DNA of 60,548 nt from Clostridiales bacterium. Lineage in GTDB: Bacteria > Bacillota > Clostridia > Lachnospirales > Lachnospiraceae. The position numbers were made by a program, and so were the translations under genes. Positions 1-60,548 of the stretch are shown here, in pieces (the first letter of the stretch is position 1; every line of letters starts with the position of its first letter). The stretch spans positions 1-60,548 of the forward strand of contig JAJQAA010000009.1 of NCBI GenBank assembly GCA_021204045.1, in the 5' to 3' direction. The notes below the pieces were generated by a model that was not told the DNA's origin, searched no databases, and saw only the letters and a program-made list of their open reading frames with translations.

Positions 1-103
1 CATAACCCTATGCACAGTTGTCCCTGGGGCTGGGATTATGTGTATACTTGACAGTCTTAACGACCATCACAGAACGGCTGACGATGGTTGATATCGGATG
101 CCG

Positions 104-131
104 TTGGATTTACCGCGAATGTTTTTATAAT
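104..131 (+). promoter_or_regulatory. Candidate promoter of the GH13 operon
   Basis: A perfect -10 hexamer TATAAT at 126-131 lies 16 bp after a weak -35-like TTGGAT at 104-109. Transcription from here would give a leader of about 210 bases before the GH13 start at 349. The -35 matches only half of the sigma-A consensus, so this is a moderate call. Apart from this and the hairpin at 246-323 I see nothing in bases 1-348. Confidence 0.35.
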
Positions 132-245
132 CGTATCACACATGTCTATTCGGATACTTCTGCCGGGACCGGGAAAAAGGAAAAAGAATCGTTAAGATTT
201 TTCGTGTACAGAAAGCCGCGTTTTTATTACAATGAATGTAACAAT

Positions 246-323
246 CCGGGACGGCGGCCATGCAGCCGGAAAACCAGCCTCCTGCGGTCTTTCGGTACGC
301 AGAGCGAGGCGGCGCCGTCCCGG
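246..323 (+). other. Nested hairpin in the leader of the GH13 gene
   Basis: CCGGGACGGCG at 246-256 is exactly complementary to CGCCGTCCCGG at 313-323. Inside that loop a second stem forms: 277-286 (GCCTC, CTGCG) pairs with 298-302 (CGCAG) and 306-310 (GAGGC), with a 3-base bulge. The outer stem ends 11 bases before the ribosome-binding site at 335-340. No U-tract follows, so it is not an intrinsic terminator. It could be a regulatory leader RNA or a stability element; I do not recognise a known family. Confidence 0.4.
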
Positions 324-348
324 GATACCATATCGGGAGGTCGCGCAG

Positions 349-1971
349 ATGACAAACAGAGAACACTGGTGGAAAAACGCGGTTATTTATCAGATTTATC
401 CGAAGAGCTTTCAGGACAGCAACGGGGACGGGATCGGGGATATCCCGGGAATAATAAGCAGGCTCGATTATCTGCAGGAGCTGGGGATCGACGCGATCTG
501 GCTCTGCCCGATGTACCGTTCGCCGCAGGACGACAACGGATACGATATTTCGGACTATCAGGACATTGACCTGATGTTCGGTACGATGCGGGATATGGAA
601 GAGCTGATCGTGAAGGCGCGGGAGCGGGGAATCCGCATCATCATGGATCTTGTGCTGAACCATACCTCGGATGAGCACCGCTGGTTCCGGGAGGCGAAGA
701 AAGGGAAAGACAATCCTTATCATGATTATTATGTGTGGCGGGACGGCGTGCCCGGGAAAGCGCCTAACGACATGCGCGCCACCTTTGGCGGTTCGGCCTG
801 GGAGTGGGTGCCGGGGCTGGGGCAGTATTATTTCCACCAGTTTTCCGTGCGCCAGCCGGATCTTAACTGGGACAACCCCAGGGTGCGGGAGGAGATTTAC
901 CGCATGATCCGCTGGTGGGCGGACAAGGGTGTGGGCGGTTTCCGCCTGGATGTGATCGACCAGATCGCGAAAGAGCCGGATCTGGGGATCACGGCGAACG
1001 GGCCGAAGCTGCACGATTATATCCGCGAGATGAGCGCGGCCGCGTTTCAGGAGGGAGACCTGATTACGGTGGGGGAAGCCTGGGGATCGACGCCTGAGCT
1101 GGCAAAGCTTTACAGCAATCCGGACGGCTCCGAGTTTTCCATGGTGTTCCAGTTTGAGCACAGCGGCCTGGATCAGCAGGAAGGGAAAGCAAAATGGGAT
1201 CTGGCGCCGCTCTCGCTGCAAAGGATGAAGGCAGTTTTTGAAAAATGGCAGACACAGCTTTACGACTGCGGCTGGAACAGCCTGTTCTGGAACAATCACG
1301 ATCTGCCGCGGATTGTGTCGCGCTGGGGAAACGACGGAGTTTACCGGGAGTATTCGGCCAAGATGCTGGCGACGCTCCTGCACGGGATGCAGGGAACGCC
1401 CTACATCTACCAGGGCGAGGAGCTTGGCATGACGAATGTGCGCTTTGCGCCGGAGCAGTACCGGGATATCGAGACTTTGAATCTGTACCGGGAGCGGAAG
1501 GAAGCGGGATATCCCGAGGCGGAGATTATGCGCTCGATCTATGCGAAGAGCCGTGATAACGCCCGCACGCCGATGCAGTGGGACGACAGCGCGCAGGCCG
1601 GGTTCAGCGGCGGAGAGCCCTGGATTGATGTGAATCCCAATTACCGGGCGATCAACGTGGCGGCGCAGAGACAGGATCCGGACTCGGTCTTTCATTATTA
1701 TCAGCGGCTGATTCGGCTGCGCCGGGAGTATCCGGTGTTTGCAGAGGGAAATTTCCGGCTGCTGCTGGCGGACGATGCGCAGATTTTTGCCTATGAGCGG
1801 GAGAGCGAAACCGGGAAGCTGCTGGTGATCTGCAATTTCTCCGGGGAACCGGCGGAATGCGGCTTGACGGAGCAGAAGCAGATGAAGCTTCTGATCGGAA
1901 ATTATAAGGACACGGGGAACGCGCGGCAGCTGCGTCCTTATGAGGCGGGAATGTGGATCTGCGGGAAGTAA
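349..1971 (+). CDS. GH13 oligo-1,6-glucosidase (alpha-glucosidase)
   Basis: A cytoplasmic glycoside hydrolase of 540 residues that releases glucose from the non-reducing end of isomaltooligosaccharides. The GH13 signature regions are all present: DLVLNH near 100-105, GFRLDV with nucleophile D201, VGEAWG with acid/base E243, and NNHD with D318. The residue after the nucleophile is Val; in the oligo-1,6-glucosidase group Val here goes with alpha-1,6 preference, whereas Thr or Ala marks maltose-type enzymes. The ATG at 349 is chosen because GGGAGG at 335-340 sits at correct spacing; the open frame reaches upstream to 232 but without recognisable protein. There is no signal peptide, so substrate must be imported. 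It is the first gene of a run with a two-component system and GH31. Confident on family; exact chain-length preference is inferred. Confidence 0.93.
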   Translation: MTNREHWWKNAVIYQIYPKSFQDSNGDGIGDIPGIISRLDYLQELGIDAIWLCPMYRSPQDDNGYDISDYQDIDLMFGTMRDMEELIVKARERGIRIIMDLVLNHTSDEHRWFREAKKGKDNPYHDYYVWRDGVPGKAPNDMRATFGGSAWEWVPGLGQYYFHQFSVRQPDLNWDNPRVREEIYRMIRWWADKGVGGFRLDVIDQIAKEPDLGITANGPKLHDYIREMSAAAFQEGDLITVGEAWGSTPELAKLYSNPDGSEFSMVFQFEHSGLDQQEGKAKWDLAPLSLQRMKAVFEKWQTQLYDCGWNSLFWNNHDLPRIVSRWGNDGVYREYSAKMLATLLHGMQGTPYIYQGEELGMTNVRFAPEQYRDIETLNLYRERKEAGYPEAEIMRSIYAKSRDNARTPMQWDDSAQAGFSGGEPWIDVNPNYRAINVAAQRQDPDSVFHYYQRLIRLRREYPVFAEGNFRLLLADDAQIFAYERESETGKLLVICNFSGEPAECGLTEQKQMKLLIGNYKDTGNARQLRPYEAGMWICGK

Positions 1972-2054
1972 AACGGACAAAACGATGTGGCGAACGATTG
2001 GCATGAAGCAGACGAGATGACGTAGAGGGAAAGTTTTAAAAAAGGAGAAGGATC

Positions 2055-3560
2055 ATGTACCGGTTGATGATTGCGGACGACGAGGATGAGGAGCGCAGGG
2101 GGATACGTTTTCTGCTGGGGCGCTGCGGATTTTCCTTTGAGATCATGGAGGCGGTGGATGGCCGCGACGCGCTGGAAAAGCTGGGGGAGTTTCCGGCGGA
2201 CATTCTGATGACGGATGTGAAGATGCCGTTTATGGACGGGATCGCGCTGGCGACGGAGGCGCGGAAACGGTATCCCGGGCTGCAGCTGATCTTTTTCAGC
2301 GGTTATGATGATTTTGATTATGTGAAAAAGGCGCTGTCGCTGCAGGCCGTGGATTATATCTTAAAGCCGGTAAACCCGGAGGAGTTCCAGAAGACGATCG
2401 CTACCGTGCGGGAGCGGATTGCCAGGAAGCAGGACGCGGATGCGGCGAGCCTGCATTTTCAGCAGAATTATGTGCTGGCGAGACTGCTGAATAAGACCCG
2501 CACGGAGAAGCTGCACCAGGAGTACAAAAATGGCCAGCTGTCGTTTGCGGACGCCTACACGAGACTGCTTCTCATGGAGTTTGAGGAAGACTTTTTTGGA
2601 AAAGACGTCGCGGACGTGCGGGAATTTCTGGACGCGCTTGAGGGGACGCTGACGGACGATGTGAAATTTCTGGACATCAACCCCTCGCAGGCGGTATTTT
2701 TTCTCGGGGACGCCTACCGGAGCGAGAAGATGGCGAGATCGCTTGCCGAAAAGCTTGGGAATATTGTGAGGGAGCGTTTCGGCCATTGCTGTTATCTGGC
2801 GGTCAGTCCGGAAATTGCCTGCGCCGACGGGATCGGGGAAGCCTATGAGGCCGCGGAGGCGGGCCTGGAAAACCGCTTTTTTTACCGCGATATCTATGTG
2901 TATCCGCTGGAGAAAAATCCGTCCGGGCTGGAGCCGGTCTTTGAGGAGCGGGAAATCTGGAGGACGATCGAGAAGGACATTGCCTGCCATGACTGTTACA
3001 GTCTGCGAAAGAATGTTGAGATTTTTCTTGATACCTGCCGCGGCAACCGGCTGCAGTCCTATATTTACACGCGCTTTGTCTGCGCGAACCTGCTGCGTGT
3101 ACTGTTTCAGGGAATTCCGCAGTCGGAAGGAAGGCTGGCGCAGATGGTGGAAAAAAGCTACGGCTGCGGCAGCTTTGCAGAGCTGGAGCAGCTGGTATGG
3201 AGCGTTGTCGACGAGCTGGAAGAACATCTGCAGCGCGGCGCGGATTCCCCCAAGCACACGATTGCCCTGGTGGAACGCTATATCCGGGAGCATTACGCAG
3301 AGACGCTCAGCCTGGATATTCTGGCGGACAAGGTTTACCTGACGCCGCATTATCTCAGCAGCATGTTTATCCAGGAGAAAGGGATCGGCGTCAACAAATA
3401 CATCAAAAACGTGCGGATGGAAAAGGCGCGGGAGCTGCTTCTGGAGACAAACATGAAAATCAGCGAAATCTGTGAGAAAACCGGATATTCCAACCTGTCC
3501 TATTTCTGCCGCAGCTTTCGCAATGAGTACGGGAAAACGCCGGAGCAGTACCGGGGATGA
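2055..3560 (+). CDS. YesN-type response regulator, AraC-family output
   Basis: A cytoplasmic transcriptional regulator of 501 residues. The N-terminal receiver domain (about 1-125) has the acidic pair D8/D9, phosphoacceptor D54 in MTDVKMP, and the conserved Lys in ILKPV. The middle is a poorly conserved linker region. The C-terminal 100 residues form a two-helix-turn-helix AraC DNA-binding domain (LSLDILADKVYLTPHYLSSM, then ISEICEKTGYSNLSYFCRSF). The ribosome site is AAAGGAGAAGG just before the ATG. It pairs with the histidine kinase that follows. Because the pair is sandwiched between GH13 and GH31 genes, it probably switches on this sugar locus when the kinase senses the oligosaccharide; the ligand is inferred, not seen. 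Confidence 0.93.
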   Translation: MYRLMIADDEDEERRGIRFLLGRCGFSFEIMEAVDGRDALEKLGEFPADILMTDVKMPFMDGIALATEARKRYPGLQLIFFSGYDDFDYVKKALSLQAVDYILKPVNPEEFQKTIATVRERIARKQDADAASLHFQQNYVLARLLNKTRTEKLHQEYKNGQLSFADAYTRLLLMEFEEDFFGKDVADVREFLDALEGTLTDDVKFLDINPSQAVFFLGDAYRSEKMARSLAEKLGNIVRERFGHCCYLAVSPEIACADGIGEAYEAAEAGLENRFFYRDIYVYPLEKNPSGLEPVFEEREIWRTIEKDIACHDCYSLRKNVEIFLDTCRGNRLQSYIYTRFVCANLLRVLFQGIPQSEGRLAQMVEKSYGCGSFAELEQLVWSVVDELEEHLQRGADSPKHTIALVERYIREHYAETLSLDILADKVYLTPHYLSSMFIQEKGIGVNKYIKNVRMEKARELLLETNMKISEICEKTGYSNLSYFCRSFRNEYGKTPEQYRG

Positions 3561-3673
3561 GCGATGTGATCCGGAGAGTGCAGCTTCGGGCAATAGGTAG
3601 ATCTGGGAAGCGCCAGATTCACGGAACAGACAGATTTGGACAATGATAGCGAAAATTTTACGGGAGGAACACG

Positions 3674-5410
3674 ATGGGCGTGCTGCGGACATGGAAAACC
3701 TGGTATGAAAACAGCTCTTTTCGGAAAAAGGTATTGTACAGCTTTCTTCTGGTGAGCCTGGTCCCGGTGACGGTTCTCGGCGCGTTCAGCTATATTCAGA
3801 CGCGCAATATCCTGATCCACCGGGAGAAGGAGGTCGTGCAGGAAACCCTGAAGCAGAGCGTGCTGTCGCTAGGCTATACGTTGAATGCTTACAAAAACAT
3901 CATGGACAACATTACCTGGGACAGCACGATCCGGCAGGCGCTGATCCAGCGTTACAGCGATAATTACGAGATGTATCTCGCCTACCGGGACGTGATCGAT
4001 CCGACTTTCTTTCGCATTACCAATTTAAATCCTCTGGTTCGGCAGATCACGGTCTACAGCGAAAATCCTACGCTTAATCCGCACGGAAACGCGCTGAGAC
4101 CGATGGAAGAGATTCCGGTGACGTTCGATGATTATGATTACCAGATTCACTGGGTTTTCCGGGAAAATGAGAGTCTGGATATGTACTGTCGCATTTATAC
4201 GGAAGGGTACGAGGAGGACTACAGGGAGGGAGGCCGCGAGAAAAATATCGTCTACCTCTCTCTGGATTATGATGGGACGTTTTCCGGGCTTTCCAGCCTT
4301 TTTGGCGAGGATTACGGTGTGCTGGTTCTGGATGAAGAGGGAAGCACGGTATTTTCCTGTGATACGTTCGGGGAAAGCGGCGAAGAATACCGGCTGACGG
4401 CCGCGGACGTGTGGGACGGAAAGGGAAGCGGCTATGTGCTGCAGCAGGAGAGCCTTCCGGTAAACGGCTGGACCGTGTATCTGTACCGGCCGCTTGCGGT
4501 GATCTCGGCCTCGGCCATGAGCATCCCGCTTCTGGTCGCGGTCATGGTCATGATCTGTGTGGCGGTGGTTCTGGTTGCGAGTTTTGCGCTCACGGACAAT
4601 GTCGTGCGCAGGCTGGAGAAGCTCATCAAATACATTGACGCGGTCGAGGCGGGCGATCTTACGGCGGCGGTCGCGGACGGCGGAAAGGATGAGATCGGCG
4701 TGCTGATGCGCCGTTTCGGCGAGATGGTGGAACGTCTGAACCATATGGTAAAAGAGGTTTACGAGAGCCGGATTGCCCAGCAGCAGTATGAGGTGCGGGC
4801 GCTGCAGGCGCAGATCAATCCGCATTTTCTGTACAACAGCCTTTCCCTGATTAACTGGAAGGCGATCATGGCGGGCGAGGAGGAGATCAGCGAGATGACG
4901 CAGCTGCTCTCCACATTCTACCGGACGACCCTGAATAAAGGGAAGAACGTTACCCGGGTAAAGGATGAGTGGGACAATACCTGCTCCTATGCCCGCATCC
5001 AGAACATGCTGCATTCCGAGAAAATAAACATGCGCATGGAGATCGACGAGACGATCCTGGAATACGAGATTCTGAATCTGCTGCTCCAGCCGCTGGTGGA
5101 AAACGCGGTGGTCCATGGCCTTGACCATCGGACAGAGCCGGGTGAGAAATGCCTGTGCGTGCGGGGAAAGCAGACGGAGACCGACCTGGTCTTTACGGTG
5201 GAGGATAATGGCTGCGGCATCGCGGCTAAGGTGCTGGAAAGCATTCTTACCATCGATTCCAACGGATACGGAATACAGAATGTCCATCACCGCGTCCAGC
5301 TTTATTACGGGGAACAATACGGCCTGACGTATGAGAGCCGGGAGGGCGAGGGAACGCGAGCGACGCTGCGCGTGCCAAAAAGAATGAGACAACAGGAGGA
5401 ATCGCAGTGA
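3674..5410 (+). CDS. YesM-type sensor histidine kinase
   Basis: A membrane sensor kinase of 578 residues. Transmembrane helix 1 lies near residues 18-40 and helix 2 near 275-300, enclosing an extracellular sensing region of about 230 residues. A HAMP linker follows, then the His_kinase motif QINPHFLYNS with phosphoaccepting H384, and a C-terminal HATPase domain with N-box LVENAVVHGL and G-box DNGCGI and YGIQNV. The start is supported by GGGAGG at 3661-3666. The 113-base gap upstream contains a small hairpin (3601-3606 with 3613-3618). The last four bases overlap the GH31 start (GTGA), indicating translational coupling. It is the cognate partner of the preceding YesN-like regulator. Confidence 0.93.
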   Translation: MGVLRTWKTWYENSSFRKKVLYSFLLVSLVPVTVLGAFSYIQTRNILIHREKEVVQETLKQSVLSLGYTLNAYKNIMDNITWDSTIRQALIQRYSDNYEMYLAYRDVIDPTFFRITNLNPLVRQITVYSENPTLNPHGNALRPMEEIPVTFDDYDYQIHWVFRENESLDMYCRIYTEGYEEDYREGGREKNIVYLSLDYDGTFSGLSSLFGEDYGVLVLDEEGSTVFSCDTFGESGEEYRLTAADVWDGKGSGYVLQQESLPVNGWTVYLYRPLAVISASAMSIPLLVAVMVMICVAVVLVASFALTDNVVRRLEKLIKYIDAVEAGDLTAAVADGGKDEIGVLMRRFGEMVERLNHMVKEVYESRIAQQQYEVRALQAQINPHFLYNSLSLINWKAIMAGEEEISEMTQLLSTFYRTTLNKGKNVTRVKDEWDNTCSYARIQNMLHSEKINMRMEIDETILEYEILNLLLQPLVENAVVHGLDHRTEPGEKCLCVRGKQTETDLVFTVEDNGCGIAAKVLESILTIDSNGYGIQNVHHRVQLYYGEQYGLTYESREGEGTRATLRVPKRMRQQEESQ

Positions 5411-7410
5411 TTCGAAAATACGTGTACGGATGGCCGTTTGAGACGGAGGCGGTGACGGAACAGATTCCGGAGGCGAAAGGAATCCCCGCTTACGGGCACG
5501 TGGATGTGGAGCAGGGTTTTTGCTTTACCTGTCGGCTGGAGGCGGACGACGTGGTCTACGGGCTCGGCGAGGCGAACCGGGGAATTAATAAGAGGGGCAA
5601 TCTCTACGTGAGCAACTGCACGGACTGCACGGAGCACACAGAGGAACTGCGGTCGCTGTACGGCGCGCACAATTTCCTCGTGGTCTCGGGGCAGGAAAGC
5701 TTCGGGCTCTTTGTGGATTATCCGGCAAAGCTCTCGTTTGACGTGGGATACACGCGCACGGACACGCTGCGGATTTTCTGCGACAGGGCAGATCTGTACC
5801 TGTATGTGATCGACGGGGAGAGCGCGTACGATATTGTGCGCCAGTTCCGCGGGATAATCGGGCGAAGCTACATCCCGCCCAGGTTCGCGTTCGGCTTCGG
5901 GCAGAGCCGCTGGGGATACCGCACGGCGGACGATCTGCGCCGGGTGGCGGACGGCTACCGAGAAAATCACATTCCGCTGGATATGCTTTACATGGATATC
6001 GATTACATGCGCGATTACAAGGATTTTACGCTGAATGAGGAAGCGTTCCCCGATTTTCCGGAATTTGTGCGGGAAATGAAGGAGCGGGGAATCCGTCTGG
6101 TGCCGATCATCGACGCCGGGGTGAAGGTGGAGGAAGGCTATCCGGTCTATGAGGAGGGCAGGGAACGCCGCCTGTTCTGCCAGAATGAGGACGGGAGCGA
6201 TTTTACGGCCGCGGCCTGGCCGGGCGCCGTCCATTTTCCGGATGTATTAAATCCCGGGGCGCGGCAGTGGTTTGGCGACCAGTATCGTTTCCTGATCGAT
6301 CAGGGGATCGAGGGCTTCTGGAATGATATGAACGAGCCGTCCATTTTTTACACGAAAGAACGGCTCGAGAAATTCCGCGCGCGGATGCGGGAATATGTGG
6401 ACGGCGCGGCGGACAGCATGACGGTCTTTGAAATCGGCGACGCGGTGGGAGTGCTTTCCGGGAATCTGCGGGAGGACGAGGCGGTCTATCATCAGGTCGG
6501 AGAAGAGCGGGTGCGCCACGACCGGGTACATAATCTTTATGGATACAATATGACGCGCGCGGCCGCGGAAGGACTGGCGCGCATCGATCCGAACCGGCGG
6601 TTTCTGCTGTTTTCCCGCTCATCCTACATTGGCATGCACCGTTTCTCTGGGATATGGACGGGAGGCAACCGTTCCTGGTGGTCGCATCTGCTCCTGAATT
6701 TGAAAATGATGCCGTCGCTGAATATGTGCGGTTTCCTCTATGCGGGGGCGGATCTGGGCGGTTTCGGCGCGGATACGACGCAGGATCTTCTGCTGCGCTG
6801 GCTGGCGTTCGGGCTTTTCATGCCGCTGATGCGCAACCATTCGTCGCTGGGGACGCGCGTGCAGGAATGCTACCAGTTTGAGGACACGGACGCGTTCCGC
6901 CATGTGATCGGCGTGCGCTACCGGCTGATCCCGTATCTGTACAGCGAATATATGAAGGCGGCGCTTGGAAACGAGATGTACGTCAAACCGCTGGCATTTG
7001 TTTATCCGCAGGATAAACTGGCGCGGGAGACGGAAGATCAGTTGATGCTGGGCGACGAGATCATGATCGCGCCGGTGTACACGCAGAACGCCTCCGGCCG
7101 TTATGTGTATCTGCCGGAGGAGATGAAATTCGTCCGGTTTCTGAGAAACGGCGCGATCAGCGAGAAGATCCTCGGCGCGGGGCACCATTATGTGGAGATC
7201 GCCCTGGATGAGGTACCGATGTTTATCCGGCGCGGCCGGTGCGTTCCGGTCGCGGAGCCCGCGGAGTGCGTGGAGGAGATCGATACGTCCCATCTGCGCT
7301 TGCTGGGTTATGCGGGCGCGGAACATCTGCTCTATGAGGATGACGGGATCTCGCTGGATTATGAGAAGACGGGGAGTTGGCGGAGGTTGCGGGTGGAAGG
7401 AGCGGAATAA
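5407..7410 (+). CDS. GH31 alpha-glucosidase, acid/base Asp replaced by Gly
   Basis: A cytoplasmic protein of 667 residues of glycoside hydrolase family 31; no signal peptide. The nucleophile motif WNDMNEPS carries D307. The second signature, normally W-T-G-D-N with the general acid/base Asp, reads WTGGN here: residue 420 is Gly (codon GGC at 6664-6666). Trp169 in GQSRWGYR is at a position reported, from memory, to favour alpha-1,6 over alpha-1,4 linkages in a close gut homologue (Ro-alphaG1 of Ruminococcus obeum), which would fit this locus. The GTG start at 5407 overlaps the kinase stop. As written the enzyme should be strongly impaired in hydrolysis; GAC to GGC is a one-base change, so mutation or sequence error are both possible. 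Confidence 0.9.
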   Translation: MIRKYVYGWPFETEAVTEQIPEAKGIPAYGHVDVEQGFCFTCRLEADDVVYGLGEANRGINKRGNLYVSNCTDCTEHTEELRSLYGAHNFLVVSGQESFGLFVDYPAKLSFDVGYTRTDTLRIFCDRADLYLYVIDGESAYDIVRQFRGIIGRSYIPPRFAFGFGQSRWGYRTADDLRRVADGYRENHIPLDMLYMDIDYMRDYKDFTLNEEAFPDFPEFVREMKERGIRLVPIIDAGVKVEEGYPVYEEGRERRLFCQNEDGSDFTAAAWPGAVHFPDVLNPGARQWFGDQYRFLIDQGIEGFWNDMNEPSIFYTKERLEKFRARMREYVDGAADSMTVFEIGDAVGVLSGNLREDEAVYHQVGEERVRHDRVHNLYGYNMTRAAAEGLARIDPNRRFLLFSRSSYIGMHRFSGIWTGGNRSWWSHLLLNLKMMPSLNMCGFLYAGADLGGFGADTTQDLLLRWLAFGLFMPLMRNHSSLGTRVQECYQFEDTDAFRHVIGVRYRLIPYLYSEYMKAALGNEMYVKPLAFVYPQDKLARETEDQLMLGDEIMIAPVYTQNASGRYVYLPEEMKFVRFLRNGAISEKILGAGHHYVEIALDEVPMFIRRGRCVPVAEPAECVEEIDTSHLRLLGYAGAEHLLYEDDGISLDYEKTGSWRRLRVEGAE

Positions 7411-7447
7411 AGGGAAAAACCGGGCGAAAATCGTTTTTATGCGAGAC

Positions 7448-7476
7448 TTGCGCCTCTCCCTAAAGTATTGTAAAAT
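7448..7476 (+). promoter_or_regulatory. Candidate promoter of the AAA-ATPase gene
   Basis: TTGCGC at 7448-7453 and TAAAAT at 7471-7476 are separated by exactly 17 bp, directly after the GH31 stop and 38 bp before the ATPase start. It indicates that the ATPase gene is transcribed independently of the sugar genes on either side. Confidence 0.55.
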
Positions 7477-7513
7477 GATATACACAGGTCACATTTTGCA
7501 GGAGGGCGCGATT

Positions 7514-9103
7514 ATGAAGACCTTTAATACGACCGGCAGATGCATACCGTCCCGGCATTATATGGTGAATATTGATGAAAAGCTGGCGCAGATCAAAAAC
7601 ATGGTTGATCATGGCAGCTATTTTGTGATCAATCGCGCCAGGCAATATGGTAAGACGACGACGCTGGGCTGTCTTGCGGATGTTCTGAAAGAAGAATATA
7701 TTGTGATTTCTCTGGATTTTCAGAAACTGAGCAACGCGGAATTCGCGGATGAAAAAAAGTTCTGCGTTTCTTTTGTGAAACTGTTTTTGCGGGCAATAAA
7801 AAACAAAAGAACCAGGATACGGGGCCTGGATATCAATGCGACAGAGACGTTACAAAATATGCTTGAAGCAGGGAAACTGGAAACGCTTGGACAAATGTTT
7901 GAATTGCTGAGCGAGTTATGCGATACGGCCGCACGGCCGGTTGTCTTGATGATCGACGAGGTGGACAGCGCTTCCAATAATCAGATTTTTCTGGATTTTC
8001 TGGCGCAGCTTCGCGGGTATTACCTTGACCGGGAGCAGACGGCTGCTTTCCATTCGGTTATTCTGGCAGGGGTATACGATATCAAAAATCTGAAGCTGAA
8101 GATACGCCCGGAGGAGGAGCACAGATTCAATAGTCCGTGGAACATCGCGGAATCGTTTGACATTGATATGAGCTTTTCCATCCGGGGAATCGCGGGAATG
8201 CTTTCTGACTATGAGGCAGATCACCATACAGGGATGGATATCCCGGAAGTTTCAAAATGTATTTACGAATATACTTCGGGTTATCCGTTCCTTGTTTCTT
8301 ATATTTGCAAAACGGTTGACACATTATTAATGCCGGATATCTCCCGGGATTTTGACGCGTGGTCGCAAAGAGGAATTGCCGAAGCGGTAGGCAGAATCCT
8401 TCGGGAACGTTCTCCTCTGTTCGATAGCCTGAACCGCCAGATCGATGAACACCCGGATATGAGGGATATGCTGAAAAATGTATTATTCCAGGGAAGCCGT
8501 TATTCTTACAATTTATATAATGAGGCGATCAACCTTGGAAGTATGTTCGGTTATATGAAAAACTGCAATGGCAGTGTCATTGTCTCCAACCGGATATTTG
8601 AGATGTGGCTTTATAACCGCTTCCTTTCCGAAGATGAGTTGAAGGATGTCACATATGATGAAGCGCAGCGTTCTCAAAATCAGTTTGTCAGAAATGGCAT
8701 GCTGGATATGGATCTGGTGTTCCAAAAATTTCTGGTACATTTTACGGACGTATACGAAAAAAATGACGAGGAATTTCTGGAAAAACATGGACGAAAATTA
8801 TTTTTGCTTTATCTGAAACCGATTATCAACGGAACCGGCCATTATTATATCGAGGCCGAAACCCGTGACAGAGATCGCACGGATGTGATTGTGGAGTATC
8901 TTGGCCAGCAATTTGTTATTGAGATGAAAATCTGGCGGGGAGCGAAATATCACGCGGAGGGCGAGCGACAGCTTGCGGATTACTTGGATCAATATCATTT
9001 GAAAAAGGGTTATCTTCTGATATTCTGCTTTAATGAGAAGAAGAATATCGGGATAAAAGAAGTTAATTATGCGGATAAGCTGCTGGTGGAGGCAGTGGTA
9101 TAA
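7514..9103 (+). CDS. AAA-ATPase-like protein with C-terminal PD-(D/E)XK fold
   Basis: A predicted cytoplasmic protein of 529 residues. The N-terminus holds a degenerate P-loop, NRARQYGKTT (residues 40-49, K47), of the kind found in the AAA-ATPase_like/PDDEXK_9 proteins that are abundant in gut Clostridia and Bacteroidetes. A Walker B stretch VVLMIDEVDS carries D148/E149. Near the C-terminus D457, E470 and K472 (VIEMKIW) match a PD-(D/E)XK nuclease core. The start at 7514 follows GGAGGG at 7501-7506; the frame is open further upstream but overlaps GH31. Third codon positions are richer in A/T than in the neighbours, and it has its own promoter and terminator, so it looks like an insertion into the sugar locus. 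Function in this family is unknown; nuclease activity is inferred from the fold only. Confidence 0.8.
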   Translation: MKTFNTTGRCIPSRHYMVNIDEKLAQIKNMVDHGSYFVINRARQYGKTTTLGCLADVLKEEYIVISLDFQKLSNAEFADEKKFCVSFVKLFLRAIKNKRTRIRGLDINATETLQNMLEAGKLETLGQMFELLSELCDTAARPVVLMIDEVDSASNNQIFLDFLAQLRGYYLDREQTAAFHSVILAGVYDIKNLKLKIRPEEEHRFNSPWNIAESFDIDMSFSIRGIAGMLSDYEADHHTGMDIPEVSKCIYEYTSGYPFLVSYICKTVDTLLMPDISRDFDAWSQRGIAEAVGRILRERSPLFDSLNRQIDEHPDMRDMLKNVLFQGSRYSYNLYNEAINLGSMFGYMKNCNGSVIVSNRIFEMWLYNRFLSEDELKDVTYDEAQRSQNQFVRNGMLDMDLVFQKFLVHFTDVYEKNDEEFLEKHGRKLFLLYLKPIINGTGHYYIEAETRDRDRTDVIVEYLGQQFVIEMKIWRGAKYHAEGERQLADYLDQYHLKKGYLLIFCFNEKKNIGIKEVNYADKLLVEAVV

Positions 9104-9135
9104 AATACATCGAAAAATAAAAATTGCTATTATTA

Positions 9136-9178
9136 AAAAAGTCGCAGCGATTTTTCCCAGAAAGTCCTGCGGCTTTTT
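9136..9178 (+). terminator. Intrinsic terminator after the ATPase gene
   Basis: AAAAAGTCGCAG at 9136-9147 pairs with CTGCGGCTTTTT at 9167-9178 (12 bp with one G-U), closing a 19-base loop and ending in a T-run. It isolates the ATPase transcript from the transporter operon downstream. Confidence 0.7.
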
Positions 9179-9294
9179 GGCGTTTATTTTGTCCGGACGC
9201 TTTGTATCGCGTTACGATTACAGAACACAAAGATGAAATTTTCCCGTTGCCCTCACTGCCCGGAAATTGTGACATAAATAAGGAATTTGTGTCG

Positions 9295-9361
9295 TTTACG
9301 TGCGCGAAAAAAATCCGTATACTGTTAGCATAAGGGTCATCAGCATCATGACTGGTACCAG
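9295..9361 (+). promoter_or_regulatory. Candidate promoter and palindrome before the sugar transporter operon
   Basis: TTTACG at 9295-9300 and TATACT at 9318-9323 are 17 bp apart, a good sigma-A-type match. About 20 bp after the predicted transcript start there is a perfect 10-bp palindrome CTGGTACCAG at 9352-9361, a possible operator. The gene-free stretch 9104-9414 holds only the terminator, this promoter and the palindrome. Confidence 0.5.
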
Positions 9362-9414
9362 CAGGATGATTTGGGCAGAATGATGAATGGAAACGATGCA
9401 GGCAGGAGAAGGAT

Positions 9415-11196
9415 ATGAGAGAAATGGGGAAATGCAGGAAACTCTGGTGTAGACAGGTGTCGGAGCGGCCAGGGACGATGAGGCCAACGACGACACGGAG
9501 GAGAATGATGACATCGGCGGCAATATTGGCGGTAACGGCGCTGTCTGCCGCTTTTCTGGCAGGCTGCGGGGGCAAGGCGGAGACGCCGGCGGCGGTGGCG
9601 GCAGCCGGGGACGGGCCGCTGGGCGCGTACGAGGAAACGCTGGTCTGCGCCGCGGGCAGGAGCACGATCGCGAACCCGAAATTCCCTGAGGGCGACAGCT
9701 ATGAGGACAACGCCTACACGCGCTATGTGAAGGATGTGCTGAACGTGGAGATCCGGGACGAATTTGAGGCGAATGGGGCGGATTATGACCGCCAGGTCTC
9801 TCTGGCCATCGCTTCCGGGGAACTGCCGGATATCATGCAGATCGGTTCGAAGGATCTGCTGGATGAGCTTGTGGAAAATGACCTGGTGGCGGATCTGACC
9901 GAGGCATATGAGGAATACGCCAGCGATTACATAAAGGAGATTTACGATTCGTATGACGGCCGTTGTCTGGGACAGGCCAGCTATGACGGACGGCTCATGG
10001 CGATGCCGGGGACGAACCTGGACGGTGCGCCCTGTGTGACCTACATCCGCAGGGACTGGCTGGATAAGCTGGGTATCCGTATCGACGAAGATGGAGATAA
10101 GTGTATTTCCATCGAGGAGCTGGAGATGGTGGCCGCGGCGTTCCTGGAACAGGATCCGGGCGGAAGCGGCAAGCCGGTGGGTCTGGCTTTCGCGCCCTAC
10201 CTGACGGCGGACGATTACGGCGGCAGCGGCTACACGATGAATGCGGTGGCGTCCGCGTTCGGGGCGTTCCCCAAGGTCTGGCTGGCGGATGAGGACGGGG
10301 AGGTTTATTACAGCTCCACGTCGCCGCAGATGAAGGAAGCGCTGGGGAAGCTGGCGCAGTGGTTTCGGGATGGGATCCTGGATCCGCAGTTTGGCACGCG
10401 GACCTGGGATGATATCACAGCGCTGCTGACGAATGGCCAGCTGGGGATTGTGTTCGGCCCCTGGCACATTCCGGACTGGCTGCTCAACAATGTGCGAGCC
10501 ATGGACGACGAGGCGGATTTCGCGGCTTACGCGATCGCGGACGGGGAAGGACGTGTCAATGTGACCCACAGCAACGCGACGGGCGGTTACATGGTGGTGC
10601 GCAAGGGTTACTCCAACCCGGAGGTGCTGGTAAAGCTGGTCAATCTTTATTTTGACGAGATGGTAAACAGCACAGCGCTGGCCGAAGAGCATCCGGATGT
10701 GTACGACTACATCAACCAGGGCGTGGACGGCACGGCGCGGGTGATTTCCCTGGAGGTCAACGCCTACACCTCGCTGCTGGACGACTATGAGGATATCCGC
10801 GCCTGCGTGGCGGGAGAGATCGCGGAGGATGAGGTACACACCGCGGAATCAAGAAGTATCGTGGAGTCGGTGAAAAAATATGTGGAAAATCCGTCGGAGG
10901 CGGGAGTGACCGACTGGGCCAAAAATGTTTCCCGCATGGAGGGCGTCGCTCTGATTGACCGGATGATGGAGACGGGAAAATTTTGCTGGGAGACCCCGGT
11001 GTTTTACGGCGTCACGGAGACGATGCGCATGAAGAGCGCGAACCTTGGTACGCTCGAGGAAGAGATGTTTGTCGCGATAGTCACGGGTTCGAAAGACATC
11101 GGCGCGTTTGACGAGTTCGTGGCGACCTGGGAGGCGCAGGGCGGAAGCCAGATCCGCACTGAAGTACAGGAAGCGGTCTTCGGGGAGGAGGAATAG
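9415..11196 (+). CDS. CUT1 ABC transporter, LplA-like sugar-binding lipoprotein
   Basis: An extracytoplasmic solute-binding protein (family 1) of 593 residues that captures oligosaccharides for the two permeases downstream. A hydrophobic signal segment ends in lipobox LAGC near residue 45, so it is a membrane-anchored lipoprotein. Residues 224-235 (DEDGDKCISIEE) match an EF-hand calcium loop with D, D, D, I and E at the canonical positions, a feature known in this SBP subgroup. AGGAGAAGG just before ATG 9415 supports this start, but it gives an unusually long n-region; ATG 9478 or 9505 would give a more typical signal peptide. Position suggests isomaltooligosaccharide or dextran fragments as ligand (inference). 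Confidence 0.9.
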   Translation: MREMGKCRKLWCRQVSERPGTMRPTTTRRRMMTSAAILAVTALSAAFLAGCGGKAETPAAVAAAGDGPLGAYEETLVCAAGRSTIANPKFPEGDSYEDNAYTRYVKDVLNVEIRDEFEANGADYDRQVSLAIASGELPDIMQIGSKDLLDELVENDLVADLTEAYEEYASDYIKEIYDSYDGRCLGQASYDGRLMAMPGTNLDGAPCVTYIRRDWLDKLGIRIDEDGDKCISIEELEMVAAAFLEQDPGGSGKPVGLAFAPYLTADDYGGSGYTMNAVASAFGAFPKVWLADEDGEVYYSSTSPQMKEALGKLAQWFRDGILDPQFGTRTWDDITALLTNGQLGIVFGPWHIPDWLLNNVRAMDDEADFAAYAIADGEGRVNVTHSNATGGYMVVRKGYSNPEVLVKLVNLYFDEMVNSTALAEEHPDVYDYINQGVDGTARVISLEVNAYTSLLDDYEDIRACVAGEIAEDEVHTAESRSIVESVKKYVENPSEAGVTDWAKNVSRMEGVALIDRMMETGKFCWETPVFYGVTETMRMKSANLGTLEEEMFVAIVTGSKDIGAFDEFVATWEAQGGSQIRTEVQEAVFGEEE

Positions 11197-11200
11197 GGCG

Positions 11201-12130
11201 ATGGGCAAGAAAGTCGCGAAAATGGGCGGCGCCGCGCGGGCGCGCGGCGTCAGCTCACAGCGGATGTATCATGTGATGATGCTGCCCGGAATGCTGTTTG
11301 TGCTGATATTCTGCTACATCCCCATGTTTGGCGTTGTCATGGCGTTCCAGGATTATGTGCCGGCAAAAGGCATTCTCGGATCAAAATTTGTGGGTCTGAA
11401 AAACTTTTCCTATATGTTTTCCCTGCCGGACGTGAGCCGGATTTTTGTGAACACGCTGGTGATCGCGATCGGAAAGATCATCCTGGGGACGCTCATGGCG
11501 ATCGTGTTCGCGATCCTGCTCAATGAGATCCGCTGTAAATTATTTAAGAAAACCGTGCAGACGATCGTCTATCTGCCGCACTTCCTCTCCTGGGTGGTGC
11601 TGGCCGCGGTCGTGGTCAATATGGTGAACCTGGACGGGCCGCTGAACCAGCTGCTGGAGCTGGTCGGGCTGGGAAAGATCAATTTTCTCGGCAGCAACGT
11701 CTGGTTCCGCCCGATGATCATCGCCACGGACGTCTGGAAAGAATTTGGTTACAATTCCATCGTCTATCTCGCGGCGATCACGGCGATCGACCCGGGGCTG
11801 CACGAGGCGGCCGCGATGGACGGAGCTACCTGGTGGAAACGGGTGTGGCACGTCACGCTGCCGGGCATGCTGCCGATCATCCTGCTGATGGCGGCGATGA
11901 ACCTGACCAGTATTCTGAGCGCCGGATTTGACCAGATTTATAATCTGTACTCGCCGATGGTCTATCAGACGGGCGACGTGCTGGATACGTATGTGTACCG
12001 TATGGGTCTGATCAGCCGGCAGTACAGCTTTTCCACGGCAGTTGGGCTGCTGCGCTCGGTTGTGGGCATGATCCTGATGCTGACGGCGAATGGGCTGGCC
12101 GGGCGTTTCACGGACCGGAAAATATTCTAG
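11201..12130 (+). CDS. CUT1 ABC transporter permease, LplB/YteP-like
   Basis: An inner-membrane permease of 309 residues with six predicted membrane spans. The ABC-permease EAA loop is visible (HEAAAMDGATWWKRVWHVTL) and contacts the ATPase. The ATG at 11201 is used because GGAGGAG at 11184-11190, inside the end of the binding-protein gene, is correctly spaced; the frame is open further upstream but overlaps that gene. The gap to the upstream gene is only 4 bases, so the two are cotranscribed. No ATPase gene accompanies it; CUT1 systems in Firmicutes commonly use a shared MsmX-type ATPase encoded elsewhere. Confidence 0.93.
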   Translation: MGKKVAKMGGAARARGVSSQRMYHVMMLPGMLFVLIFCYIPMFGVVMAFQDYVPAKGILGSKFVGLKNFSYMFSLPDVSRIFVNTLVIAIGKIILGTLMAIVFAILLNEIRCKLFKKTVQTIVYLPHFLSWVVLAAVVVNMVNLDGPLNQLLELVGLGKINFLGSNVWFRPMIIATDVWKEFGYNSIVYLAAITAIDPGLHEAAAMDGATWWKRVWHVTLPGMLPIILLMAAMNLTSILSAGFDQIYNLYSPMVYQTGDVLDTYVYRMGLISRQYSFSTAVGLLRSVVGMILMLTANGLAGRFTDRKIF

Positions 12131-12145
12131 GGGGGAGGGGATTGT

Positions 12146-13039
12146 ATGGTTACCAGAAAAGGAATCCGAGCCAACCTGGGGCTGGCGGTGATCTACCTGA
12201 TTGTGTTTGCGCTGGGGCTGGTCTGTCTGCTTCCGCTGCTCAATATCCTTGCGCTCTCATTCAGCAGCAGCGAGGCGGCTGCGGCGAACCTGGTGGGCTT
12301 TGTGCCGGTGAAATTTACCACGGCGGCGTACCAGAAAATCCTTGAGGACCGGCAGTTCTGGCGTTCGTTTGGCATCTCCGTGCTGCGGGTGGTGCTGCAG
12401 CTGGTTCTGAATCTGATCCTGATCGTCCTGATGGCCTATCCGCTGTCAAAGTCGAAGCGGGAATTCCGTGGTCGGAATATTTATATGAATCTTCTGATCT
12501 TTGCGATGCTGTTTTCCGGAGGGATGATTCCTACCTACCTGGTGGTGAAAAACCTCCATCTGATCAATACCATCTGGGCGCTGGTGCTGCCAGGCGCGGT
12601 GCCGATTTTCAGCGTGATCATGGTGATGAATTTCTTTATGGGAATTCCCAAATCGCTGGAAGAGGCGGCGGTGATCGACGGTGCGACGCCCATCCAGGTG
12701 CTGACGCGGGTCTACATTCCCTGTTCCAAACCGGTGATCGCGACGATCACGCTGTTTTCCATCGTCGGGAGCTGGAATGACTTCTTCGGCGGCCTGATTT
12801 ATATGACAAAGGTCGCCAATTACCCGCTGCAAACCTATATCCAGTCGCTCAGCGTGAGCCTGGAGGACATCCTCAATTCGGGAGGAAGCCTGAGCAGCCT
12901 GGTGAACGCGATGGAGGTTTCCAGCCAGAATCTGAACGCGGCGAAGATCGTGGTTTCGGTCGTACCGCTGCTGCTGATTTACCCCATATTGCAGAAATAT
13001 CTGATCACCGGTATCGTGGTGGGAAGCGTGAAGGAATAA
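12146..13039 (+). CDS. CUT1 ABC transporter permease, LplC/YtcP-like
   Basis: The second permease subunit of the sugar importer, 297 residues with about six membrane spans. The EAA loop reads LEEAAVIDGATPIQVLTRVY. The protein ends in the GSVKE-type tail usual for this family. GGGGGAGGGG at 12131-12140 is the ribosome site, 15 bases after the previous stop. It forms a heterodimeric channel with the preceding permease and receives substrate from the lipoprotein encoded at 9415-11196. Confidence 0.93.
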   Translation: MVTRKGIRANLGLAVIYLIVFALGLVCLLPLLNILALSFSSSEAAAANLVGFVPVKFTTAAYQKILEDRQFWRSFGISVLRVVLQLVLNLILIVLMAYPLSKSKREFRGRNIYMNLLIFAMLFSGGMIPTYLVVKNLHLINTIWALVLPGAVPIFSVIMVMNFFMGIPKSLEEAAVIDGATPIQVLTRVYIPCSKPVIATITLFSIVGSWNDFFGGLIYMTKVANYPLQTYIQSLSVSLEDILNSGGSLSSLVNAMEVSSQNLNAAKIVVSVVPLLLIYPILQKYLITGIVVGSVKE

Positions 13040-13107
13040 ACAGGATGTCTGTGAATGAATGGAATACCGGCATTGTGTCAAAATCAGGGAATAAGGGGAG
13101 GTTACAC

Positions 13108-14628
13108 ATGAAAAAATGAAGCTTTGGTCCGCGGGTCGCAGTCGCGGCGCTGGTCTGCCTGTATCTGGCCGGGATGAACGTCTGGGCCGCGGGCAGCTGG
13201 ACGGAGAATGAGGACGGGAAGTTTTATTATACGGACGAGGCGGGAAACATCCGCCTGGGCGGATGGTTTTACGAGGAGAATGAGAAAGCGTGGTATTATC
13301 TTGATGAGAAGGGATACCGGATACAGGGGAAAAAGAGCATTGCGGGAGAAACCTACTTTTTCGGGGAAGACGGGCGGATGCTGACCGGCTGGGTGGAGTG
13401 CGAGCGGGATGAGGCCGCGGAAAGCTATGATAGTGGCATCGCAAACGACGATCTCTACTATTGCGGCGAGGATGGCCGGATGGTGGTCGGCTGGGTGTGG
13501 GCCTACGACCCGGAGGAAGCGGTTTACCGGCAGGACGAGATGTTTACGGAGATTCAGGACGACGACTTCGGCATGGATCATTATTATTTCAAGCAAAACG
13601 GGAAAATCTGCCGCAATGAGCGCAAGACGATCGACGGAAAGCGTTATATTTTCAAGGAAGACGGCACCTGCATGACCGGCTGGATCTATGATTACGGCGA
13701 GGGCAGCAGCGACCGTTTCCTGCATGTGGATACGGACAGCTCGGATTCGGACAAGAGCCTGTGCAGCGAAAATCCGCAGAATCTGATGTTCGCGGACGGG
13801 GATGGCGCACAGATCGTGAACGGCTGGATTGACGCGATTCCGCCGTGGGACGGGGAGGATGACGATGGCCGTAGCTTTTACGCGGATTCGTCCGGCTATG
13901 TGGTGACCGGCGACGGCGCGCGCGGGGACGGCACGAAGGTGGCCGCGCGCAGGACGCTGCAGACGATCGCGGACACGGGGACCTACACGCTGGAGGACTG
14001 GTCTTCCCATGTGAACATTACCCGGATTGACGGAAAATACTACTGCATGGAGGATTCCGGGACGCGGCTGGACGGCATTTTGCTGCTGACCGGCGGCGGG
14101 GACGATAAGGAATTCGCGGACGGCGTGTACGGTTTCGTGGACAACGCGGCGATGGCGACGGGCAATACCCCGGTCATCTATGAGGACGATGACGACGAGA
14201 GGGACGGCTACAGCTATTATTATTATTTCGCGGAAAAGAGCGACGACGAGTACAGTAAGGGTCAGGGAATCAGCGGTGTGGAGGACGGACGTCTGTACTA
14301 CTGCGGGCTGGCCGTGGCATCGCAGACGGACACCCTGGAAGTCGTCTATGTACCTGTGCTCGAAGAGAAGGATGACCAGGGACGCGGGACGGGATTTTTT
14401 CTCGTGGATGAGACCGGAAAGGTACAGAAAGGCTCGTACGAGGGCGCGCGCTATAAATCGAGCAACGGTAACATTTACCGCGTGACGAAGGAAGACGACG
14501 AGAACGATGATTACGGCTATATCATCGAATACTATGACGGGGAAAAGGACGATGATGACAGCAGGGTGTGGAAGAGCCTGACAGAAGCGGACTACGATTA
14601 CATCTGTTGGGACGCGCTTGAGGAATAA
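13108..14628 (+). pseudogene. Secreted glucan/cell-wall-binding repeat protein with TGA at codon 4
   Basis: Reading from ATG 13108, which has an excellent ribosome site (GGGGAGG, 13095-13101), the frame is M-K-K-stop(TGA 13117-13119) and then continues open for about 500 codons. The residues right after the stop complete a normal signal peptide, RVAVAALVCLYLAGMNVWA then AG. The mature part has many aromatic-rich repeats such as YYTDEAGNIRLGGW and YFFGEDGRMLTGW. These are of the CW_binding/glucan-binding type found in choline-binding proteins and in the glucan-binding domains of glucansucrases. The C-terminal half is very acidic. No other stop occurs. The first later ATG (13174) lacks a ribosome site and a signal peptide. 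A role in holding glucan at the cell surface fits the GH66 neighbour; that role is inferred. Confidence 0.75.
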
Positions 14629-14644
14629 CAGGGGGAGCGGGGAA

Positions 14645-17600
14645 ATGATGAGAAGATGGATTGCCAGGATACTGATCGTTGCGATGCTGGCCGCGGCTCT
14701 GCCGATGGAGACCTTTGCGGCGGTGGCGGAAGGCGTCGGCGGGGCAGTAGAGACGCTGCTGGAGACGGTGCCGCTCTCCGAAAGCGCTTACGCGCTCGCG
14801 TCGGGCAGCGACGGTGAGGAAAACTACGAAAACGCGAGCGGCAGCAACGCGTCGAAAACCGGCGCGTCGAAAAACAGCTCGGGCGACGGGAATGAGAACG
14901 GCGGGACGAAAAATGTGACGGCCTATGTCGTCGCGAGCGGCAGCAACATGTACGGCACGGCGACGTCCGCGAACGCGACGAGCGTCGCGACGGCCAGCAA
15001 TGTGGCGATGCTGTCGATGGTACGCTCGACGGTGGATATGAGCGAGTATCAGCTGGAGGCGGAGGATAGCACTTATGCTTCTTACAATAATACAAAGGCA
15101 AACAGCGATGGGGATCGGATGGAGCTGCAGCAGTACGGTTCCGTTACCTTTGATCTCTCAGCGGTGAATGGGTTTACGGCAGGCGATTTCCTGCTGCTTG
15201 CGAGTATGAACGGAACCTCTACAAAAATAGAGGTGAAGATAAACGACACCAGTATGGGAAGCTTTTCGAAAGAGAGTCTTGACTGGAGCTCCGGTGATTG
15301 CAGAGAATTTTATTATCATGGGATCCTCACTCTGGAGGCGACAGATACCCTGACGATTGCAGAAGCGGCAAATAACTACGCTCATCTGGATTATGTCAGA
15401 CTGGTGCGTGTTGACGACGAGACCATATACTGGATCGAGGCAGAGGATACCTCCGTAGCGACATTGGAGAACGGGGCGAATATACACAGTGATGGCGATC
15501 GCGTGGAACTGAACAGCGGAAACAGCGTCACGTTTAATCTGTCAAATGTATCGGATTTTGTTTCCGGAACGTATGCTCTTTATGCCGGGTTGAACGGAGC
15601 AAGAGAATATTTTGGTCTGTCCGTTGATGGAACATCAATCGGAACGATCACAGGGCCAGCCGAGGGCAAATGGGATACCGGTACCTGCCGTGACTGCACC
15701 TACACCGGCGATGACCTGCAGCTTAGCACGAGCAGCACGATTACTCTGGCAGATATAAATGGAAGCTGGGGCCATGTGGACTACATCCGTCTGGTGCGCA
15801 CCGGGGATCTCAAGCCCATGTTTGATGAGACCGACCCGGATACGGGCATACGGGTTGTCGCGGAGCAGGGCGTCCTCCCGGAAGGTACGTCGATCGTGGT
15901 TAAGAGCGTGGAAAGCTCCGACCAGAAGACGCTGCGGGAAGTCTTTGCAGAATACGATCAGAAAGCGTATTTTTACCGTTTTTATCTGGCAAACAGCACA
16001 GGAAGCGAAATTGATCTGAGCGAACTGGACGGAGAGGTCATCGCTTACTTCCCGATCCCGGACGGATATTCGTCAGATAGCGCCGTCTATTACGTGGAGG
16101 ACGCGGACGATACTCCGACCGTGGTCACCGGATATGAGGAGAGCAACAATTGCCTGAAAATCCAGCTGGACGCGTATGGCATTTACATGATCGTGGACGC
16201 GAACAGCTGGCAGCTGGAGGGCGAGGAGCATTATACCGGCGGTACGGCAAACGGCGGCACGGCTGCCGATCTGCAGCCGTCGGAATCGATCGATTTTACG
16301 ATTCCGGTCAGCAGCGGCTTTGCGTCGGGCGTTTACAATCTTTATGTCTGTGTATGCGGTTACCAGAGCTATAGCGTGTCGCTGGATGGCGAGGAGATCG
16401 CGGCGATCGACCGGGGAGACGGGACGGACTGGGGTGATTTTGAACTCTGCCTGCTTCCGGCAGCGCTGACGCTGCGTGCCAGCGACGTGATCACACTCAC
16501 GGCGAGCGATCATTACGGCTGGGTCGATTACATCCTTCTGGTCCCCTGTGAGGACTATGAGGAGGAATTTGATGAGGCGGGGGTCACGGTACTGGCGGAT
16601 GCGGGTGTCATTCCGACCGGAAGCGAGCTGACCGTTGAACTTGCGGATGAGACGACGATGGAGTGGGTTAAGGAACTGTTCGGGGTTACCGAAGCGAATG
16701 AGCTTCCGATGAGCTTCTGGAACATATCGCTGACCTCGGACGGCGTGGAGATCGATCCGGCGGGAACGGTCACGATTCGCCTGAAGGTTCCCGCGGGTTT
16801 TGAAACGGATGGGCTTGTGCTTTATCAGATCTCGTCGTCCGGCAGGAGATCGGTGATCTCGTACACGCTTTATTCCGCGAACGCGAGAAGGTCGTCTGCC
16901 TATTCGCTTCGGAGCAGATCGGTTTCGGCCAGCAGCTTGGGTGGTGAGTATTATGTAGAATTTGAAACCGAAACGCTGGGACTGTTTGGTCTGGTCTCAG
17001 GGATAGATGGCTATTATTATTACGGCTCTGATTATTACGCGAAGCTGACCGGCAGCGAGAACCAGTACGCGGATCTGCAGCCGCGGGAAGAAATGGAATT
17101 TTGTGTCGGCGACGCGTTTGGCTTCGCGGACGGCAATTATATCCTCACGTTGCGCTCGAGCGGCACGCGCACGAAGCTGATGGTGAAGGTCAATGGCGTC
17201 GTGGTCGGGATGCTGAGTCGGGAGAACACGGACTGGGAGGACATGAACGACGCGGTGCTGGATCTGGTGCTTTCGCTGACGCCGGAGGATGTGATCACGA
17301 TCTATGCGCCGGGTACGGAGGATCTCGGGCCTTACGGCTGGGTGGATTATGTGAAACTGACGGCGACCGATCAGGCGGCGGATACAGCCGCGGCGGTCAG
17401 GACGAAGATTACTTTGCAGGCGGAGGATTACTGGCCGGATGAGCTGGAGGAGGACGGCCAGGTGGCCAACCTGAACAACCCGGCGAAGATGCTGGAAATC
17501 CCGATTCTTGCGTCCTGCGGTTTCCCGGAGGAGGAGACGGAATATCTCTTTACAATGTACACGACAGGAACCATGCGTTCCTATGAGGTGTACGTCAACG

Positions 17601-17650
17601 GCGAGCTGGCGCTGACCGGCGATCTGGACGGTTCCGGCTATGAGATGTAG
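14645..17650 (+). CDS. Giant secreted CBM-repeat protein, N-terminal part up to in-frame TAG
   Basis: 1001 residues. ATG 14645 follows GGGGGAG at 14631-14637. A signal peptide spans about residues 1-30 (RRWIARILIVAMLAAALP). A low-complexity Ser/Asn/Gly stretch with ASGSN motifs reaches about residue 130. Then come beta-sandwich carbohydrate-binding-like modules ending in the W-x-D-Y-x-x-L signature: module 1 at 134-253, module 2 at 261-385, module 3 at 519-634, module 4 at 789-907 and the first part of module 5 from 921. Two different spacer domains (392-517 and 639-787; RVVAEQGVLPEG and TVLADAGVIPTG) lie between. The modules resemble CBM6/35-type folds, which occur in GH66 enzymes. Translation stops at TAG 17648-17650 in the middle of module 5, although the frame goes on. 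No sortase motif or membrane anchor is visible. Confidence 0.75.
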   Translation: MMRRWIARILIVAMLAAALPMETFAAVAEGVGGAVETLLETVPLSESAYALASGSDGEENYENASGSNASKTGASKNSSGDGNENGGTKNVTAYVVASGSNMYGTATSANATSVATASNVAMLSMVRSTVDMSEYQLEAEDSTYASYNNTKANSDGDRMELQQYGSVTFDLSAVNGFTAGDFLLLASMNGTSTKIEVKINDTSMGSFSKESLDWSSGDCREFYYHGILTLEATDTLTIAEAANNYAHLDYVRLVRVDDETIYWIEAEDTSVATLENGANIHSDGDRVELNSGNSVTFNLSNVSDFVSGTYALYAGLNGAREYFGLSVDGTSIGTITGPAEGKWDTGTCRDCTYTGDDLQLSTSSTITLADINGSWGHVDYIRLVRTGDLKPMFDETDPDTGIRVVAEQGVLPEGTSIVVKSVESSDQKTLREVFAEYDQKAYFYRFYLANSTGSEIDLSELDGEVIAYFPIPDGYSSDSAVYYVEDADDTPTVVTGYEESNNCLKIQLDAYGIYMIVDANSWQLEGEEHYTGGTANGGTAADLQPSESIDFTIPVSSGFASGVYNLYVCVCGYQSYSVSLDGEEIAAIDRGDGTDWGDFELCLLPAALTLRASDVITLTASDHYGWVDYILLVPCEDYEEEFDEAGVTVLADAGVIPTGSELTVELADETTMEWVKELFGVTEANELPMSFWNISLTSDGVEIDPAGTVTIRLKVPAGFETDGLVLYQISSSGRRSVISYTLYSANARRSSAYSLRSRSVSASSLGGEYYVEFETETLGLFGLVSGIDGYYYYGSDYYAKLTGSENQYADLQPREEMEFCVGDAFGFADGNYILTLRSSGTRTKLMVKVNGVVVGMLSRENTDWEDMNDAVLDLVLSLTPEDVITIYAPGTEDLGPYGWVDYVKLTATDQAADTAAAVRTKITLQAEDYWPDELEEDGQVANLNNPAKMLEIPILASCGFPEEETEYLFTMYTTGTMRSYEVYVNGELALTGDLDGSGYEM

Positions 17651-19003
17651 TATATGGTCAAGGTGGTGGGGAGCGAGACGCTCGCGCTGAAGGCGGGCGA
17701 TATCCTGGAAATCGCTTTTCCGGAGCAGGACAGCGACAATTACGGAAACTGGGTCGATTATATTATCCTCAACAGTCGCCGCAAGGCTTCCGACGGCAGC
17801 CTGGAGAAACGGACCGGCGGCCGCGCGCTGACAGAAACCATCTATGTAAACAGCGCGGAGCCTACGCTCTCGGTGGAAAATGGGGCGCTGATCTACCAGG
17901 CGGAAGCTTACTACAAGGCGCAGAATGACAATCCGGCGGCAGACCTGCAGCCGGGCGAGCAGATTCCGATCCCGGTCTCGGAGCACTGGAAATTCGTGGA
18001 CGGAAGCTACCGCCTGACGATCCGCTCGTGCGGAAACCGCGAACTGTTCAACATTAAGGTAAACGGAGTGAAGGTTGCCAGCGTCAGCCGCAAGGAGAGC
18101 AATTACGGCATGGATCAGATGAGCGACGACGGCGGCGCAATACTTGATCTGAAAGCGGGCGATATCCTGATTGTGGAAGGACAGACCGGAGGAAAATACG
18201 GCTGGGTGGACTATGTGAGTCTGACGCCGGTGACGCGTTCCGAGCCTTCTGAGAGCGGGAAACGATACTCCTGGGAAGCAGAAAATTATTATCCGAAGCA
18301 GACGGACACCCCGACGGCGGATCTGCAGCCGGGCGAGACGATCGATATTCCGCTGGGAGATAACGAGGAATTTGTGGACGGGACGTATTATATTCAGGCA
18401 AGCAGCAACGGAAACCGCACGATGCTCAGTGTGAAAGTAAACGGCGCGCTCGTCGGATCAATCACCCGCAATGAGACCAATTTCACGATGGACGGCATGA
18501 CCCTGGATGTGCTGCAGCGGCCGGTGGCGCTGACCAGGCAGGATGTGATCAGCCTCTGCGCGCCGGGCACGGAGGAAGGTCCCTGGGGCTGGGTGGACCA
18601 GCTGGTGCTGGTACCGGCGGATGAGGCAAATCCGACGCCAAAGGAAGAGTACCGTTATCCGGCGGCGGCCTACGGGACCGCGAGCACTTTCCTGGCGGCC
18701 GCGGATCTGCAGCCGGAGGAATCGCTGGTGATCCCGCTCAGTGACCAGGCGGAGTTTATCGAGGGTGATTACCGCGTGTTTGTGATTTCCAACGGCACGC
18801 GCGAGGAGTTCGCGATCAGCTTGAACGGCGGCTATGTGGGCGCGATCCGCAGGAGCGCGTCGGACTATGGGGACAACGGAATGTCCGCGGATCAGCTTCC
18901 GGATATTCTTCATCTGACGCCGGCCGATGTCCTCACGGTCACCGGCCAGGCCGGAGATCACTATGGCTGGGTAAGCGCGCTGCTGCTGGAACGTGTGGAA
19001 TAA
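17651..19003 (+). pseudogene. C-terminal part of the giant CBM-repeat protein after the TAG
   Basis: The same reading frame as the preceding entry, directly after the TAG, open for 450 codons to TAA at 19001-19003. It begins in the second half of CBM-like module 5 (KAGDILEIAF, then GNWVDYIIL) and contains complete modules 6, 7 and 8, each with the internal ADLQP motif and a GWV-D signature at the end. Module 5 makes sense only if both parts are joined. The ATG at 17654 has no ribosome-binding site, so independent translation is unlikely. With the stop read through or corrected (CAG to TAG is one transition) the whole protein would be 1452 residues with eight modules. The GH66 gene starts 13 bases later. 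Confidence 0.7.
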
Positions 19004-19015
19004 AGGAGGCGGAAA

Positions 19016-20863
19016 ATGAAAAGAAAACATATGCTGGCGCTCTGTTTGGCAGCGGCCCTGCTCGCGGGCGGGGCCGCCGGGGGCGCTCAGACCGCCCGGG
19101 CGGAGGAGGTTTTGCAGACGGAGACGTTAAAGACGGTCACACTGAGTACGGTAGAAAAACAGGGACGTTATATCCGTGACCTGACGACGGATCGCAGCAT
19201 GTACGATCCGGGAGCGACGGTTAACGCGGTGGCGGAGCTTGCCGCGCCGTCCGGCGCGGCCTGGGCGGGCGAGATTGTGATGGTTCTGCGCTATCTGGAT
19301 GAGCCGGTATGGGAAGACCGCGCGTCGGTTTCCAGTGCTGCCGGGACGTTTGCGTTTGCGGTGACTGTGCCGGAGCGTGATTTTAAGGGCTATTCGCTGG
19401 AGGTTTATCTCTATCTGGACGACGCGCTGGCCGACTACGCGATGACGGGCGTGGACGTTTCTTCCGACTGGAATGTGTTCCCGCGCTACGGCTATGTGAC
19501 GAAGATGAACGCCTCGCTGGAGACGGTCCGCGAGACGCTGGAACGGCTGAAGGATCATCATATCAACGGACTGTTCTATTATGACGTATTTGATACGCAG
19601 GAGAAGCCGCTTGCGGGTACGGTGGAGGATCCTGCGGACAGCTGGTACACGCTCAACCGTTCCCTGGCGAAGAAGCAGACGCTTCTGGATACCATCAATA
19701 TCGGCCATGAGCTGAACATAAAATCGTTTTTCTATAATCTGATTTTCGGCGCCTACGACAATTACGAGGAGGCGGGAGTCAGCGCCGAGTGGGGAATGTA
19801 CAGCGACCAGATGCATCAGAATCAGGACGTCCACGATATTTCCGGTATCGGCTGGGAGACGGAGAAATTCTGGCTGATGAATCCGGCGAACACATTGTGG
19901 CAGGATTATTATATCAACGCGCACAAGGATCTGTTTTCGGTATATCCGTACGACGGCATCCAAGTGGATTCCCTGGGCTACCGGGGCGACCGCTATGATT
20001 ATGAGGGCAACGCGATCAAGCTGGACGACGCCTATGTGCCGATGCTCGAACGGCTGACGCAGGAGCTGGATAAAAAGGTGATTTTCAACCCGGTTTCTTC
20101 CTACGGACTGGAGCAGGAGCTGCGCTCCGTAGATTATGATGTCGTCTACGTGGAGGTGTGGCCGGGCGATACGCCGGATTTCGCCTCGCTCAAGCAGAAA
20201 GCGGATGAAATTTACAGCGGCACAGGCGGAAAGAAAGGGACGGTCTTCGGGGCCTATATGAACTATGACGCGCCGAAATCGGAGGATTTCAATACGCCGT
20301 CGATCAATTACGTCAATTCCGTGCTGATGGCCGCCGGAGCGGCGCATCTGGAGCTTGGCGACACGGGAATGCTCTCGAGCGAGTATTATCCCGGCAACTC
20401 GATGCGCATCACCAGCGCGTTGGCGCAGGATCTGCGGGACGAGTATTCGTTCCAGGTCGCCTATGAAAATCTGCTGCGGGGCACGAATCTGGTGGAGGTG
20501 CGGGATGAGACCACGCTGGGCGGCAAATCGACGTCATCTGATTTCCAGCCGGGCAATGTCACCTCGTTCACCAAAATCAAGTACCAGGACGGAGAACCGG
20601 CGCGGGAGATTCTGCATCTGCTGAATTTTGACGGCGCTTCGCACGACAGCTGGGTGGACAAGGGGCTCGCCCAGACCGCGCCGAAGATTAAGAAGGAGAT
20701 GACGGTGACGCACAGCTGCACGGTCGCGCCGGAAAAAATCTGGGTCGCTTCGCCGGATTACCGGGGCGGGATCATGCAGGAGGTGGAATTCACGGTGAAA
20801 AACGGAACCGTGACATTTACGCTGCCGTATCTGGAGTATTATACGATGGTTGTAATGGAATGA
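19016..20863 (+). CDS. GH66 dextranase or cycloisomaltooligosaccharide glucanotransferase
   Basis: A secreted enzyme of 615 residues that cleaves (or cyclises) alpha-1,6-glucan. The signal peptide is MKRKHMLALCLAAALLAGG followed by an Ala-rich cleavage region ending near ARA. An N-terminal immunoglobulin-like domain covers about 45-150, and the TIM barrel starts at about 155 (PRYGYVTKMN). The GH66 catalytic motifs are DGIQVDSLGYRG with nucleophile D318 and VVYVEVWPGD with acid/base E380. A beta-domain closes the C-terminus. It lacks the CBM35 insert typical of cyclising enzymes, so dextranase is more likely, and carbohydrate binding may be supplied by the CBM-repeat protein next door. AAAGGAGG at 19002-19009 gives a firm start. 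It is the last gene of the operon. Confidence 0.88.
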   Translation: MKRKHMLALCLAAALLAGGAAGGAQTARAEEVLQTETLKTVTLSTVEKQGRYIRDLTTDRSMYDPGATVNAVAELAAPSGAAWAGEIVMVLRYLDEPVWEDRASVSSAAGTFAFAVTVPERDFKGYSLEVYLYLDDALADYAMTGVDVSSDWNVFPRYGYVTKMNASLETVRETLERLKDHHINGLFYYDVFDTQEKPLAGTVEDPADSWYTLNRSLAKKQTLLDTINIGHELNIKSFFYNLIFGAYDNYEEAGVSAEWGMYSDQMHQNQDVHDISGIGWETEKFWLMNPANTLWQDYYINAHKDLFSVYPYDGIQVDSLGYRGDRYDYEGNAIKLDDAYVPMLERLTQELDKKVIFNPVSSYGLEQELRSVDYDVVYVEVWPGDTPDFASLKQKADEIYSGTGGKKGTVFGAYMNYDAPKSEDFNTPSINYVNSVLMAAGAAHLELGDTGMLSSEYYPGNSMRITSALAQDLRDEYSFQVAYENLLRGTNLVEVRDETTLGGKSTSSDFQPGNVTSFTKIKYQDGEPAREILHLLNFDGASHDSWVDKGLAQTAPKIKKEMTVTHSCTVAPEKIWVASPDYRGGIMQEVEFTVKNGTVTFTLPYLEYYTMVVME

Positions 20864-20869
20864 TTTGCC

Positions 20870-20898
20870 TTGACACGTCAATATCCGTATGTTAGGAT
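20870..20898 (+). promoter_or_regulatory. Promoter of glpK
   Basis: A consensus -35 TTGACA at 20870-20875 and TAGGAT at 20893-20898 with a 17-bp spacer, starting only six bases after the dextranase stop. The transcript would begin near 20905 and run through the hairpin at 20927-20960 before reaching glpK. Confidence 0.65.
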
Positions 20899-20926
20899 GA
20901 AAAACAGGAAGAAGCGTTGAAGGAGG

Positions 20927-20969
20927 GCAGGAAAAGGATGCGAAAAGCGCCGTTTCCTGCTTTTTCTTT
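20927..20969 (+). terminator. Leader terminator (attenuator) upstream of glpK
   Basis: GCAGGAAA at 20927-20934 pairs perfectly with TTTCCTGC at 20953-20960. The inner bases GGATGC and GCGCC extend the stem around a GAAAA loop, and TTTTTCTTT follows. It also serves as end of the dextran operon. Only about 25 bases separate the T-run from glpK's ribosome site, too few for another promoter, so glpK transcription must pass through it. In Bacillus subtilis glp leaders are controlled this way by the antiterminator GlpP; the same control is inferred here. Confidence 0.65.
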
Positions 20970-20995
20970 GGGAAAATGTATCAGGAGGGAAGCAT

Positions 20996-22489
20996 ATGGC
21001 AAAGTACATAATTGCCCTGGATCAGGGCACGACAAGCTCGCGCTGTATCCTGTTTGATAAGCAGGGAACGATCTGCAGCGTGGCGCAGAAGGAGTTTACG
21101 CAGATTTTTCCGCAGCCGGGCTGGGTGGAGCACGACCCGATGGAGATCTGGTCGTCGCAGTCGTCGGTGATGATGGAGGCGATGGCCAAGATCGGCGCGA
21201 AAGCGGATGACATTGCCGCGATCGGGATCACCAACCAGCGAGAGACGACGATTGTCTGGGATAAGCAGACCGGCGAGCCGGTGTACAACGCGATCGTCTG
21301 GCAGTGCCGCCGCACGGCGGACCGCATCGGGCAGCTGAAGGCGGATGGTTTTGATAAGGTCATCGCCGAGAAGACCGGTCTGATTCCGGACGCCTATTTT
21401 TCCGGGAGTAAGCTGGAGTGGATCCTTGACCATGTCGCGGGAGCGCGGGAGCGGGCGGAGCGCGGCGAGCTGCTTTTCGGCACGGTGGATACCTGGCTGA
21501 TCTGGAATCTGACGGGCGGCGCCTGCCATGTGATGGATTATACGAACGCCTCGCGCACGATGTTGTTTGATATCTACAAAAAATGCTGGGAAGATGAGAT
21601 TCTGGGTTATTTCCGCATTCCGGTCGGTATGTTGCCCGTGGTGCGTCACTCCAGTTCGGTCTACGGCTTTACCTCATCCGGGGCGTGGGGCGGCGGGATC
21701 CCGATCGCCGGGGCGGCCGGGGACCAGCAGGCGGCGCTGTTTGGCCAGTGCTGCTTTAACCAGGGTGAGATGAAGAATACCTATGGCACCGGCTGTTTTC
21801 TTCTGATGAACACGGGCGAGATCGCCGTGAAATCAAACTGTGGCCTGCTGACGACCGTGGCGGCGGGGACGGCAGAGGAGTTCAACTATGCGCTTGAGGG
21901 CAGCGTGTTCGTGGCCGGGGCGGCCGTGCAGTGGCTGCGCGATGAGATGCGTCTGGTGGATTCGTCCGCGGAGACGGAGAAATATTGTGAGGCGGTCGCG
22001 GATACGGGCGGCGTTTATGTGGTTCCGGCTTTCGCGGGTCTGGGCGCTCCCTACTGGAACGCCTATTGCCGCGGCACGGTCACAGGCCTGACGCGCGGCA
22101 CGAGCCGGGAGCAGTTTATCCGCGCGACGGTGGAATCGATGGCTTACCAGGTCAATGATCTGATTGAGGCGATGAGCGAGGATTTTGGCATTCATGTGAA
22201 AGAGCTGAAGGTGGACGGCGGCGCGAGCGCGAACAATTTCCTGATGCAGTTCCAGGCGGATATCCTGCGCGCCTCGATCGTGCGTCCTTCCTGCATTGAG
22301 ACGACGGCGCTGGGTGCGGCCTACCTGGCCGGTCTCGCCGTGGGCTACTGGAAGAGTAAGGAAGAGATCCGCCAGAACTGGCAGGCTTCCCGCACGTTTC
22401 TGCCCTGGATGGAGGAAGAACGGCGCGCGAATCTGGTCGGCGGCTGGAAACGCGCAGTCAGCTGCGCCCTGTCCTGGGCGTCGCAGTAG
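20996..22489 (+). CDS. glpK: Glycerol kinase
   Basis: Cytoplasmic ATP:glycerol 3-phosphotransferase, 497 residues, the usual length for the FGGY family. The N-terminal phosphate-binding motif [11 protein letters not shown] is at residues 7-17. [30 protein letters not shown] and the C-terminal [12 protein letters not shown] are all standard GlpK sequences. AGGAGGG is correctly placed before ATG 20996. It is monocistronic in this window, with its own promoter and a leader terminator. No glpF or glpD is adjacent. It bears no functional link to the dextran genes upstream beyond position. Confidence 0.96.
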
Positions 22490-22538
22490 GCTGTCACGGG
22501 AGATCATACAGGCCGCGGAAGACGGATGAAAAAAAACA

Positions 22539-22567
22539 TTGATTTCCCCATCATAATCGAGTATATT
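22539..22567 (+). promoter_or_regulatory. Promoter of the plsX operon
   Basis: TTGATT at 22539-22544 and TATATT at 22562-22567 with a 17-bp spacer, 35 bp before the plsX start. No FapR-like operator is obvious. Confidence 0.6.
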
Positions 22568-22601
22568 GGTTAAGGAATGAAGCAACAGGGAGAACGATAA
22601 G

Positions 22602-23630
22602 ATGATACGCATAGCGGTGGACGCGATGGGCGGCGACAATGCGCCCGGCGAGCTTGTCAAAGGCGCGGTGGATGCCGTAAACAGAAAAGACGATATTGAG
22701 GTACTGCTGATCGGCCGCGAGGAGGCCGTGACAAACGAGCTGAAAAAATATACCTGCCCGGAGGGGCGGCTGCAGCTGATCCCGGCCTCGGAGGTGATCG
22801 AGACGGATGAGCATCCGGTCAATGCGATCCGCAGCAAGAAGGATTCCTCGATGGTGGTCGGCATGAGTCTTGTCCGCAGGGGCGAGGCGGACGGATTTGT
22901 GTCGGCGGGCAACTCGGGGGCGCTCCTGGTCGGCGGCCAGACGATCGTCGGACGCATCAAAGGCGTGGAGCGTGCGCCGTTCGGCGCGTTGATTCCCACG
23001 ACGAAAGGAGTCGCGCTGCTGCTCGACGCCGGGGCAAACGTCGACGCCCGGCCGTCGCATCTGGTGCAGTTTGCGCGCATGGGTTCCATCTACATGGAGC
23101 ATGTCGTCGGTCTTTCGCGGCCGCGGGTCGGCATTGTCAATATTGGCACGGAGGAGGAGAAAGGCAACGCGCTCGTGAAAGAGACGTTCCCGCTGCTGAA
23201 AGCCTGCACGGATATTCATTTCACCGGCAGCATCGAGGCGCGGGATATCCCGTACGGCGGCGCGGACGTCATTGTCTGCGAAGCGTTTACGGGTAACGTT
23301 ATCCTCAAAATGTACGAGGGCGTCGGCGGCGCGCTGCTGGGTCTGATGAAAGAGGGCCTGATGTCCTCGCTGCGCAGCAAGCTGGGCGCGCTGCTGATCA
23401 AACCGGCACTCAAGGAGACGTTTAAGACCTTTGACGCCAGCAGATACGGAGGAGCGCCGATGCTTGGCCTGCGGGGCCTGGTGGTCAAGACGCACGGCAA
23501 TTCCAAGGCCGTGGACGTGACGCAGTCCATTTTGCAGTGCGCTACGTTCCACGAGCAGGGTATTAATGAAAAGATAAAAGAGAGCCTGGACGCAGGAAAA
23601 GGAGAACAGGCCGCGGAAAATCAAATATAA
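22602..23630 (+). CDS. plsX: Phosphate acyltransferase PlsX
   Basis: A peripheral-membrane enzyme of 342 residues that converts acyl-ACP to acyl-phosphate for phosphatidic acid synthesis. The family N-terminus RIAVDAMGGDNAP is present, as are SAGNSGALL, NIGTEEEKGN and DVIVCEAFTGNV. It opens the conserved plsX-acpP-rnc-smc-ftsY operon, with 12 bases to acpP. The start is fixed by the family's N-terminus, although the ribosome site (GGGAGAACG) is moderate. It provides acyl groups for PlsY using the ACP encoded next. Confidence 0.96.
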   Translation: MIRIAVDAMGGDNAPGELVKGAVDAVNRKDDIEVLLIGREEAVTNELKKYTCPEGRLQLIPASEVIETDEHPVNAIRSKKDSSMVVGMSLVRRGEADGFVSAGNSGALLVGGQTIVGRIKGVERAPFGALIPTTKGVALLLDAGANVDARPSHLVQFARMGSIYMEHVVGLSRPRVGIVNIGTEEEKGNALVKETFPLLKACTDIHFTGSIEARDIPYGGADVIVCEAFTGNVILKMYEGVGGALLGLMKEGLMSSLRSKLGALLIKPALKETFKTFDASRYGGAPMLGLRGLVVKTHGNSKAVDVTQSILQCATFHEQGINEKIKESLDAGKGEQAAENQI

Positions 23631-23642
23631 AGGAGAGAGAGT

Positions 23643-23873
23643 ATGGAGTTCGAAAAGCTGCAGAGCATCATCGCGGAGGTTCTGAATGTGGAGACGGACG
23701 GGATCACGCCGGATACCACGTTCGTTGAGGATCTGGGAGCGGATTCGCTGGATATTTTCCAGATCATCATGGGGATTGAGGAAGAATTTGACATCGAAAT
23801 TCCAACGGAAGCAGCGGAGAAAATTGTCACAGTTGGGGATGCCGTCGAGCAGATTAAAAACGCACTGAACTGA
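23643..23873 (+). CDS. acpP: Acyl carrier protein
   Basis: A small acidic protein of 76 residues that carries growing fatty acids on a 4'-phosphopantetheine arm. The attachment serine is in [10 protein letters not shown] (S37). The four-helix ACP pattern and family length are normal. AAAGGAGAGAG precedes ATG 23643. A terminator-like hairpin directly downstream probably raises its expression over rnc and smc, as ACP is needed in large amounts. Confidence 0.96.
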
Positions 23874-23879
23874 GCAGGA

Positions 23880-23920
23880 GGGGCTGGCGCATGGTTTCCT
23901 GGCGCGGCCCTTTTCCTTTA
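23880..23920 (+). terminator. Attenuator between acpP and rnc
   Basis: GGGGCTGGCGC at 23880-23890 pairs with GCGCGGCCC at 23902-23910 (one bulge and one wobble) and is followed by TTTTCCTTT. It sits inside an operon, so it likely acts as a partial terminator that sets acpP transcript levels above those of rnc-smc-ftsY. Confidence 0.55.
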
Positions 23921-23936
23921 TGTTAAGGGAGAGATT

Positions 23937-24635
23937 ATGAACAGAGATTTGGATGAGCTGGAGGGGAAAATTGCCTATCATTTTGCGGACCGTGAGCTGT
24001 TTTTCCAGGCGCTGCGGCACAGCTCCTACGCGAACGAGCATAAGATGTCCAGGCAGGAATGCAACGAACGCCTGGAATTTCTTGGGGACGCTGTTCTCGA
24101 GATTGTTTCAAGCGAGTTTCTGTACCATATGTATCCGGATAAGCCGGAGGGCGACCTGACCCGAATCCGGGCGAGCATTGTCTGCGAGCCGACGCTGGCG
24201 TTCTGCGCGGGAGAGATCGATCTGGGTTCCTACCTGCTGCTCGGGCGGGGCGAGGAGGCGACCGGGGGCCGCGGGCGCAATTCCGTGGTTTCGGACGCGA
24301 TGGAGGCGCTGATCGGCGCGATCTATCTGGATGGTGGCCTTGCTAATGCAAAAGAGTTCATTCATCGTTTTATTCTGAATGACATCGAGCACAAACAGCT
24401 CTTTTATGATAGCAAGACTATCCTTCAGGAAATGGTGCAGGCGGAGGAGATCCGCGGGACGCTCGAATACCGGATTCTGAGCGAGAGCGGGCCGGACCAC
24501 AATAAGACCTTCGAGGTCAGCGCGCTGCTTGACGGCGGGGAGATCGGCCGGGGCAGCGGACGCACCAAGAAGGCAGCGGAGGCCGTGGCCGCCTACCGCG
24601 GAATACTGAAACTGAAGGAGCGGGTATGTATTTAA
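23937..24635 (+). CDS. rnc: Ribonuclease III
   Basis: A double-strand-specific endoribonuclease of 232 residues that processes rRNA and structured RNAs. The catalytic signature NERLEFLGDAVLE lies near residues 42-54, and the second acidic cluster is SDAMEALIGAIYLDGG. A C-terminal dsRNA-binding domain (about 160-228) ends with GRTKKAAEAVAAY. The ribosome site is AAGGGAGA at 23925-23932. The last 10 bases overlap the smc start, so the two are translationally coupled. Confidence 0.96.
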   Translation: MNRDLDELEGKIAYHFADRELFFQALRHSSYANEHKMSRQECNERLEFLGDAVLEIVSSEFLYHMYPDKPEGDLTRIRASIVCEPTLAFCAGEIDLGSYLLLGRGEEATGGRGRNSVVSDAMEALIGAIYLDGGLANAKEFIHRFILNDIEHKQLFYDSKTILQEMVQAEEIRGTLEYRILSESGPDHNKTFEVSALLDGGEIGRGSGRTKKAAEAVAAYRGILKLKERVCI

Positions 24636-27600
24636 AGAGCATTGAGATTCAGGGCTTCAAATCCTTCGCCAACCGGCTGGTATTTGAGTTCCACAACGGC
24701 ATCACCGGCATTGTCGGACCCAACGGCAGCGGCAAGAGCAACGTCGCCGACGCGGTCCGCTGGGTGCTGGGCGAGCAGCGAATCCGGCAGCTGCGCGGCG
24801 CCAGCATGCAGGATGTGATTTTTGCCGGTACGCAGCTGCGCAAGCCGCAGGGCTTTGCCTACGTGGCGATCACGCTGGACAATTCCGACCATCAGCTGGC
24901 GATCGACTTTGACGAGGTCACGGTCTCGCGGCGTCTTTACCGTTCCGGTGAGAGCGAGTATATGCTCAACGGCAGCGCCTGCCGCTTAAAGGATATCAAC
25001 GAGCTGTTTTATGATACCGGCATTGGGCGTGAGGGCTATTCGATCATCGGCCAGGGGCAGGTGGACCGGATCCTGAGCGGTAAGCCGGAGGAGCGGCGCG
25101 AGCTGTTCGATGAGGCCGCGGGGATCGTCAAATTCAAACGGCGCAAGGCCGTCGCGGAGAAGAAGCTCGAGGACGAGCGGCAGAACCTGGTCCGTGTCAG
25201 CGATATCCTGGCGGAGCTGGAAAAGCAGGTCGGGCCGCTGGCGAAGCAGTCGGAGGCCGCGAAGCAGTATCTCGCGCTCAAGGAGCAGCTGAAAACCTGC
25301 GACGTCAATCTTTTCCTGATCGAGAGTGATAATATTGATGCCCAGTTAAAGGAAACAAAGGAAAAAGAACAGCTCGTCGCGGACGATATGGCGGAAGCAA
25401 AGACCCTGTCGGAGCAGCACAAGGCGGAGTATGACCGGCTGGAGCAGGCGGTCGCGGGTCTGGAGGCGCAGATCGGCGAGAAGCGTACGCTTTCCGCGCA
25501 GGCGGAGGTGCTGTGCGGCAATCTTGAAGGCCAGATCAACGTGCTGAACGAACAGATCAACACGGAAAACATGAATGAAGAGCACATCCGCAGCCGCCGG
25601 GAGGCGATTGAGAGCGACCTGGCGGAAAAGCGCGGCCAGTCGGAGGGCTATGAGATGGAAAACCAGACGCTGGCGGATGCGGTAGCGGAGAGCCACGGCG
25701 TCCTGCGGCTGGCGGAGGATAAGCTGCGCCGCGAGGATGAGGGCATGATGCTTCTCGATTCGCAGATCGAGGAAGCAAAAGGCGCGATCATCACCGGTCT
25801 GAACGAACGTGCGGAGCTGACGGCCCGGGGCCAGCGCTTCGAGGCCATGCTTGAGCAGATCCAGGTGCGGAAAGCCGAGGTGAGCCAGCGCCTGATCCGG
25901 CAGAAAAGTGAGGAATCCGAGCACACAAAACAGCTGGAAGCGGAGCAGAAGCAGCTTGCCGATGCGCAGGAGCGCAGCCGCAAGCTGGAGCAGGAGCGCG
26001 CGGCCTGCGAGGTGGAAAACGGGAAACTGGAGCAGGAGGTGCGGCAGCTGAACCGGATGCAGAATGACCAGCAGCAGCAGTGCCGCGCGGCGGAGACACG
26101 CCTTGAGACGCTGCGCAACCTCGCCGAGCGCTATGACGGCTACGGCAACAGCATCCGGCGCGTGATGGAGACGCGCAGCCGCGTCCGCGGCATCCGCGGC
26201 GTTGTGGCGGATCTGATTACGACAGAAAAACAGTACGAGACGGCGATCGAGACCGCGCTGGGCGGCAGCATTCAGAACGTGGTCACGGACACGGAGGAGA
26301 CCGCCAAGCAACTGATTGAATATTTAAAGAAAAACCGTTATGGCCGCATGACCTTCCTGCCGCTGTCCGGCATCAGCCGGGGCAGCCGGGGTCAGGGTCT
26401 GGCAAAGCCGGAGGCCTTGCGCGAGGAGGGGGTGATCGGGCTGGCCAGCGGGCTGGTGAAGACCGATCCGCAGTACCAGGTGCTGGCCGATTATCTGCTC
26501 GGCCGCATTGTGGTGACGGACAATATTGACCACGCGATCGCGCTGGCGCGGAAATACCGCTATTCGCTGCGCATCGTCACGCTGGACGGCGAGCTTTTGA
26601 GCGCCGGCGGTTCGATGACGGGCGGCGCGTTCAAAAATACCAGCAACCTGCTGGGCCGCAGACGCGAGATCGAGGAGCTGGAAAACGCTCTGAAAGAAGC
26701 GCAGGCCGCGGTGAAGCAGACGTTCCAGGAGCTGACGCAGAAGGAAGCGCTGCTGTCCGTGAGAAAGCTGGATCTGGAGCAGCTGGTAAATGACTGCCAT
26801 GAGGCGTCGCTTGCGCTGAATACGGCGCAGATCAGCGTCAGCCAGCTCAGTGAGCGGCGCGACGATATTCACGACGCGACGCAGGATCTCGAACTGGAAT
26901 ATTCGCAGCTGGAGGCGCAGATCCGCGAGATTACACAGGAGCGGGAAAAGCTCTCGGAGGATGAGACGCTGCTTGCGCAGCAGGGCGAGGAAGCAACCCG
27001 CCGGTCGGAGGAACTCAACGCCCGCCTGGAGACGGCGAAAGCCCGGCGCGAGGAAGCAGCGAAGCAGCTGGAGGAGAGCCGCCTGAATGAGGCGAACGTC
27101 AGGCAGAGGCTGGCGTTTGTCACGGAGAATCTGCAGCGTGTTGCCGACGAGATCGCGCGTCTGGAGCAGGAAAAAGAGGAACTGAAGGCCAGTTCGGAGG
27201 GTTCCGCTCATGCTGTGGCGCAGAAGCAGGAGGAGATCCTGCGGCTGCGTGGCCTGATCGACAACGCGAAAGAACAGCGGACGGTTCTCGATCAGGAGAT
27301 TACCGCGCTTCAGGCACAAAAGGAAGAGACTGCCGCGGGCCAGAAGGACTTTTTTGAAAAACGCGAGCAGCTCGCCGATCGCGTCAGCCGTCTGGACAAG
27401 GAGCTTTTCCGTCTGCAGAGCCAGAAGGAGAAGCTGGAAGAAAAGTTGGAGAGACAGGTCGATTACATGTGGAGTGAATACGGCCTGACCCTGTCGACGG
27501 CGCAGCCGCTGCGGGATGAGACGCTGTCCTCGGCGAATGAGATTCGCCGCCGGGGGGAGGAGCTGAAGACGGCGATCCGCGGCCTGGGCAACGTCAACGT

Positions 27601-28195
27601 CAACGCAATTGAGGATTACAAGGAGATCTCGGAGCGCTACGAGTTTATGAAAACGCAGCACGATGATCTTGCGCGGGCGGAGGAATCGCTGCTGTCGATC
27701 ATTGAGGAGCTGAATACCGGCATGCGGCGGCAGTTCACGGAAAAATTCGGCGAGATCCGCCTGGAATTCGACCGCGTGTTCAAGGAGCTGTTCGGCGGCG
27801 GCCACGGCACGCTGGAACTGATGGAGGACGTGGACATTCTCGCGGCGGGCGTTCAGATCATCGCGCAGCCGCCCGGCAAAAAGCTGCAGAACATGATGCA
27901 GCTTTCCGGCGGGGAGAAAGCGCTGACGGCGATCGCGCTGCTGTTCGCGATTCAGAACCTCAAGCCCTCGCCCTTCTGTCTTCTGGACGAGATCGAGGCG
28001 GCGCTGGACGATTCCAACGTCGACCGCTTTGCGCGCTATTTACATAAGCTGACAAAAAGTACGCAGTTTATCGTGATCACGCACCGGCGCGGCACAATGG
28101 TGTCAGCCGACCGGCTGTACGGCATCACGATGCAGGAGAAGGGTGTATCAACGCTGGTATCTGTCAGCCTGATCGAAGATCAGCTGGATCAATAG
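24626..28195 (+). CDS. smc: Chromosome segregation protein SMC
   Basis: A large ATPase of 1189 residues that forms the core of the condensin-like SMC-ScpAB complex on the nucleoid. The N-terminal Walker A motif is GPNGSGKSNVADAV (residues 32-45). Two long coiled coils flank a hinge at about 510-680 (GVVADLITTEKQYE through GGSMTGGAFKN). The C-terminal head carries the ABC signature LSGGEKALTAIALLF and Walker B FCLLDEIEAALDD. Length and order are standard. scpA and scpB are not in the window. Confidence 0.97.
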   Translation: MYLKSIEIQGFKSFANRLVFEFHNGITGIVGPNGSGKSNVADAVRWVLGEQRIRQLRGASMQDVIFAGTQLRKPQGFAYVAITLDNSDHQLAIDFDEVTVSRRLYRSGESEYMLNGSACRLKDINELFYDTGIGREGYSIIGQGQVDRILSGKPEERRELFDEAAGIVKFKRRKAVAEKKLEDERQNLVRVSDILAELEKQVGPLAKQSEAAKQYLALKEQLKTCDVNLFLIESDNIDAQLKETKEKEQLVADDMAEAKTLSEQHKAEYDRLEQAVAGLEAQIGEKRTLSAQAEVLCGNLEGQINVLNEQINTENMNEEHIRSRREAIESDLAEKRGQSEGYEMENQTLADAVAESHGVLRLAEDKLRREDEGMMLLDSQIEEAKGAIITGLNERAELTARGQRFEAMLEQIQVRKAEVSQRLIRQKSEESEHTKQLEAEQKQLADAQERSRKLEQERAACEVENGKLEQEVRQLNRMQNDQQQQCRAAETRLETLRNLAERYDGYGNSIRRVMETRSRVRGIRGVVADLITTEKQYETAIETALGGSIQNVVTDTEETAKQLIEYLKKNRYGRMTFLPLSGISRGSRGQGLAKPEALREEGVIGLASGLVKTDPQYQVLADYLLGRIVVTDNIDHAIALARKYRYSLRIVTLDGELLSAGGSMTGGAFKNTSNLLGRRREIEELENALKEAQAAVKQTFQELTQKEALLSVRKLDLEQLVNDCHEASLALNTAQISVSQLSERRDDIHDATQDLELEYSQLEAQIREITQEREKLSEDETLLAQQGEEATRRSEELNARLETAKARREEAAKQLEESRLNEANVRQRLAFVTENLQRVADEIARLEQEKEELKASSEGSAHAVAQKQEEILRLRGLIDNAKEQRTVLDQEITALQAQKEETAAGQKDFFEKREQLADRVSRLDKELFRLQSQKEKLEEKLERQVDYMWSEYGLTLSTAQPLRDETLSSANEIRRRGEELKTAIRGLGNVNVNAIEDYKEISERYEFMKTQHDDLARAEESLLSIIEELNTGMRRQFTEKFGEIRLEFDRVFKELFGGGHGTLELMEDVDILAAGVQIIAQPPGKKLQNMMQLSGGEKALTAIALLFAIQNLKPSPFCLLDEIEAALDDSNVDRFARYLHKLTKSTQFIVITHRRGTMVSADRLYGITMQEKGVSTLVSVSLIEDQLDQ

Positions 28196-28206
28196 GAGGG
28201 ATGGAG

Positions 28207-29145
28207 ATGGAGGAAAAAAGAGGGTTTTTCGGCCGCCTTGTGGATGGTCTGGCCAAGACGCGCAGCAACATTGTTTCCGGTATCGACAATCTGTTCAGCG
28301 GTTTCTCGGCGATCGATGAGGATTTTTATGAGGAGCTTGAGGAAATCCTCATTATGGGGGATCTGGGGATCCGTACGACGATGTCGATTATGGAAGAGCT
28401 GCGCGTTAAGGTGAAGGAGCAGCACATCAAGGAGCCGTCGGAGTGCAAGCAGCTGCTGATTGATTCGATCCGCGAGCAGATGGATCTGGGGGAGAATGCC
28501 TATGAGTTCGAAAACCGGACCTCGGTCGTGCTGGTCATCGGCGTCAACGGCGTCGGCAAGACGACGTCGGCGGGGAAACTGGCCGGACAGCTCAAGGATA
28601 GCGGGAAAAAGGTGATTCTGGCGGCGGCGGACACGTTCCGCGCCGCGGCGATCGAGCAGCTCACCGCCTGGGCAAACCGCGCCGGGGTGGAGATCATCGC
28701 CCAGCAGGAGGGTTCGGATCCGGCGGCCGTGATTTACGACGCCGTAGCGGCCGCGAAATCGCGGAAAGCCGACGTGCTGATCTGCGACACGGCGGGCCGG
28801 CTGCACAATAAGAAAAACCTCATGGAAGAACTCAAAAAGATCAACCGCATCATCGACCGGGAGTATCCGGACGCCTACCGAGAGACGCTGGTGGTGCTGG
28901 ACGGCACGACCGGACAGAACGCGCTGTCGCAGGCGCGGCAGTTTATGGAGGTCGCCGATATTACCGGCATTATCCTGACCAAGCTGGATGGCACCGCCAA
29001 GGGCGGCATTGCCGTGGCGATCCAGTCGGAGCTGGGGATCCCGGTCAAATATATCGGCATCGGTGAGCAGATCGACGATCTGCAGAAGTTCAATTCCGAA
29101 GATTTTGTCAACGCGCTGTTCCAGACCAGGGAAACGGCGGGCTGA
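28207..29145 (+). CDS. ftsY: Signal recognition particle receptor FtsY
   Basis: An SRP-dependent targeting GTPase at the inner face of the membrane, about 312 residues. The N-terminal helical N domain is followed by the G domain with [16 protein letters not shown], the DTAGRLHNK motif, [10 protein letters not shown] and the closing [10 protein letters not shown]. Two ATG codons compete: 28201 abuts the ribosome site AGGAGGG (28194-28200), so ATG 28207 is preferred. It closes the plsX operon. The ylxM-ffh pair that often follows is not here; ilvA comes next. Confidence 0.95.
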
Positions 29146-29185
29146 TTGTCGGCGGGTCAATATAAAACAGGAAAGCATGGAGCAG

Positions 29186-29275
29186 AGAATTGGAGCGGAT
29201 AAATATGGAGCAGACGAGCATGGAACAGACGAACAGGGATCAGGCAAACAGGGAGCAGGAAACGATGGAACAGGA
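29186..29275 (+). repeat. Six tandem 15-bp units at the ilvA start
   Basis: Six imperfect 15-bp units cover 29186-29275, built around TGGAGCAGA (for example AAATATGGAGCAGAC at 29201 and GAGCATGGAACAGAC at 29216). Because 15 is a multiple of 3, the units encode a 5-residue repeat (N/S/T-M/R-E/D-Q-x) in the ilvA frame and offer several in-frame ATG codons. Similar arrays precede smpB and begin thiM. Confidence 0.7.
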
Positions 29276-30503
29276 AGAAGCGCTTACACTGGAGAAATTT
29301 GAGGAAGCCTCAGAGGAAGTGCAGAAGGTAACGCTGGAGACCAAGCTGGTCTACAGCGAGTATTTTTCCGCCAGCACCGGGAACAAGGTTTATTTCAAGC
29401 CTGAGAACATGCAGTATACCGGGGCCTATAAGGTGCGCGACGCATACTACAAGATCAGTACCCTGACGCAGGAGGAGCGGGAGCGCGGTCTGATCACGGC
29501 TTCCGCGGGCAACCACGCCCAGGGCGTCGCTTACGCGGCGAAGCTGGCCGGGGTAAAGGCGGTTGTCGTCATGCCGACGGTGACGCCGCTGATGAAGATC
29601 AACCGTACCCGCGGTTATGGTGCGGAAGTGATCCTTTACGGCAATGTGTTTGACGAGGCCTGTGAGTATGCCTGTAAGCTTGCCGAGGAGCGGGGCTATA
29701 CGTTCGTGCATCCGTTTGACGATCTTGACGTGGCGACCGGCCAGGGCACGATCGCGATGGAGATCATCAAGGAGCTGCCGACGGTCGATTATATCCTCGT
29801 GCCGATCGGCGGCGGCGGACTGTGCACGGGCGTGTCGACGCTGGCCAAGCTCCTCAACCCGAAGGTCCGCGTGATCGGCGTGGAACCGGCGGGCGCGAAC
29901 TGCATGCAGGAATCGCTGAAAGCCGGGCATGTCATAGGGCTGCCTGAGATCAACACGATCGCGGACGGCACCGCCGTGAAGCGTCCGGGTGAGAAGCTTT
30001 TCCCGTATATCCAGGCCAATGTGGACGAGATCATCACGGTCGAGGATTCCGAGCTGATCGTCGCTTTTCTCGACATGGTGGAGAACCACAAGATGGTTGT
30101 CGAGAATTCCGGTCTGCTGACGGTGGCGGCGCTCAAACACCTCAACGTCAAAAAGAAAAAGATCGTCTCGATTTTAAGTGGCGGCAACATGGATGTGATC
30201 ACGATGTCCTCCGTCGTTCAGCACGGCCTGATCCAGCGGGATCGCATCTTTACGGTGTCTGTGCTTTTGCCGGACAAGCCGGGCGAGCTGGCCAAGGTCT
30301 CCGCCTTGCTGGCCGATCAGCGCGGCAACATGATCAAGCTGGAGCACAACCAGTTTATCAGCATCAACCGCAATGCCGCGGTGGAGCTGCGCATCACGCT
30401 CGAGGCGGAGGGAACGGAGCACAAAAACCGTATCGTCCAGGCGCTCAACGACGCCGGTTACAAGCCGAGGCTGGTAAAATCAAAAGGGATTTACGGCGAC
30501 TGA
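29205..30503 (+). CDS. ilvA: Threonine ammonia-lyase with C-terminal ACT domain
   Basis: A PLP enzyme of about 432 residues that deaminates threonine to 2-oxobutyrate. The PLP-lysine motif reads YTGAYKVRDAYYK, a variant of the usual SFKxRGA. SAGNHAQGVAYAA and the phosphate-binding GGGGLCTGV loop are normal. The last 80 residues (VLLPDKPGELAKVSALLADQ) form an ACT-like regulatory domain, as in the shorter biosynthetic/catabolic Firmicute enzymes. The N-terminus is uncertain: repeats provide ATG codons at 29205, 29220 and 29265, each with a plausible ribosome site. The conserved part begins near LTLEKFEEA. It follows ftsY by about 60 bases and may be cotranscribed. Confidence 0.92.
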   Translation: MEQTSMEQTNRDQANREQETMEQEEALTLEKFEEASEEVQKVTLETKLVYSEYFSASTGNKVYFKPENMQYTGAYKVRDAYYKISTLTQEERERGLITASAGNHAQGVAYAAKLAGVKAVVVMPTVTPLMKINRTRGYGAEVILYGNVFDEACEYACKLAEERGYTFVHPFDDLDVATGQGTIAMEIIKELPTVDYILVPIGGGGLCTGVSTLAKLLNPKVRVIGVEPAGANCMQESLKAGHVIGLPEINTIADGTAVKRPGEKLFPYIQANVDEIITVEDSELIVAFLDMVENHKMVVENSGLLTVAALKHLNVKKKKIVSILSGGNMDVITMSSVVQHGLIQRDRIFTVSVLLPDKPGELAKVSALLADQRGNMIKLEHNQFISINRNAAVELRITLEAEGTEHKNRIVQALNDAGYKPRLVKSKGIYGD

Positions 30504-30587
30504 GAGACGCGTGTTGGTAAACGCGGGCGGATGAATGTGCAGCAACAGAAAATACGGTTAAATTGACAGATATTGCGCGGGGGGATT

Positions 30588-31844
30588 ATGAAACGATACA
30601 AAGGACTTGCTCCCTTGTGGGAGAATGTACGTTATTTTTGTAAATGGACGGTGATTTCGCTGGTTATCGCCCTGCTGGCCGGTTTTTTCGGCAGTCTGTT
30701 CAGCCATGGCGTTATCCTGGCGAATGCCTTGTGTAATACGCACCGCTGGACACTGTTTCTCATGCCGTTTGCCGGATTGCTGATCGTCTGGCTGTACCGT
30801 GCCTGCCATGAGGAAAAAAACCGCGGCACGGACATGGTCATCGATTCGATCTCCGCGCATGAGGACGTCACGGCGGCGACCGCGCCGCTGATCTTTGTCA
30901 GCTCTGTCCTAAGCCATGCGGTCTGCGCCTCGGTGGGGCGCGAAGGCGCCGCGCTGCAGTTGGGCGGAAGCATCGGCAGCCAGATCGGGCATCTTCTGAA
31001 GCTGGACGAAAAGGATCGGAAAATTGCCGTGATGTGCGGCATGAGCGCCTGCTTTGCGGCGGTGTTCGGGACACCGCTGGCTGCGGGGATTTTCTCAATG
31101 GAGGTCATCAGCATCGGCGTGCTGTATTACGCGGCGCTGGTGCCCTGCGTTTTCGCTTCGTTTTTGGGTGCGGCGATCGCGGGCCGGATGGGCCTGTTGC
31201 CGGAACACTACGAGCTGGGGACGTTTATGGAATTTGGCGCGGCGGGGATGGGAATCGCAGTCCTGCTCGGAGCGCTCTGCGCGGCAGTGGGGATTCTGCT
31301 GTGCGTCTGCCTGCACACCGGCACGCATTTTTCAAGAGAAAAACTGCCGAACCCCTACGTGCGCGTAGTGGTCGGCAGTATTGTGTTTATTGTCCTGACG
31401 CTGTTATTCCCGGAACGCCCCTTCAACGGAAGCGGCCTGCAGCTGATTGAGCGCTGCTTTAACGGCGAGGGTATTGTGCCCTATGCTTTTCTCGGCAAGA
31501 TCCTGTTTACGACCGTGGCGCTTTCCGCCGGTTTTAAGGGCGGAGAGATTGTGCCGACGCTCTGTGTCGGCGCGACGTTTGGCTATCTTTTCGCGACGAT
31601 CCTTGGCCTGCCGACGGGACTTTGTGCGGCGATCGGGATGAGCTGTCTCTTTGTCAGCGTGACCAACTGCCCGGTTTCAACGGTTTTCCTCGCGTTTGAG
31701 CTCTTCGGCTTTGCGGCAATGCCGTATTTCGCGGTCGCGATTGCGGTCAGCTTTACGCTGTCCGGTTATTATAGTCTCTACAGCAGTCAGAAATTCGTTT
31801 ATTCAAAGACAAGAACCGAATATGTCAACCGGAAGTCACACTGA
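30588..31844 (+). CDS. ClC-family chloride channel/antiporter
   Basis: An integral membrane protein of 418 residues with the ClC architecture of many short helices. The ion-pathway motifs are GREGAALQLGGSIGS (gating Glu; the usual Pro after it is Ala) and GFKGGEIVPTLCVGA, the counterpart of GxFxPxLxxGA. The N-terminal cytoplasmic part is short and no CBS domains follow. ATG 30588 has a G-rich ribosome site (30579-30584). The likely role is H+/Cl- or fluoride-type exchange; the true ion is not decided by the sequence. A 13-bp hairpin overlaps its stop codon. Confidence 0.92.
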   Translation: MKRYKGLAPLWENVRYFCKWTVISLVIALLAGFFGSLFSHGVILANALCNTHRWTLFLMPFAGLLIVWLYRACHEEKNRGTDMVIDSISAHEDVTAATAPLIFVSSVLSHAVCASVGREGAALQLGGSIGSQIGHLLKLDEKDRKIAVMCGMSACFAAVFGTPLAAGIFSMEVISIGVLYYAALVPCVFASFLGAAIAGRMGLLPEHYELGTFMEFGAAGMGIAVLLGALCAAVGILLCVCLHTGTHFSREKLPNPYVRVVVGSIVFIVLTLLFPERPFNGSGLQLIERCFNGEGIVPYAFLGKILFTTVALSAGFKGGEIVPTLCVGATFGYLFATILGLPTGLCAAIGMSCLFVSVTNCPVSTVFLAFELFGFAAMPYFAVAIAVSFTLSGYYSLYSSQKFVYSKTRTEYVNRKSH

Positions 31845-31857
31845 TCCGGTTGACATA
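31821..31857. terminator. 13-bp perfect hairpin between convergent genes
   Basis: TATGTCAACCGGA at 31821-31833 and TCCGGTTGACATA at 31845-31857 are exact reverse complements with an 11-base loop that contains the stop codon of the ClC gene. It lies between two convergent genes and could terminate or protect both transcripts. There is no clear T-run on the plus side, so it is a probable rather than certain terminator. Confidence 0.5.
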
Positions 31858-31900
31858 ATACTGAACATTTCTGAAACGGTTGTCGCATAGTGCGGAAATC

Positions 31901-33040
31901 TTATTGCTGGCGGCAGTCGATCAATTCATATTCACGGTTGCCCAGGCCGACCTTCTGGGCGTGCTCTAAGCAGGAGCGCCATTCGGACTCCGGCGTTGAG
32001 TTGGTAAAGTGGTCGTGATGATCCGGAAAATCGGGATCCGCGAGATGGCGCGCAAGCTGGCTGCCGGGCATCGGTGTGGCGGCGAGGCAGGCGTCCACGC
32101 AGGCCTGGTCGAGCGCGAGTGGGTCGGTGGAGGCGAACATACCGATGTTGGGCAGGATCGGCACGTCATTTTCGCTGTGACAGTCGCAGTTGGGCGACAC
32201 GTCGACGATCAGCGAAATGTGGAAGCAGGGGCGCCCGTCGACGACGGCCTTGGCGTACTCGGCCATGCGGCAGTTGAGCAGCTCGTTGGCGTTGTCGCAG
32301 CTAAACTGGATCGCGTCGAAATTGCAGGCACCGAGACAGCGGCCGCAGCCGACGCAACCGTCCACGTTGATCGTCATCTTCCGGGAAGCGTCGTCAAAGA
32401 CAAGGCCATTGTTGGCGCATTCTTTCTGGCATTTGCGGCAGCCGCGGCAGATCGCGGGATCGATATAGGGTTTGCCGCTGCTGTGCTGTTCTGTCTTACC
32501 GGCGCGGGAGCCGCAGCCCATACCGATGTTCTTGATCGCGCCGCCGAATCCGGTGGATTCGTGCCCCTTGAAATGAGTGAGGCTGATAAAGACGTCCGCA
32601 TCCATCACCGCGCGGCCGATCTTAGCCGTCTTTATGTATTCCCCTCCTGCAACGGGAATCTCAATATCGTCCGTCCCCTTTAAGCCGTCGCCGATGAGAA
32701 TGGGGCAGCCGACGGTCAGCGGCGTAAAGCCGTTTTCCCAGGCGCATTCCAGATGCTCCAGGGCGTTTTTGCGGCTGCCGGGATACATGGTGTTGCAGTC
32801 GGTCAGAAACGGCCTGCCGCCAAGTTCTTTGACCACGTCAGCCACGGCGCGCGCGTAATTGGGACGCAGGAAGCTGATATTGCCAAGTTCCCCGAAATGC
32901 ATCTTGATTGCGACAAATTTGCCGTCCATATCGATCTCACCGATCCCGGCCCTTTTGATGAGTTTCTTCAGCTTGGTCGGCAGTCCGTCGCCGTAAGCGA
33001 TTGTGTGAAAATCCGTAAAATAAACCTTTGATTTTTCCAT
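31901..33040 (-). CDS. DUF362 family protein with two 4Fe-4S clusters
   Basis: 379 residues on the minus strand. The N-terminal 190 residues are a DUF362 domain (IKMHFGELGNISFLRPNYA, HFKGHESTGFGGAIKNIGMG). A ferredoxin-like insert at about 195-255 has two cluster motifs, CRGCRKCQKEC and CVGCGRCLGAC. The C-terminal section returns to DUF362. The rc ribosome site AAAGGA lies just before the ATG. It probably acts in cytoplasmic electron transfer; no substrate is known for this family. It is the only minus-strand gene in the first 47 kb, divergent from the small ORF at 33082 and convergent with the ClC gene. Confidence 0.9.
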   Translation of the reverse strand: MEKSKVYFTDFHTIAYGDGLPTKLKKLIKRAGIGEIDMDGKFVAIKMHFGELGNISFLRPNYARAVADVVKELGGRPFLTDCNTMYPGSRKNALEHLECAWENGFTPLTVGCPILIGDGLKGTDDIEIPVAGGEYIKTAKIGRAVMDADVFISLTHFKGHESTGFGGAIKNIGMGCGSRAGKTEQHSSGKPYIDPAICRGCRKCQKECANNGLVFDDASRKMTINVDGCVGCGRCLGACNFDAIQFSCDNANELLNCRMAEYAKAVVDGRPCFHISLIVDVSPNCDCHSENDVPILPNIGMFASTDPLALDQACVDACLAATPMPGSQLARHLADPDFPDHHDHFTNSTPESEWRSCLEHAQKVGLGNREYELIDCRQQ

Positions 33041-33081
33041 GTGATGTCCTTTCCCGGGCGGCAGGATGGGGAGCCCTTAAG

Positions 33082-33225
33082 ATGAAAGTTCTTCTCCTGG
33101 TCATATGTCTGCCGCTGTTGGTGGTGAAATGTTTGCTGGGAATTATTTTATATGAAATGAAAAAAAGAATCAATAAGAAGTTACCAAAGATCGCAAAACA
33201 GGAAAAAGAAAACGCTGCCGGATAA
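33082..33225 (+). CDS. Small membrane protein, unknown function
   Basis: A 47-codon reading frame with a good ribosome site GGGGAG (33068-33073) 8 bases before ATG 33082. Residues 2-23 (KVLLLVICLPLLVVKCLLGI) form one membrane helix, followed by a strongly basic tail (MKKRINKKLPKIAKQEKE). It ends 22 bases before the M18 aminopeptidase gene and is probably in the same transcript. It does not match a family I recognise. Confidence 0.5.
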   Translation: MKVLLLVICLPLLVVKCLLGIILYEMKKRINKKLPKIAKQEKENAAG

Positions 33226-33247
33226 AGCAGCCGGAGGAGGAATTGTG

Positions 33248-34573
33248 ATGTATAAAGAAGTTGCGCAGGAACTGGTTTCTTTTATCAAAAGCTCGCCGAC
33301 GCCCTTCCATGCCATTGGAAATATCAGTGGAATATTGGAAAAAGAAGGGTTTGAGAGACTGAGGGAAGGCGCTGTGTGGGATATAAGACCGGGCGGAAAA
33401 TACTATGTGACAAGAAATGGTTCCAGTATCCTGGCTTTTAAAACCGGGACACTGCCGGAAAACTACAGTTTTCATATTACAGCGTCTCACAGTGATTCGC
33501 CGGCTTTTAAAGTAAAAGAGAATGCCCAGATTGATGTTAAAGGGAAATATACGGTTCTGAATACGGAAGGCTACGGGGGAATGATTTGCTCCACATGGTT
33601 CGACAGACCGCTTTCCCTGGCCGGACGGGTGATTGTAAAAGAAGGAAACCGCCTTGTATCCAGACTTCTGAATATTGACCGGGATCTTCTGATGATTCCG
33701 AGCCTCGCAATCCATATGAACCGTGAGGTGAATGAGAAGCAGTCGCTGAATAAACAGAAGGATATGCTGCCGGTCTATAGCGGAAGAAAAATGGATGAGG
33801 ATACGTTAAAGAATCTGGTGGCGGACGAGCTGGGAGCGAAGATGGAGCAGATATATGGTACGGATCTCTATCTGTATAACCGGGCAGAGCCTTCCGTCTG
33901 GGGAGCGGAGGAAGAATTTATCTCCAGCCCGCGGCTGGATGATCTGGAGTGCGCGTATGCATCCCTGAAGGGGTTTTTGCGGGGAGAAAACAGCGGATCC
34001 GTCAGTGTATATGCGTGTTTTGACAATGAAGAGGTGGGTTCGCAAACGAAACAGGGAGCCGCGTCTACGTTCCTTAGTGATGTGCTGACCCGCATCAATG
34101 CCGCGCTGGGAAAAACACCGGAAGACCTTTCCAGGGCGCTTGCTTCCAGTTTTATGCTGAGCTGCGACAACGCGCACGCCGTTCATCCGAATTATCCGGA
34201 AAAGACGGATGTGTGCAATTGTGTGTATATGAATGAAGGGATTGTGATCAAATCCCATGCCGGACAGAAATATACCTCCGATGCGGTGAGTATTGCTTTG
34301 TTTAAAATGATCTGTGAAAAGGCAGGCGTGCCGGTCCAGTTTTTTGCAAATCGCTTAGATATGAACGGCGGAAGTACCCTGGGGAACATTGCCATGTCGC
34401 AGGTATCGGTGAATACCGTGGACATCGGGCTTGCGCAGCTGGCGATGCATTCTTCGTATGAGACGGCGGGAATCAGGGATGCGGTTTACCTGATCCGGGC
34501 AGCCGAAACCTTTTATAACAGCTGTATCTGCGAGACAGTGTCAGGTGTTTATGAAATACGGGAAAAAGCATAA
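33248..34573 (+). CDS. M18 family aminopeptidase
   Basis: A zinc aminopeptidase of 441 residues in the aspartyl-aminopeptidase family, cytoplasmic. Metal and catalytic motifs in order: TASHSDSPAFKV (His), SSPRLDDLECAYAS (Asp), DNEEVGSQTKQGA (two Glu), SCDNAHAVHPNY (Asp) and MNGGSTLGNI near the end. The start is ATG 33248 rather than the adjacent GTG, with GGAGGA at 33235-33240. Codons are visibly richer in A and T than in flanking housekeeping genes. It is followed 9 bases later by a GntR regulator, so the block 33082-35600 appears to be one small operon, possibly for peptide or amino-acid use. Confidence 0.92.
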   Translation: MYKEVAQELVSFIKSSPTPFHAIGNISGILEKEGFERLREGAVWDIRPGGKYYVTRNGSSILAFKTGTLPENYSFHITASHSDSPAFKVKENAQIDVKGKYTVLNTEGYGGMICSTWFDRPLSLAGRVIVKEGNRLVSRLLNIDRDLLMIPSLAIHMNREVNEKQSLNKQKDMLPVYSGRKMDEDTLKNLVADELGAKMEQIYGTDLYLYNRAEPSVWGAEEEFISSPRLDDLECAYASLKGFLRGENSGSVSVYACFDNEEVGSQTKQGAASTFLSDVLTRINAALGKTPEDLSRALASSFMLSCDNAHAVHPNYPEKTDVCNCVYMNEGIVIKSHAGQKYTSDAVSIALFKMICEKAGVPVQFFANRLDMNGGSTLGNIAMSQVSVNTVDIGLAQLAMHSSYETAGIRDAVYLIRAAETFYNSCICETVSGVYEIREKA

Positions 34574-34582
34574 AGGAGAATT

Positions 34583-35272
34583 ATGGGAAGACTGGAATAT
34601 CGTACATTACGTGAGAATATAGCAGATGTAATCCGCATGAAGATCGTCAATCAGGAACTAAAACCGGGTGATCATATTGTAGAAGCGGAACTGGCCAATG
34701 AGTTCGGGATAAGCCGGGGCCCTATCCGTGAAGCCTTAAGACAGCTTGAAAATGAAGGACTGATAGAATATAAAAGGAACGTAGGATGTTCGGTAAAGCA
34801 GATTACCATTCAGGACTCCTATGAGATCTATCTTATGAGAATCGGGTATGAGACAATGTCGGTCAGGCTGGTTGGCGGTAAGATTCCTGGTGATACGCTG
34901 AAGAGAATGGAAGATATTCTGGATAAGATGAAAAATCTGGACGCGGAACATTACGATAAAGTATTTGCGCACGATAACGAATTCCATGGTGAGCTCGTAA
35001 AGATGGTGAACATGCCGCGGCTGTACCAGGCATGGTGTACGCTGAATTATGGAAGTGTGATATCCGGATACGCGGAGAATATCGATAAAAAATATGTTGT
35101 ATCCCGCCAATACATACTTCATAAGGAACTGGTGGATGCCTGCCGTACCGGCGACACAAAGAGTATCTGCAGAGCCATATCAGAGCATTACATGAAGACG
35201 ATCAGACATCTCCTGAAGGAGCAGGGGATATCAGAAGAAGAGGCTGGCTTTTGTATGGATTTCCTATTTTAG
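34583..35272 (+). CDS. GntR-family regulator with FCD domain
   Basis: A DNA-binding repressor or activator of 229 residues. The winged helix N-terminus (about 8-75) has ELANEFGISRGPIREALRQL, and the all-helical FCD ligand domain (about 80-220) includes NEFHGELVKMV, whose His is typically a metal ligand. AAAGGAG precedes ATG 34583. FCD regulators sense small organic acids; the ligand here is unknown. It probably controls its own transcript, including the aminopeptidase and the transporter whose remnant follows. Confidence 0.9.
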   Translation: MGRLEYRTLRENIADVIRMKIVNQELKPGDHIVEAELANEFGISRGPIREALRQLENEGLIEYKRNVGCSVKQITIQDSYEIYLMRIGYETMSVRLVGGKIPGDTLKRMEDILDKMKNLDAEHYDKVFAHDNEFHGELVKMVNMPRLYQAWCTLNYGSVISGYAENIDKKYVVSRQYILHKELVDACRTGDTKSICRAISEHYMKTIRHLLKEQGISEEEAGFCMDFLF

Positions 35273-35320
35273 CATAAAAACCGGCATTTTCGAAAATGTC
35301 TGTAACAGAGGAGACCGATT

Positions 35321-35601
35321 ATGGAGAACAATACGAAGGAAAATATGTTCAGAAGCCAGTTTGGATTTACTATGCAGTGATCGGAGGCTGGATCGTAGGG
35401 CCGAAATGGATTTCAGATGAGATGGAATCCAGCGGACACCCGTTTAAACGGAAAAAGCTGTATAATATCATGATCAAGTATATAGCTCCGGTTTTAATGT
35501 TGATATTGGCACTGCAGTCGATCGGAATTCTGGATGTGCTACTGGGTCAAAGAGGATGGGAAAACAAAACAGCCGGACAACACGAAAGACTCCACGAATA
35601 G
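35321..35601 (+). pseudogene. Remnant of a sodium-dependent (SNF/NSS) transporter
   Basis: ATG 35321 has a well-spaced GAGGAG (35308-35313) and reads MENNTKENMFRSQFGFTMQ before a TGA. In another frame the same stretch continues as VIGGWIVGPKWISDEMES and then KYIAPVLMLILALQSIGIL, which resembles the last cytoplasmic loop and helix of sodium:neurotransmitter-symporter proteins. The simplest reading is that the middle of the transporter gene was deleted out of frame, leaving about 18 N-terminal and 65 C-terminal codons. An open frame from 35296 covers the same bases but has no good start. The family assignment is by pattern memory and moderate. Confidence 0.45.
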
Positions 35602-35654
35602 AGCATACATTCGAAAAGAAAAAATACGGGAATTGTCTGTGTTCGAAAAATTAC

Positions 35655-35683
35655 TTGACTTTTCTGACGGCCGTCGTTAGAAT
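35655..35683 (+). promoter_or_regulatory. Promoter of the pheST T-box transcript
   Basis: TTGACT at 35655-35660 and TAGAAT at 35678-35683 with a 17-bp spacer. The predicted transcript begins near 35690, just before the T-box stem I. Confidence 0.65.
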
Positions 35684-35719
35684 AAGGTTTAGGTTTTACG
35701 GAACTATTTAAAAAATAAA

Positions 35720-35985
35720 AAAGCGATGAACGTGTCCAGTAGCGTCCTGTTTTCCGTCAGAGAGAGAGGGTCATCGGCTGTAAGCCCTTTTCCGTTCAGG
35801 CAGGCGCGCGAAATTCGCACGGGAGCTTCGCGGCTGAAAACCTGGCGCAGAGGCGCGGGCAGGCTGCGGCGTGGCTGCGCGTTATGCAGAGTGAGTGCCC
35901 GCTGATGATTTGGCGGGAAGCTGGGTGGTACCGCGGTGATGATCGTCCCATGGCAATCGTTGGATTGTTGTGGGGCGTATTTTTA
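35720..35985 (+). promoter_or_regulatory. T-box riboswitch (tRNA-Phe sensing) with terminator
   Basis: The signature GGGTGGTACCGCGG is at 35923-35936. Stem I contains the AGTA-type bulge (CCAGTAGCG), AGAGAG and the distal loop GGCTGTAAGCC, after which UUC codons occur at 35790-35792 and 35795-35797; either would be a Phe specifier. The terminator stem is CGTCCCA (35944-35950) with TGGGGCG (35971-35977), an inner CAATC/GATTG pair and a T-rich tail. Uncharged tRNA-Phe would stabilise the antiterminator and allow pheST transcription. Together with the promoter and following hairpin this fills the gene-free stretch 35602-36072. Confidence 0.9.
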
Positions 35986-36018
35986 TCTTATAGGAAAGTT
36001 CGTCCTGTAAGATAAAAA
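35980..36018 (+). other. Second 16-bp hairpin after the T-box terminator
   Basis: TTTTTATCTTATAGGA at 35980-35995 pairs with TCCTGTAAGATAAAAA at 36003-36018 (one G-U), with a 7-base loop. Its left arm includes the T-run of the T-box terminator, so the two structures compete or act in sequence. GC-rich bases follow it rather than a T-run. Confidence 0.55.
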
Positions 36019-36072
36019 GCCCTCCGGGCGGCCGGGCTCACGATTGAATAAGCAGAAGGAGAGTGTAGAACC

Positions 36073-37092
36073 ATGAAAGAAAAACTAGAGAAAATCCGAG
36101 AGGAAGCGCTGCGGCAGATTGACGCTTCCGACGCGCTGGAAAAGCTGAATGACATCCGCGTCGCCTATCTGGGGAAGAAGGGCGAGCTGACGAGCGTGCT
36201 CAAAAGCCTGAAGGATGTTGCCCCGGAGGACCGCCCGAAGGTGGGTCAGATGGTCAACGATACGCGGGCGCTGATTGAGACCCGTCTGGAGGAGACGCGT
36301 GCGGCCCTGGCAAAGAAAGCCCGCGAGGAGCAGCTGGCCCGCGAGGTGATCGATGTGACGCTGCCGGGGAAAAAGCCGGAGATCGGCCACAGCCATCCCA
36401 ACGCGATCGCGCTTCGCGAGGTCGAGAAGATTTTTGTCGGTATGGGTTATGAGGTCATCGAGGGACCGGAGATCGAGTATGACGAGTATAATTTTGAAAA
36501 GCTGAATATCCCGGCCAATCATCCGGCCAAGGATGAACAGGATACGTTCTATATTAATAAGGAGATCGTGCTGCGCACGCAGACCTCGCCGATGCAGGCC
36601 CGTACGATGGAAAAAGGAAAGCTGCCGATCCGCATGATCTCGCCGGGACGCGTATTTCGCTCGGACAATGTGGACGCGACGCATTCCCCGTCCTTCCATC
36701 AGGTTGAAGGTCTGATTGTCGACCGCCATATTACGCTCGCGGATCTGAAGGGCACGCTGGCGGAATTCGCGAAGCAGATGTTCGGCGAGGATACGAAGGT
36801 CAAGTTCCGTCCGCATCATTTCCCGTTTACGGAGCCGAGCGCCGAGATGGATGTCAGCTGCTTTAAGTGCGGCGGCAAGGGCTGCCGCTTCTGCAAGGAT
36901 TCCGGCTGGATCGAGATCCTTGGCTGCGGTATGGTGCATCCGCATGTGCTGGAAATGTGCGGCATTGATCCGGAGCAGTATACGGGTTTCGCGTTTGGCA
37001 TTGGCCTGGAGCGCATCGCGCTGCTGAAATATGAGATCGACGATATGCGTCTGCTGTATGAGAATGATATCCGCTTCCTGCGCCAGTTCTGA
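36073..37092 (+). CDS. pheS: Phenylalanyl-tRNA synthetase alpha subunit
   Basis: The catalytic subunit of the alpha2beta2 enzyme that charges tRNA-Phe, 339 residues. The N-terminal coiled-coil arm covers about 1-90. Class II motifs follow: GHSHPNAIALREVEKIF, motif 2 with FRSDNVDATHSPSFHQVEG, and motif 3 GFAFGIGLERIALLKY. A CFKCGGKGCRFCK zinc-like stretch lies near residue 260, usual in this lineage. AGAAGGAGA precedes the ATG. Expression is under the T-box leader. Confidence 0.97.
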   Translation: MKEKLEKIREEALRQIDASDALEKLNDIRVAYLGKKGELTSVLKSLKDVAPEDRPKVGQMVNDTRALIETRLEETRAALAKKAREEQLAREVIDVTLPGKKPEIGHSHPNAIALREVEKIFVGMGYEVIEGPEIEYDEYNFEKLNIPANHPAKDEQDTFYINKEIVLRTQTSPMQARTMEKGKLPIRMISPGRVFRSDNVDATHSPSFHQVEGLIVDRHITLADLKGTLAEFAKQMFGEDTKVKFRPHHFPFTEPSAEMDVSCFKCGGKGCRFCKDSGWIEILGCGMVHPHVLEMCGIDPEQYTGFAFGIGLERIALLKYEIDDMRLLYENDIRFLRQF

Positions 37093-37211
37093 TGAGTGCG
37101 TGGCAGGTAAGGGAATGAGGATGGCCCGCACGGTTACAGATGCGGGAGTAACCATCGAAGTGCAAGAATAACAGGATCGTTATGATATCTGGATGAAGAA
37201 GGAGAATTGAG

Positions 37212-39635
37212 ATGAATACTGCATTATCGTGGATCAGGGCTTATGTGCCGGATCTGGATGTGGCGCCGCAGGAATTTGCGGACGCCATGACCCTGTCGGG
37301 AAGCAAGGTGGAGAACTATACCCGTTTTGATAAAAATCTTGAGAAGATTGTGGTTGGCCAGATCACGAAGATTGAGCGCCATCCCAACGCGGACAAGCTG
37401 ATCATCTGCCAGGTGGATATCGGCACGGAGACGATTCAGATTGTCACCGGGGCGCCCAATGTAAACGAGGGCGACAAGGTGCCGGTCGTGCTGGATGGCG
37501 GCAAGGTGGCCGGCGGACATGACGGCGGCCCGATGCCGGAGGACGGCATCCGCATCAAGAAGGGGAAGCTGCGCGGCGTTGAGTCTAACGGCATGATGTG
37601 CTCGATCGAGGAGCTGGGTTCTTCGCGCGACATGTATCCGGACGCGCCGGAGCTGGGTATCTATATTCTGCCCCAGGATACGCCGGTGGGCGCGGACGCG
37701 GTGGAAGTGCTGGGCCTGCATGACGTTGTGTTCGAGTATGAGATTACCTCAAACCGCGTGGACTGCTACAGCGTGGTCGGTCTGGCCCGCGAGGCGGCGG
37801 CGACGTTTGGCAAACCGTTTTATCCTCCCGAAATCAAGAAAAGCGGCAATGACGAGGATATCCGCGATTATCTGCAGGTTTCCGTGGAGGACCCGCAGCT
37901 GTGTCCGCGCTACAGCGCACGCATGGTGAAAAATATCCGCCTGGCGCCGTCGCCGGAGTGGATGCAGAGGCGGCTGGCCGCGAGCGGCATCCGGCCGATC
38001 AATAATATCGTCGATATTACCAACTACGTGATGGAAGAATACGGCCAGCCGATGCACGCGTTCGATTACGACCTTCTCGCCGGACACAGGATTGTGGTTA
38101 AGTGCGCGAAAGACGGCGATGAGTTCCAGACCCTGGACGGACAGATGCGTAAGCTCGACCATGATATCCTGATGATCAATGACGGCGAGAAGGAAGTCGG
38201 TATCGCCGGTATCATGGGCGGTGAAAATTCCAAGATTACCGATCAGATTAAGACAGTCGTTTTCGAGGGCGCCTGTTTTGACGGCACCAATATCCATCTG
38301 TCCGCGAAGAGGCTCGGCCTGCGCACGGAGGCCTCCGGCAAATACGAGAAGGGCCTTGACCCGAACACGGCATATGAAGCGATCAACCGCGCCTGTCAGC
38401 TGGTGGAGGAGCTGGACGCAGGCGATGTTGTGGGCGGCATTATTGATATTTATCCGCAGAAACGGGAGCCGGCGCGCATCCATTTTGATGCGGACCGCAT
38501 CAACGCCCTGCTGGGGACGGACATCGACGCGGAGACAATGAAAGGATATTTTGCAAAAATTGATCTGGGTTTTGATGAGACGACGCAGGAGGTGATCGCG
38601 CCGACGTTCCGCCAGGATCTGAAATGTCTCGCGGATCTGGCCGAGGAGGTCGCGCGCTTCTACGGCTATGACAACATTCCGACAACACTGCCATCGGGCG
38701 AGGCGGTGACCGGCCAACTTTCCGAGCGCCAGGAGATCGAAAATCTGGTCAGCGAGGTCGCGGAATTCTGTGGCTTCAGCCAGAGCATGAGCTATTCGTT
38801 TGAGAGCCCGAAGGTGTTCGATAAGCTGCTGATTCCGGCGGATTCGCCGCTGCGTCAGGCGATCGAGATTCAGAATCCGCTCGGCGAGGATTTCAGCATT
38901 ATGCGCACGCTGTCGCTGAACGGTCTTCTCAGCTCTCTGTCGACCAACTACAACCGCCGCAACAAAAATGTGAAGCTTTACGAGATGGCGAACGTTTATC
39001 TGCCGAAAGCACTGCCGCTTACGGAGCTACCGGATGAGCGCGGGCAGCTGACTCTGGGCATGTACGGGGAAGGCGACTTTTTCACGATGAAGGGCGTGAT
39101 TGAGGCGATCTTTGAAAAGCTGGGTCTGAAGAAAAAAGTGCATTACGATCCGTCCTGCGATCGTCCGTATCTGCATCCGGGCCGCAAAGCGGATATCGTA
39201 TATAATAAGAAAGTGATCGGCTATCTCGGCGAGGTGCATCCGGACGTGCGTGACAATTATCGCATTGGCGAGCGCGCCTATCTTGCGGTGCTGGATATGC
39301 CGATGGTGACGAAATTCATCAGTTTCGACCACAAGTACAGCGAGCTGGCCAAATATCCGGCCGTGACCCGCGATATCAGCATGGTTGTGCCGCGGAGCGT
39401 GCTGGTCGGCCAGATCGAGGATATCCTCGCGCAGCGCGGCGGGAAGATGCTGGAAAGCTACCAGCTGTTTGACGTCTATGAGGGCGCGCAGATTCTCGCC
39501 GGTTTTAAATCCGTGGCGTACTCGATTACGTTCCGCGCCAAGGACCACACGCTGACCGACGACGAGGTAGCGGCCACGATGAAGAAGATCCTGAACGGGC
39601 TGCAGGGACTGGGCATCAAGCTGCGGGAGCAGTAG
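37212..39635 (+). CDS. pheT: Phenylalanyl-tRNA synthetase beta subunit
   Basis: 807 residues; it recognises tRNA-Phe and edits mischarged Tyr. Domains in order: an OB-fold tRNA-binding domain (about 40-150, VGQITKIERHPNADKL), the B3/B4 editing domain (about 210-385, SARMVKNIRLAP), B5 (about 410-480), the inactive synthetase-like core and the C-terminal FDX anticodon-binding domain (KYPAVTRDISMVVP). AAGGAGAA precedes ATG 37212. The 119-base spacer after pheS is long for this pair and contains a small hairpin, GGTTAC (37132-37137) with GTAACC (37148-37153), but no clear promoter. Confidence 0.97.
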   Translation: MNTALSWIRAYVPDLDVAPQEFADAMTLSGSKVENYTRFDKNLEKIVVGQITKIERHPNADKLIICQVDIGTETIQIVTGAPNVNEGDKVPVVLDGGKVAGGHDGGPMPEDGIRIKKGKLRGVESNGMMCSIEELGSSRDMYPDAPELGIYILPQDTPVGADAVEVLGLHDVVFEYEITSNRVDCYSVVGLAREAAATFGKPFYPPEIKKSGNDEDIRDYLQVSVEDPQLCPRYSARMVKNIRLAPSPEWMQRRLAASGIRPINNIVDITNYVMEEYGQPMHAFDYDLLAGHRIVVKCAKDGDEFQTLDGQMRKLDHDILMINDGEKEVGIAGIMGGENSKITDQIKTVVFEGACFDGTNIHLSAKRLGLRTEASGKYEKGLDPNTAYEAINRACQLVEELDAGDVVGGIIDIYPQKREPARIHFDADRINALLGTDIDAETMKGYFAKIDLGFDETTQEVIAPTFRQDLKCLADLAEEVARFYGYDNIPTTLPSGEAVTGQLSERQEIENLVSEVAEFCGFSQSMSYSFESPKVFDKLLIPADSPLRQAIEIQNPLGEDFSIMRTLSLNGLLSSLSTNYNRRNKNVKLYEMANVYLPKALPLTELPDERGQLTLGMYGEGDFFTMKGVIEAIFEKLGLKKKVHYDPSCDRPYLHPGRKADIVYNKKVIGYLGEVHPDVRDNYRIGERAYLAVLDMPMVTKFISFDHKYSELAKYPAVTRDISMVVPRSVLVGQIEDILAQRGGKMLESYQLFDVYEGAQILAGFKSVAYSITFRAKDHTLTDDEVAATMKKILNGLQGLGIKLREQ

Positions 39636-39661
39636 ATGTAAAGTTTTTCGCGGAAATGGGC

Positions 39662-39690
39662 TTGTGTTTTTGCGCAATCTATGCTAAACT
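39662..39690 (+). promoter_or_regulatory. Promoter of secG
   Basis: TTGTGT at 39662-39667 and TAAACT at 39685-39690 with a 17-bp spacer, 35 bp before the secG ATG. Confidence 0.55.
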
Positions 39691-39724
39691 TCTTTTGTTT
39701 GACAAGTAGGAGGTGCGCGTTTCG

Positions 39725-39952
39725 ATGTTAAAGACGATTTTATCCGTGATTTTTGTTATTATATGCGTGTTTCTGGTTGCAGTCGTGCTGCTCCAGGAGG
39801 GCAAATCAGCCGGGCTGGGTTCCATCAGCGGCATGGCAGACAGCTACTGGGGTAAAAACAAGGCACGGTCGATGGAAGGAAACCTGGAGAAGCTTACGAG
39901 GTTTGCCGCCGTCGGATTTCTGGTGCTGGCGATAGTATTAAACCTGCTGTAG
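39725..39952 (+). CDS. secG: Preprotein translocase subunit SecG
   Basis: A membrane protein of 75 residues that assists SecYEG-mediated export. Two transmembrane helices lie at about 3-23 and 54-74, separated by the conserved loop LLQEGKSAGLGSISGMAD. ATG 39725 is taken as start; the frame is open to a GTG at 39713 that lies within the ribosome site AGGAGG (39708-39713). A strong terminator follows immediately. Confidence 0.92.
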   Translation: MLKTILSVIFVIICVFLVAVVLLQEGKSAGLGSISGMADSYWGKNKARSMEGNLEKLTRFAAVGFLVLAIVLNLL

Positions 39953-39956
39953 GATG

Positions 39957-39987
39957 AAGCACTCTTGGTGACAAGAGTGCTTTTTTA
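39957..39987 (+). terminator. Intrinsic terminator after secG
   Basis: AAGCACTCTTG at 39957-39967 and CAAGAGTGCTT at 39972-39982 form a perfect 11-bp stem with a GTGA loop, ending in a run of six T. It separates secG from smpB. Confidence 0.85.
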
Positions 39988-40025
39988 TCCTGACCGTTCT
40001 GTCCGGGCGCGGAACTCCCTCCGGG

Positions 40026-40097
40026 GCACAGAGCACGCCCGAAACGCAGAGCACGCCCGAAGCGCAGTGCATGTCCGGGGTGCAGTGCATGTCCGGG
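40026..40097 (+). repeat. Four tandem 18-bp units before smpB
   Basis: Four units of exactly 18 bp at 40026, 40044, 40062 and 40080: two of the form xCxCAGAGCACGCCCGAA and two of GTGCAGTGCATGTCCGGG type. The array ends 16 bases before the smpB start and contributes to its leader. It is too short and lacks spacers for a CRISPR. Confidence 0.7.
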
Positions 40098-40113
40098 AAG
40101 AAAGGAAATCTTC

Positions 40114-40575
40114 ATGAAGGATTCGATCAAACTGATTGCCAACAACAAGAAGGCATATCACGATTATTTTATTGATGAAAAATTTGAGTGCGGGATCGAG
40201 CTGTTCGGCACTGAGGTGAAGTCAATCCGCATGGGCAAGTGCAGTATTAAGGAAGCCTTTGTGCGTATCGACCGGGGCGAGGTCTACGTCTACGGCATGC
40301 ACGTCAATCCTTATGAGAAGGGCAACATCTTTAACAAGGATCCGTTGCGGCCCCGCAAGCTGCTGATGCACCGCGCCGAGATTCGCAAGCTCGAGGGGAA
40401 AATCCGCGAGAAGGGGCTGACGCTCGTACCGCTGCAGGTGTATTTCAAGGGAAGCCTTGTGAAGGTTGAGGTCGGTCTGGCCAGAGGTAAGAAGCTCTAC
40501 GATAAGCGGGAAGCCCTGGCGAAGGCGGATATGAAGCGCGAGGTGGAGCGGGATTACAAAGAAAAGCTGAGGTAG
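40114..40575 (+). CDS. smpB: SsrA-binding protein SmpB
   Basis: A small RNA-binding protein of 153 residues that delivers tmRNA to stalled ribosomes (trans-translation). Conserved stretches are [48 protein letters not shown] and the basic C-terminal tail [20 protein letters not shown] precedes the ATG. Firmicutes often have rnr between secG and smpB, but here there is only a terminator and a repeat array. I see no tmRNA gene after it, and no clear promoter of its own. Confidence 0.95.
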
Positions 40576-40578
40576 GAC

Positions 40579-40607
40579 TTGCGCAAAACCGGATTCCGCG
40601 TTATAAT
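40579..40607 (+). promoter_or_regulatory. Promoter of the thiamine operon
   Basis: TTGCGC at 40579-40584 and a consensus TATAAT at 40602-40607 with 17 bp between. The transcript begins just before the TPP riboswitch. Confidence 0.75.
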
Positions 40608-40619
40608 CAGGGAAACCAA

Positions 40620-40706
40620 GCAGCAGGGGAGCTCGTAGTGACGGGCTGAGAGGAAGCAGACAGCTTCGACCCTTATACCTGATGCGGATAATGCCGCCGG
40701 AGGAAG
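40620..40706 (+). promoter_or_regulatory. TPP riboswitch (THI box)
   Basis: Canonical aptamer elements in order: GGGGAGCTC, GGGCTGAGAGGAAG, CTTCGACCCTTATACCTGA, GCGGATAATGCC and the closing AGGAAG. Binding of thiamine pyrophosphate would favour the terminator at 40728-40766 and shut off the operon from thiW onward. Edges of the P1 stem are approximate. Confidence 0.93.
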
Positions 40707-40727
40707 TCAGATTGACAGGGATTTTTT

Positions 40728-40766
40728 CAGGAGACATCGTTTCAGGTGTCTCCTGTTGTCGTTTTG
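40728..40766 (+). terminator. Riboswitch-controlled terminator
   Basis: CAGGAGACA at 40728-40736 pairs perfectly with TGTCTCCTG at 40747-40755 and is followed by TTGTCGTTTT. It sits between the TPP aptamer and thiW, the expected place for the expression platform. Confidence 0.7.
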
Positions 40767-40809
40767 GATTATCATTTGCAGTCCGTGAGAGACCGAAGGA
40801 GGAACATTC

Positions 40810-41346
40810 ATGAACAGAGAACACGGAACAATCACAACAAGGAAAATGGTATTTACGGCAATGCTGGCCTGCCTGTCTTTCGTACTGTGTACGTTTGTCT
40901 ACTTCCCGGCGATGGCGCCGTTTCAGCATTTTATCGACGTCATTGCCGAGATTATTCTGGGACCCTGGTACGCGTTCGCGGCGGCGCTGATCTGCGGCGT
41001 GATGCGGATGATGTCCGGGCGGACGATCCAGGCGGTGATGGGAGCGATTTTCGGTCCGATTGTCGGCGGCCTGCTCTATCGCCGGACAAAAAATATCTGG
41101 CTGGCCTGGCTGGGCGAGGTGATCGGCACGGGCTTTTGCGGGGCGATGGCCTCTTATCCGCTGATGAAACTGTTCTATGGGCTGGATGTGATCAATCCAT
41201 TTTATTATATTCCATATTATACGCCGTCTGCGGTGGTCGGCGGCGGCATGGGCCTGGCGGTGATCCTGATTCTTAAACGCAGCGGCATGCTGCGGGTGAT
41301 CCTGGAGACGCTGGAGGAAGAGCGGAGCAGGAGGACGATCCGATGA
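40810..41346 (+). CDS. thiW: ECF transporter S component ThiW
   Basis: A membrane substrate-binding (S) subunit of an energy-coupling-factor transporter, 178 residues with about five helices. FPAMAPFQHFIDVIAEIILG, VMRMMSGRTIQAVMGAIFG and YTPSAVVGGG are typical of ThiW, which is predicted to import the thiazole moiety of thiamine. It needs the shared EcfA-EcfA'-EcfT module, not encoded here. AAGGAGGA precedes the ATG. Its stop overlaps the thiM start (ATGA). Confidence 0.9.
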   Translation: MNREHGTITTRKMVFTAMLACLSFVLCTFVYFPAMAPFQHFIDVIAEIILGPWYAFAAALICGVMRMMSGRTIQAVMGAIFGPIVGGLLYRRTKNIWLAWLGEVIGTGFCGAMASYPLMKLFYGLDVINPFYYIPYYTPSAVVGGGMGLAVILILKRSGMLRVILETLEEERSRRTIR

Positions 41347-41432
41347 GGGATACCGGGGAGATGGGTATCAGGACAATGGATGTCGGAACAATGGATGCTG
41401 AGGCGATGGATGCCGGGATGATGGATTTTGCG
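41343..41432 (+). repeat. 15-bp tandem repeat forming the ThiM N-terminus
   Basis: Six contiguous 15-bp units from 41343 encode MRDTG, EMGIR, TMDVG, TMDAE, AMDAG and MMDFA. The best units (from 41373) share xxxATGGATGxCGx. The array adds about 26 residues ahead of the first conserved ThiM residues and supplies several in-frame ATG codons. Confidence 0.65.
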
Positions 41433-42251
41433 GCCTCGCTGGCTCGGGTGCGCGAGCGGGCGCCGCTTGTGCAATGTATCACCAATTTTGTCACGGTCAA
41501 CGACTGCGCGAACATCATTCTGGCGGCTGGTGGTTCGCCGTCGATGGCGGGGGATGTGCGCGAGGCGGCGGAGGCCGTCTGCGGGGCGCAGGCTCTGGTG
41601 TGCAACATGGGCGCGATCGAAATGGTGGATTCGATGGTGTCGGCGGGGAAGAAGGCAAATGAGCTGGGAAAGCCGGTGATTCTGGATCCGGTCGCGGTGG
41701 GCGGCACACAGCTGCGCCGCGAGGCGGCGGGACGTCTGCTTGATGAGGTGCATTTCACGGTAATCCGTGGCAATGCCTCGGAGATCCGTTATCTCGCGGA
41801 GCGTAGGGCGACTGTGGGGAGCGGTGTTGACGTCATGGCTGTAGATGTGGTGACTCGGGACAATCTTTCTGCTGTCGCGAAGATGGTGCGGGAGCTGGCT
41901 GCACGCACGGGCAGCGTGATCGCGCTGTCCGGGGTACTGGATGTGGTCTCGGACGGGAAGAACGTCGTGGTGCTGGAGAATGGCTGTGCGACGATGTCCC
42001 GGATCACCGGGAGTGGCTGCATGCTGACTTCGCTCATCGGGGCGTTTTGCGGCGCAGATCCGGAGCATGGTTTTGCGGCGGCCTGCGCGGCCATGGCGGC
42101 CATGGGCGTTTGCGGGGAGATGGCGGAGCGTCTGCGCCTGGAGCGCGGGAGCGGTAATGCCAGCTTCCGTACGGATCTGATTGACGCCATATTTAGTCTG
42201 ACAGAGAAACAGCTTTTGGAGGGAGCGCATTATGAAATTTTTAAAGGATGA
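41343..42251 (+). CDS. thiM: Hydroxyethylthiazole kinase ThiM
   Basis: Phosphorylates 4-methyl-5-(2-hydroxyethyl)thiazole in thiazole salvage; cytoplasmic, 302 residues. The conserved core starts at PLVQCITNFVTVNDCANI, followed by AAGGSPSMA, GKPVILDPVAVGGTQLRR, VIRGNASEI and SRITGSGCMLTSLIGAF with the anion-hole GxGC. The first 26 residues are a Met/Asp-rich repeat not seen in ordinary ThiM, so true initiation may be at ATG 41421. The overlap with the thiW stop favours 41343. It acts with ThiW upstream and ThiE downstream. Confidence 0.93.
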   Translation: MRDTGEMGIRTMDVGTMDAEAMDAGMMDFAASLARVRERAPLVQCITNFVTVNDCANIILAAGGSPSMAGDVREAAEAVCGAQALVCNMGAIEMVDSMVSAGKKANELGKPVILDPVAVGGTQLRREAAGRLLDEVHFTVIRGNASEIRYLAERRATVGSGVDVMAVDVVTRDNLSAVAKMVRELAARTGSVIALSGVLDVVSDGKNVVVLENGCATMSRITGSGCMLTSLIGAFCGADPEHGFAAACAAMAAMGVCGEMAERLRLERGSGNASFRTDLIDAIFSLTEKQLLEGAHYEIFKG

Positions 42252-42891
42252 GATTCGTGACGCCATGCTTCTCTACGCGATAACGGATCGGATGTGGCTG
42301 AAGGAGGGCGAGAGTCTGATCGACGTCTGCGGGCGGGTGCTGGAAAACGGCGCCACGTTTCTGCAGGTGCGCGAGAAGGATCTGGATGAGGGTGACTTCG
42401 CGGCGGAAGCCGCGAAGCTGAAGGCGCTTTGCGCCGGATACCGCGTGCCGTTTGTGGTCAATGACAGTGTGGAGATTGCACTCGCGATCGACGCGGATGG
42501 CGTCCATGTCGGACAGTCGGATATCCGGGGCAGAGACATCCGCGCGATGATCGGTCCGGATAAGATTCTGGGGATCTCAGCGGGAACCGTCGCGGAAGCG
42601 TTGGCGGCTGAAAAAGCGGGAGCCGATTATATTGGCGTGGGATCGGTATTCGCGACCAGCACCAAGAAGGATGCCAGGAATATGACAATCGGGCAGCTGC
42701 GTGAAATTTGCGCCGCGGTGCGGATCCCGGCGGTGGCGATCGGCGGGATCAAGGAAGAGAATCTTCTGGAACTGCGGGAAAGCGGCGCGGCCGGCGTGGC
42801 GGTAGTATCGGCGATCTTTGCCGCCAAAGATCCCGGCGCGGCGACGGCGCGCCTGCTTGCCCTGGCAAGGAAGGTGGCCGGCCGTGGATAA
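42232..42891 (+). CDS. thiE: Thiamine-phosphate synthase ThiE
   Basis: Joins HMP-pyrophosphate and thiazole-phosphate to make thiamine monophosphate; a cytoplasmic TIM barrel of 219 residues. Key stretches are FLQVREKDLDEG (diphosphate-binding Arg and Lys), VNDSVEIALAIDADGVHVGQ, GADYIGVGSVFATSTKKDA and VAIGGIKEENL. GGAGGGAG within the end of thiM is the ribosome site and the genes overlap by 20 bases. Its stop overlaps the GTG start of the next gene. Confidence 0.95.
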   Translation: MKFLKDEIRDAMLLYAITDRMWLKEGESLIDVCGRVLENGATFLQVREKDLDEGDFAAEAAKLKALCAGYRVPFVVNDSVEIALAIDADGVHVGQSDIRGRDIRAMIGPDKILGISAGTVAEALAAEKAGADYIGVGSVFATSTKKDARNMTIGQLREICAAVRIPAVAIGGIKEENLLELRESGAAGVAVVSAIFAAKDPGAATARLLALARKVAGRG

Positions 42892-43522
42892 AAAATTCGC
42901 GATTTTTGATATGGACGGCACGCTGATCGACTCCATGCCATACTGGCGCGGACTGGCACTGGAATATCTGAAGGAGAGGGGAATTGAGCACGTTCCGCCA
43001 GCTATTTTCGCTAAAATAGTGCCGCTGACAATGAAGGAGTCCGCCGCCCTGTTTATCCGGGAATTTGGCATTCCCGGCACGCCGGAGACGGTGGCGGCGG
43101 AGATGAACGCGGTGATGGAAGGACATTATCGCGGCGATATTCCTCTGAAACCGCAGGCTGCGGAGTATCTGCGCCGCCTGCAGAGGAATGGCGTGCGCAT
43201 GTGTGTGGCGTCTGCGACCGCCGAGCCTCTGGTGCGAATCTGCCTGGGGCGGCTGGGGGTTCTGGACTGTTTTGACTTTATCCTTTCCTGTGAGACGGTG
43301 GGAGCGGGAAAAAACCGCCCAGATGTCTATTTGCAGTCTGCGCAGAGGCTTGGCGCGGCTCCGGACGAGACGGCTGTCTACGAGGACGCCATTTACGCGG
43401 CGCGCACCGCGAAGGAGGCCGGCTTCTATGTAGTTGGGATTTATGACGAAAGTTCCCGCGAAAACTGGGAACAGATGACGGAGATCGCGGATGAGACGAT
43501 GAGAGAATTCATCGGTTTTTGA
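42884..43522 (+). CDS. HAD-superfamily phosphatase in the thiamine operon
   Basis: 212 residues from GTG 42884, whose first bases overlap the thiE stop. HAD motif I is FDMDGTLID (nucleophile and acid/base Asp), a helical cap follows, motif II is VASATAE, and motif III/IV is VGAGKNRPDVY with VYEDAIYAA. It is like beta-phosphoglucomutase/phosphatase subfamily members. The usual TMP kinase ThiL is absent, so a plausible role is dephosphorylation of thiamine phosphate or another pathway phosphate. In plants a TenA-HAD fusion (TH2) does exactly that. The function is inferred from context only. Confidence 0.85.
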   Translation: MDKKFAIFDMDGTLIDSMPYWRGLALEYLKERGIEHVPPAIFAKIVPLTMKESAALFIREFGIPGTPETVAAEMNAVMEGHYRGDIPLKPQAAEYLRRLQRNGVRMCVASATAEPLVRICLGRLGVLDCFDFILSCETVGAGKNRPDVYLQSAQRLGAAPDETAVYEDAIYAARTAKEAGFYVVGIYDESSRENWEQMTEIADETMREFIGF

Positions 43523-43578
43523 CGCCTAAATCATAACATTACAGTATAAATAATTTCTGCAATTCGAAGGGAGAAATC

Positions 43579-43878
43579 ATGAGAGCGAGTATTGCGATTC
43601 AGGTACTGCCGGCGGTGGATACGGACGAGGAGGTCTGCCGCATCGTGGACGAGGTGATTGCCTACATCCAGAGCACGGGGCTGCGCTGCGAGGTGGGACC
43701 GTTTGAGACGACGATCGAGGGCGATAATTATGATCAGCTGATGGACATCGCCAAAGAATGCCAGCATGTGGCGATCCGCGCGGGCGCGCCCAAGGTTTCC
43801 GCCTACATTAAGGTGGTCTGCCGGCCGGAGGGGGAAATCCTCTCGATCGACCAGAAAATCGGGAAATACCAGCGCTAG
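43579..43878 (+). CDS. MTH1187/YkoF-like thiamine-binding protein
   Basis: 99 residues of the Thiamine_BP family (ferredoxin-like fold, usually oligomeric). Recognisable parts are RASIAIQVLPAVDTDEEVCR, GPFETTIEGDNYDQLMDIA and the C-terminal VSAYIKVVCRPEGE. GAAGGGAGAAATC precedes ATG 43579. Such proteins bind thiamine or HMP in the cytoplasm, and their place in a TPP-riboswitch operon supports that. The 56-base gap upstream includes TATAAA at 43545-43550 but no well-spaced -35, so a separate promoter is doubtful. Confidence 0.88.
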   Translation: MRASIAIQVLPAVDTDEEVCRIVDEVIAYIQSTGLRCEVGPFETTIEGDNYDQLMDIAKECQHVAIRAGAPKVSAYIKVVCRPEGEILSIDQKIGKYQR

Positions 43879-43930
43879 ACGCTGACGTTTCATCGCGTGG
43901 GAACAGAAATGGTTTTCTGCGCGGAGGAAA

Positions 43931-43963
43931 AGCGGCAAACCGGGGGCACCACTCTTTGCCGCT
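43931..43963 (+). other. 9-bp hairpin before thiD
   Basis: AGCGGCAAA at 43931-43939 pairs exactly with TTTGCCGCT at 43955-43963 (15-base loop). No T-run follows, so it is more likely an mRNA processing or stability element inside the operon than a terminator. Confidence 0.4.
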
Positions 43964-43991
43964 ATACAAAAGTAATGCGAAAGGAGACATT

Positions 43992-44789
43992 ATGAGAACA
44001 GCATTATCAATCGCTGGGAGTGATTCCAGCGGAGGCGCCGGCATTCAGGCTGATTTGAAGACCATGACCATGAACGGGGTCTTTGGCATGAGCGCGGTGA
44101 CGGCGCTGACAGCCCAGAACACGACCGGCGTGAGCGGCATTATGGAGGTGAGCGCGGATTTTCTCGCAAAGCAGATCAACGCGGTATTTGAGGATATCCG
44201 GCCCGACGCGGTGAAGATCGGCATGGTTTCGGCCTCTGCCCTGATCGAGACGATCGCGGAACGACTGACTTTCTATGGAGCAAAGAACATCGTGGTCGAC
44301 CCGGTCATGGTGGCGACAAGCGGCGCGCGCCTTCTGGAGCCGGGAGCGGCGGATATTCTCAAGGAACGGCTGCTGCCGCTGGCAGCGGTGACGACGCCCA
44401 ATATTCCGGAGGCGGAGATTCTCGCCAACATGGAGATTCATACGGAAGCGGATATGGAGACGGCGGCGGCACGCATCTATGAAAATTATCACTGCGCGGT
44501 TCTGGTGAAGGGCGGGCACAATGTCAACGACGCCAATGACCTGCTGTATTCGCAGGCGGGCGCCCGCTGGTTTCATGGCAGACGTATCGACAATCCCAAC
44601 ACGCACGGTACTGGCTGTACCCTCTCGAGCGCAATCGCTTCCAATCTGGCCAAGGGGTATGATCTGGAGACCGCGGTGAAGCGGGCGAAGGACTATATCT
44701 CCGGCGCGCTGGCGGCGATGCTGGATCTGGGACGGGGGAGCGGCCCGATGAACCACGCCTTTGACCTGGGAGGTGAGTTCGCGCGATGA
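43992..44789 (+). CDS. thiD: Hydroxymethylpyrimidine/phosphomethylpyrimidine kinase ThiD
   Basis: Phosphorylates HMP and HMP-P to the pyrophosphate used by ThiE; cytoplasmic, 265 residues. The ribokinase-like signature ALSIAGSDSSGGAGIQADLK is at residues 4-23. DPVMVATSGARLL, TPNIPEAE, VLVKGGHN and NTHGTGCTLSSAIAS are all standard. ATG 43992 has AAGGAG at 43981-43986; the frame is open to 43956 but without a ribosome site. It overlaps thiT by four bases (ATGA). Confidence 0.95.
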   Translation: MRTALSIAGSDSSGGAGIQADLKTMTMNGVFGMSAVTALTAQNTTGVSGIMEVSADFLAKQINAVFEDIRPDAVKIGMVSASALIETIAERLTFYGAKNIVVDPVMVATSGARLLEPGAADILKERLLPLAAVTTPNIPEAEILANMEIHTEADMETAAARIYENYHCAVLVKGGHNVNDANDLLYSQAGARWFHGRRIDNPNTHGTGCTLSSAIASNLAKGYDLETAVKRAKDYISGALAAMLDLGRGSGPMNHAFDLGGEFAR

Positions 44790-45394
44790 ACAGCGTCCTG
44801 ATCACGGTTGTGTTTACGGTTCTGTATTTTGGCGTCACGATTTTCCTCACGCGCGGTGTGCGCCTGGGTACGAAGGATCTCTGTCTCTGCGGAGTTACGG
44901 TAGCGCTGACGATGATTCTAGAAACGATCCGGGTACCGTTGCCTACCGGGGCGAGCGTCCCTTGTGTTTCCATGGTGCCGCTGATGGTTCTGGCGGTGAT
45001 TGCCGATCCGCGCATGTCCTTTTTGTCTGGCTGGGTCTGCGGAATTCTGGTGATTTTTCTGGTTCCGGGCTGGTATCCGGTCCACTGGGGGCAGTTCTTC
45101 GTTGAGCATATGGTCTGTTTTTCCTGCTACGGTTACGCGGGGATCCTGGGATCGGATAAACGCTGGAAAATTCTCTGCGGGATTGTCATTGCTTCAATTC
45201 TCTCGGTCTGCGGCCATACGTTGAGCGGTGTGATTTTCTTCTCGCAGAACGCCTGGGACGGCTGGGGCGCCTGGGGCTACAGCATTGCCTACAATTTCAG
45301 TGAATACATTCCGATATGCGTGCTGGCCGGTATTATTGTTCTGGCGTTGCCTCTGAACGCGTTGAAAAAGGTGATGGGGAGGGCGGACGCATGA
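44786..45394 (+). CDS. thiT: ThiT-like thiamine ECF transporter S component
   Basis: A membrane protein of 202 residues with about six helices that binds thiamine for an ECF transporter. LGTKDLCLCGVTVALTMI opens the conserved part, and WYPVHWGQFFVEHMVCFSCY and YSIAYNFSEYIPICVLAG carry the aromatic residues usual for ThiT ligand binding. It overlaps thiD and tenA by four bases each, so it is tightly coupled. The assignment rests on pattern and context; sequence divergence from textbook ThiT is noticeable. Confidence 0.82.
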   Translation: MNSVLITVVFTVLYFGVTIFLTRGVRLGTKDLCLCGVTVALTMILETIRVPLPTGASVPCVSMVPLMVLAVIADPRMSFLSGWVCGILVIFLVPGWYPVHWGQFFVEHMVCFSCYGYAGILGSDKRWKILCGIVIASILSVCGHTLSGVIFFSQNAWDGWGAWGYSIAYNFSEYIPICVLAGIIVLALPLNALKKVMGRADA

Positions 45395-46095
45395 GTTTTA
45401 CGAACGATTGTATCGAAGATAGTCTGCCGATCTGGAAAGCATGCCTGGATTCCCCGTTTTTAAAAGAGCTGGCGGCCGGAACGCTGGATCCGGTCTGTTT
45501 CATCGGCTATATTGTCGACGACAGCCTTTATCTGCGCGAGTATGCCAAGGTGTTTGCCTGGGGGATGCTCAAGGCGAGAAATATGAGAGATATCCGCGCC
45601 TGCTATTCGATGATCTCATTTGCCAATGAGGAAGAGGACGCGACGCGCCTGCGGTACTTGAAAAGCTGGGGGCTGACGGACGACGGGATTCAGACGCTGC
45701 CGCAGCGTCCGGAGAACCGCGCCTACACAGATTACATGATCGCGGCCGCCCGCGATGGCGAGGGCATGCTGGAGTGCATGATGGCCTGTCTGCCCTGCAT
45801 GATCAGTTACTGCTGGATATTCCGTAAGCTGCTGGAGCGTACTCCTTCCATCCGGGAAACGCCATTCTGGCCGCTGGTGCGGGATTATACGGCCGACGGT
45901 TATGATGCAGCCTGCCGGAAATGGGGAGACTATACGGACACGCTCTTTGACGGCCACGATGCCGGAAAACGGGAGCGGATGATGGAGATTTTTCGCCAGT
46001 GTTCCCTCTATGAGCTCGGTTTCTGGGAGATGAGCGCGAAGCCGCGCACGGATATTCCGGTTTTTTCGAAATCAGACATTGATTTTGCCGGATAA
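45391..46095 (+). CDS. tenA: TenA/thiaminase II family protein
   Basis: 234 residues of the heme-oxygenase-like TenA fold. In salvage it hydrolyses aminomethyl-HMP (or thiamine) to HMP. The catalytic Cys is probably in MACLPCMISYCWIF, near residues 132-138; FIGYIVDDSLYLREYAKVFA and the C-terminal YELGFWEMS match the family. ATG 45391 overlaps the thiT stop; the frame is open further upstream but inside thiT. It is the last gene of the thiamine operon; the ilvE promoter begins inside its last codons. Confidence 0.93.
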   Translation: MSFTNDCIEDSLPIWKACLDSPFLKELAAGTLDPVCFIGYIVDDSLYLREYAKVFAWGMLKARNMRDIRACYSMISFANEEEDATRLRYLKSWGLTDDGIQTLPQRPENRAYTDYMIAAARDGEGMLECMMACLPCMISYCWIFRKLLERTPSIRETPFWPLVRDYTADGYDAACRKWGDYTDTLFDGHDAGKRERMMEIFRQCSLYELGFWEMSAKPRTDIPVFSKSDIDFAG

Positions 46096-46107
46096 TGGGT
46101 TTATAAT
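46079..46107 (+). promoter_or_regulatory. Promoter of ilvE
   Basis: TTGATT at 46079-46084 and a consensus TATAAT at 46102-46107 with a 17-bp spacer. It overlaps the end of tenA and lies 45 bp before the ilvE start. Confidence 0.7.
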
Positions 46108-46151
46108 CAGGGAAATATTACAGGAAACTTACATGGATGGAGGAAAATCAG

Positions 46152-47177
46152 ATGGAAAAGAAAAATCTTGACTGGGGCAGTCTTGGATTCGGCTATATGA
46201 CGACGGATTACCGTTATGTGTCGGTTTATAAGGATGGCAAGTGGGATGAAGGCACGCTGACCACCGATCCGAATGTGGTGATCAATGAATGCGCAGGCAT
46301 CCTGCATTACTGTCAGGAGATTTTTGAGGGCCTCAAGGCTTACACGACGGAGGATGGCAGCATCGTCACCTTCCGTCCGGATCTCAACGCGGAGCGCATG
46401 ATCGATTCCGCCGCCCGCCTGGAGATGCCGGCGTTTCCGAAGGAGCGTTTCCTTGATGCGATCGAACAGGTGGTTAAGGCAAACGCGGCCTGGGTACCGC
46501 CGTTTGGCAGCGGCGCAACCCTCTATGTGCGTCCGTATATGTTTGCCAGCGGTCCGGTCATCGGCGTGAAGCCGGCGGACGAGTATCAGTTCCGTATCCT
46601 GGTTACCCCGGTTGGCCCGTATTTCAAGGGCGGCGCGAAGCCCCTCACGCTGTGCGTGAGCGATTTTGACCGCGCGGCGCCGCATGGCACCGGCCATATC
46701 AAGGCGGGCCTGAACTACGCGATGAGCCTGCATCCCTATGTACTTGCCCATGCCAACGGCTATGATGAGAATATGTTCCTCGATCCGGGTACCCGCACCT
46801 TCGTGGAGGAGACCGGCGGCGCGAACTTCCTCTTTGTTACCAAGGCCGGCGAGATCGTGATTCCGAAATCACCCTCCATCCTTCCCTCCATTACCCGCCG
46901 TTCGCTGGTGTATGTCGCTGAGAAATATCTCAACCTGAAAGTCACGCAGCGTCCGGTGACGCTTGCGGAGCTCGATCATTTCGCCGAGTGTGGTCTCTGC
47001 GGTACGGCCGCGGTCATCTCCCCGGTCGGCAAGGTCGTCGACCACGGCAGAGAGATCTGCTTTGCCAGCGGCATGGAGAAGATGGGTCCGACGATCCAGA
47101 AGCTGTATGATACGCTGACCGGTATCCAGATGGGTACGGTTGAGGCGCCGGCCGGCTGGATTCACAAGATTCAGTAA
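46152..47177 (+). CDS. ilvE: Branched-chain amino acid aminotransferase
   Basis: A PLP class IV aminotransferase of 341 residues that interconverts Leu, Ile and Val with their 2-oxo acids. The PLP lysine lies in GTGHIKAGLNYA. QEIFEGLKAY, TLYVRPYMFAS and FVEETGGANFLFV are typical. ATG 46152 is preferred, with GGAGGA at 46139-46144; an upstream in-frame ATG at 46137 overlaps that ribosome site. It is monocistronic, and its stop lies one base from the stop of the convergent TetR gene. Confidence 0.95.
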   Translation: MEKKNLDWGSLGFGYMTTDYRYVSVYKDGKWDEGTLTTDPNVVINECAGILHYCQEIFEGLKAYTTEDGSIVTFRPDLNAERMIDSAARLEMPAFPKERFLDAIEQVVKANAAWVPPFGSGATLYVRPYMFASGPVIGVKPADEYQFRILVTPVGPYFKGGAKPLTLCVSDFDRAAPHGTGHIKAGLNYAMSLHPYVLAHANGYDENMFLDPGTRTFVEETGGANFLFVTKAGEIVIPKSPSILPSITRRSLVYVAEKYLNLKVTQRPVTLAELDHFAECGLCGTAAVISPVGKVVDHGREICFASGMEKMGPTIQKLYDTLTGIQMGTVEAPAGWIHKIQ

Positions 47178-47178
47178 A

Positions 47179-47784
47179 TTACGAAATCGGATTGATTGAG
47201 AGAACCTGTATCCCCTGGGTGATGATCTTCTCTGTGAGAAGAGACATCTGCTCAGGGGATTCTTTCATGCCGGTCCGCAGCCAGTGCTGCACCAGCCCGA
47301 CGCAGCCGGAGACGACGAAGGAAAAGTAGGCGTCAAAGACGGCGGTGCTGCCGCCGCGGTAGACTTCCATCCAGTCGTGCAGACATTGATCACGCACGAG
47401 ATTCTCGAGCAGATTGATGAAATTCAGATCGCCGTGTTCGCCGATGAGAAGGGTAACCAGATCGGCGTTGTCGCGGGTCAGCGCGTAGATATCGTAGAAA
47501 ATGTTACGGATGCGGTGCTCAAGATCCTCCGGGCGTTCTTTGAGGAACAGTCGGTTGAACTCGTCAAGCAGTTCGCTCTCCGTCTGTTCGAGCAGGTCAT
47601 AAACGTCTTTATAATGCAGGTAGAAGGTGCCGCGGTTCAAATCCGCCATCTCGGTGAGCTCGCGCACCGTGATTTCCTGTATCTTTTTCTCTTTGAGGAG
47701 TGTAAGCAGACACTCCTTGAGCTGGCGGCGTGTCCTGCGCACGCGCCGGTCCGGCGACCGTTCTTCAGAGGTAAATTCTGTCAT
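47179..47784 (-). CDS. TetR-family regulator
   Basis: A minus-strand repressor-type regulator of about 201 residues. The N-terminal helix-turn-helix reads ITVRELTEMADLNRGTFYLH, and the C-terminal helices form the ligand and dimer domain of the TetR_C_7 type (VFDAYFSFVVSGCVGLVQHW). I use ATG at 47784 because the frame's earlier start (TTG 47820) has no ribosome site; the ribosome site at 47784 is also weak. It is divergent from the giant MMPL exporter, with paired inverted repeats between, the usual arrangement of a TetR repressor and its efflux target. Confidence 0.88.
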   Translation of the reverse strand: MTEFTSEERSPDRRVRRTRRQLKECLLTLLKEKKIQEITVRELTEMADLNRGTFYLHYKDVYDLLEQTESELLDEFNRLFLKERPEDLEHRIRNIFYDIYALTRDNADLVTLLIGEHGDLNFINLLENLVRDQCLHDWMEVYRGGSTAVFDAYFSFVVSGCVGLVQHWLRTGMKESPEQMSLLTEKIITQGIQVLSINPIS

Positions 47785-47829
47785 AGATTTTCTTATCCAT
47801 TCCCTTCTGTTTTTTAACAAAATGTAAAG

Positions 47830-47921
47830 AAGTGTTCATTAATGATCACAATGTGAAAAATTAATGATTGTAAATTCTGACCAGTTTTATATAATCAATT
47901 GTAGTCAATAAATGAACACTT
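47830..47921. promoter_or_regulatory. Divergent regulatory region with TetR-type operators
   Basis: AAGTGTTCATT at 47830-47840 is repeated in inverse orientation as AATGAACACTT at 47911-47921, an exact 11-bp match 70 bp apart. Between them TTGTAA (47868-47873) and a consensus TATAAT (47890-47895), 16 bp apart, form the exporter promoter. The right copy lies just after the predicted transcript start. The two copies are likely binding sites for the TetR protein. Confidence 0.6.
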
Positions 47922-48015
47922 GTCAATTTTATTTTGTGGCCGATCTATTTGGCAATGTGTTTGCGGAAATTTTATCTGCGAAGTCCATCCCGGACAGGGC
48001 GGGAGGAAGTTGTAT

Positions 48016-51000
48016 ATGGGAACGAGAAAATTGTTATCATCGGGCGAAACGATCTCCATCCGTCTCGCGCGTTTCATCATACGAAGGCAGAACTGGATTT
48101 TTGCCGTTTTTATCGCGGGCTGTGTTTTCTCTGCGTTTGCGATGATGTTTGTCAACATCAATTACGATCTGACGGAATACGTGCCGGACACGGCGGATTT
48201 CTCGATCGGCCTGGATCTGATGGAGCGGGAGTTTGGCTATCCGGGGACGGCGCGCATCATGATCGAGGATGTCACGCTCTATGAAGCGAAGCAGTATAAG
48301 GATAAGCTGGAGGCGGTCGACGGGGTGGATCAGATCCTCTGGTGCGACGACACGGTCAATATTTACGCCGGTGAGGATTTTATTAATGAGGAAGACATCC
48401 GGGATTATTACCGGGACGGCTGCGCGGTCATGGATGTGACCTTCACGGAGAGCAATACTTCATCCCGGACCTCTCAGGCGATCGATGCAATGAAAGCGAT
48501 CATCGGCGAGAAGGGGCGCTATGTCGGTATGGCTGTGCAGAACAAGGCGCTGCAGGAAAACCTCGCAAGCGAGATGCAGAAAATCCTTATCGTAGCCGGA
48601 ATCATGATTTTTCTCATTCTCTGCGCCGCCACGACAGCCTGGACGGAGCCGCTGCTCTTTCTCATCGTGATGGGTGTGGCGATTTTGCTTAATCGGGGTA
48701 CCAATGTCTTTGTCGGCACGATTTCTTTTCTGACGCAGAACGTAGCGATGGTGCTGCAGCTGGCGACTTCGATGGATTACTCGATTTTTCTGCTGGATTC
48801 CTTCACGCACGAGAAGGCGCGGGGCCTGTCGGACGAGGAGGCGATGGTCAATGCCGTGGATGCGGCAATCAACTCGATTTTCGCCAGCAGCCTGACGACC
48901 GTGGCGGGATTTCTGGCGCTGACGGCGATGCATTTTTCGATCGGTTTCGATCTGGGGCTGGTGCTGGCCAAGGGTATCGTGTTCAGCCTGCTGACCGTGG
49001 TTTTCTTTATGCCGGCGATGATTTTCCGCTTTGCCCGGTGGAATGAACGGACGGCGCACCGCTCGTTTTTCCCGGATTTCCATGGCCTGGCAGAGCAGAT
49101 TTACCGACATCGCCGGGGGATTCTTGTGGCAATGCTTCTGGTTGCGCCGCTCGCCTATACGGCGCAGACGATGAACAGTTTTATTTACGGGAATAACGCG
49201 GTGGGCGCGGGCGAGGGCACGCAGGTTTATGAGGACGACGGAGTGATCGTCTCGAAATTCGGGCGCAGCAATATGCTGCTGGCCGTCTATCCCAATACAT
49301 CAGCGGTACGCGAGCGGCAGATGTCCGATGAGATCGAGGCGCTGGATTATGTGAAGAGCGTGACCTCGATGGCGAATTCCCTGCCGGACGGCGTGCCGGA
49401 GGAGTTTCTGCCGCAGTCGCTCACGGAGCAGCTGCACACGGACGGTTACGCACGGATGCTGATCTACATCCGCACGAAAGCAGAGAGCGATACGGCGTTT
49501 GCCTGTACGGATGAGATCCGCGGCATTGTACAGAGGTACTATCCAGAGGGCGCCTATGTGGTGGGTGAGACGGCTTCCACCGAGGATATCCGCACGACCA
49601 TCCTGGCTGACAGCGGGCGCGTGAACCGGCTCTCACTCCTGGGCGTTTTCGCGGTGGTTCTGTTCAGCTTCCGCTCGGCGCTGGTGCCGCTCATTGTCAT
49701 GATTCCGATCGAGGTCGCGATCTTTATCAATATGGCGTTCCCGTACCTGATGGGCGAGACGATGGCTTACATGGGCTATCTGATTGTCAGCAGTATTCAG
49801 CTGGGCGCGACTGTGGATTATTCCATCCTTTTGACCAACAATTATATGGCCTGCCGCCGGACGATGGACAAAAAACAGGCCTGTATCGAGGCGATCGCGC
49901 GATCCTGCAGCTCGATTCTCACTTCGGGGATGATCCTGATTTTTGCCGGGTATATCGTGCATTTTGTTTCCAGCACGGCGGCGATCGGAGAGCTGGGGCA
50001 TCTGATCGGCCGCGGCGCGGTTCTCAGCGTGCTGCTGGTGCTGGCCGCGCTCCCGGCGCTGCTTTCGGCGGCGGATCCGTTTATCGCGGATCCGGAGAGG
50101 AGAAACATGAGATACCGTCACATAAAAATGAGACATCAGCGGATAAAGGGATGGCTCCGGCGCGTTACGGCCGGGCTGCTCGCGGCGCTAACTCTGGCGA
50201 TAAGCGTTGCAAAACCATCATTGTGCGCCTGGGCGGCGGAGGCCGCGGCTGATGTGGACGAGACGATGTATGTCAATCTGGATTATTACGGTAAGGCCAG
50301 CAGGGTAAACGTCGTCAAGAGCGTGCGCGCGAACGGTCAGAGTACGTTTACCGACTACGGGGAGTATACGGCGGTGGAAAATATGTCGGACGAAACCGTA
50401 CCCGTAATCGGGGATGGCAGCGTGCGCTGGAGGCTTCCGGAAGACGCGGGCGGCCGCTTTTATTACAAATGTACGATGGACAATGATGCGGTCGAGTTGC
50501 CGTGGACGTTTGACATTTCCTACAGGCATAACGGCGTGCCGGTCAACGGCGAACAGCTTGCGGGCGCTTCCGGTCTGATCGAGATTCATATAACGGCGGA
50601 GCCGAATGAGAAAGCGCGGCAGTATTATCGGGACAACATGCTGCTGATGGTGACCGTGCCTCTGGATATGAGCAAGTGTTACAGCGTTGAGGCGGAAGGA
50701 TCGCAGACGCAGAGCATCGGCAGCTATACCGGCGTGGTGTTCACGGCGCTGCCCGGTGAGGAGGGCGATTACACTGTGCGCATCGGCACGGACAGCTTTG
50801 AGACGATCGGCGTGATCATGAGCATGGTGCCGGGCACGGTGGAGGATCTGGAGCATATCCGGGATCTGAAGGAGGCGAAGGATACCTGGCGGGACGCCGG
50901 GGACGCGATGTACGACAGTCTCGAGAGCATGGCACGCGCCGTGGAAGGAATGCGCGGCGGTGTGGACGACGCCAGAGAGGGAGCCGCGGCCGCGGATGCG

Positions 51001-52323
51001 GCGCGGGAAAAATGGAACGCGGAAAAAGACGGGATCTTGGCTGGAAACGACCGGATCCTCGCTTCCCTGACGGCGCTCTCCGCCCAGCTTTCCCGGATGA
51101 CGCCGCATCTGGAGAGCGCGAAGTCCGAGGCGGAGGATCTGCATGAAAACATCAACGATCTGGTGGATGTGATGGAGGAAATGCAGGATCCGCTGGAAAA
51201 GCTGTTTGATCTTTTAAAGGATGTTGCCGATGATTCCGATGATCTGGCCGGACGCGTCCCGGAGCTGACGCAGGAGCTGCAGACGCTGCTTGCGCTGGAC
51301 GCGCGGCTCCAGGCAAACGAGCAGGCGATTCTGACCGGGATGAACGAGACGTTTCCGGAGTTGCTGACCGCGATCGCCGAGGACTATTCCGGGGATGAAC
51401 TGGATCTGGAGATTGATCTGATCAATGATCTGGAACCGGCGGAGGAACGGAGCGGGAAAAATAAGGAGAGCGGAAAAAAGGAGACGAGGGTACGGATTGC
51501 GACCGCGTCCGACGCGGAGGAGAATTCTCGCGAAAAAACAGAGGAAACCAACCGCCGCAGTGCGGTATTTGCGGCCGCGGAAAGCCTGTCGTCGGGCTCC
51601 GGGACGCTCTCATCAAATCAGCTGTTGCAGATATTATCCGCGCGCACCTCTGTGCTGGAGGAGCTGGCGTCGGACAGCAGCCGCGCTTCGGATTCGATGC
51701 GCGATCTGCTGCAGGACATCGCGAATTCCGCGGATAACGTGAGCGAGCTTTCCGAGAGCATGGACTCGCTGATCGACTATGTACATATTCTCAACGCGAC
51801 GCTGAACCGCTACTACCCGGAGCTGCAGGATATGCTGACGGATTCGGCACAGCTGGTAAACCGCACGGCGGAGGCTTTGGACAACGGAACAGCGACATTG
51901 GAACTTGTGCAGAATACGCTCAGAAGCAGCAGTGACGATATCAGCGCCACCGCGCTGCATGGGCTGCGGGGGACGATGGAGTTGCTGGACCAGAGTCTGA
52001 GCGTGTTGGAGAGCACGACGGCGCTGCGCGAGGCCGGGCGCACGATGAAGGACGTGATGGATGAGCAGCTGGATAAATTTGAGACGGAGAACCGTTTCCT
52101 GTATCTGGATCCGAAGGCGGAGAAGGTTTCCTTTACTTCGGATAAAAATATTTCGCCCGGCACGCTTCAGATTATTCTGCGTACCGAAGAAATTCGCCTG
52201 GAAGATAAAGCAGAAATTCTGGACGCGGAGCAGGAGGCTGCTGCGGCCAGTCCGCTGCGCCGCATGTGGGCCGTGCTGGTGAAAATGGTGCAGGCGGCTG
52301 TTCAGATTTTCCGGGAGCGGTAA
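48016..52323 (+). CDS. MMPL/RND-type exporter fused to a coiled-coil exoprotein
   Basis: 1435 residues. Residues 1-700 form an MMPL transporter: helix 1 (IFAVFIAGCVFSAFAMMFV), an extracytoplasmic loop, helices including LQLATSMDYSIFLLDSF, a second loop, and helices including SSIQLGATVDYSILLTNNY. Residues 700-750 look like a signal peptide (VTAGLLAALTLAISVAKPSL). The rest (750-1435) is a long extracytoplasmic domain with heptad-rich coiled coils and an acidic linker near 1150. ATG 48016 has GGGAGGA at 48001-48007. An in-frame ATG at 50107 (residue 698), with its own AGAGGAGA site, could also start a separate secreted 738-residue protein. Related loci often have these two as separate genes. The substrate may be a lipid or drug; regulation is by the divergent TetR. 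Confidence 0.88.
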   Translation: MGTRKLLSSGETISIRLARFIIRRQNWIFAVFIAGCVFSAFAMMFVNINYDLTEYVPDTADFSIGLDLMEREFGYPGTARIMIEDVTLYEAKQYKDKLEAVDGVDQILWCDDTVNIYAGEDFINEEDIRDYYRDGCAVMDVTFTESNTSSRTSQAIDAMKAIIGEKGRYVGMAVQNKALQENLASEMQKILIVAGIMIFLILCAATTAWTEPLLFLIVMGVAILLNRGTNVFVGTISFLTQNVAMVLQLATSMDYSIFLLDSFTHEKARGLSDEEAMVNAVDAAINSIFASSLTTVAGFLALTAMHFSIGFDLGLVLAKGIVFSLLTVVFFMPAMIFRFARWNERTAHRSFFPDFHGLAEQIYRHRRGILVAMLLVAPLAYTAQTMNSFIYGNNAVGAGEGTQVYEDDGVIVSKFGRSNMLLAVYPNTSAVRERQMSDEIEALDYVKSVTSMANSLPDGVPEEFLPQSLTEQLHTDGYARMLIYIRTKAESDTAFACTDEIRGIVQRYYPEGAYVVGETASTEDIRTTILADSGRVNRLSLLGVFAVVLFSFRSALVPLIVMIPIEVAIFINMAFPYLMGETMAYMGYLIVSSIQLGATVDYSILLTNNYMACRRTMDKKQACIEAIARSCSSILTSGMILIFAGYIVHFVSSTAAIGELGHLIGRGAVLSVLLVLAALPALLSAADPFIADPERRNMRYRHIKMRHQRIKGWLRRVTAGLLAALTLAISVAKPSLCAWAAEAAADVDETMYVNLDYYGKASRVNVVKSVRANGQSTFTDYGEYTAVENMSDETVPVIGDGSVRWRLPEDAGGRFYYKCTMDNDAVELPWTFDISYRHNGVPVNGEQLAGASGLIEIHITAEPNEKARQYYRDNMLLMVTVPLDMSKCYSVEAEGSQTQSIGSYTGVVFTALPGEEGDYTVRIGTDSFETIGVIMSMVPGTVEDLEHIRDLKEAKDTWRDAGDAMYDSLESMARAVEGMRGGVDDAREGAAAADAAREKWNAEKDGILAGNDRILASLTALSAQLSRMTPHLESAKSEAEDLHENINDLVDVMEEMQDPLEKLFDLLKDVADDSDDLAGRVPELTQELQTLLALDARLQANEQAILTGMNETFPELLTAIAEDYSGDELDLEIDLINDLEPAEERSGKNKESGKKETRVRIATASDAEENSREKTEETNRRSAVFAAAESLSSGSGTLSSNQLLQILSARTSVLEELASDSSRASDSMRDLLQDIANSADNVSELSESMDSLIDYVHILNATLNRYYPELQDMLTDSAQLVNRTAEALDNGTATLELVQNTLRSSSDDISATALHGLRGTMELLDQSLSVLESTTALREAGRTMKDVMDEQLDKFETENRFLYLDPKAEKVSFTSDKNISPGTLQIILRTEEIRLEDKAEILDAEQEAAAASPLRRMWAVLVKMVQAAVQIFRER

Positions 52324-52364
52324 ACAGAGCGCAAACAGAACGGTAAACAGAAAAAGGGGAACTC

Positions 52365-52393
52365 TTGATTTTTTAGACAAAAGATGGTATCGT
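52365..52393 (+). promoter_or_regulatory. Candidate promoter of the Opp-type operon
   Basis: TTGATT at 52365-52370 and TATCGT at 52388-52393, 17 bp apart, 40 bp before the binding-protein start. The -10 matches only four of six positions. Confidence 0.45.
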
Positions 52394-52432
52394 TAATAAT
52401 CGAAAATACATTTCATGATACAGGAGGATACG

Positions 52433-54046
52433 ATGAAAAAGAAAACAGTAATTTCTGCGATTCTGGCAGCGACGATGGTTTTCAGCCTTGCGGCCTGCGG
52501 CGGCGGACAATCCGGAACAGCTGCGACGACACAGGCGGAAACGGCGGGAGCGCAGGAAACGGGCGCACAGACGCAGGCAGACGGAGCAGAGACACAGACA
52601 GACGGAGCAGAGGCGGCGGGACATAAGGATACCCTGATTATCGCCCTTCCCGCTGAGCCGGCAACGCTTGACCCTTACGCACATTCCAATCAGAATGGTT
52701 TTATCTGCACCACGCTGATTTTTGATACCCTGATCCGCAGGACGGATGACGGGGAATACGAGCCGCGCCTCGCGAAAGAGTGGGAGATGGTGGACGATAC
52801 CACGATCCGCTTCGTGCTTCGCGATGACGTTACGTTCCATGATGGGAGCAAGTTTACCGCGGAGGATGTAAAATTCTCTCTGGGTATGGCCGCGGAGAGC
52901 TCATTCAGCAAGAATCTTTTCGGTTGCGTGGATATCGAGAATACCAATGTGATCGACGACAATACCATCGAGGTAAAGCTGCAGTACGCTTACGCGCCGT
53001 TCCTGGAGGCGCTCGCGTCTCACCGCGGAGCGATTATTCCGAAGGCCGCTTATGAGTCGATGGGGGCGGAAGCATTTGCCCGCGCGCCGATCGGTACCGG
53101 CCCGATGAAATTCAAAGAGTGGGTGACAGGCGACCGCATTGAATTTGACAAATACGACGATTTCTGGGGAGAGCCCATGGCGTTTGACAATTTTGTGGCC
53201 CGCGTGATCGTAGAGGCATCTTCCCGCACGATCGAGCTGGAGACGGGCGGCGTGGATATCGCTTTCGAGCTGGCGCCGGCTGACTGGAACCGCATCGACG
53301 AAAATCCGGAAACTCAGCTTATCAGCGGCAATACGCAGGGTGTCTCTTTCCTGTGCCTGAACAATTCGCTCGATCCGATTAAGGATAATGAGAACCTCAG
53401 AAAAGCTCTCGCGTACGGCCTGAACCTGGAGGCTCTGGTGCAGATGGCGTGGCAGGGAACGGCGGATGTGGCTGACAGCTATTATTCCAGCACGATTTTC
53501 GGCCACAAGGCAGTTGGCCCGATGGAGTACAATCCGGACAAAGCGAAAGAGCTGCTGGCGGAAGCCGGATACCCGGACGGCCTGACCATCACCTACATGA
53601 CCTACGAGAGCACCGTAAACCAGGCGTTTGCCGAGGTGCTTCAGAATATGTGGGGACAGATCGGTGTTACGGTCAATATTCAGATGATTGACCTTGCCAC
53701 CTTTACCGAGAAAAACAATAACGGCGAGATCCCGTGCGCGCTTATGACCAACACGGCGGTGATCCCGGATCCGGACGCGGCGCTTCTGGCCTGGCCGACG
53801 CACCGCACCATCTCTCTGCGCCACAACGACACGCACATTGATGAGCTGCTGGAAAAGGGCAAATCGATCTACGATTTCGCAGAACGCCAGGCGGTTTATG
53901 AGGAACTGCAGGATTATCTGTGGGAGAAGATGTACACCATTCCGATCGCGTTCCCGAGAGGGGCATACGGCGCTACCAGCCAGGTGGCGAACCTTCCGTT
54001 CTATGCAAACCTTTGCCCGGATCTGACACGCGTTAAGTTTCAGTAA
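52433..54046 (+). CDS. Opp/Dpp-type ABC transporter substrate-binding lipoprotein
   Basis: An extracellular family 5 binding protein of 537 residues. The signal peptide KKKTVISAILAATMVFSLAA ends in lipobox LAAC. A Gln/Ala/Gly linker follows with a 21-bp tandem duplication (TQADGAE and TQTDGAE, 52571-52612). The mature fold begins at DTLIIALPAEPATLDPYAHS, with FVLRDDVTFHDGSKFTAEDV typical of SBP_bac_5. CAGGAGG before ATG 52433 sets the start. It may bind peptides or another small ligand; nothing in the sequence decides this. The downstream oxidoreductase and MmgE/PrpD genes hint at an organic-acid-like substrate. Confidence 0.92.
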   Translation: MKKKTVISAILAATMVFSLAACGGGQSGTAATTQAETAGAQETGAQTQADGAETQTDGAEAAGHKDTLIIALPAEPATLDPYAHSNQNGFICTTLIFDTLIRRTDDGEYEPRLAKEWEMVDDTTIRFVLRDDVTFHDGSKFTAEDVKFSLGMAAESSFSKNLFGCVDIENTNVIDDNTIEVKLQYAYAPFLEALASHRGAIIPKAAYESMGAEAFARAPIGTGPMKFKEWVTGDRIEFDKYDDFWGEPMAFDNFVARVIVEASSRTIELETGGVDIAFELAPADWNRIDENPETQLISGNTQGVSFLCLNNSLDPIKDNENLRKALAYGLNLEALVQMAWQGTADVADSYYSSTIFGHKAVGPMEYNPDKAKELLAEAGYPDGLTITYMTYESTVNQAFAEVLQNMWGQIGVTVNIQMIDLATFTEKNNNGEIPCALMTNTAVIPDPDAALLAWPTHRTISLRHNDTHIDELLEKGKSIYDFAERQAVYEELQDYLWEKMYTIPIAFPRGAYGATSQVANLPFYANLCPDLTRVKFQ

Positions 54047-54058
54047 TACGCACCTTTA

Positions 54059-54162
54059 AATTCTCCGGGTCTGATTCCGCTGCGTTATTTGTCCGTCTGG
54101 CCGCGCATGAGGTTGTTATGTGCGGCCGGCGTCAAATCCGCTCCGGGTCAGCCCGGAGAATT
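54059..54162 (+). other. Long nested hairpin between binding-protein and permease genes
   Basis: AATTCTCCGGG at 54059-54069 pairs exactly with CCCGGAGAATT at 54152-54162. Within it, GGCCGCGCAT at 54099-54108 pairs with ATGTGCGGCC at 54118-54127 (one G-U). No T-run follows. It likely protects the 3' end of the binding-protein mRNA and lowers permease expression, as seen in other ABC operons. Confidence 0.6.
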
Positions 54163-54196
54163 GTGTGTATATGCCAACGAAAAAGGAGTCAATGAT

Positions 54197-55168
54197 ATGC
54201 TGCAATATGTAATAAAGCGTATTCTGGTGACAATACCGGTTCTCATTGGAGTGACTTTTATCATTTTCACGATGATGTATTTTACTCCGGGTGATCCGGC
54301 CAGACTGATCCTGGGCGATACGGCCACCGAGGAGGAGGTCACAGAGCTCCGGGAGGAAATGGGTCTGAACGATCCGTTTCTGAAACGCTATGTTAATTAT
54401 TTAAAGGATCTGAGCAGAGGGGATCTGGGAGAGTCCTACACGACGGGCCTGCCGGTGACGGATGAGATCAAGGCGCGTCTGCCGGTGACGTTCCGTCTGG
54501 CCGTGCTCAGCTGCCTGTTTGCGATTATCATCGGGATACCGGTAGGGATCATATCCGCGGTGAGGCAGTATTCGTGGCTGGATAATATTACCATGCTGGC
54601 GGCTCTTATGGGCATCACGATTCCCAGCTTCTGGCTGGCTCTGATGCTGGTTCTGGTGTTCTCCGTGAGATTGGGGCTGCTTCCGGCATCCGGCCTGTAC
54701 GGGCCGATTTATTATGTGATGCCGGTGATCAGTATCAGCGCGGTCTCGGTCGCGACGATCACGCGGATGACCCGATCCAGCATGCTTGAGGTGATACGGC
54801 AGGATTATATCCGGACAGCCAGAGCCAAGGGGCAGACCGAGATAAAAATCATTTTTAAGCATGCCTTGAAAAACGCCCTGATACCGATCATCACGGTAAT
54901 CGGCATCCAGTTTGCGAGCGGCCTGAGTGGCGCGGTGGTAAACGAGCAGGTATTTGCGCTCCCGGGCATCGGAAAAATGATGGTGGACGCGATCAAGGCG
55001 AGAAACTATCCGGTTGTACAGGGAGGTGTCCTGGTCATCGCGATCATGTTCAGCGTACTGAATCTGGTTATCGACCTGGCTTACGCGTTTGTGGATCCGC
55101 GGATCAAGACACAGTACAGCCGCAAAAAAGAGAAAAAGGGATCGGAAACGGTCCGCAGTGAGGGTTAG
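54197..55168 (+). CDS. Opp/Dpp-type ABC permease (OppB/DppB-like)
   Basis: A membrane permease of 323 residues with six helices. The N-terminus MLQYVIKRILVTIPVLIGVT and MMYFTPGDPARLILGD are characteristic of DppB. The EAA loop DYIRTARAKGQTEIKIIFKH contacts the ATPases. ATG 54197 has AAGGAG at 54183-54188; the open frame upstream (from 54089) lies in the hairpin region and is not protein-like. Five-gene transporter order is complete: SBP, B, C, D, F. Confidence 0.94.
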   Translation: MLQYVIKRILVTIPVLIGVTFIIFTMMYFTPGDPARLILGDTATEEEVTELREEMGLNDPFLKRYVNYLKDLSRGDLGESYTTGLPVTDEIKARLPVTFRLAVLSCLFAIIIGIPVGIISAVRQYSWLDNITMLAALMGITIPSFWLALMLVLVFSVRLGLLPASGLYGPIYYVMPVISISAVSVATITRMTRSSMLEVIRQDYIRTARAKGQTEIKIIFKHALKNALIPIITVIGIQFASGLSGAVVNEQVFALPGIGKMMVDAIKARNYPVVQGGVLVIAIMFSVLNLVIDLAYAFVDPRIKTQYSRKKEKKGSETVRSEG

Positions 55169-55172
55169 GCGT

Positions 55173-56033
55173 ATGGAACAGAAAAAGAAAAAACACAGCC
55201 AGCTCAGAGAAATATGGCGCAGACTTAAGAAAAACCGTCTGGCGGTATTTGGGCTCTGTGTGCTGATACTTCTGGTTTTTCTGGCAGTTTTTGCCGATGT
55301 GATTGCTCCCTATGGATATGATGAGCAGAATTACGCGGAGACACTGCAGTTTCCTTCCTGGAAGCACTGGATGGGAACCGATAACTTTGGCAGAGATATT
55401 CTGAGCCGTGTGATTTACGGTACCCGCATATCGCTGCAGATCGGTTTTATTTCTCTTACGGGAGGCGCGCTGGTAGGCTGTATTCTCGGAGCGGTTGCCG
55501 GTTTTTTCGGTGGTGCGGTTGATACGGTTATCATGCGCTTTACGGATATTCTGATGTCGATTCCCCGTACCGTGCTGGCGATTGCCATCGCGACGACCTT
55601 AGGCCCCGGCCTGACCAATGCCATGATCGCGGTAGCGATCAGCTCCGTGCCGAATTTTGCCCGTGTAGTCCGGGCTTCTACGCTGACGGTAAAGGATCAG
55701 GAGTTTGTGGAGGCGGCCAGATCGATCGGCGCGAGCAACGCGCGCATTATTTTCCGCTATATTTTCCCGAATGTCATGGCGCCGATCATTGTGCAGGCGA
55801 CACTGGGTGTGGGTACCGCGATTATCCTGGCCGCGTCGCTGAGCTTTTTGGGACTGGGCATACAGCCGCCGACGCCGGAGTGGGGCGCGATGCTGTCTGC
55901 CGCGCGCACTTACATGAGAGATTACTGGTACATGGTGACATTCCCGGGCCTGGCAATCATGCTTACCGTTCTGGCGCTGAACCTGTTTGGCGATGGATTG
56001 CGGGACGCACTGGATCCCAAACTGAAGAAATAA
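55173..56033 (+). CDS. Opp/Dpp-type ABC permease (OppC/DppC-like)
   Basis: The second permease subunit, 286 residues. A basic N-terminus is followed by the first helix (LAVFGLCVLILLVFLAVF). HWMGTDNFGRDILSRVIYG is the OppC_N signature, and the EAA loop is EFVEAARSIGASNARIIFRY. The ATG at 55173 lies 4 bases after the oppB-like stop. The frame is open further upstream but overlaps oppB. Confidence 0.94.
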   Translation: MEQKKKKHSQLREIWRRLKKNRLAVFGLCVLILLVFLAVFADVIAPYGYDEQNYAETLQFPSWKHWMGTDNFGRDILSRVIYGTRISLQIGFISLTGGALVGCILGAVAGFFGGAVDTVIMRFTDILMSIPRTVLAIAIATTLGPGLTNAMIAVAISSVPNFARVVRASTLTVKDQEFVEAARSIGASNARIIFRYIFPNVMAPIIVQATLGVGTAIILAASLSFLGLGIQPPTPEWGAMLSAARTYMRDYWYMVTFPGLAIMLTVLALNLFGDGLRDALDPKLKK

Positions 56034-56043
56034 GAGGTACTGG

Positions 56044-57036
56044 ATGATGAAAAAGAACGAACAGAACGAGCCGCTGCTGTCTGTGCGGGATCTCACGATC
56101 CATTACATAACGGATGATGGCGTTGTGCGCGCGGTCAACGGAATCAGCTTTGACCTGAATCATGGAGAGACGATGGGGCTGGTCGGTGAGACCGGAGCCG
56201 GAAAGACGACTGCCGCTCTGGGATTGATGCAGCTGGTGCCGGATCCGCCGGGAAAAATTGTGAGCGGATCGGTAAAATTCGCGGGTAAAGAACTGATCGG
56301 TCTGGGCAAACTCCGCATGCGCCTGTTCCGGGGCAAGGAAATGTCCATGATTTTTCAGGATCCCATGACTGCGCTCAACCCGGTCATTACGGTGGGAGAG
56401 CAGGTGGCGGAGGTGATCCGCATTCACAACAAGGTATCCGTGAAGGAAGCCGTGAAACAGGCGGCCGAAATGCTGGAGACGGTGGGGATATCCTCCGAGC
56501 GCATGGGCGATTATCCGCATCAGTTCTCCGGTGGCATGAAGCAGAGAGTGGTGATCGCGATCGCGCTGGCCTGCAATCCGCACCTGATTATTGCGGACGA
56601 GCCGACGACGGCCCTGGATGTTACGATTCAGGCTCAGGTGCTGGAGCTGATGAACCGGCTTCAGGAAAAATACAATACAGCGATGCTTCTGATTACGCAT
56701 GATCTGGGGGTCGTGGCGGAAATCTGCGATAAGGTGGCGATCATGTATGCCGGGCAGATTGTGGAGAGCGGTTCGCTGGAAGATATTTATGAGGATACCA
56801 GACATCCGTACACGAAAGGACTTTTTGGCTCTTTGCCGCGGCTCTCTTCCAAGCTGCATCGTTTAAGTCCCATATACGGCCTGATGCCGGATCCTACGGA
56901 TCTGCCGAAGGGCTGTTCCTTTGCTCCGAGATGTCCGAATCGCTGCAAGGCCTGTGAGGAACGCATGCCGGAAAATCATGAGGTCTCTCCCGGGCATTTT
57001 GTGAGATGTGTTCTGTATGACGCGGACAGGCAGTAA
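56044..57036 (+). CDS. Opp/Dpp-type ABC ATPase (OppD/DppD-like)
   Basis: A cytoplasmic ATP-binding subunit of 330 residues. Walker A is GETGAGKTTAALG, the signature is FSGGMKQRVVIA, Walker B is LIIADEPTTALD and the switch His is in THDLG. The C-terminal oligopeptide-transporter extension has the Cys cluster FAPRCPNRCKACEERMP. Either ATG 56044 or 56047 may be used. Pairs with the next gene. Confidence 0.95.
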   Translation: MMKKNEQNEPLLSVRDLTIHYITDDGVVRAVNGISFDLNHGETMGLVGETGAGKTTAALGLMQLVPDPPGKIVSGSVKFAGKELIGLGKLRMRLFRGKEMSMIFQDPMTALNPVITVGEQVAEVIRIHNKVSVKEAVKQAAEMLETVGISSERMGDYPHQFSGGMKQRVVIAIALACNPHLIIADEPTTALDVTIQAQVLELMNRLQEKYNTAMLLITHDLGVVAEICDKVAIMYAGQIVESGSLEDIYEDTRHPYTKGLFGSLPRLSSKLHRLSPIYGLMPDPTDLPKGCSFAPRCPNRCKACEERMPENHEVSPGHFVRCVLYDADRQ

Positions 57037-57048
57037 GGAGATGAAAGA

Positions 57049-58041
57049 ATGGAAAAACTGATTGAGGTACGCGATTTAAAGAAGTATTTTAAAACTCCTC
57101 ACGGAATGCTGCACGCGGTGGACGGAGTGAGCTTCTCGATCGAAAAGGGACATACGCTGGGCGTGGTGGGCGAGTCCGGTTGTGGAAAATCCACGCTGGG
57201 GCGGCTGATCATCCGCCTTCTGGATGCGACGGACGGTACGATTTTATTTAACGGCGAGGACATTACCCGGATAAAGCAGGTAAAGAAGCTGCGCCGCCAG
57301 ATGCAGATTATTTTTCAGGATCCTTACGCGTCCCTGAATCCCCGTATGTCCGTCAGAGAAACCATAGCGGAGCCGCTGACAATTCACGGAGTCTGCCGGA
57401 GCCACAAAGAGGTGGAGGACCGGGTGGCACAGCTGATGGAGACGGTGGGCCTGGCGGAGCGTTTCGCGGATTCCTATCCGCATGAGCTTGACGGCGGCCG
57501 CCGCCAGAGAATCGGTATTGCCCGGGCGCTTGCGCTGGAGCCGGAGTTTATCGTCTGCGATGAGCCGGTATCGGCTCTGGACGTGTCGATCCAGGCGCAG
57601 ATCCTGAATCTGATGCAGGATCTGCAGGAGCAAAAAGGTTATACTTATATGTTTATTACCCATGATCTGTCTGTGGTAAAACATATATCGAATGATATCA
57701 TGGTCATGTATCTTGGTATGGTGGTGGAAAAGAGCGAGACGGATGAGCTGTTTGAGAACACGCTTCATCCCTATACGAAGGCACTTCTCGCGGCGATACC
57801 GGAGCCGGAAATACGCAGAGACCGGAAACGTACGCTGTTGACCGGGGAGATCACATCGCCGGTGGATCCGGCGCCGGGCTGCCGCTTTGCCGCCAGATGT
57901 CCCTACGCGAAAGAACAGTGCTGGAAGGAAACACCGGCGCTGGAGGAAATGCTTCCGAAGCACTTTGTGGCCTGTCATTTTGCGAGAGAAATTAATGGAA
58001 TCATGAAGGAAACCGAAAATGAGGAGAAGCCTGCAATATGA
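57049..58041 (+). CDS. Opp/Dpp-type ABC ATPase (OppF/DppF-like)
   Basis: The second ATPase subunit, 330 residues. Walker A is GESGCGKSTLGRL, the signature reads LDGGRRQRIGIARAL (first Ser replaced by Asp, common in this subgroup), and Walker B is FIVCDEPVSALD. The C-terminal Cys motif is FAARCPYAKEQCWKETP. AAGGAGA precedes the ATG. Its last 23 bases overlap the start of the oxidoreductase gene, so transporter and enzyme are translated from one message. Confidence 0.95.
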   Translation: MEKLIEVRDLKKYFKTPHGMLHAVDGVSFSIEKGHTLGVVGESGCGKSTLGRLIIRLLDATDGTILFNGEDITRIKQVKKLRRQMQIIFQDPYASLNPRMSVRETIAEPLTIHGVCRSHKEVEDRVAQLMETVGLAERFADSYPHELDGGRRQRIGIARALALEPEFIVCDEPVSALDVSIQAQILNLMQDLQEQKGYTYMFITHDLSVVKHISNDIMVMYLGMVVEKSETDELFENTLHPYTKALLAAIPEPEIRRDRKRTLLTGEITSPVDPAPGCRFAARCPYAKEQCWKETPALEEMLPKHFVACHFAREINGIMKETENEEKPAI

Positions 58042-59278
58042 TGTGATAGTGGCCGGCGGAGGCACTGCCGGTGTGGCGGCGGCGCTGGGCGCGGCCCGCG
58101 CGGGAGCCCGGACGCTGCTTGTGGAGCGTAATCCTTTTCTTGGAGGGATTGCCACGTTTGGCGGCGTAAACAGCTTCTGCGGTTTCTTTCGCGGCGGGCA
58201 GGAGAAAAGTCAGCTTGTAAAGGGCGCCGGGCAGATGGTGCTGGACAGCCTTGCCGGTCTGGGTGAGCCGGTGGAGCCGTGGGTAAACGGGTTTGGCCGC
58301 GCAATTATCAATTATGATCTGGAAATGCTTAAATATGCGCTGGATTGTCTGCTGACAGAGTATCATGTGGATTTTCTGCTGCATACCCGCCTGGCGGACG
58401 TTTTGCTCTCTGCCGACAGAATTGTCCGGGCGCTTTGCCTGGACGATGAGGGCAGCTTTGCGGTAGAAGCGGGAAATTTTGTGGATGCCACCGGCGACGG
58501 CAACCTGGCGCGTATGGCCGGCGCTCCATTTCTGTATGGAGAAGACGGCGCTGTGCAGGCGGCGACCCTGGTGATGGTGCTGGGCGGAGCGGATGCAGGA
58601 AGAAATTATACGGCGGATGATGTAGAAGCGGCACTGAAAAAGGGAAGAGACAACGGAATCGGGCCGATGACGAAAATGCGTACAAGCGTGTGGAAGTCGC
58701 AAAAGGGAGAAAGCCTCGTGCTGGAGCTGGCGAATTACCCGCTCCGAAGTCTGGATGCGGAAAGCATTACCAGAGCGGAGTGCGAGGGCAGGAAGCTGGC
58801 GCATGTCTACGTCCGGGCGTTCCGGGCGTATCTTCCGGGGATGGAAAACTGTTTTCTGCAGATAAGCGGTCCGGGCATCGGCATTCGCGAGTCGCGCAGG
58901 ATTGTGGGCCGCCGGGAACTGAAGGCAGAGCATATCCTGGCCGGGGAGAAATTTCCGGAGGAGCGCATCGGCTACGGAACATGGCCGGTGGAGCTCCATG
59001 ACGATGTGACGAAGATGTCCCGGAATACGGACGTAGGAGGCGACGGCTGTTACGGGATTCCTCTGGGATGTCTGCGGCCGCGCAATCCGGAGAATCTCTG
59101 GTGCGCGGGAAGAAATATCTGTGCGGATCACGAGGCTCTGGCTTCGGCAAGGGTGATGGGAGCCTGCTTTGTCACGGGACAGGCCGCCGGAGTGGCGGCG
59201 GCGCTGACGGATGATGGCGGCTGCTGCCGGATGGAGGATGTGCGTAAGGAACTGCTTCGCCAGGGAGCGATTCTGTAG
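58019..59278 (+). CDS. FAD-dependent oxidoreductase (FAD_oxidored family)
   Basis: A cytoplasmic flavoprotein of 419 residues. The dinucleotide-binding motif VIVAGGGTAGVAAALGAARAG and the acidic end LLVERN are at residues 9-38. FVDATGDGNLARMAG is the second FAD contact, and the C-terminal NLWCAGRNICADHEALASAR with GQAAGVAAA is typical. No signal peptide. It overlaps the OppF-like gene by 23 bases, and its ribosome site (GAAGGAAA) lies inside that gene. The substrate is unknown; context suggests oxidation of the imported compound. Confidence 0.9.
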   Translation: MRRSLQYDVIVAGGGTAGVAAALGAARAGARTLLVERNPFLGGIATFGGVNSFCGFFRGGQEKSQLVKGAGQMVLDSLAGLGEPVEPWVNGFGRAIINYDLEMLKYALDCLLTEYHVDFLLHTRLADVLLSADRIVRALCLDDEGSFAVEAGNFVDATGDGNLARMAGAPFLYGEDGAVQAATLVMVLGGADAGRNYTADDVEAALKKGRDNGIGPMTKMRTSVWKSQKGESLVLELANYPLRSLDAESITRAECEGRKLAHVYVRAFRAYLPGMENCFLQISGPGIGIRESRRIVGRRELKAEHILAGEKFPEERIGYGTWPVELHDDVTKMSRNTDVGGDGCYGIPLGCLRPRNPENLWCAGRNICADHEALASARVMGACFVTGQAAGVAAALTDDGGCCRMEDVRKELLRQGAIL

Positions 59279-59300
59279 CCGGAAAATAAGGAGAACGATT

Positions 59301-60548
59301 ATGTCAGAAAAAAACGATTCTGTCAGCAGGGAAAATTATTTACAGGCGCTGACGGAATATTTTGTTTCGTGTAAAATAAAAGATTTTGATGAAAAAACCA
59401 TGGATCAGGTCCGGCGCTGCCTGCTGGATTATTTTGGCTGCAGCGTGTACGCGGCCAGGCATGGCTGTAGCGGCGAGCTGGTCAATCTGATCGCTGCGAT
59501 GGGCGCGGCCCCGGGCGAGGCCAGTGTGTGGGGCGAAGGGAAAAAACTTGCGCCTGCTTATGCCGCTTTCGCCAATGCCTGCCGGACTTCCAATATTGAG
59601 CTGGATGATTGCTCCGGAATCGGCGCATCGGTTCATCCGGGGGTTTATGTGATGTCCGCTGCCCTGGCTGTCTGGGAAGCAGATAAGACCAGCGCGGAAG
59701 ATTTTGTGCGGGCGGTGGTTTTTGGCTACGACGTCTGTATGCGCATGGGACTTCTCGCTACGGAAAAAGTGAGAGAGCTGGGGCTCCATGGCCCCGGGAT
59801 GATAGGCGGATTATCTGCCGCCGCCACGGCCGGTCTGCTTGGTGGCCTTTCGGCCGGCGAGATCCGCAACGCGCTTGCGATTACGGCGGCACTGCTTCCG
59901 CTCTGTCCGTTTTCCAGTTTTATGGAAGGAGCCGGAGTCAAGGATCTCTATGGTGGCTGGGGCGTCTATCTGGGCATGTTTGCCGTGGAAGCGGCGAAAA
60001 AGGGCATTACCGGTCCGAAGCATATCATTGAGGGAGAAAAATCTCTGCTGAAGATTTTCGGCGGAGCAAAGGGGCTGGATGTGGCTCCGGGAACCCATTT
60101 TTATATCAATGATATTTCCTTTAAGCGGTATTCGGCCTGCCATTCGGTTCATCCGGCGATGACTGCGATTGAAGAATTGCAGGGTACTCACCGCATGGAC
60201 CCGGAGAAAATAAAGCATGTGGTTGTTACCACATACCCGTATTCCTACGCTTTGAACCAGGGAGCGACAGATCCGCTGAATCCGTCCTCCGCGAGACTGT
60301 CTCTTTCCTATACGGTGGCGATGGCGATCCTGGACGGGGGACTTTCCCCGGACGCGTTTCTGGAAGAAAATATGAAACGGGAAGATTGTCAGGCGCTGCG
60401 AAAGAAAATCCAGGTGGAGAAAAACGACGGATATGGAGACGGGCCGTTCGGTGTCAGGGGAAGCCGCGTGCGGATTGAGATGACGGACGGACAGGTGTAC
60501 GAGAAGGAGGTGCTGTCACCAAAATGGAGCAGCGCTCCCTCCAACGAG
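59301..60548 (+). CDS. MmgE/PrpD family protein, cut by the window edge
   Basis: At least 416 codons from ATG 59301 (ribosome site AAGGAGAA) with no stop before the window ends; the family is usually about 450-480 residues, so most is present. Features include VRRCLLDYFGCSVYAARHG, NACRTSNIELDDC, the HGPGMIGGLSAAA segment and RYSACHSVHPAMTA. MmgE/PrpD includes 2-methylcitrate dehydratase, aconitate decarboxylase and isomerase-like members. None of the flanking genes are methylcitrate-cycle genes, so the reaction here is open. It is the third functional type in the Opp-oxidoreductase operon. Confidence 0.9.
   Translation, partial: MSEKNDSVSRENYLQALTEYFVSCKIKDFDEKTMDQVRRCLLDYFGCSVYAARHGCSGELVNLIAAMGAAPGEASVWGEGKKLAPAYAAFANACRTSNIELDDCSGIGASVHPGVYVMSAALAVWEADKTSAEDFVRAVVFGYDVCMRMGLLATEKVRELGLHGPGMIGGLSAAATAGLLGGLSAGEIRNALAITAALLPLCPFSSFMEGAGVKDLYGGWGVYLGMFAVEAAKKGITGPKHIIEGEKSLLKIFGGAKGLDVAPGTHFYINDISFKRYSACHSVHPAMTAIEELQGTHRMDPEKIKHVVVTTYPYSYALNQGATDPLNPSSARLSLSYTVAMAILDGGLSPDAFLEENMKREDCQALRKKIQVEKNDGYGDGPFGVRGSRVRIEMTDGQVYEKEVLSPKWSSAPSNE

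Follow-up and report, generated by a model that had tools for sequence, protein, structure and literature searches.

The locus described here raises the question of why an apparently complete gene for a secreted protein should carry a stop codon within its signal peptide. The gene lies on the plus strand of the window, i.e. the whole stretch of 60,548 nucleotides that was analysed, which is also an entire contig (C32) of a draft genome of 2,750,061 bases in 67 contigs, rated 99.08% complete. Direct reading of positions 13094-13119 gives AGGGGAGG-TTACAC-ATG AAA AAA TGA: a ribosome-binding site (13094..13101) placed 6 bases upstream of an ATG start codon (13108..13110), two lysine codons, and an in-frame TGA (13117..13119) as codon 4, which falls in the signal peptide's n-region. 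This confirms the arrangement of ribosome site, ATG and Lys-Lys-stop described in the sequence-only reading, as well as its claim that the gene is otherwise intact. Past the TGA the same frame runs for 502 codons (13120..14628) with no further stop until the terminal TAA at 14626-14628. It begins with a hydrophobic leader, recognized by eye as the remainder of the signal peptide, and continues into a choline-binding-repeat protein. As a random frame of the same base composition would stay open over 502 codons with a chance of about 4e-9, and as three relatives match the continuation almost end to end (from residue 18, 20 or 46 to residue 502, at 55-61% identity), the frame after the TGA is a real gene.

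The protein matches the choline-binding repeat PF19127 with 37.9 bits against a curated cut-off of 27 (E 1.6e-9), which places it in this repeat family. The interrupted gene is the fourth in an operon-like row of plus-strand genes. It is preceded by an extracellular solute-binding protein (9415..11196; PF01547) and two ABC permeases (11108-12130, with a true start probably further in, and 12146-13039; both PF00528), all three with intact frames and conserved synteny. It is followed by a large repeat surface protein (14645..19003), both pieces of which returned zero matches in a Pfam search, and by an intact dextranase-type glycoside hydrolase of the GH66 family (19016..20863; PF13199), the sole GH66 match in the genome. 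The name "glucan-binding protein" given to the interrupted gene by the earlier reading is putative, its basis being one PF19127 match and a GH66 gene in the same row, and the GH66 neighbor would be consistent with a role in the capture of a dextran-like glucan. The claim of a second such stop in the adjacent surface-protein gene stands as regards the in-frame stop, seen by direct reading in the large repeat protein and absent from relatives, but its codon is a TAG (17648..17650) and not a second TGA. Elsewhere in the window, a T-box leader (35717-35953) and a TPP riboswitch (40615-40723) score above their gathering thresholds.

Comparison with orthologues had been proposed earlier as a check, and it was made here with one genome of the source species. 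The genus search returned 23 further genomes, five of which contain the gene with E-values of at most 1e-20 (G011, which matches strain D16-56, and G023, G002, G009 and G007), and in all five the frame is open across the site, with an ATG followed by a leader (judged by eye), as is expected of relatives of a nonsense-interrupted gene. The TGA is shared by none of them, which argues against a conserved or programmed read-through. Their leaders are too diverged to reveal which codon formerly occupied the TGA position. Gene order is identical in the four relatives that are readable as far as GH66, the contig of G007 ending earlier. In these four the large repeat protein is one continuous frame of 1432 to 1750 codons. 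The alignments to D16-56, G023 and G002 reach directly up to the place of the TAG and resume from it, whereas G009 has an open frame without direct alignment at that place. Outside the genus, G042 returned one 31% match that is open and has a visible leader, and one 30% match containing one TAA; both were excluded from the counts of relatives.

Could translation still begin beyond the stop? The first ATG, GTG or TTG past the TGA, and the sole one within the first 60 codons, is the ATG at 13174, located 18 codons in. No ribosome site was seen by eye before it, and a start there would yield a protein devoid of the signal peptide; hence a downstream start that retains the leader was rejected. A further ATG, at 13116, shares bases with the TGA (ATGA; 13116-13211) and was also rejected, as it opens only 31 codons in a different frame and does not lead into the gene. 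The stop borders a run of six A, and the sequence-only reading had pointed to this run when it offered a sequence error as one explanation. Altering the run by one or two bases would put the ATG into a frame of 31 codons that ends at 13209 or one of 20 codons that ends at 13175. As both altered frames close this early, an error in the length of the run is rejected, as is phase variation by means of it, and a changed run length is not applicable as a refutation of the stop. What remains is a base substitution, whether of the organism's DNA or of the consensus, so that the proposal of a sequence error survives only in the form of a substituted base.

We then considered the possibility that the TGA is decoded. 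UGA might be read as selenocysteine, or TGA might be reassigned throughout the genome, and the open frame after the TGA, though nothing else, would fit either. However, a mechanical gene prediction over 431 kb gave 324 genes, 128 of which end in TGA, and release factor RF2 (prfB) is found above cut-off without internal stops; both argue against a reassigned code. SelB and tRNA-Sec gave matches below cut-off only, in a draft assembly in which absence is unproven; among 14 control genomes the same searches exceeded the cut-off in 2 for SelB and in 5 for tRNA-Sec. Further, codon 4 of a leader would be an implausible site for selenocysteine, and the relatives are without the codon. Taken together, we regard selenocysteine or reassignment as having a negligible probability.

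A different proposal is that the stop is real and kept, and that occasional decoding of TGA would give a little of the full protein, so as to dim expression. Conservation of the frame past the stop is in its favor, as is a survey (PMC7918605) that reports bacterial genes whose in-frame stops are kept at one position across related genomes, with dN/dS under 1, discusses TGA as leaky, and gives 6% read-through of TGA in a Bacillus subtilis reporter. That survey, however, counts only stops common to two or more genomes, whereas here the stop occurs in none of the five relatives. The stop in the neighboring gene is a TAG, for which leaky decoding of TGA would be of no use, and no anticodon for a stop codon was found among the 39 tRNAs called by ARAGORN at 40 Rfam hits (one weak hit of 30 bits was left uncalled). 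This last negative is weak, since the tRNA set is incomplete: neither a Cys nor an Ile tRNA is among the 39, despite the completeness rating of 99%. The draft seems to be without some tRNA-bearing stretches, perhaps those linked to rRNA. A scan of 30 bases of the window against viral_contigs returned zero matches, and in the excerpts available of the literature on read-through with signal peptides and UGA, no bacterial case was noticed. Nothing marks low-level leak-through of TGA as functional here, and we consider it improbable. Its extension to both stops, with the TGA and the TAG each leaky, two surface proteins held at trace levels while the enzyme and importer stay on, and the whole being particular to this species, is less probable still. 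The expression switch by recoding that had been suggested from the sequence thus finds no backing in the relatives, in the codon used by the neighbor, in the selenocysteine machinery, or in the incomplete tRNA set.

Relative-rate counts were made with G009 as the outgroup, and are given here as changes on the side of the window and on the side of the relative. For the part after the ATG at 13174 they are 25/34 (D16-56), 30/33 (G023) and 36/35 (G002). In the same order, they are 33/38, 32/39 and 32/34 for the second part of the large repeat protein, and 36/31, 40/35 and 41/33 for GH66. Differences in the interrupted gene amount to 29-32% at the first codon position, 24-26% at the second and 55-60% at the third. 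The rate counts show no acceleration of the frame after the TGA, which means that selection acted on it until recently and that the stop, if real, is very young. Contrary to such a young age, an excess of change on the window side is seen in the first part of the large repeat protein (72/54, 77/50 and 104/57, from a poor alignment in which identity to the outgroup is just 20-25%) and, against G002, in the intact binding-protein gene (62/36, with 53/39 against G023). Counts against D16-56 for the binding protein and permease 2 were left unused, as they are distorted by the grouping of D16-56 with the outgroup in these two genes, and the row of G009 for permease 1 was also unused because a wrong frame had been taken.

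The fresh nonsense mutation put forward earlier is thus supported by a private stop, an intact conserved frame and the lack of acceleration. We estimate at roughly an even chance that the TGA is a private, very young, loss-of-function substitution that is real in the sequenced population. It would have struck the leader of a secreted choline-binding-repeat protein in a GH66 operon. Ribosomes starting at 13108 would release after two lysines, and a start at the ATG at 13174 would at most give a protein that lacks the signal peptide and is retained in the cell. On account of these two outcomes the surface protein would probably not be made, save for a trace from leak-through of the TGA. The large repeat protein, with its TAG, would then have been hit independently, as the second gene to be struck in an operon partly out of use. 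If the break is real, the strain has probably lost surface capture of glucan while keeping the enzyme and the importer.

The principal rival to a real nonsense substitution is an error of the consensus or assembly, whereby the contig holds a wrong base or a minor allele of a mixed population, and most cells carry an intact gene. Elsewhere in the genome, places where one stop separates two coding stretches and no new ribosome site follows were sought in 60 stretches plus the window. This sample of 1,225,345 bases (about 45% of the genome, with 1.7 kb counted twice) was chosen for convenience, many stretches coming from contigs already met, and is not random; an earlier scan over 431 kb had used looser filters. 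The scan for internal stops listed 11 places, namely five accepted split genes, one gene boundary (L039, rejected as a split gene) and five others, and a rerun with newly trained codon scores again gave 11 places, one of them different. A scan for stops near the 5' end gave 12 places, including 13117 and, once more, the place in gpsA.

The accepted genes are the large repeat protein, gpsA, mgsA, a double-cubane reductase and an IS21 transposase. The first was accepted on the basis of its relatives, and the other four because their halves match consecutive parts of one model. Their stops are a TAG in gpsA (L040 16670-16672, minus strand, G000:C7), a TAG in mgsA (L142 16549-16551, minus strand), a TGA in the reductase gene (L132 10941-10943, plus strand) and a TAG in the transposase gene (L125 16013-16015, plus strand), the first half of the last scoring slightly better with another transposon model. 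With the TGA at 13117, the six stops comprise four TAG and two TGA. In seven relatives searched (of 23 in the genus), gpsA is open in every case. The piece of mgsA before the stop was found in the same seven genomes at 12 places, of which 11 are free of stops. The remaining one, which is the closest of these copies (91% identical; L145, G020:C18:259285-259506), has a TGA inside the match.

Three relatives served as controls for the internal-stop scan. In G018 nothing was listed over 400 kb, while G011 and G020 gave two and three places, respectively, over 200 kb each. By eye, three of these five places are ordinary gene boundaries and two are ambiguous, leaving no clear split gene in 800 kb. 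The difference of five split genes against none has a chance of about 0.08, a figure that rests on the by-eye reading of the controls.

Within the sampled 1.23 Mb, a single in-frame stop thus cuts no fewer than four genes besides the two of the operon. The broken single-copy gpsA, open in all seven relatives, hints at consensus errors, and single stops scattered over unrelated genes are a warning about the assembly. In a published study (PMC11017572), many internal-stop pseudogenes in bacterial assemblies are ascribed to assembly errors, with low-quality reads mainly adding internal stops. On the other side, the A-run cannot be the cause of an error here, and by completeness and contig number the assembly looks good, its incomplete tRNA set aside. 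The two stops in one operon fit decay, if weakly: with at least four other genes cut in the sampled 45%, two of the six stops would fall within 4.5 kb with a chance of about 0.11. Hence the pair is no strong sign of local decay and is less telling than it first appeared. On balance an error is a serious prospect, which we put somewhat short of even.

The gene resembles nonsense-interrupted genes and young pseudogenes, including those made by assembly, as treated in PMC11017572, in having one premature stop, a conserved frame and open relatives; nothing was found that sets it apart from them, though two stops lie in one operon. With the conserved in-frame stops for which read-through is suggested (PMC7918605), it shares a conserved-looking frame after the stop, but sharing of the stop, the key feature there, is seen in none of the five relatives. 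As compared with other choline-binding-repeat surface proteins, it has the repeat match above cut-off, a leader, and the same neighbors as in the relatives, here GH66 and an ABC importer, but its start is interrupted in the source genome only. Seen against the relatives, the usage of stops, the tRNAs and the scan of the same genome, what had been suspected to be a decoding switch comes down to either a common kind of young break or an error, and such comparisons can place a striking in-frame stop quickly.

The relatives also differ among themselves within the operon. Between D16-56 and G009 (loci L022 and L025), identity is 95% for permease 2 and 84% for the binding protein but drops to 52% for GH66, and the GH66 of D16-56 is 83% like that of G023. 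This pattern suggests a mosaic operon, parts of which may have been exchanged among the relatives.
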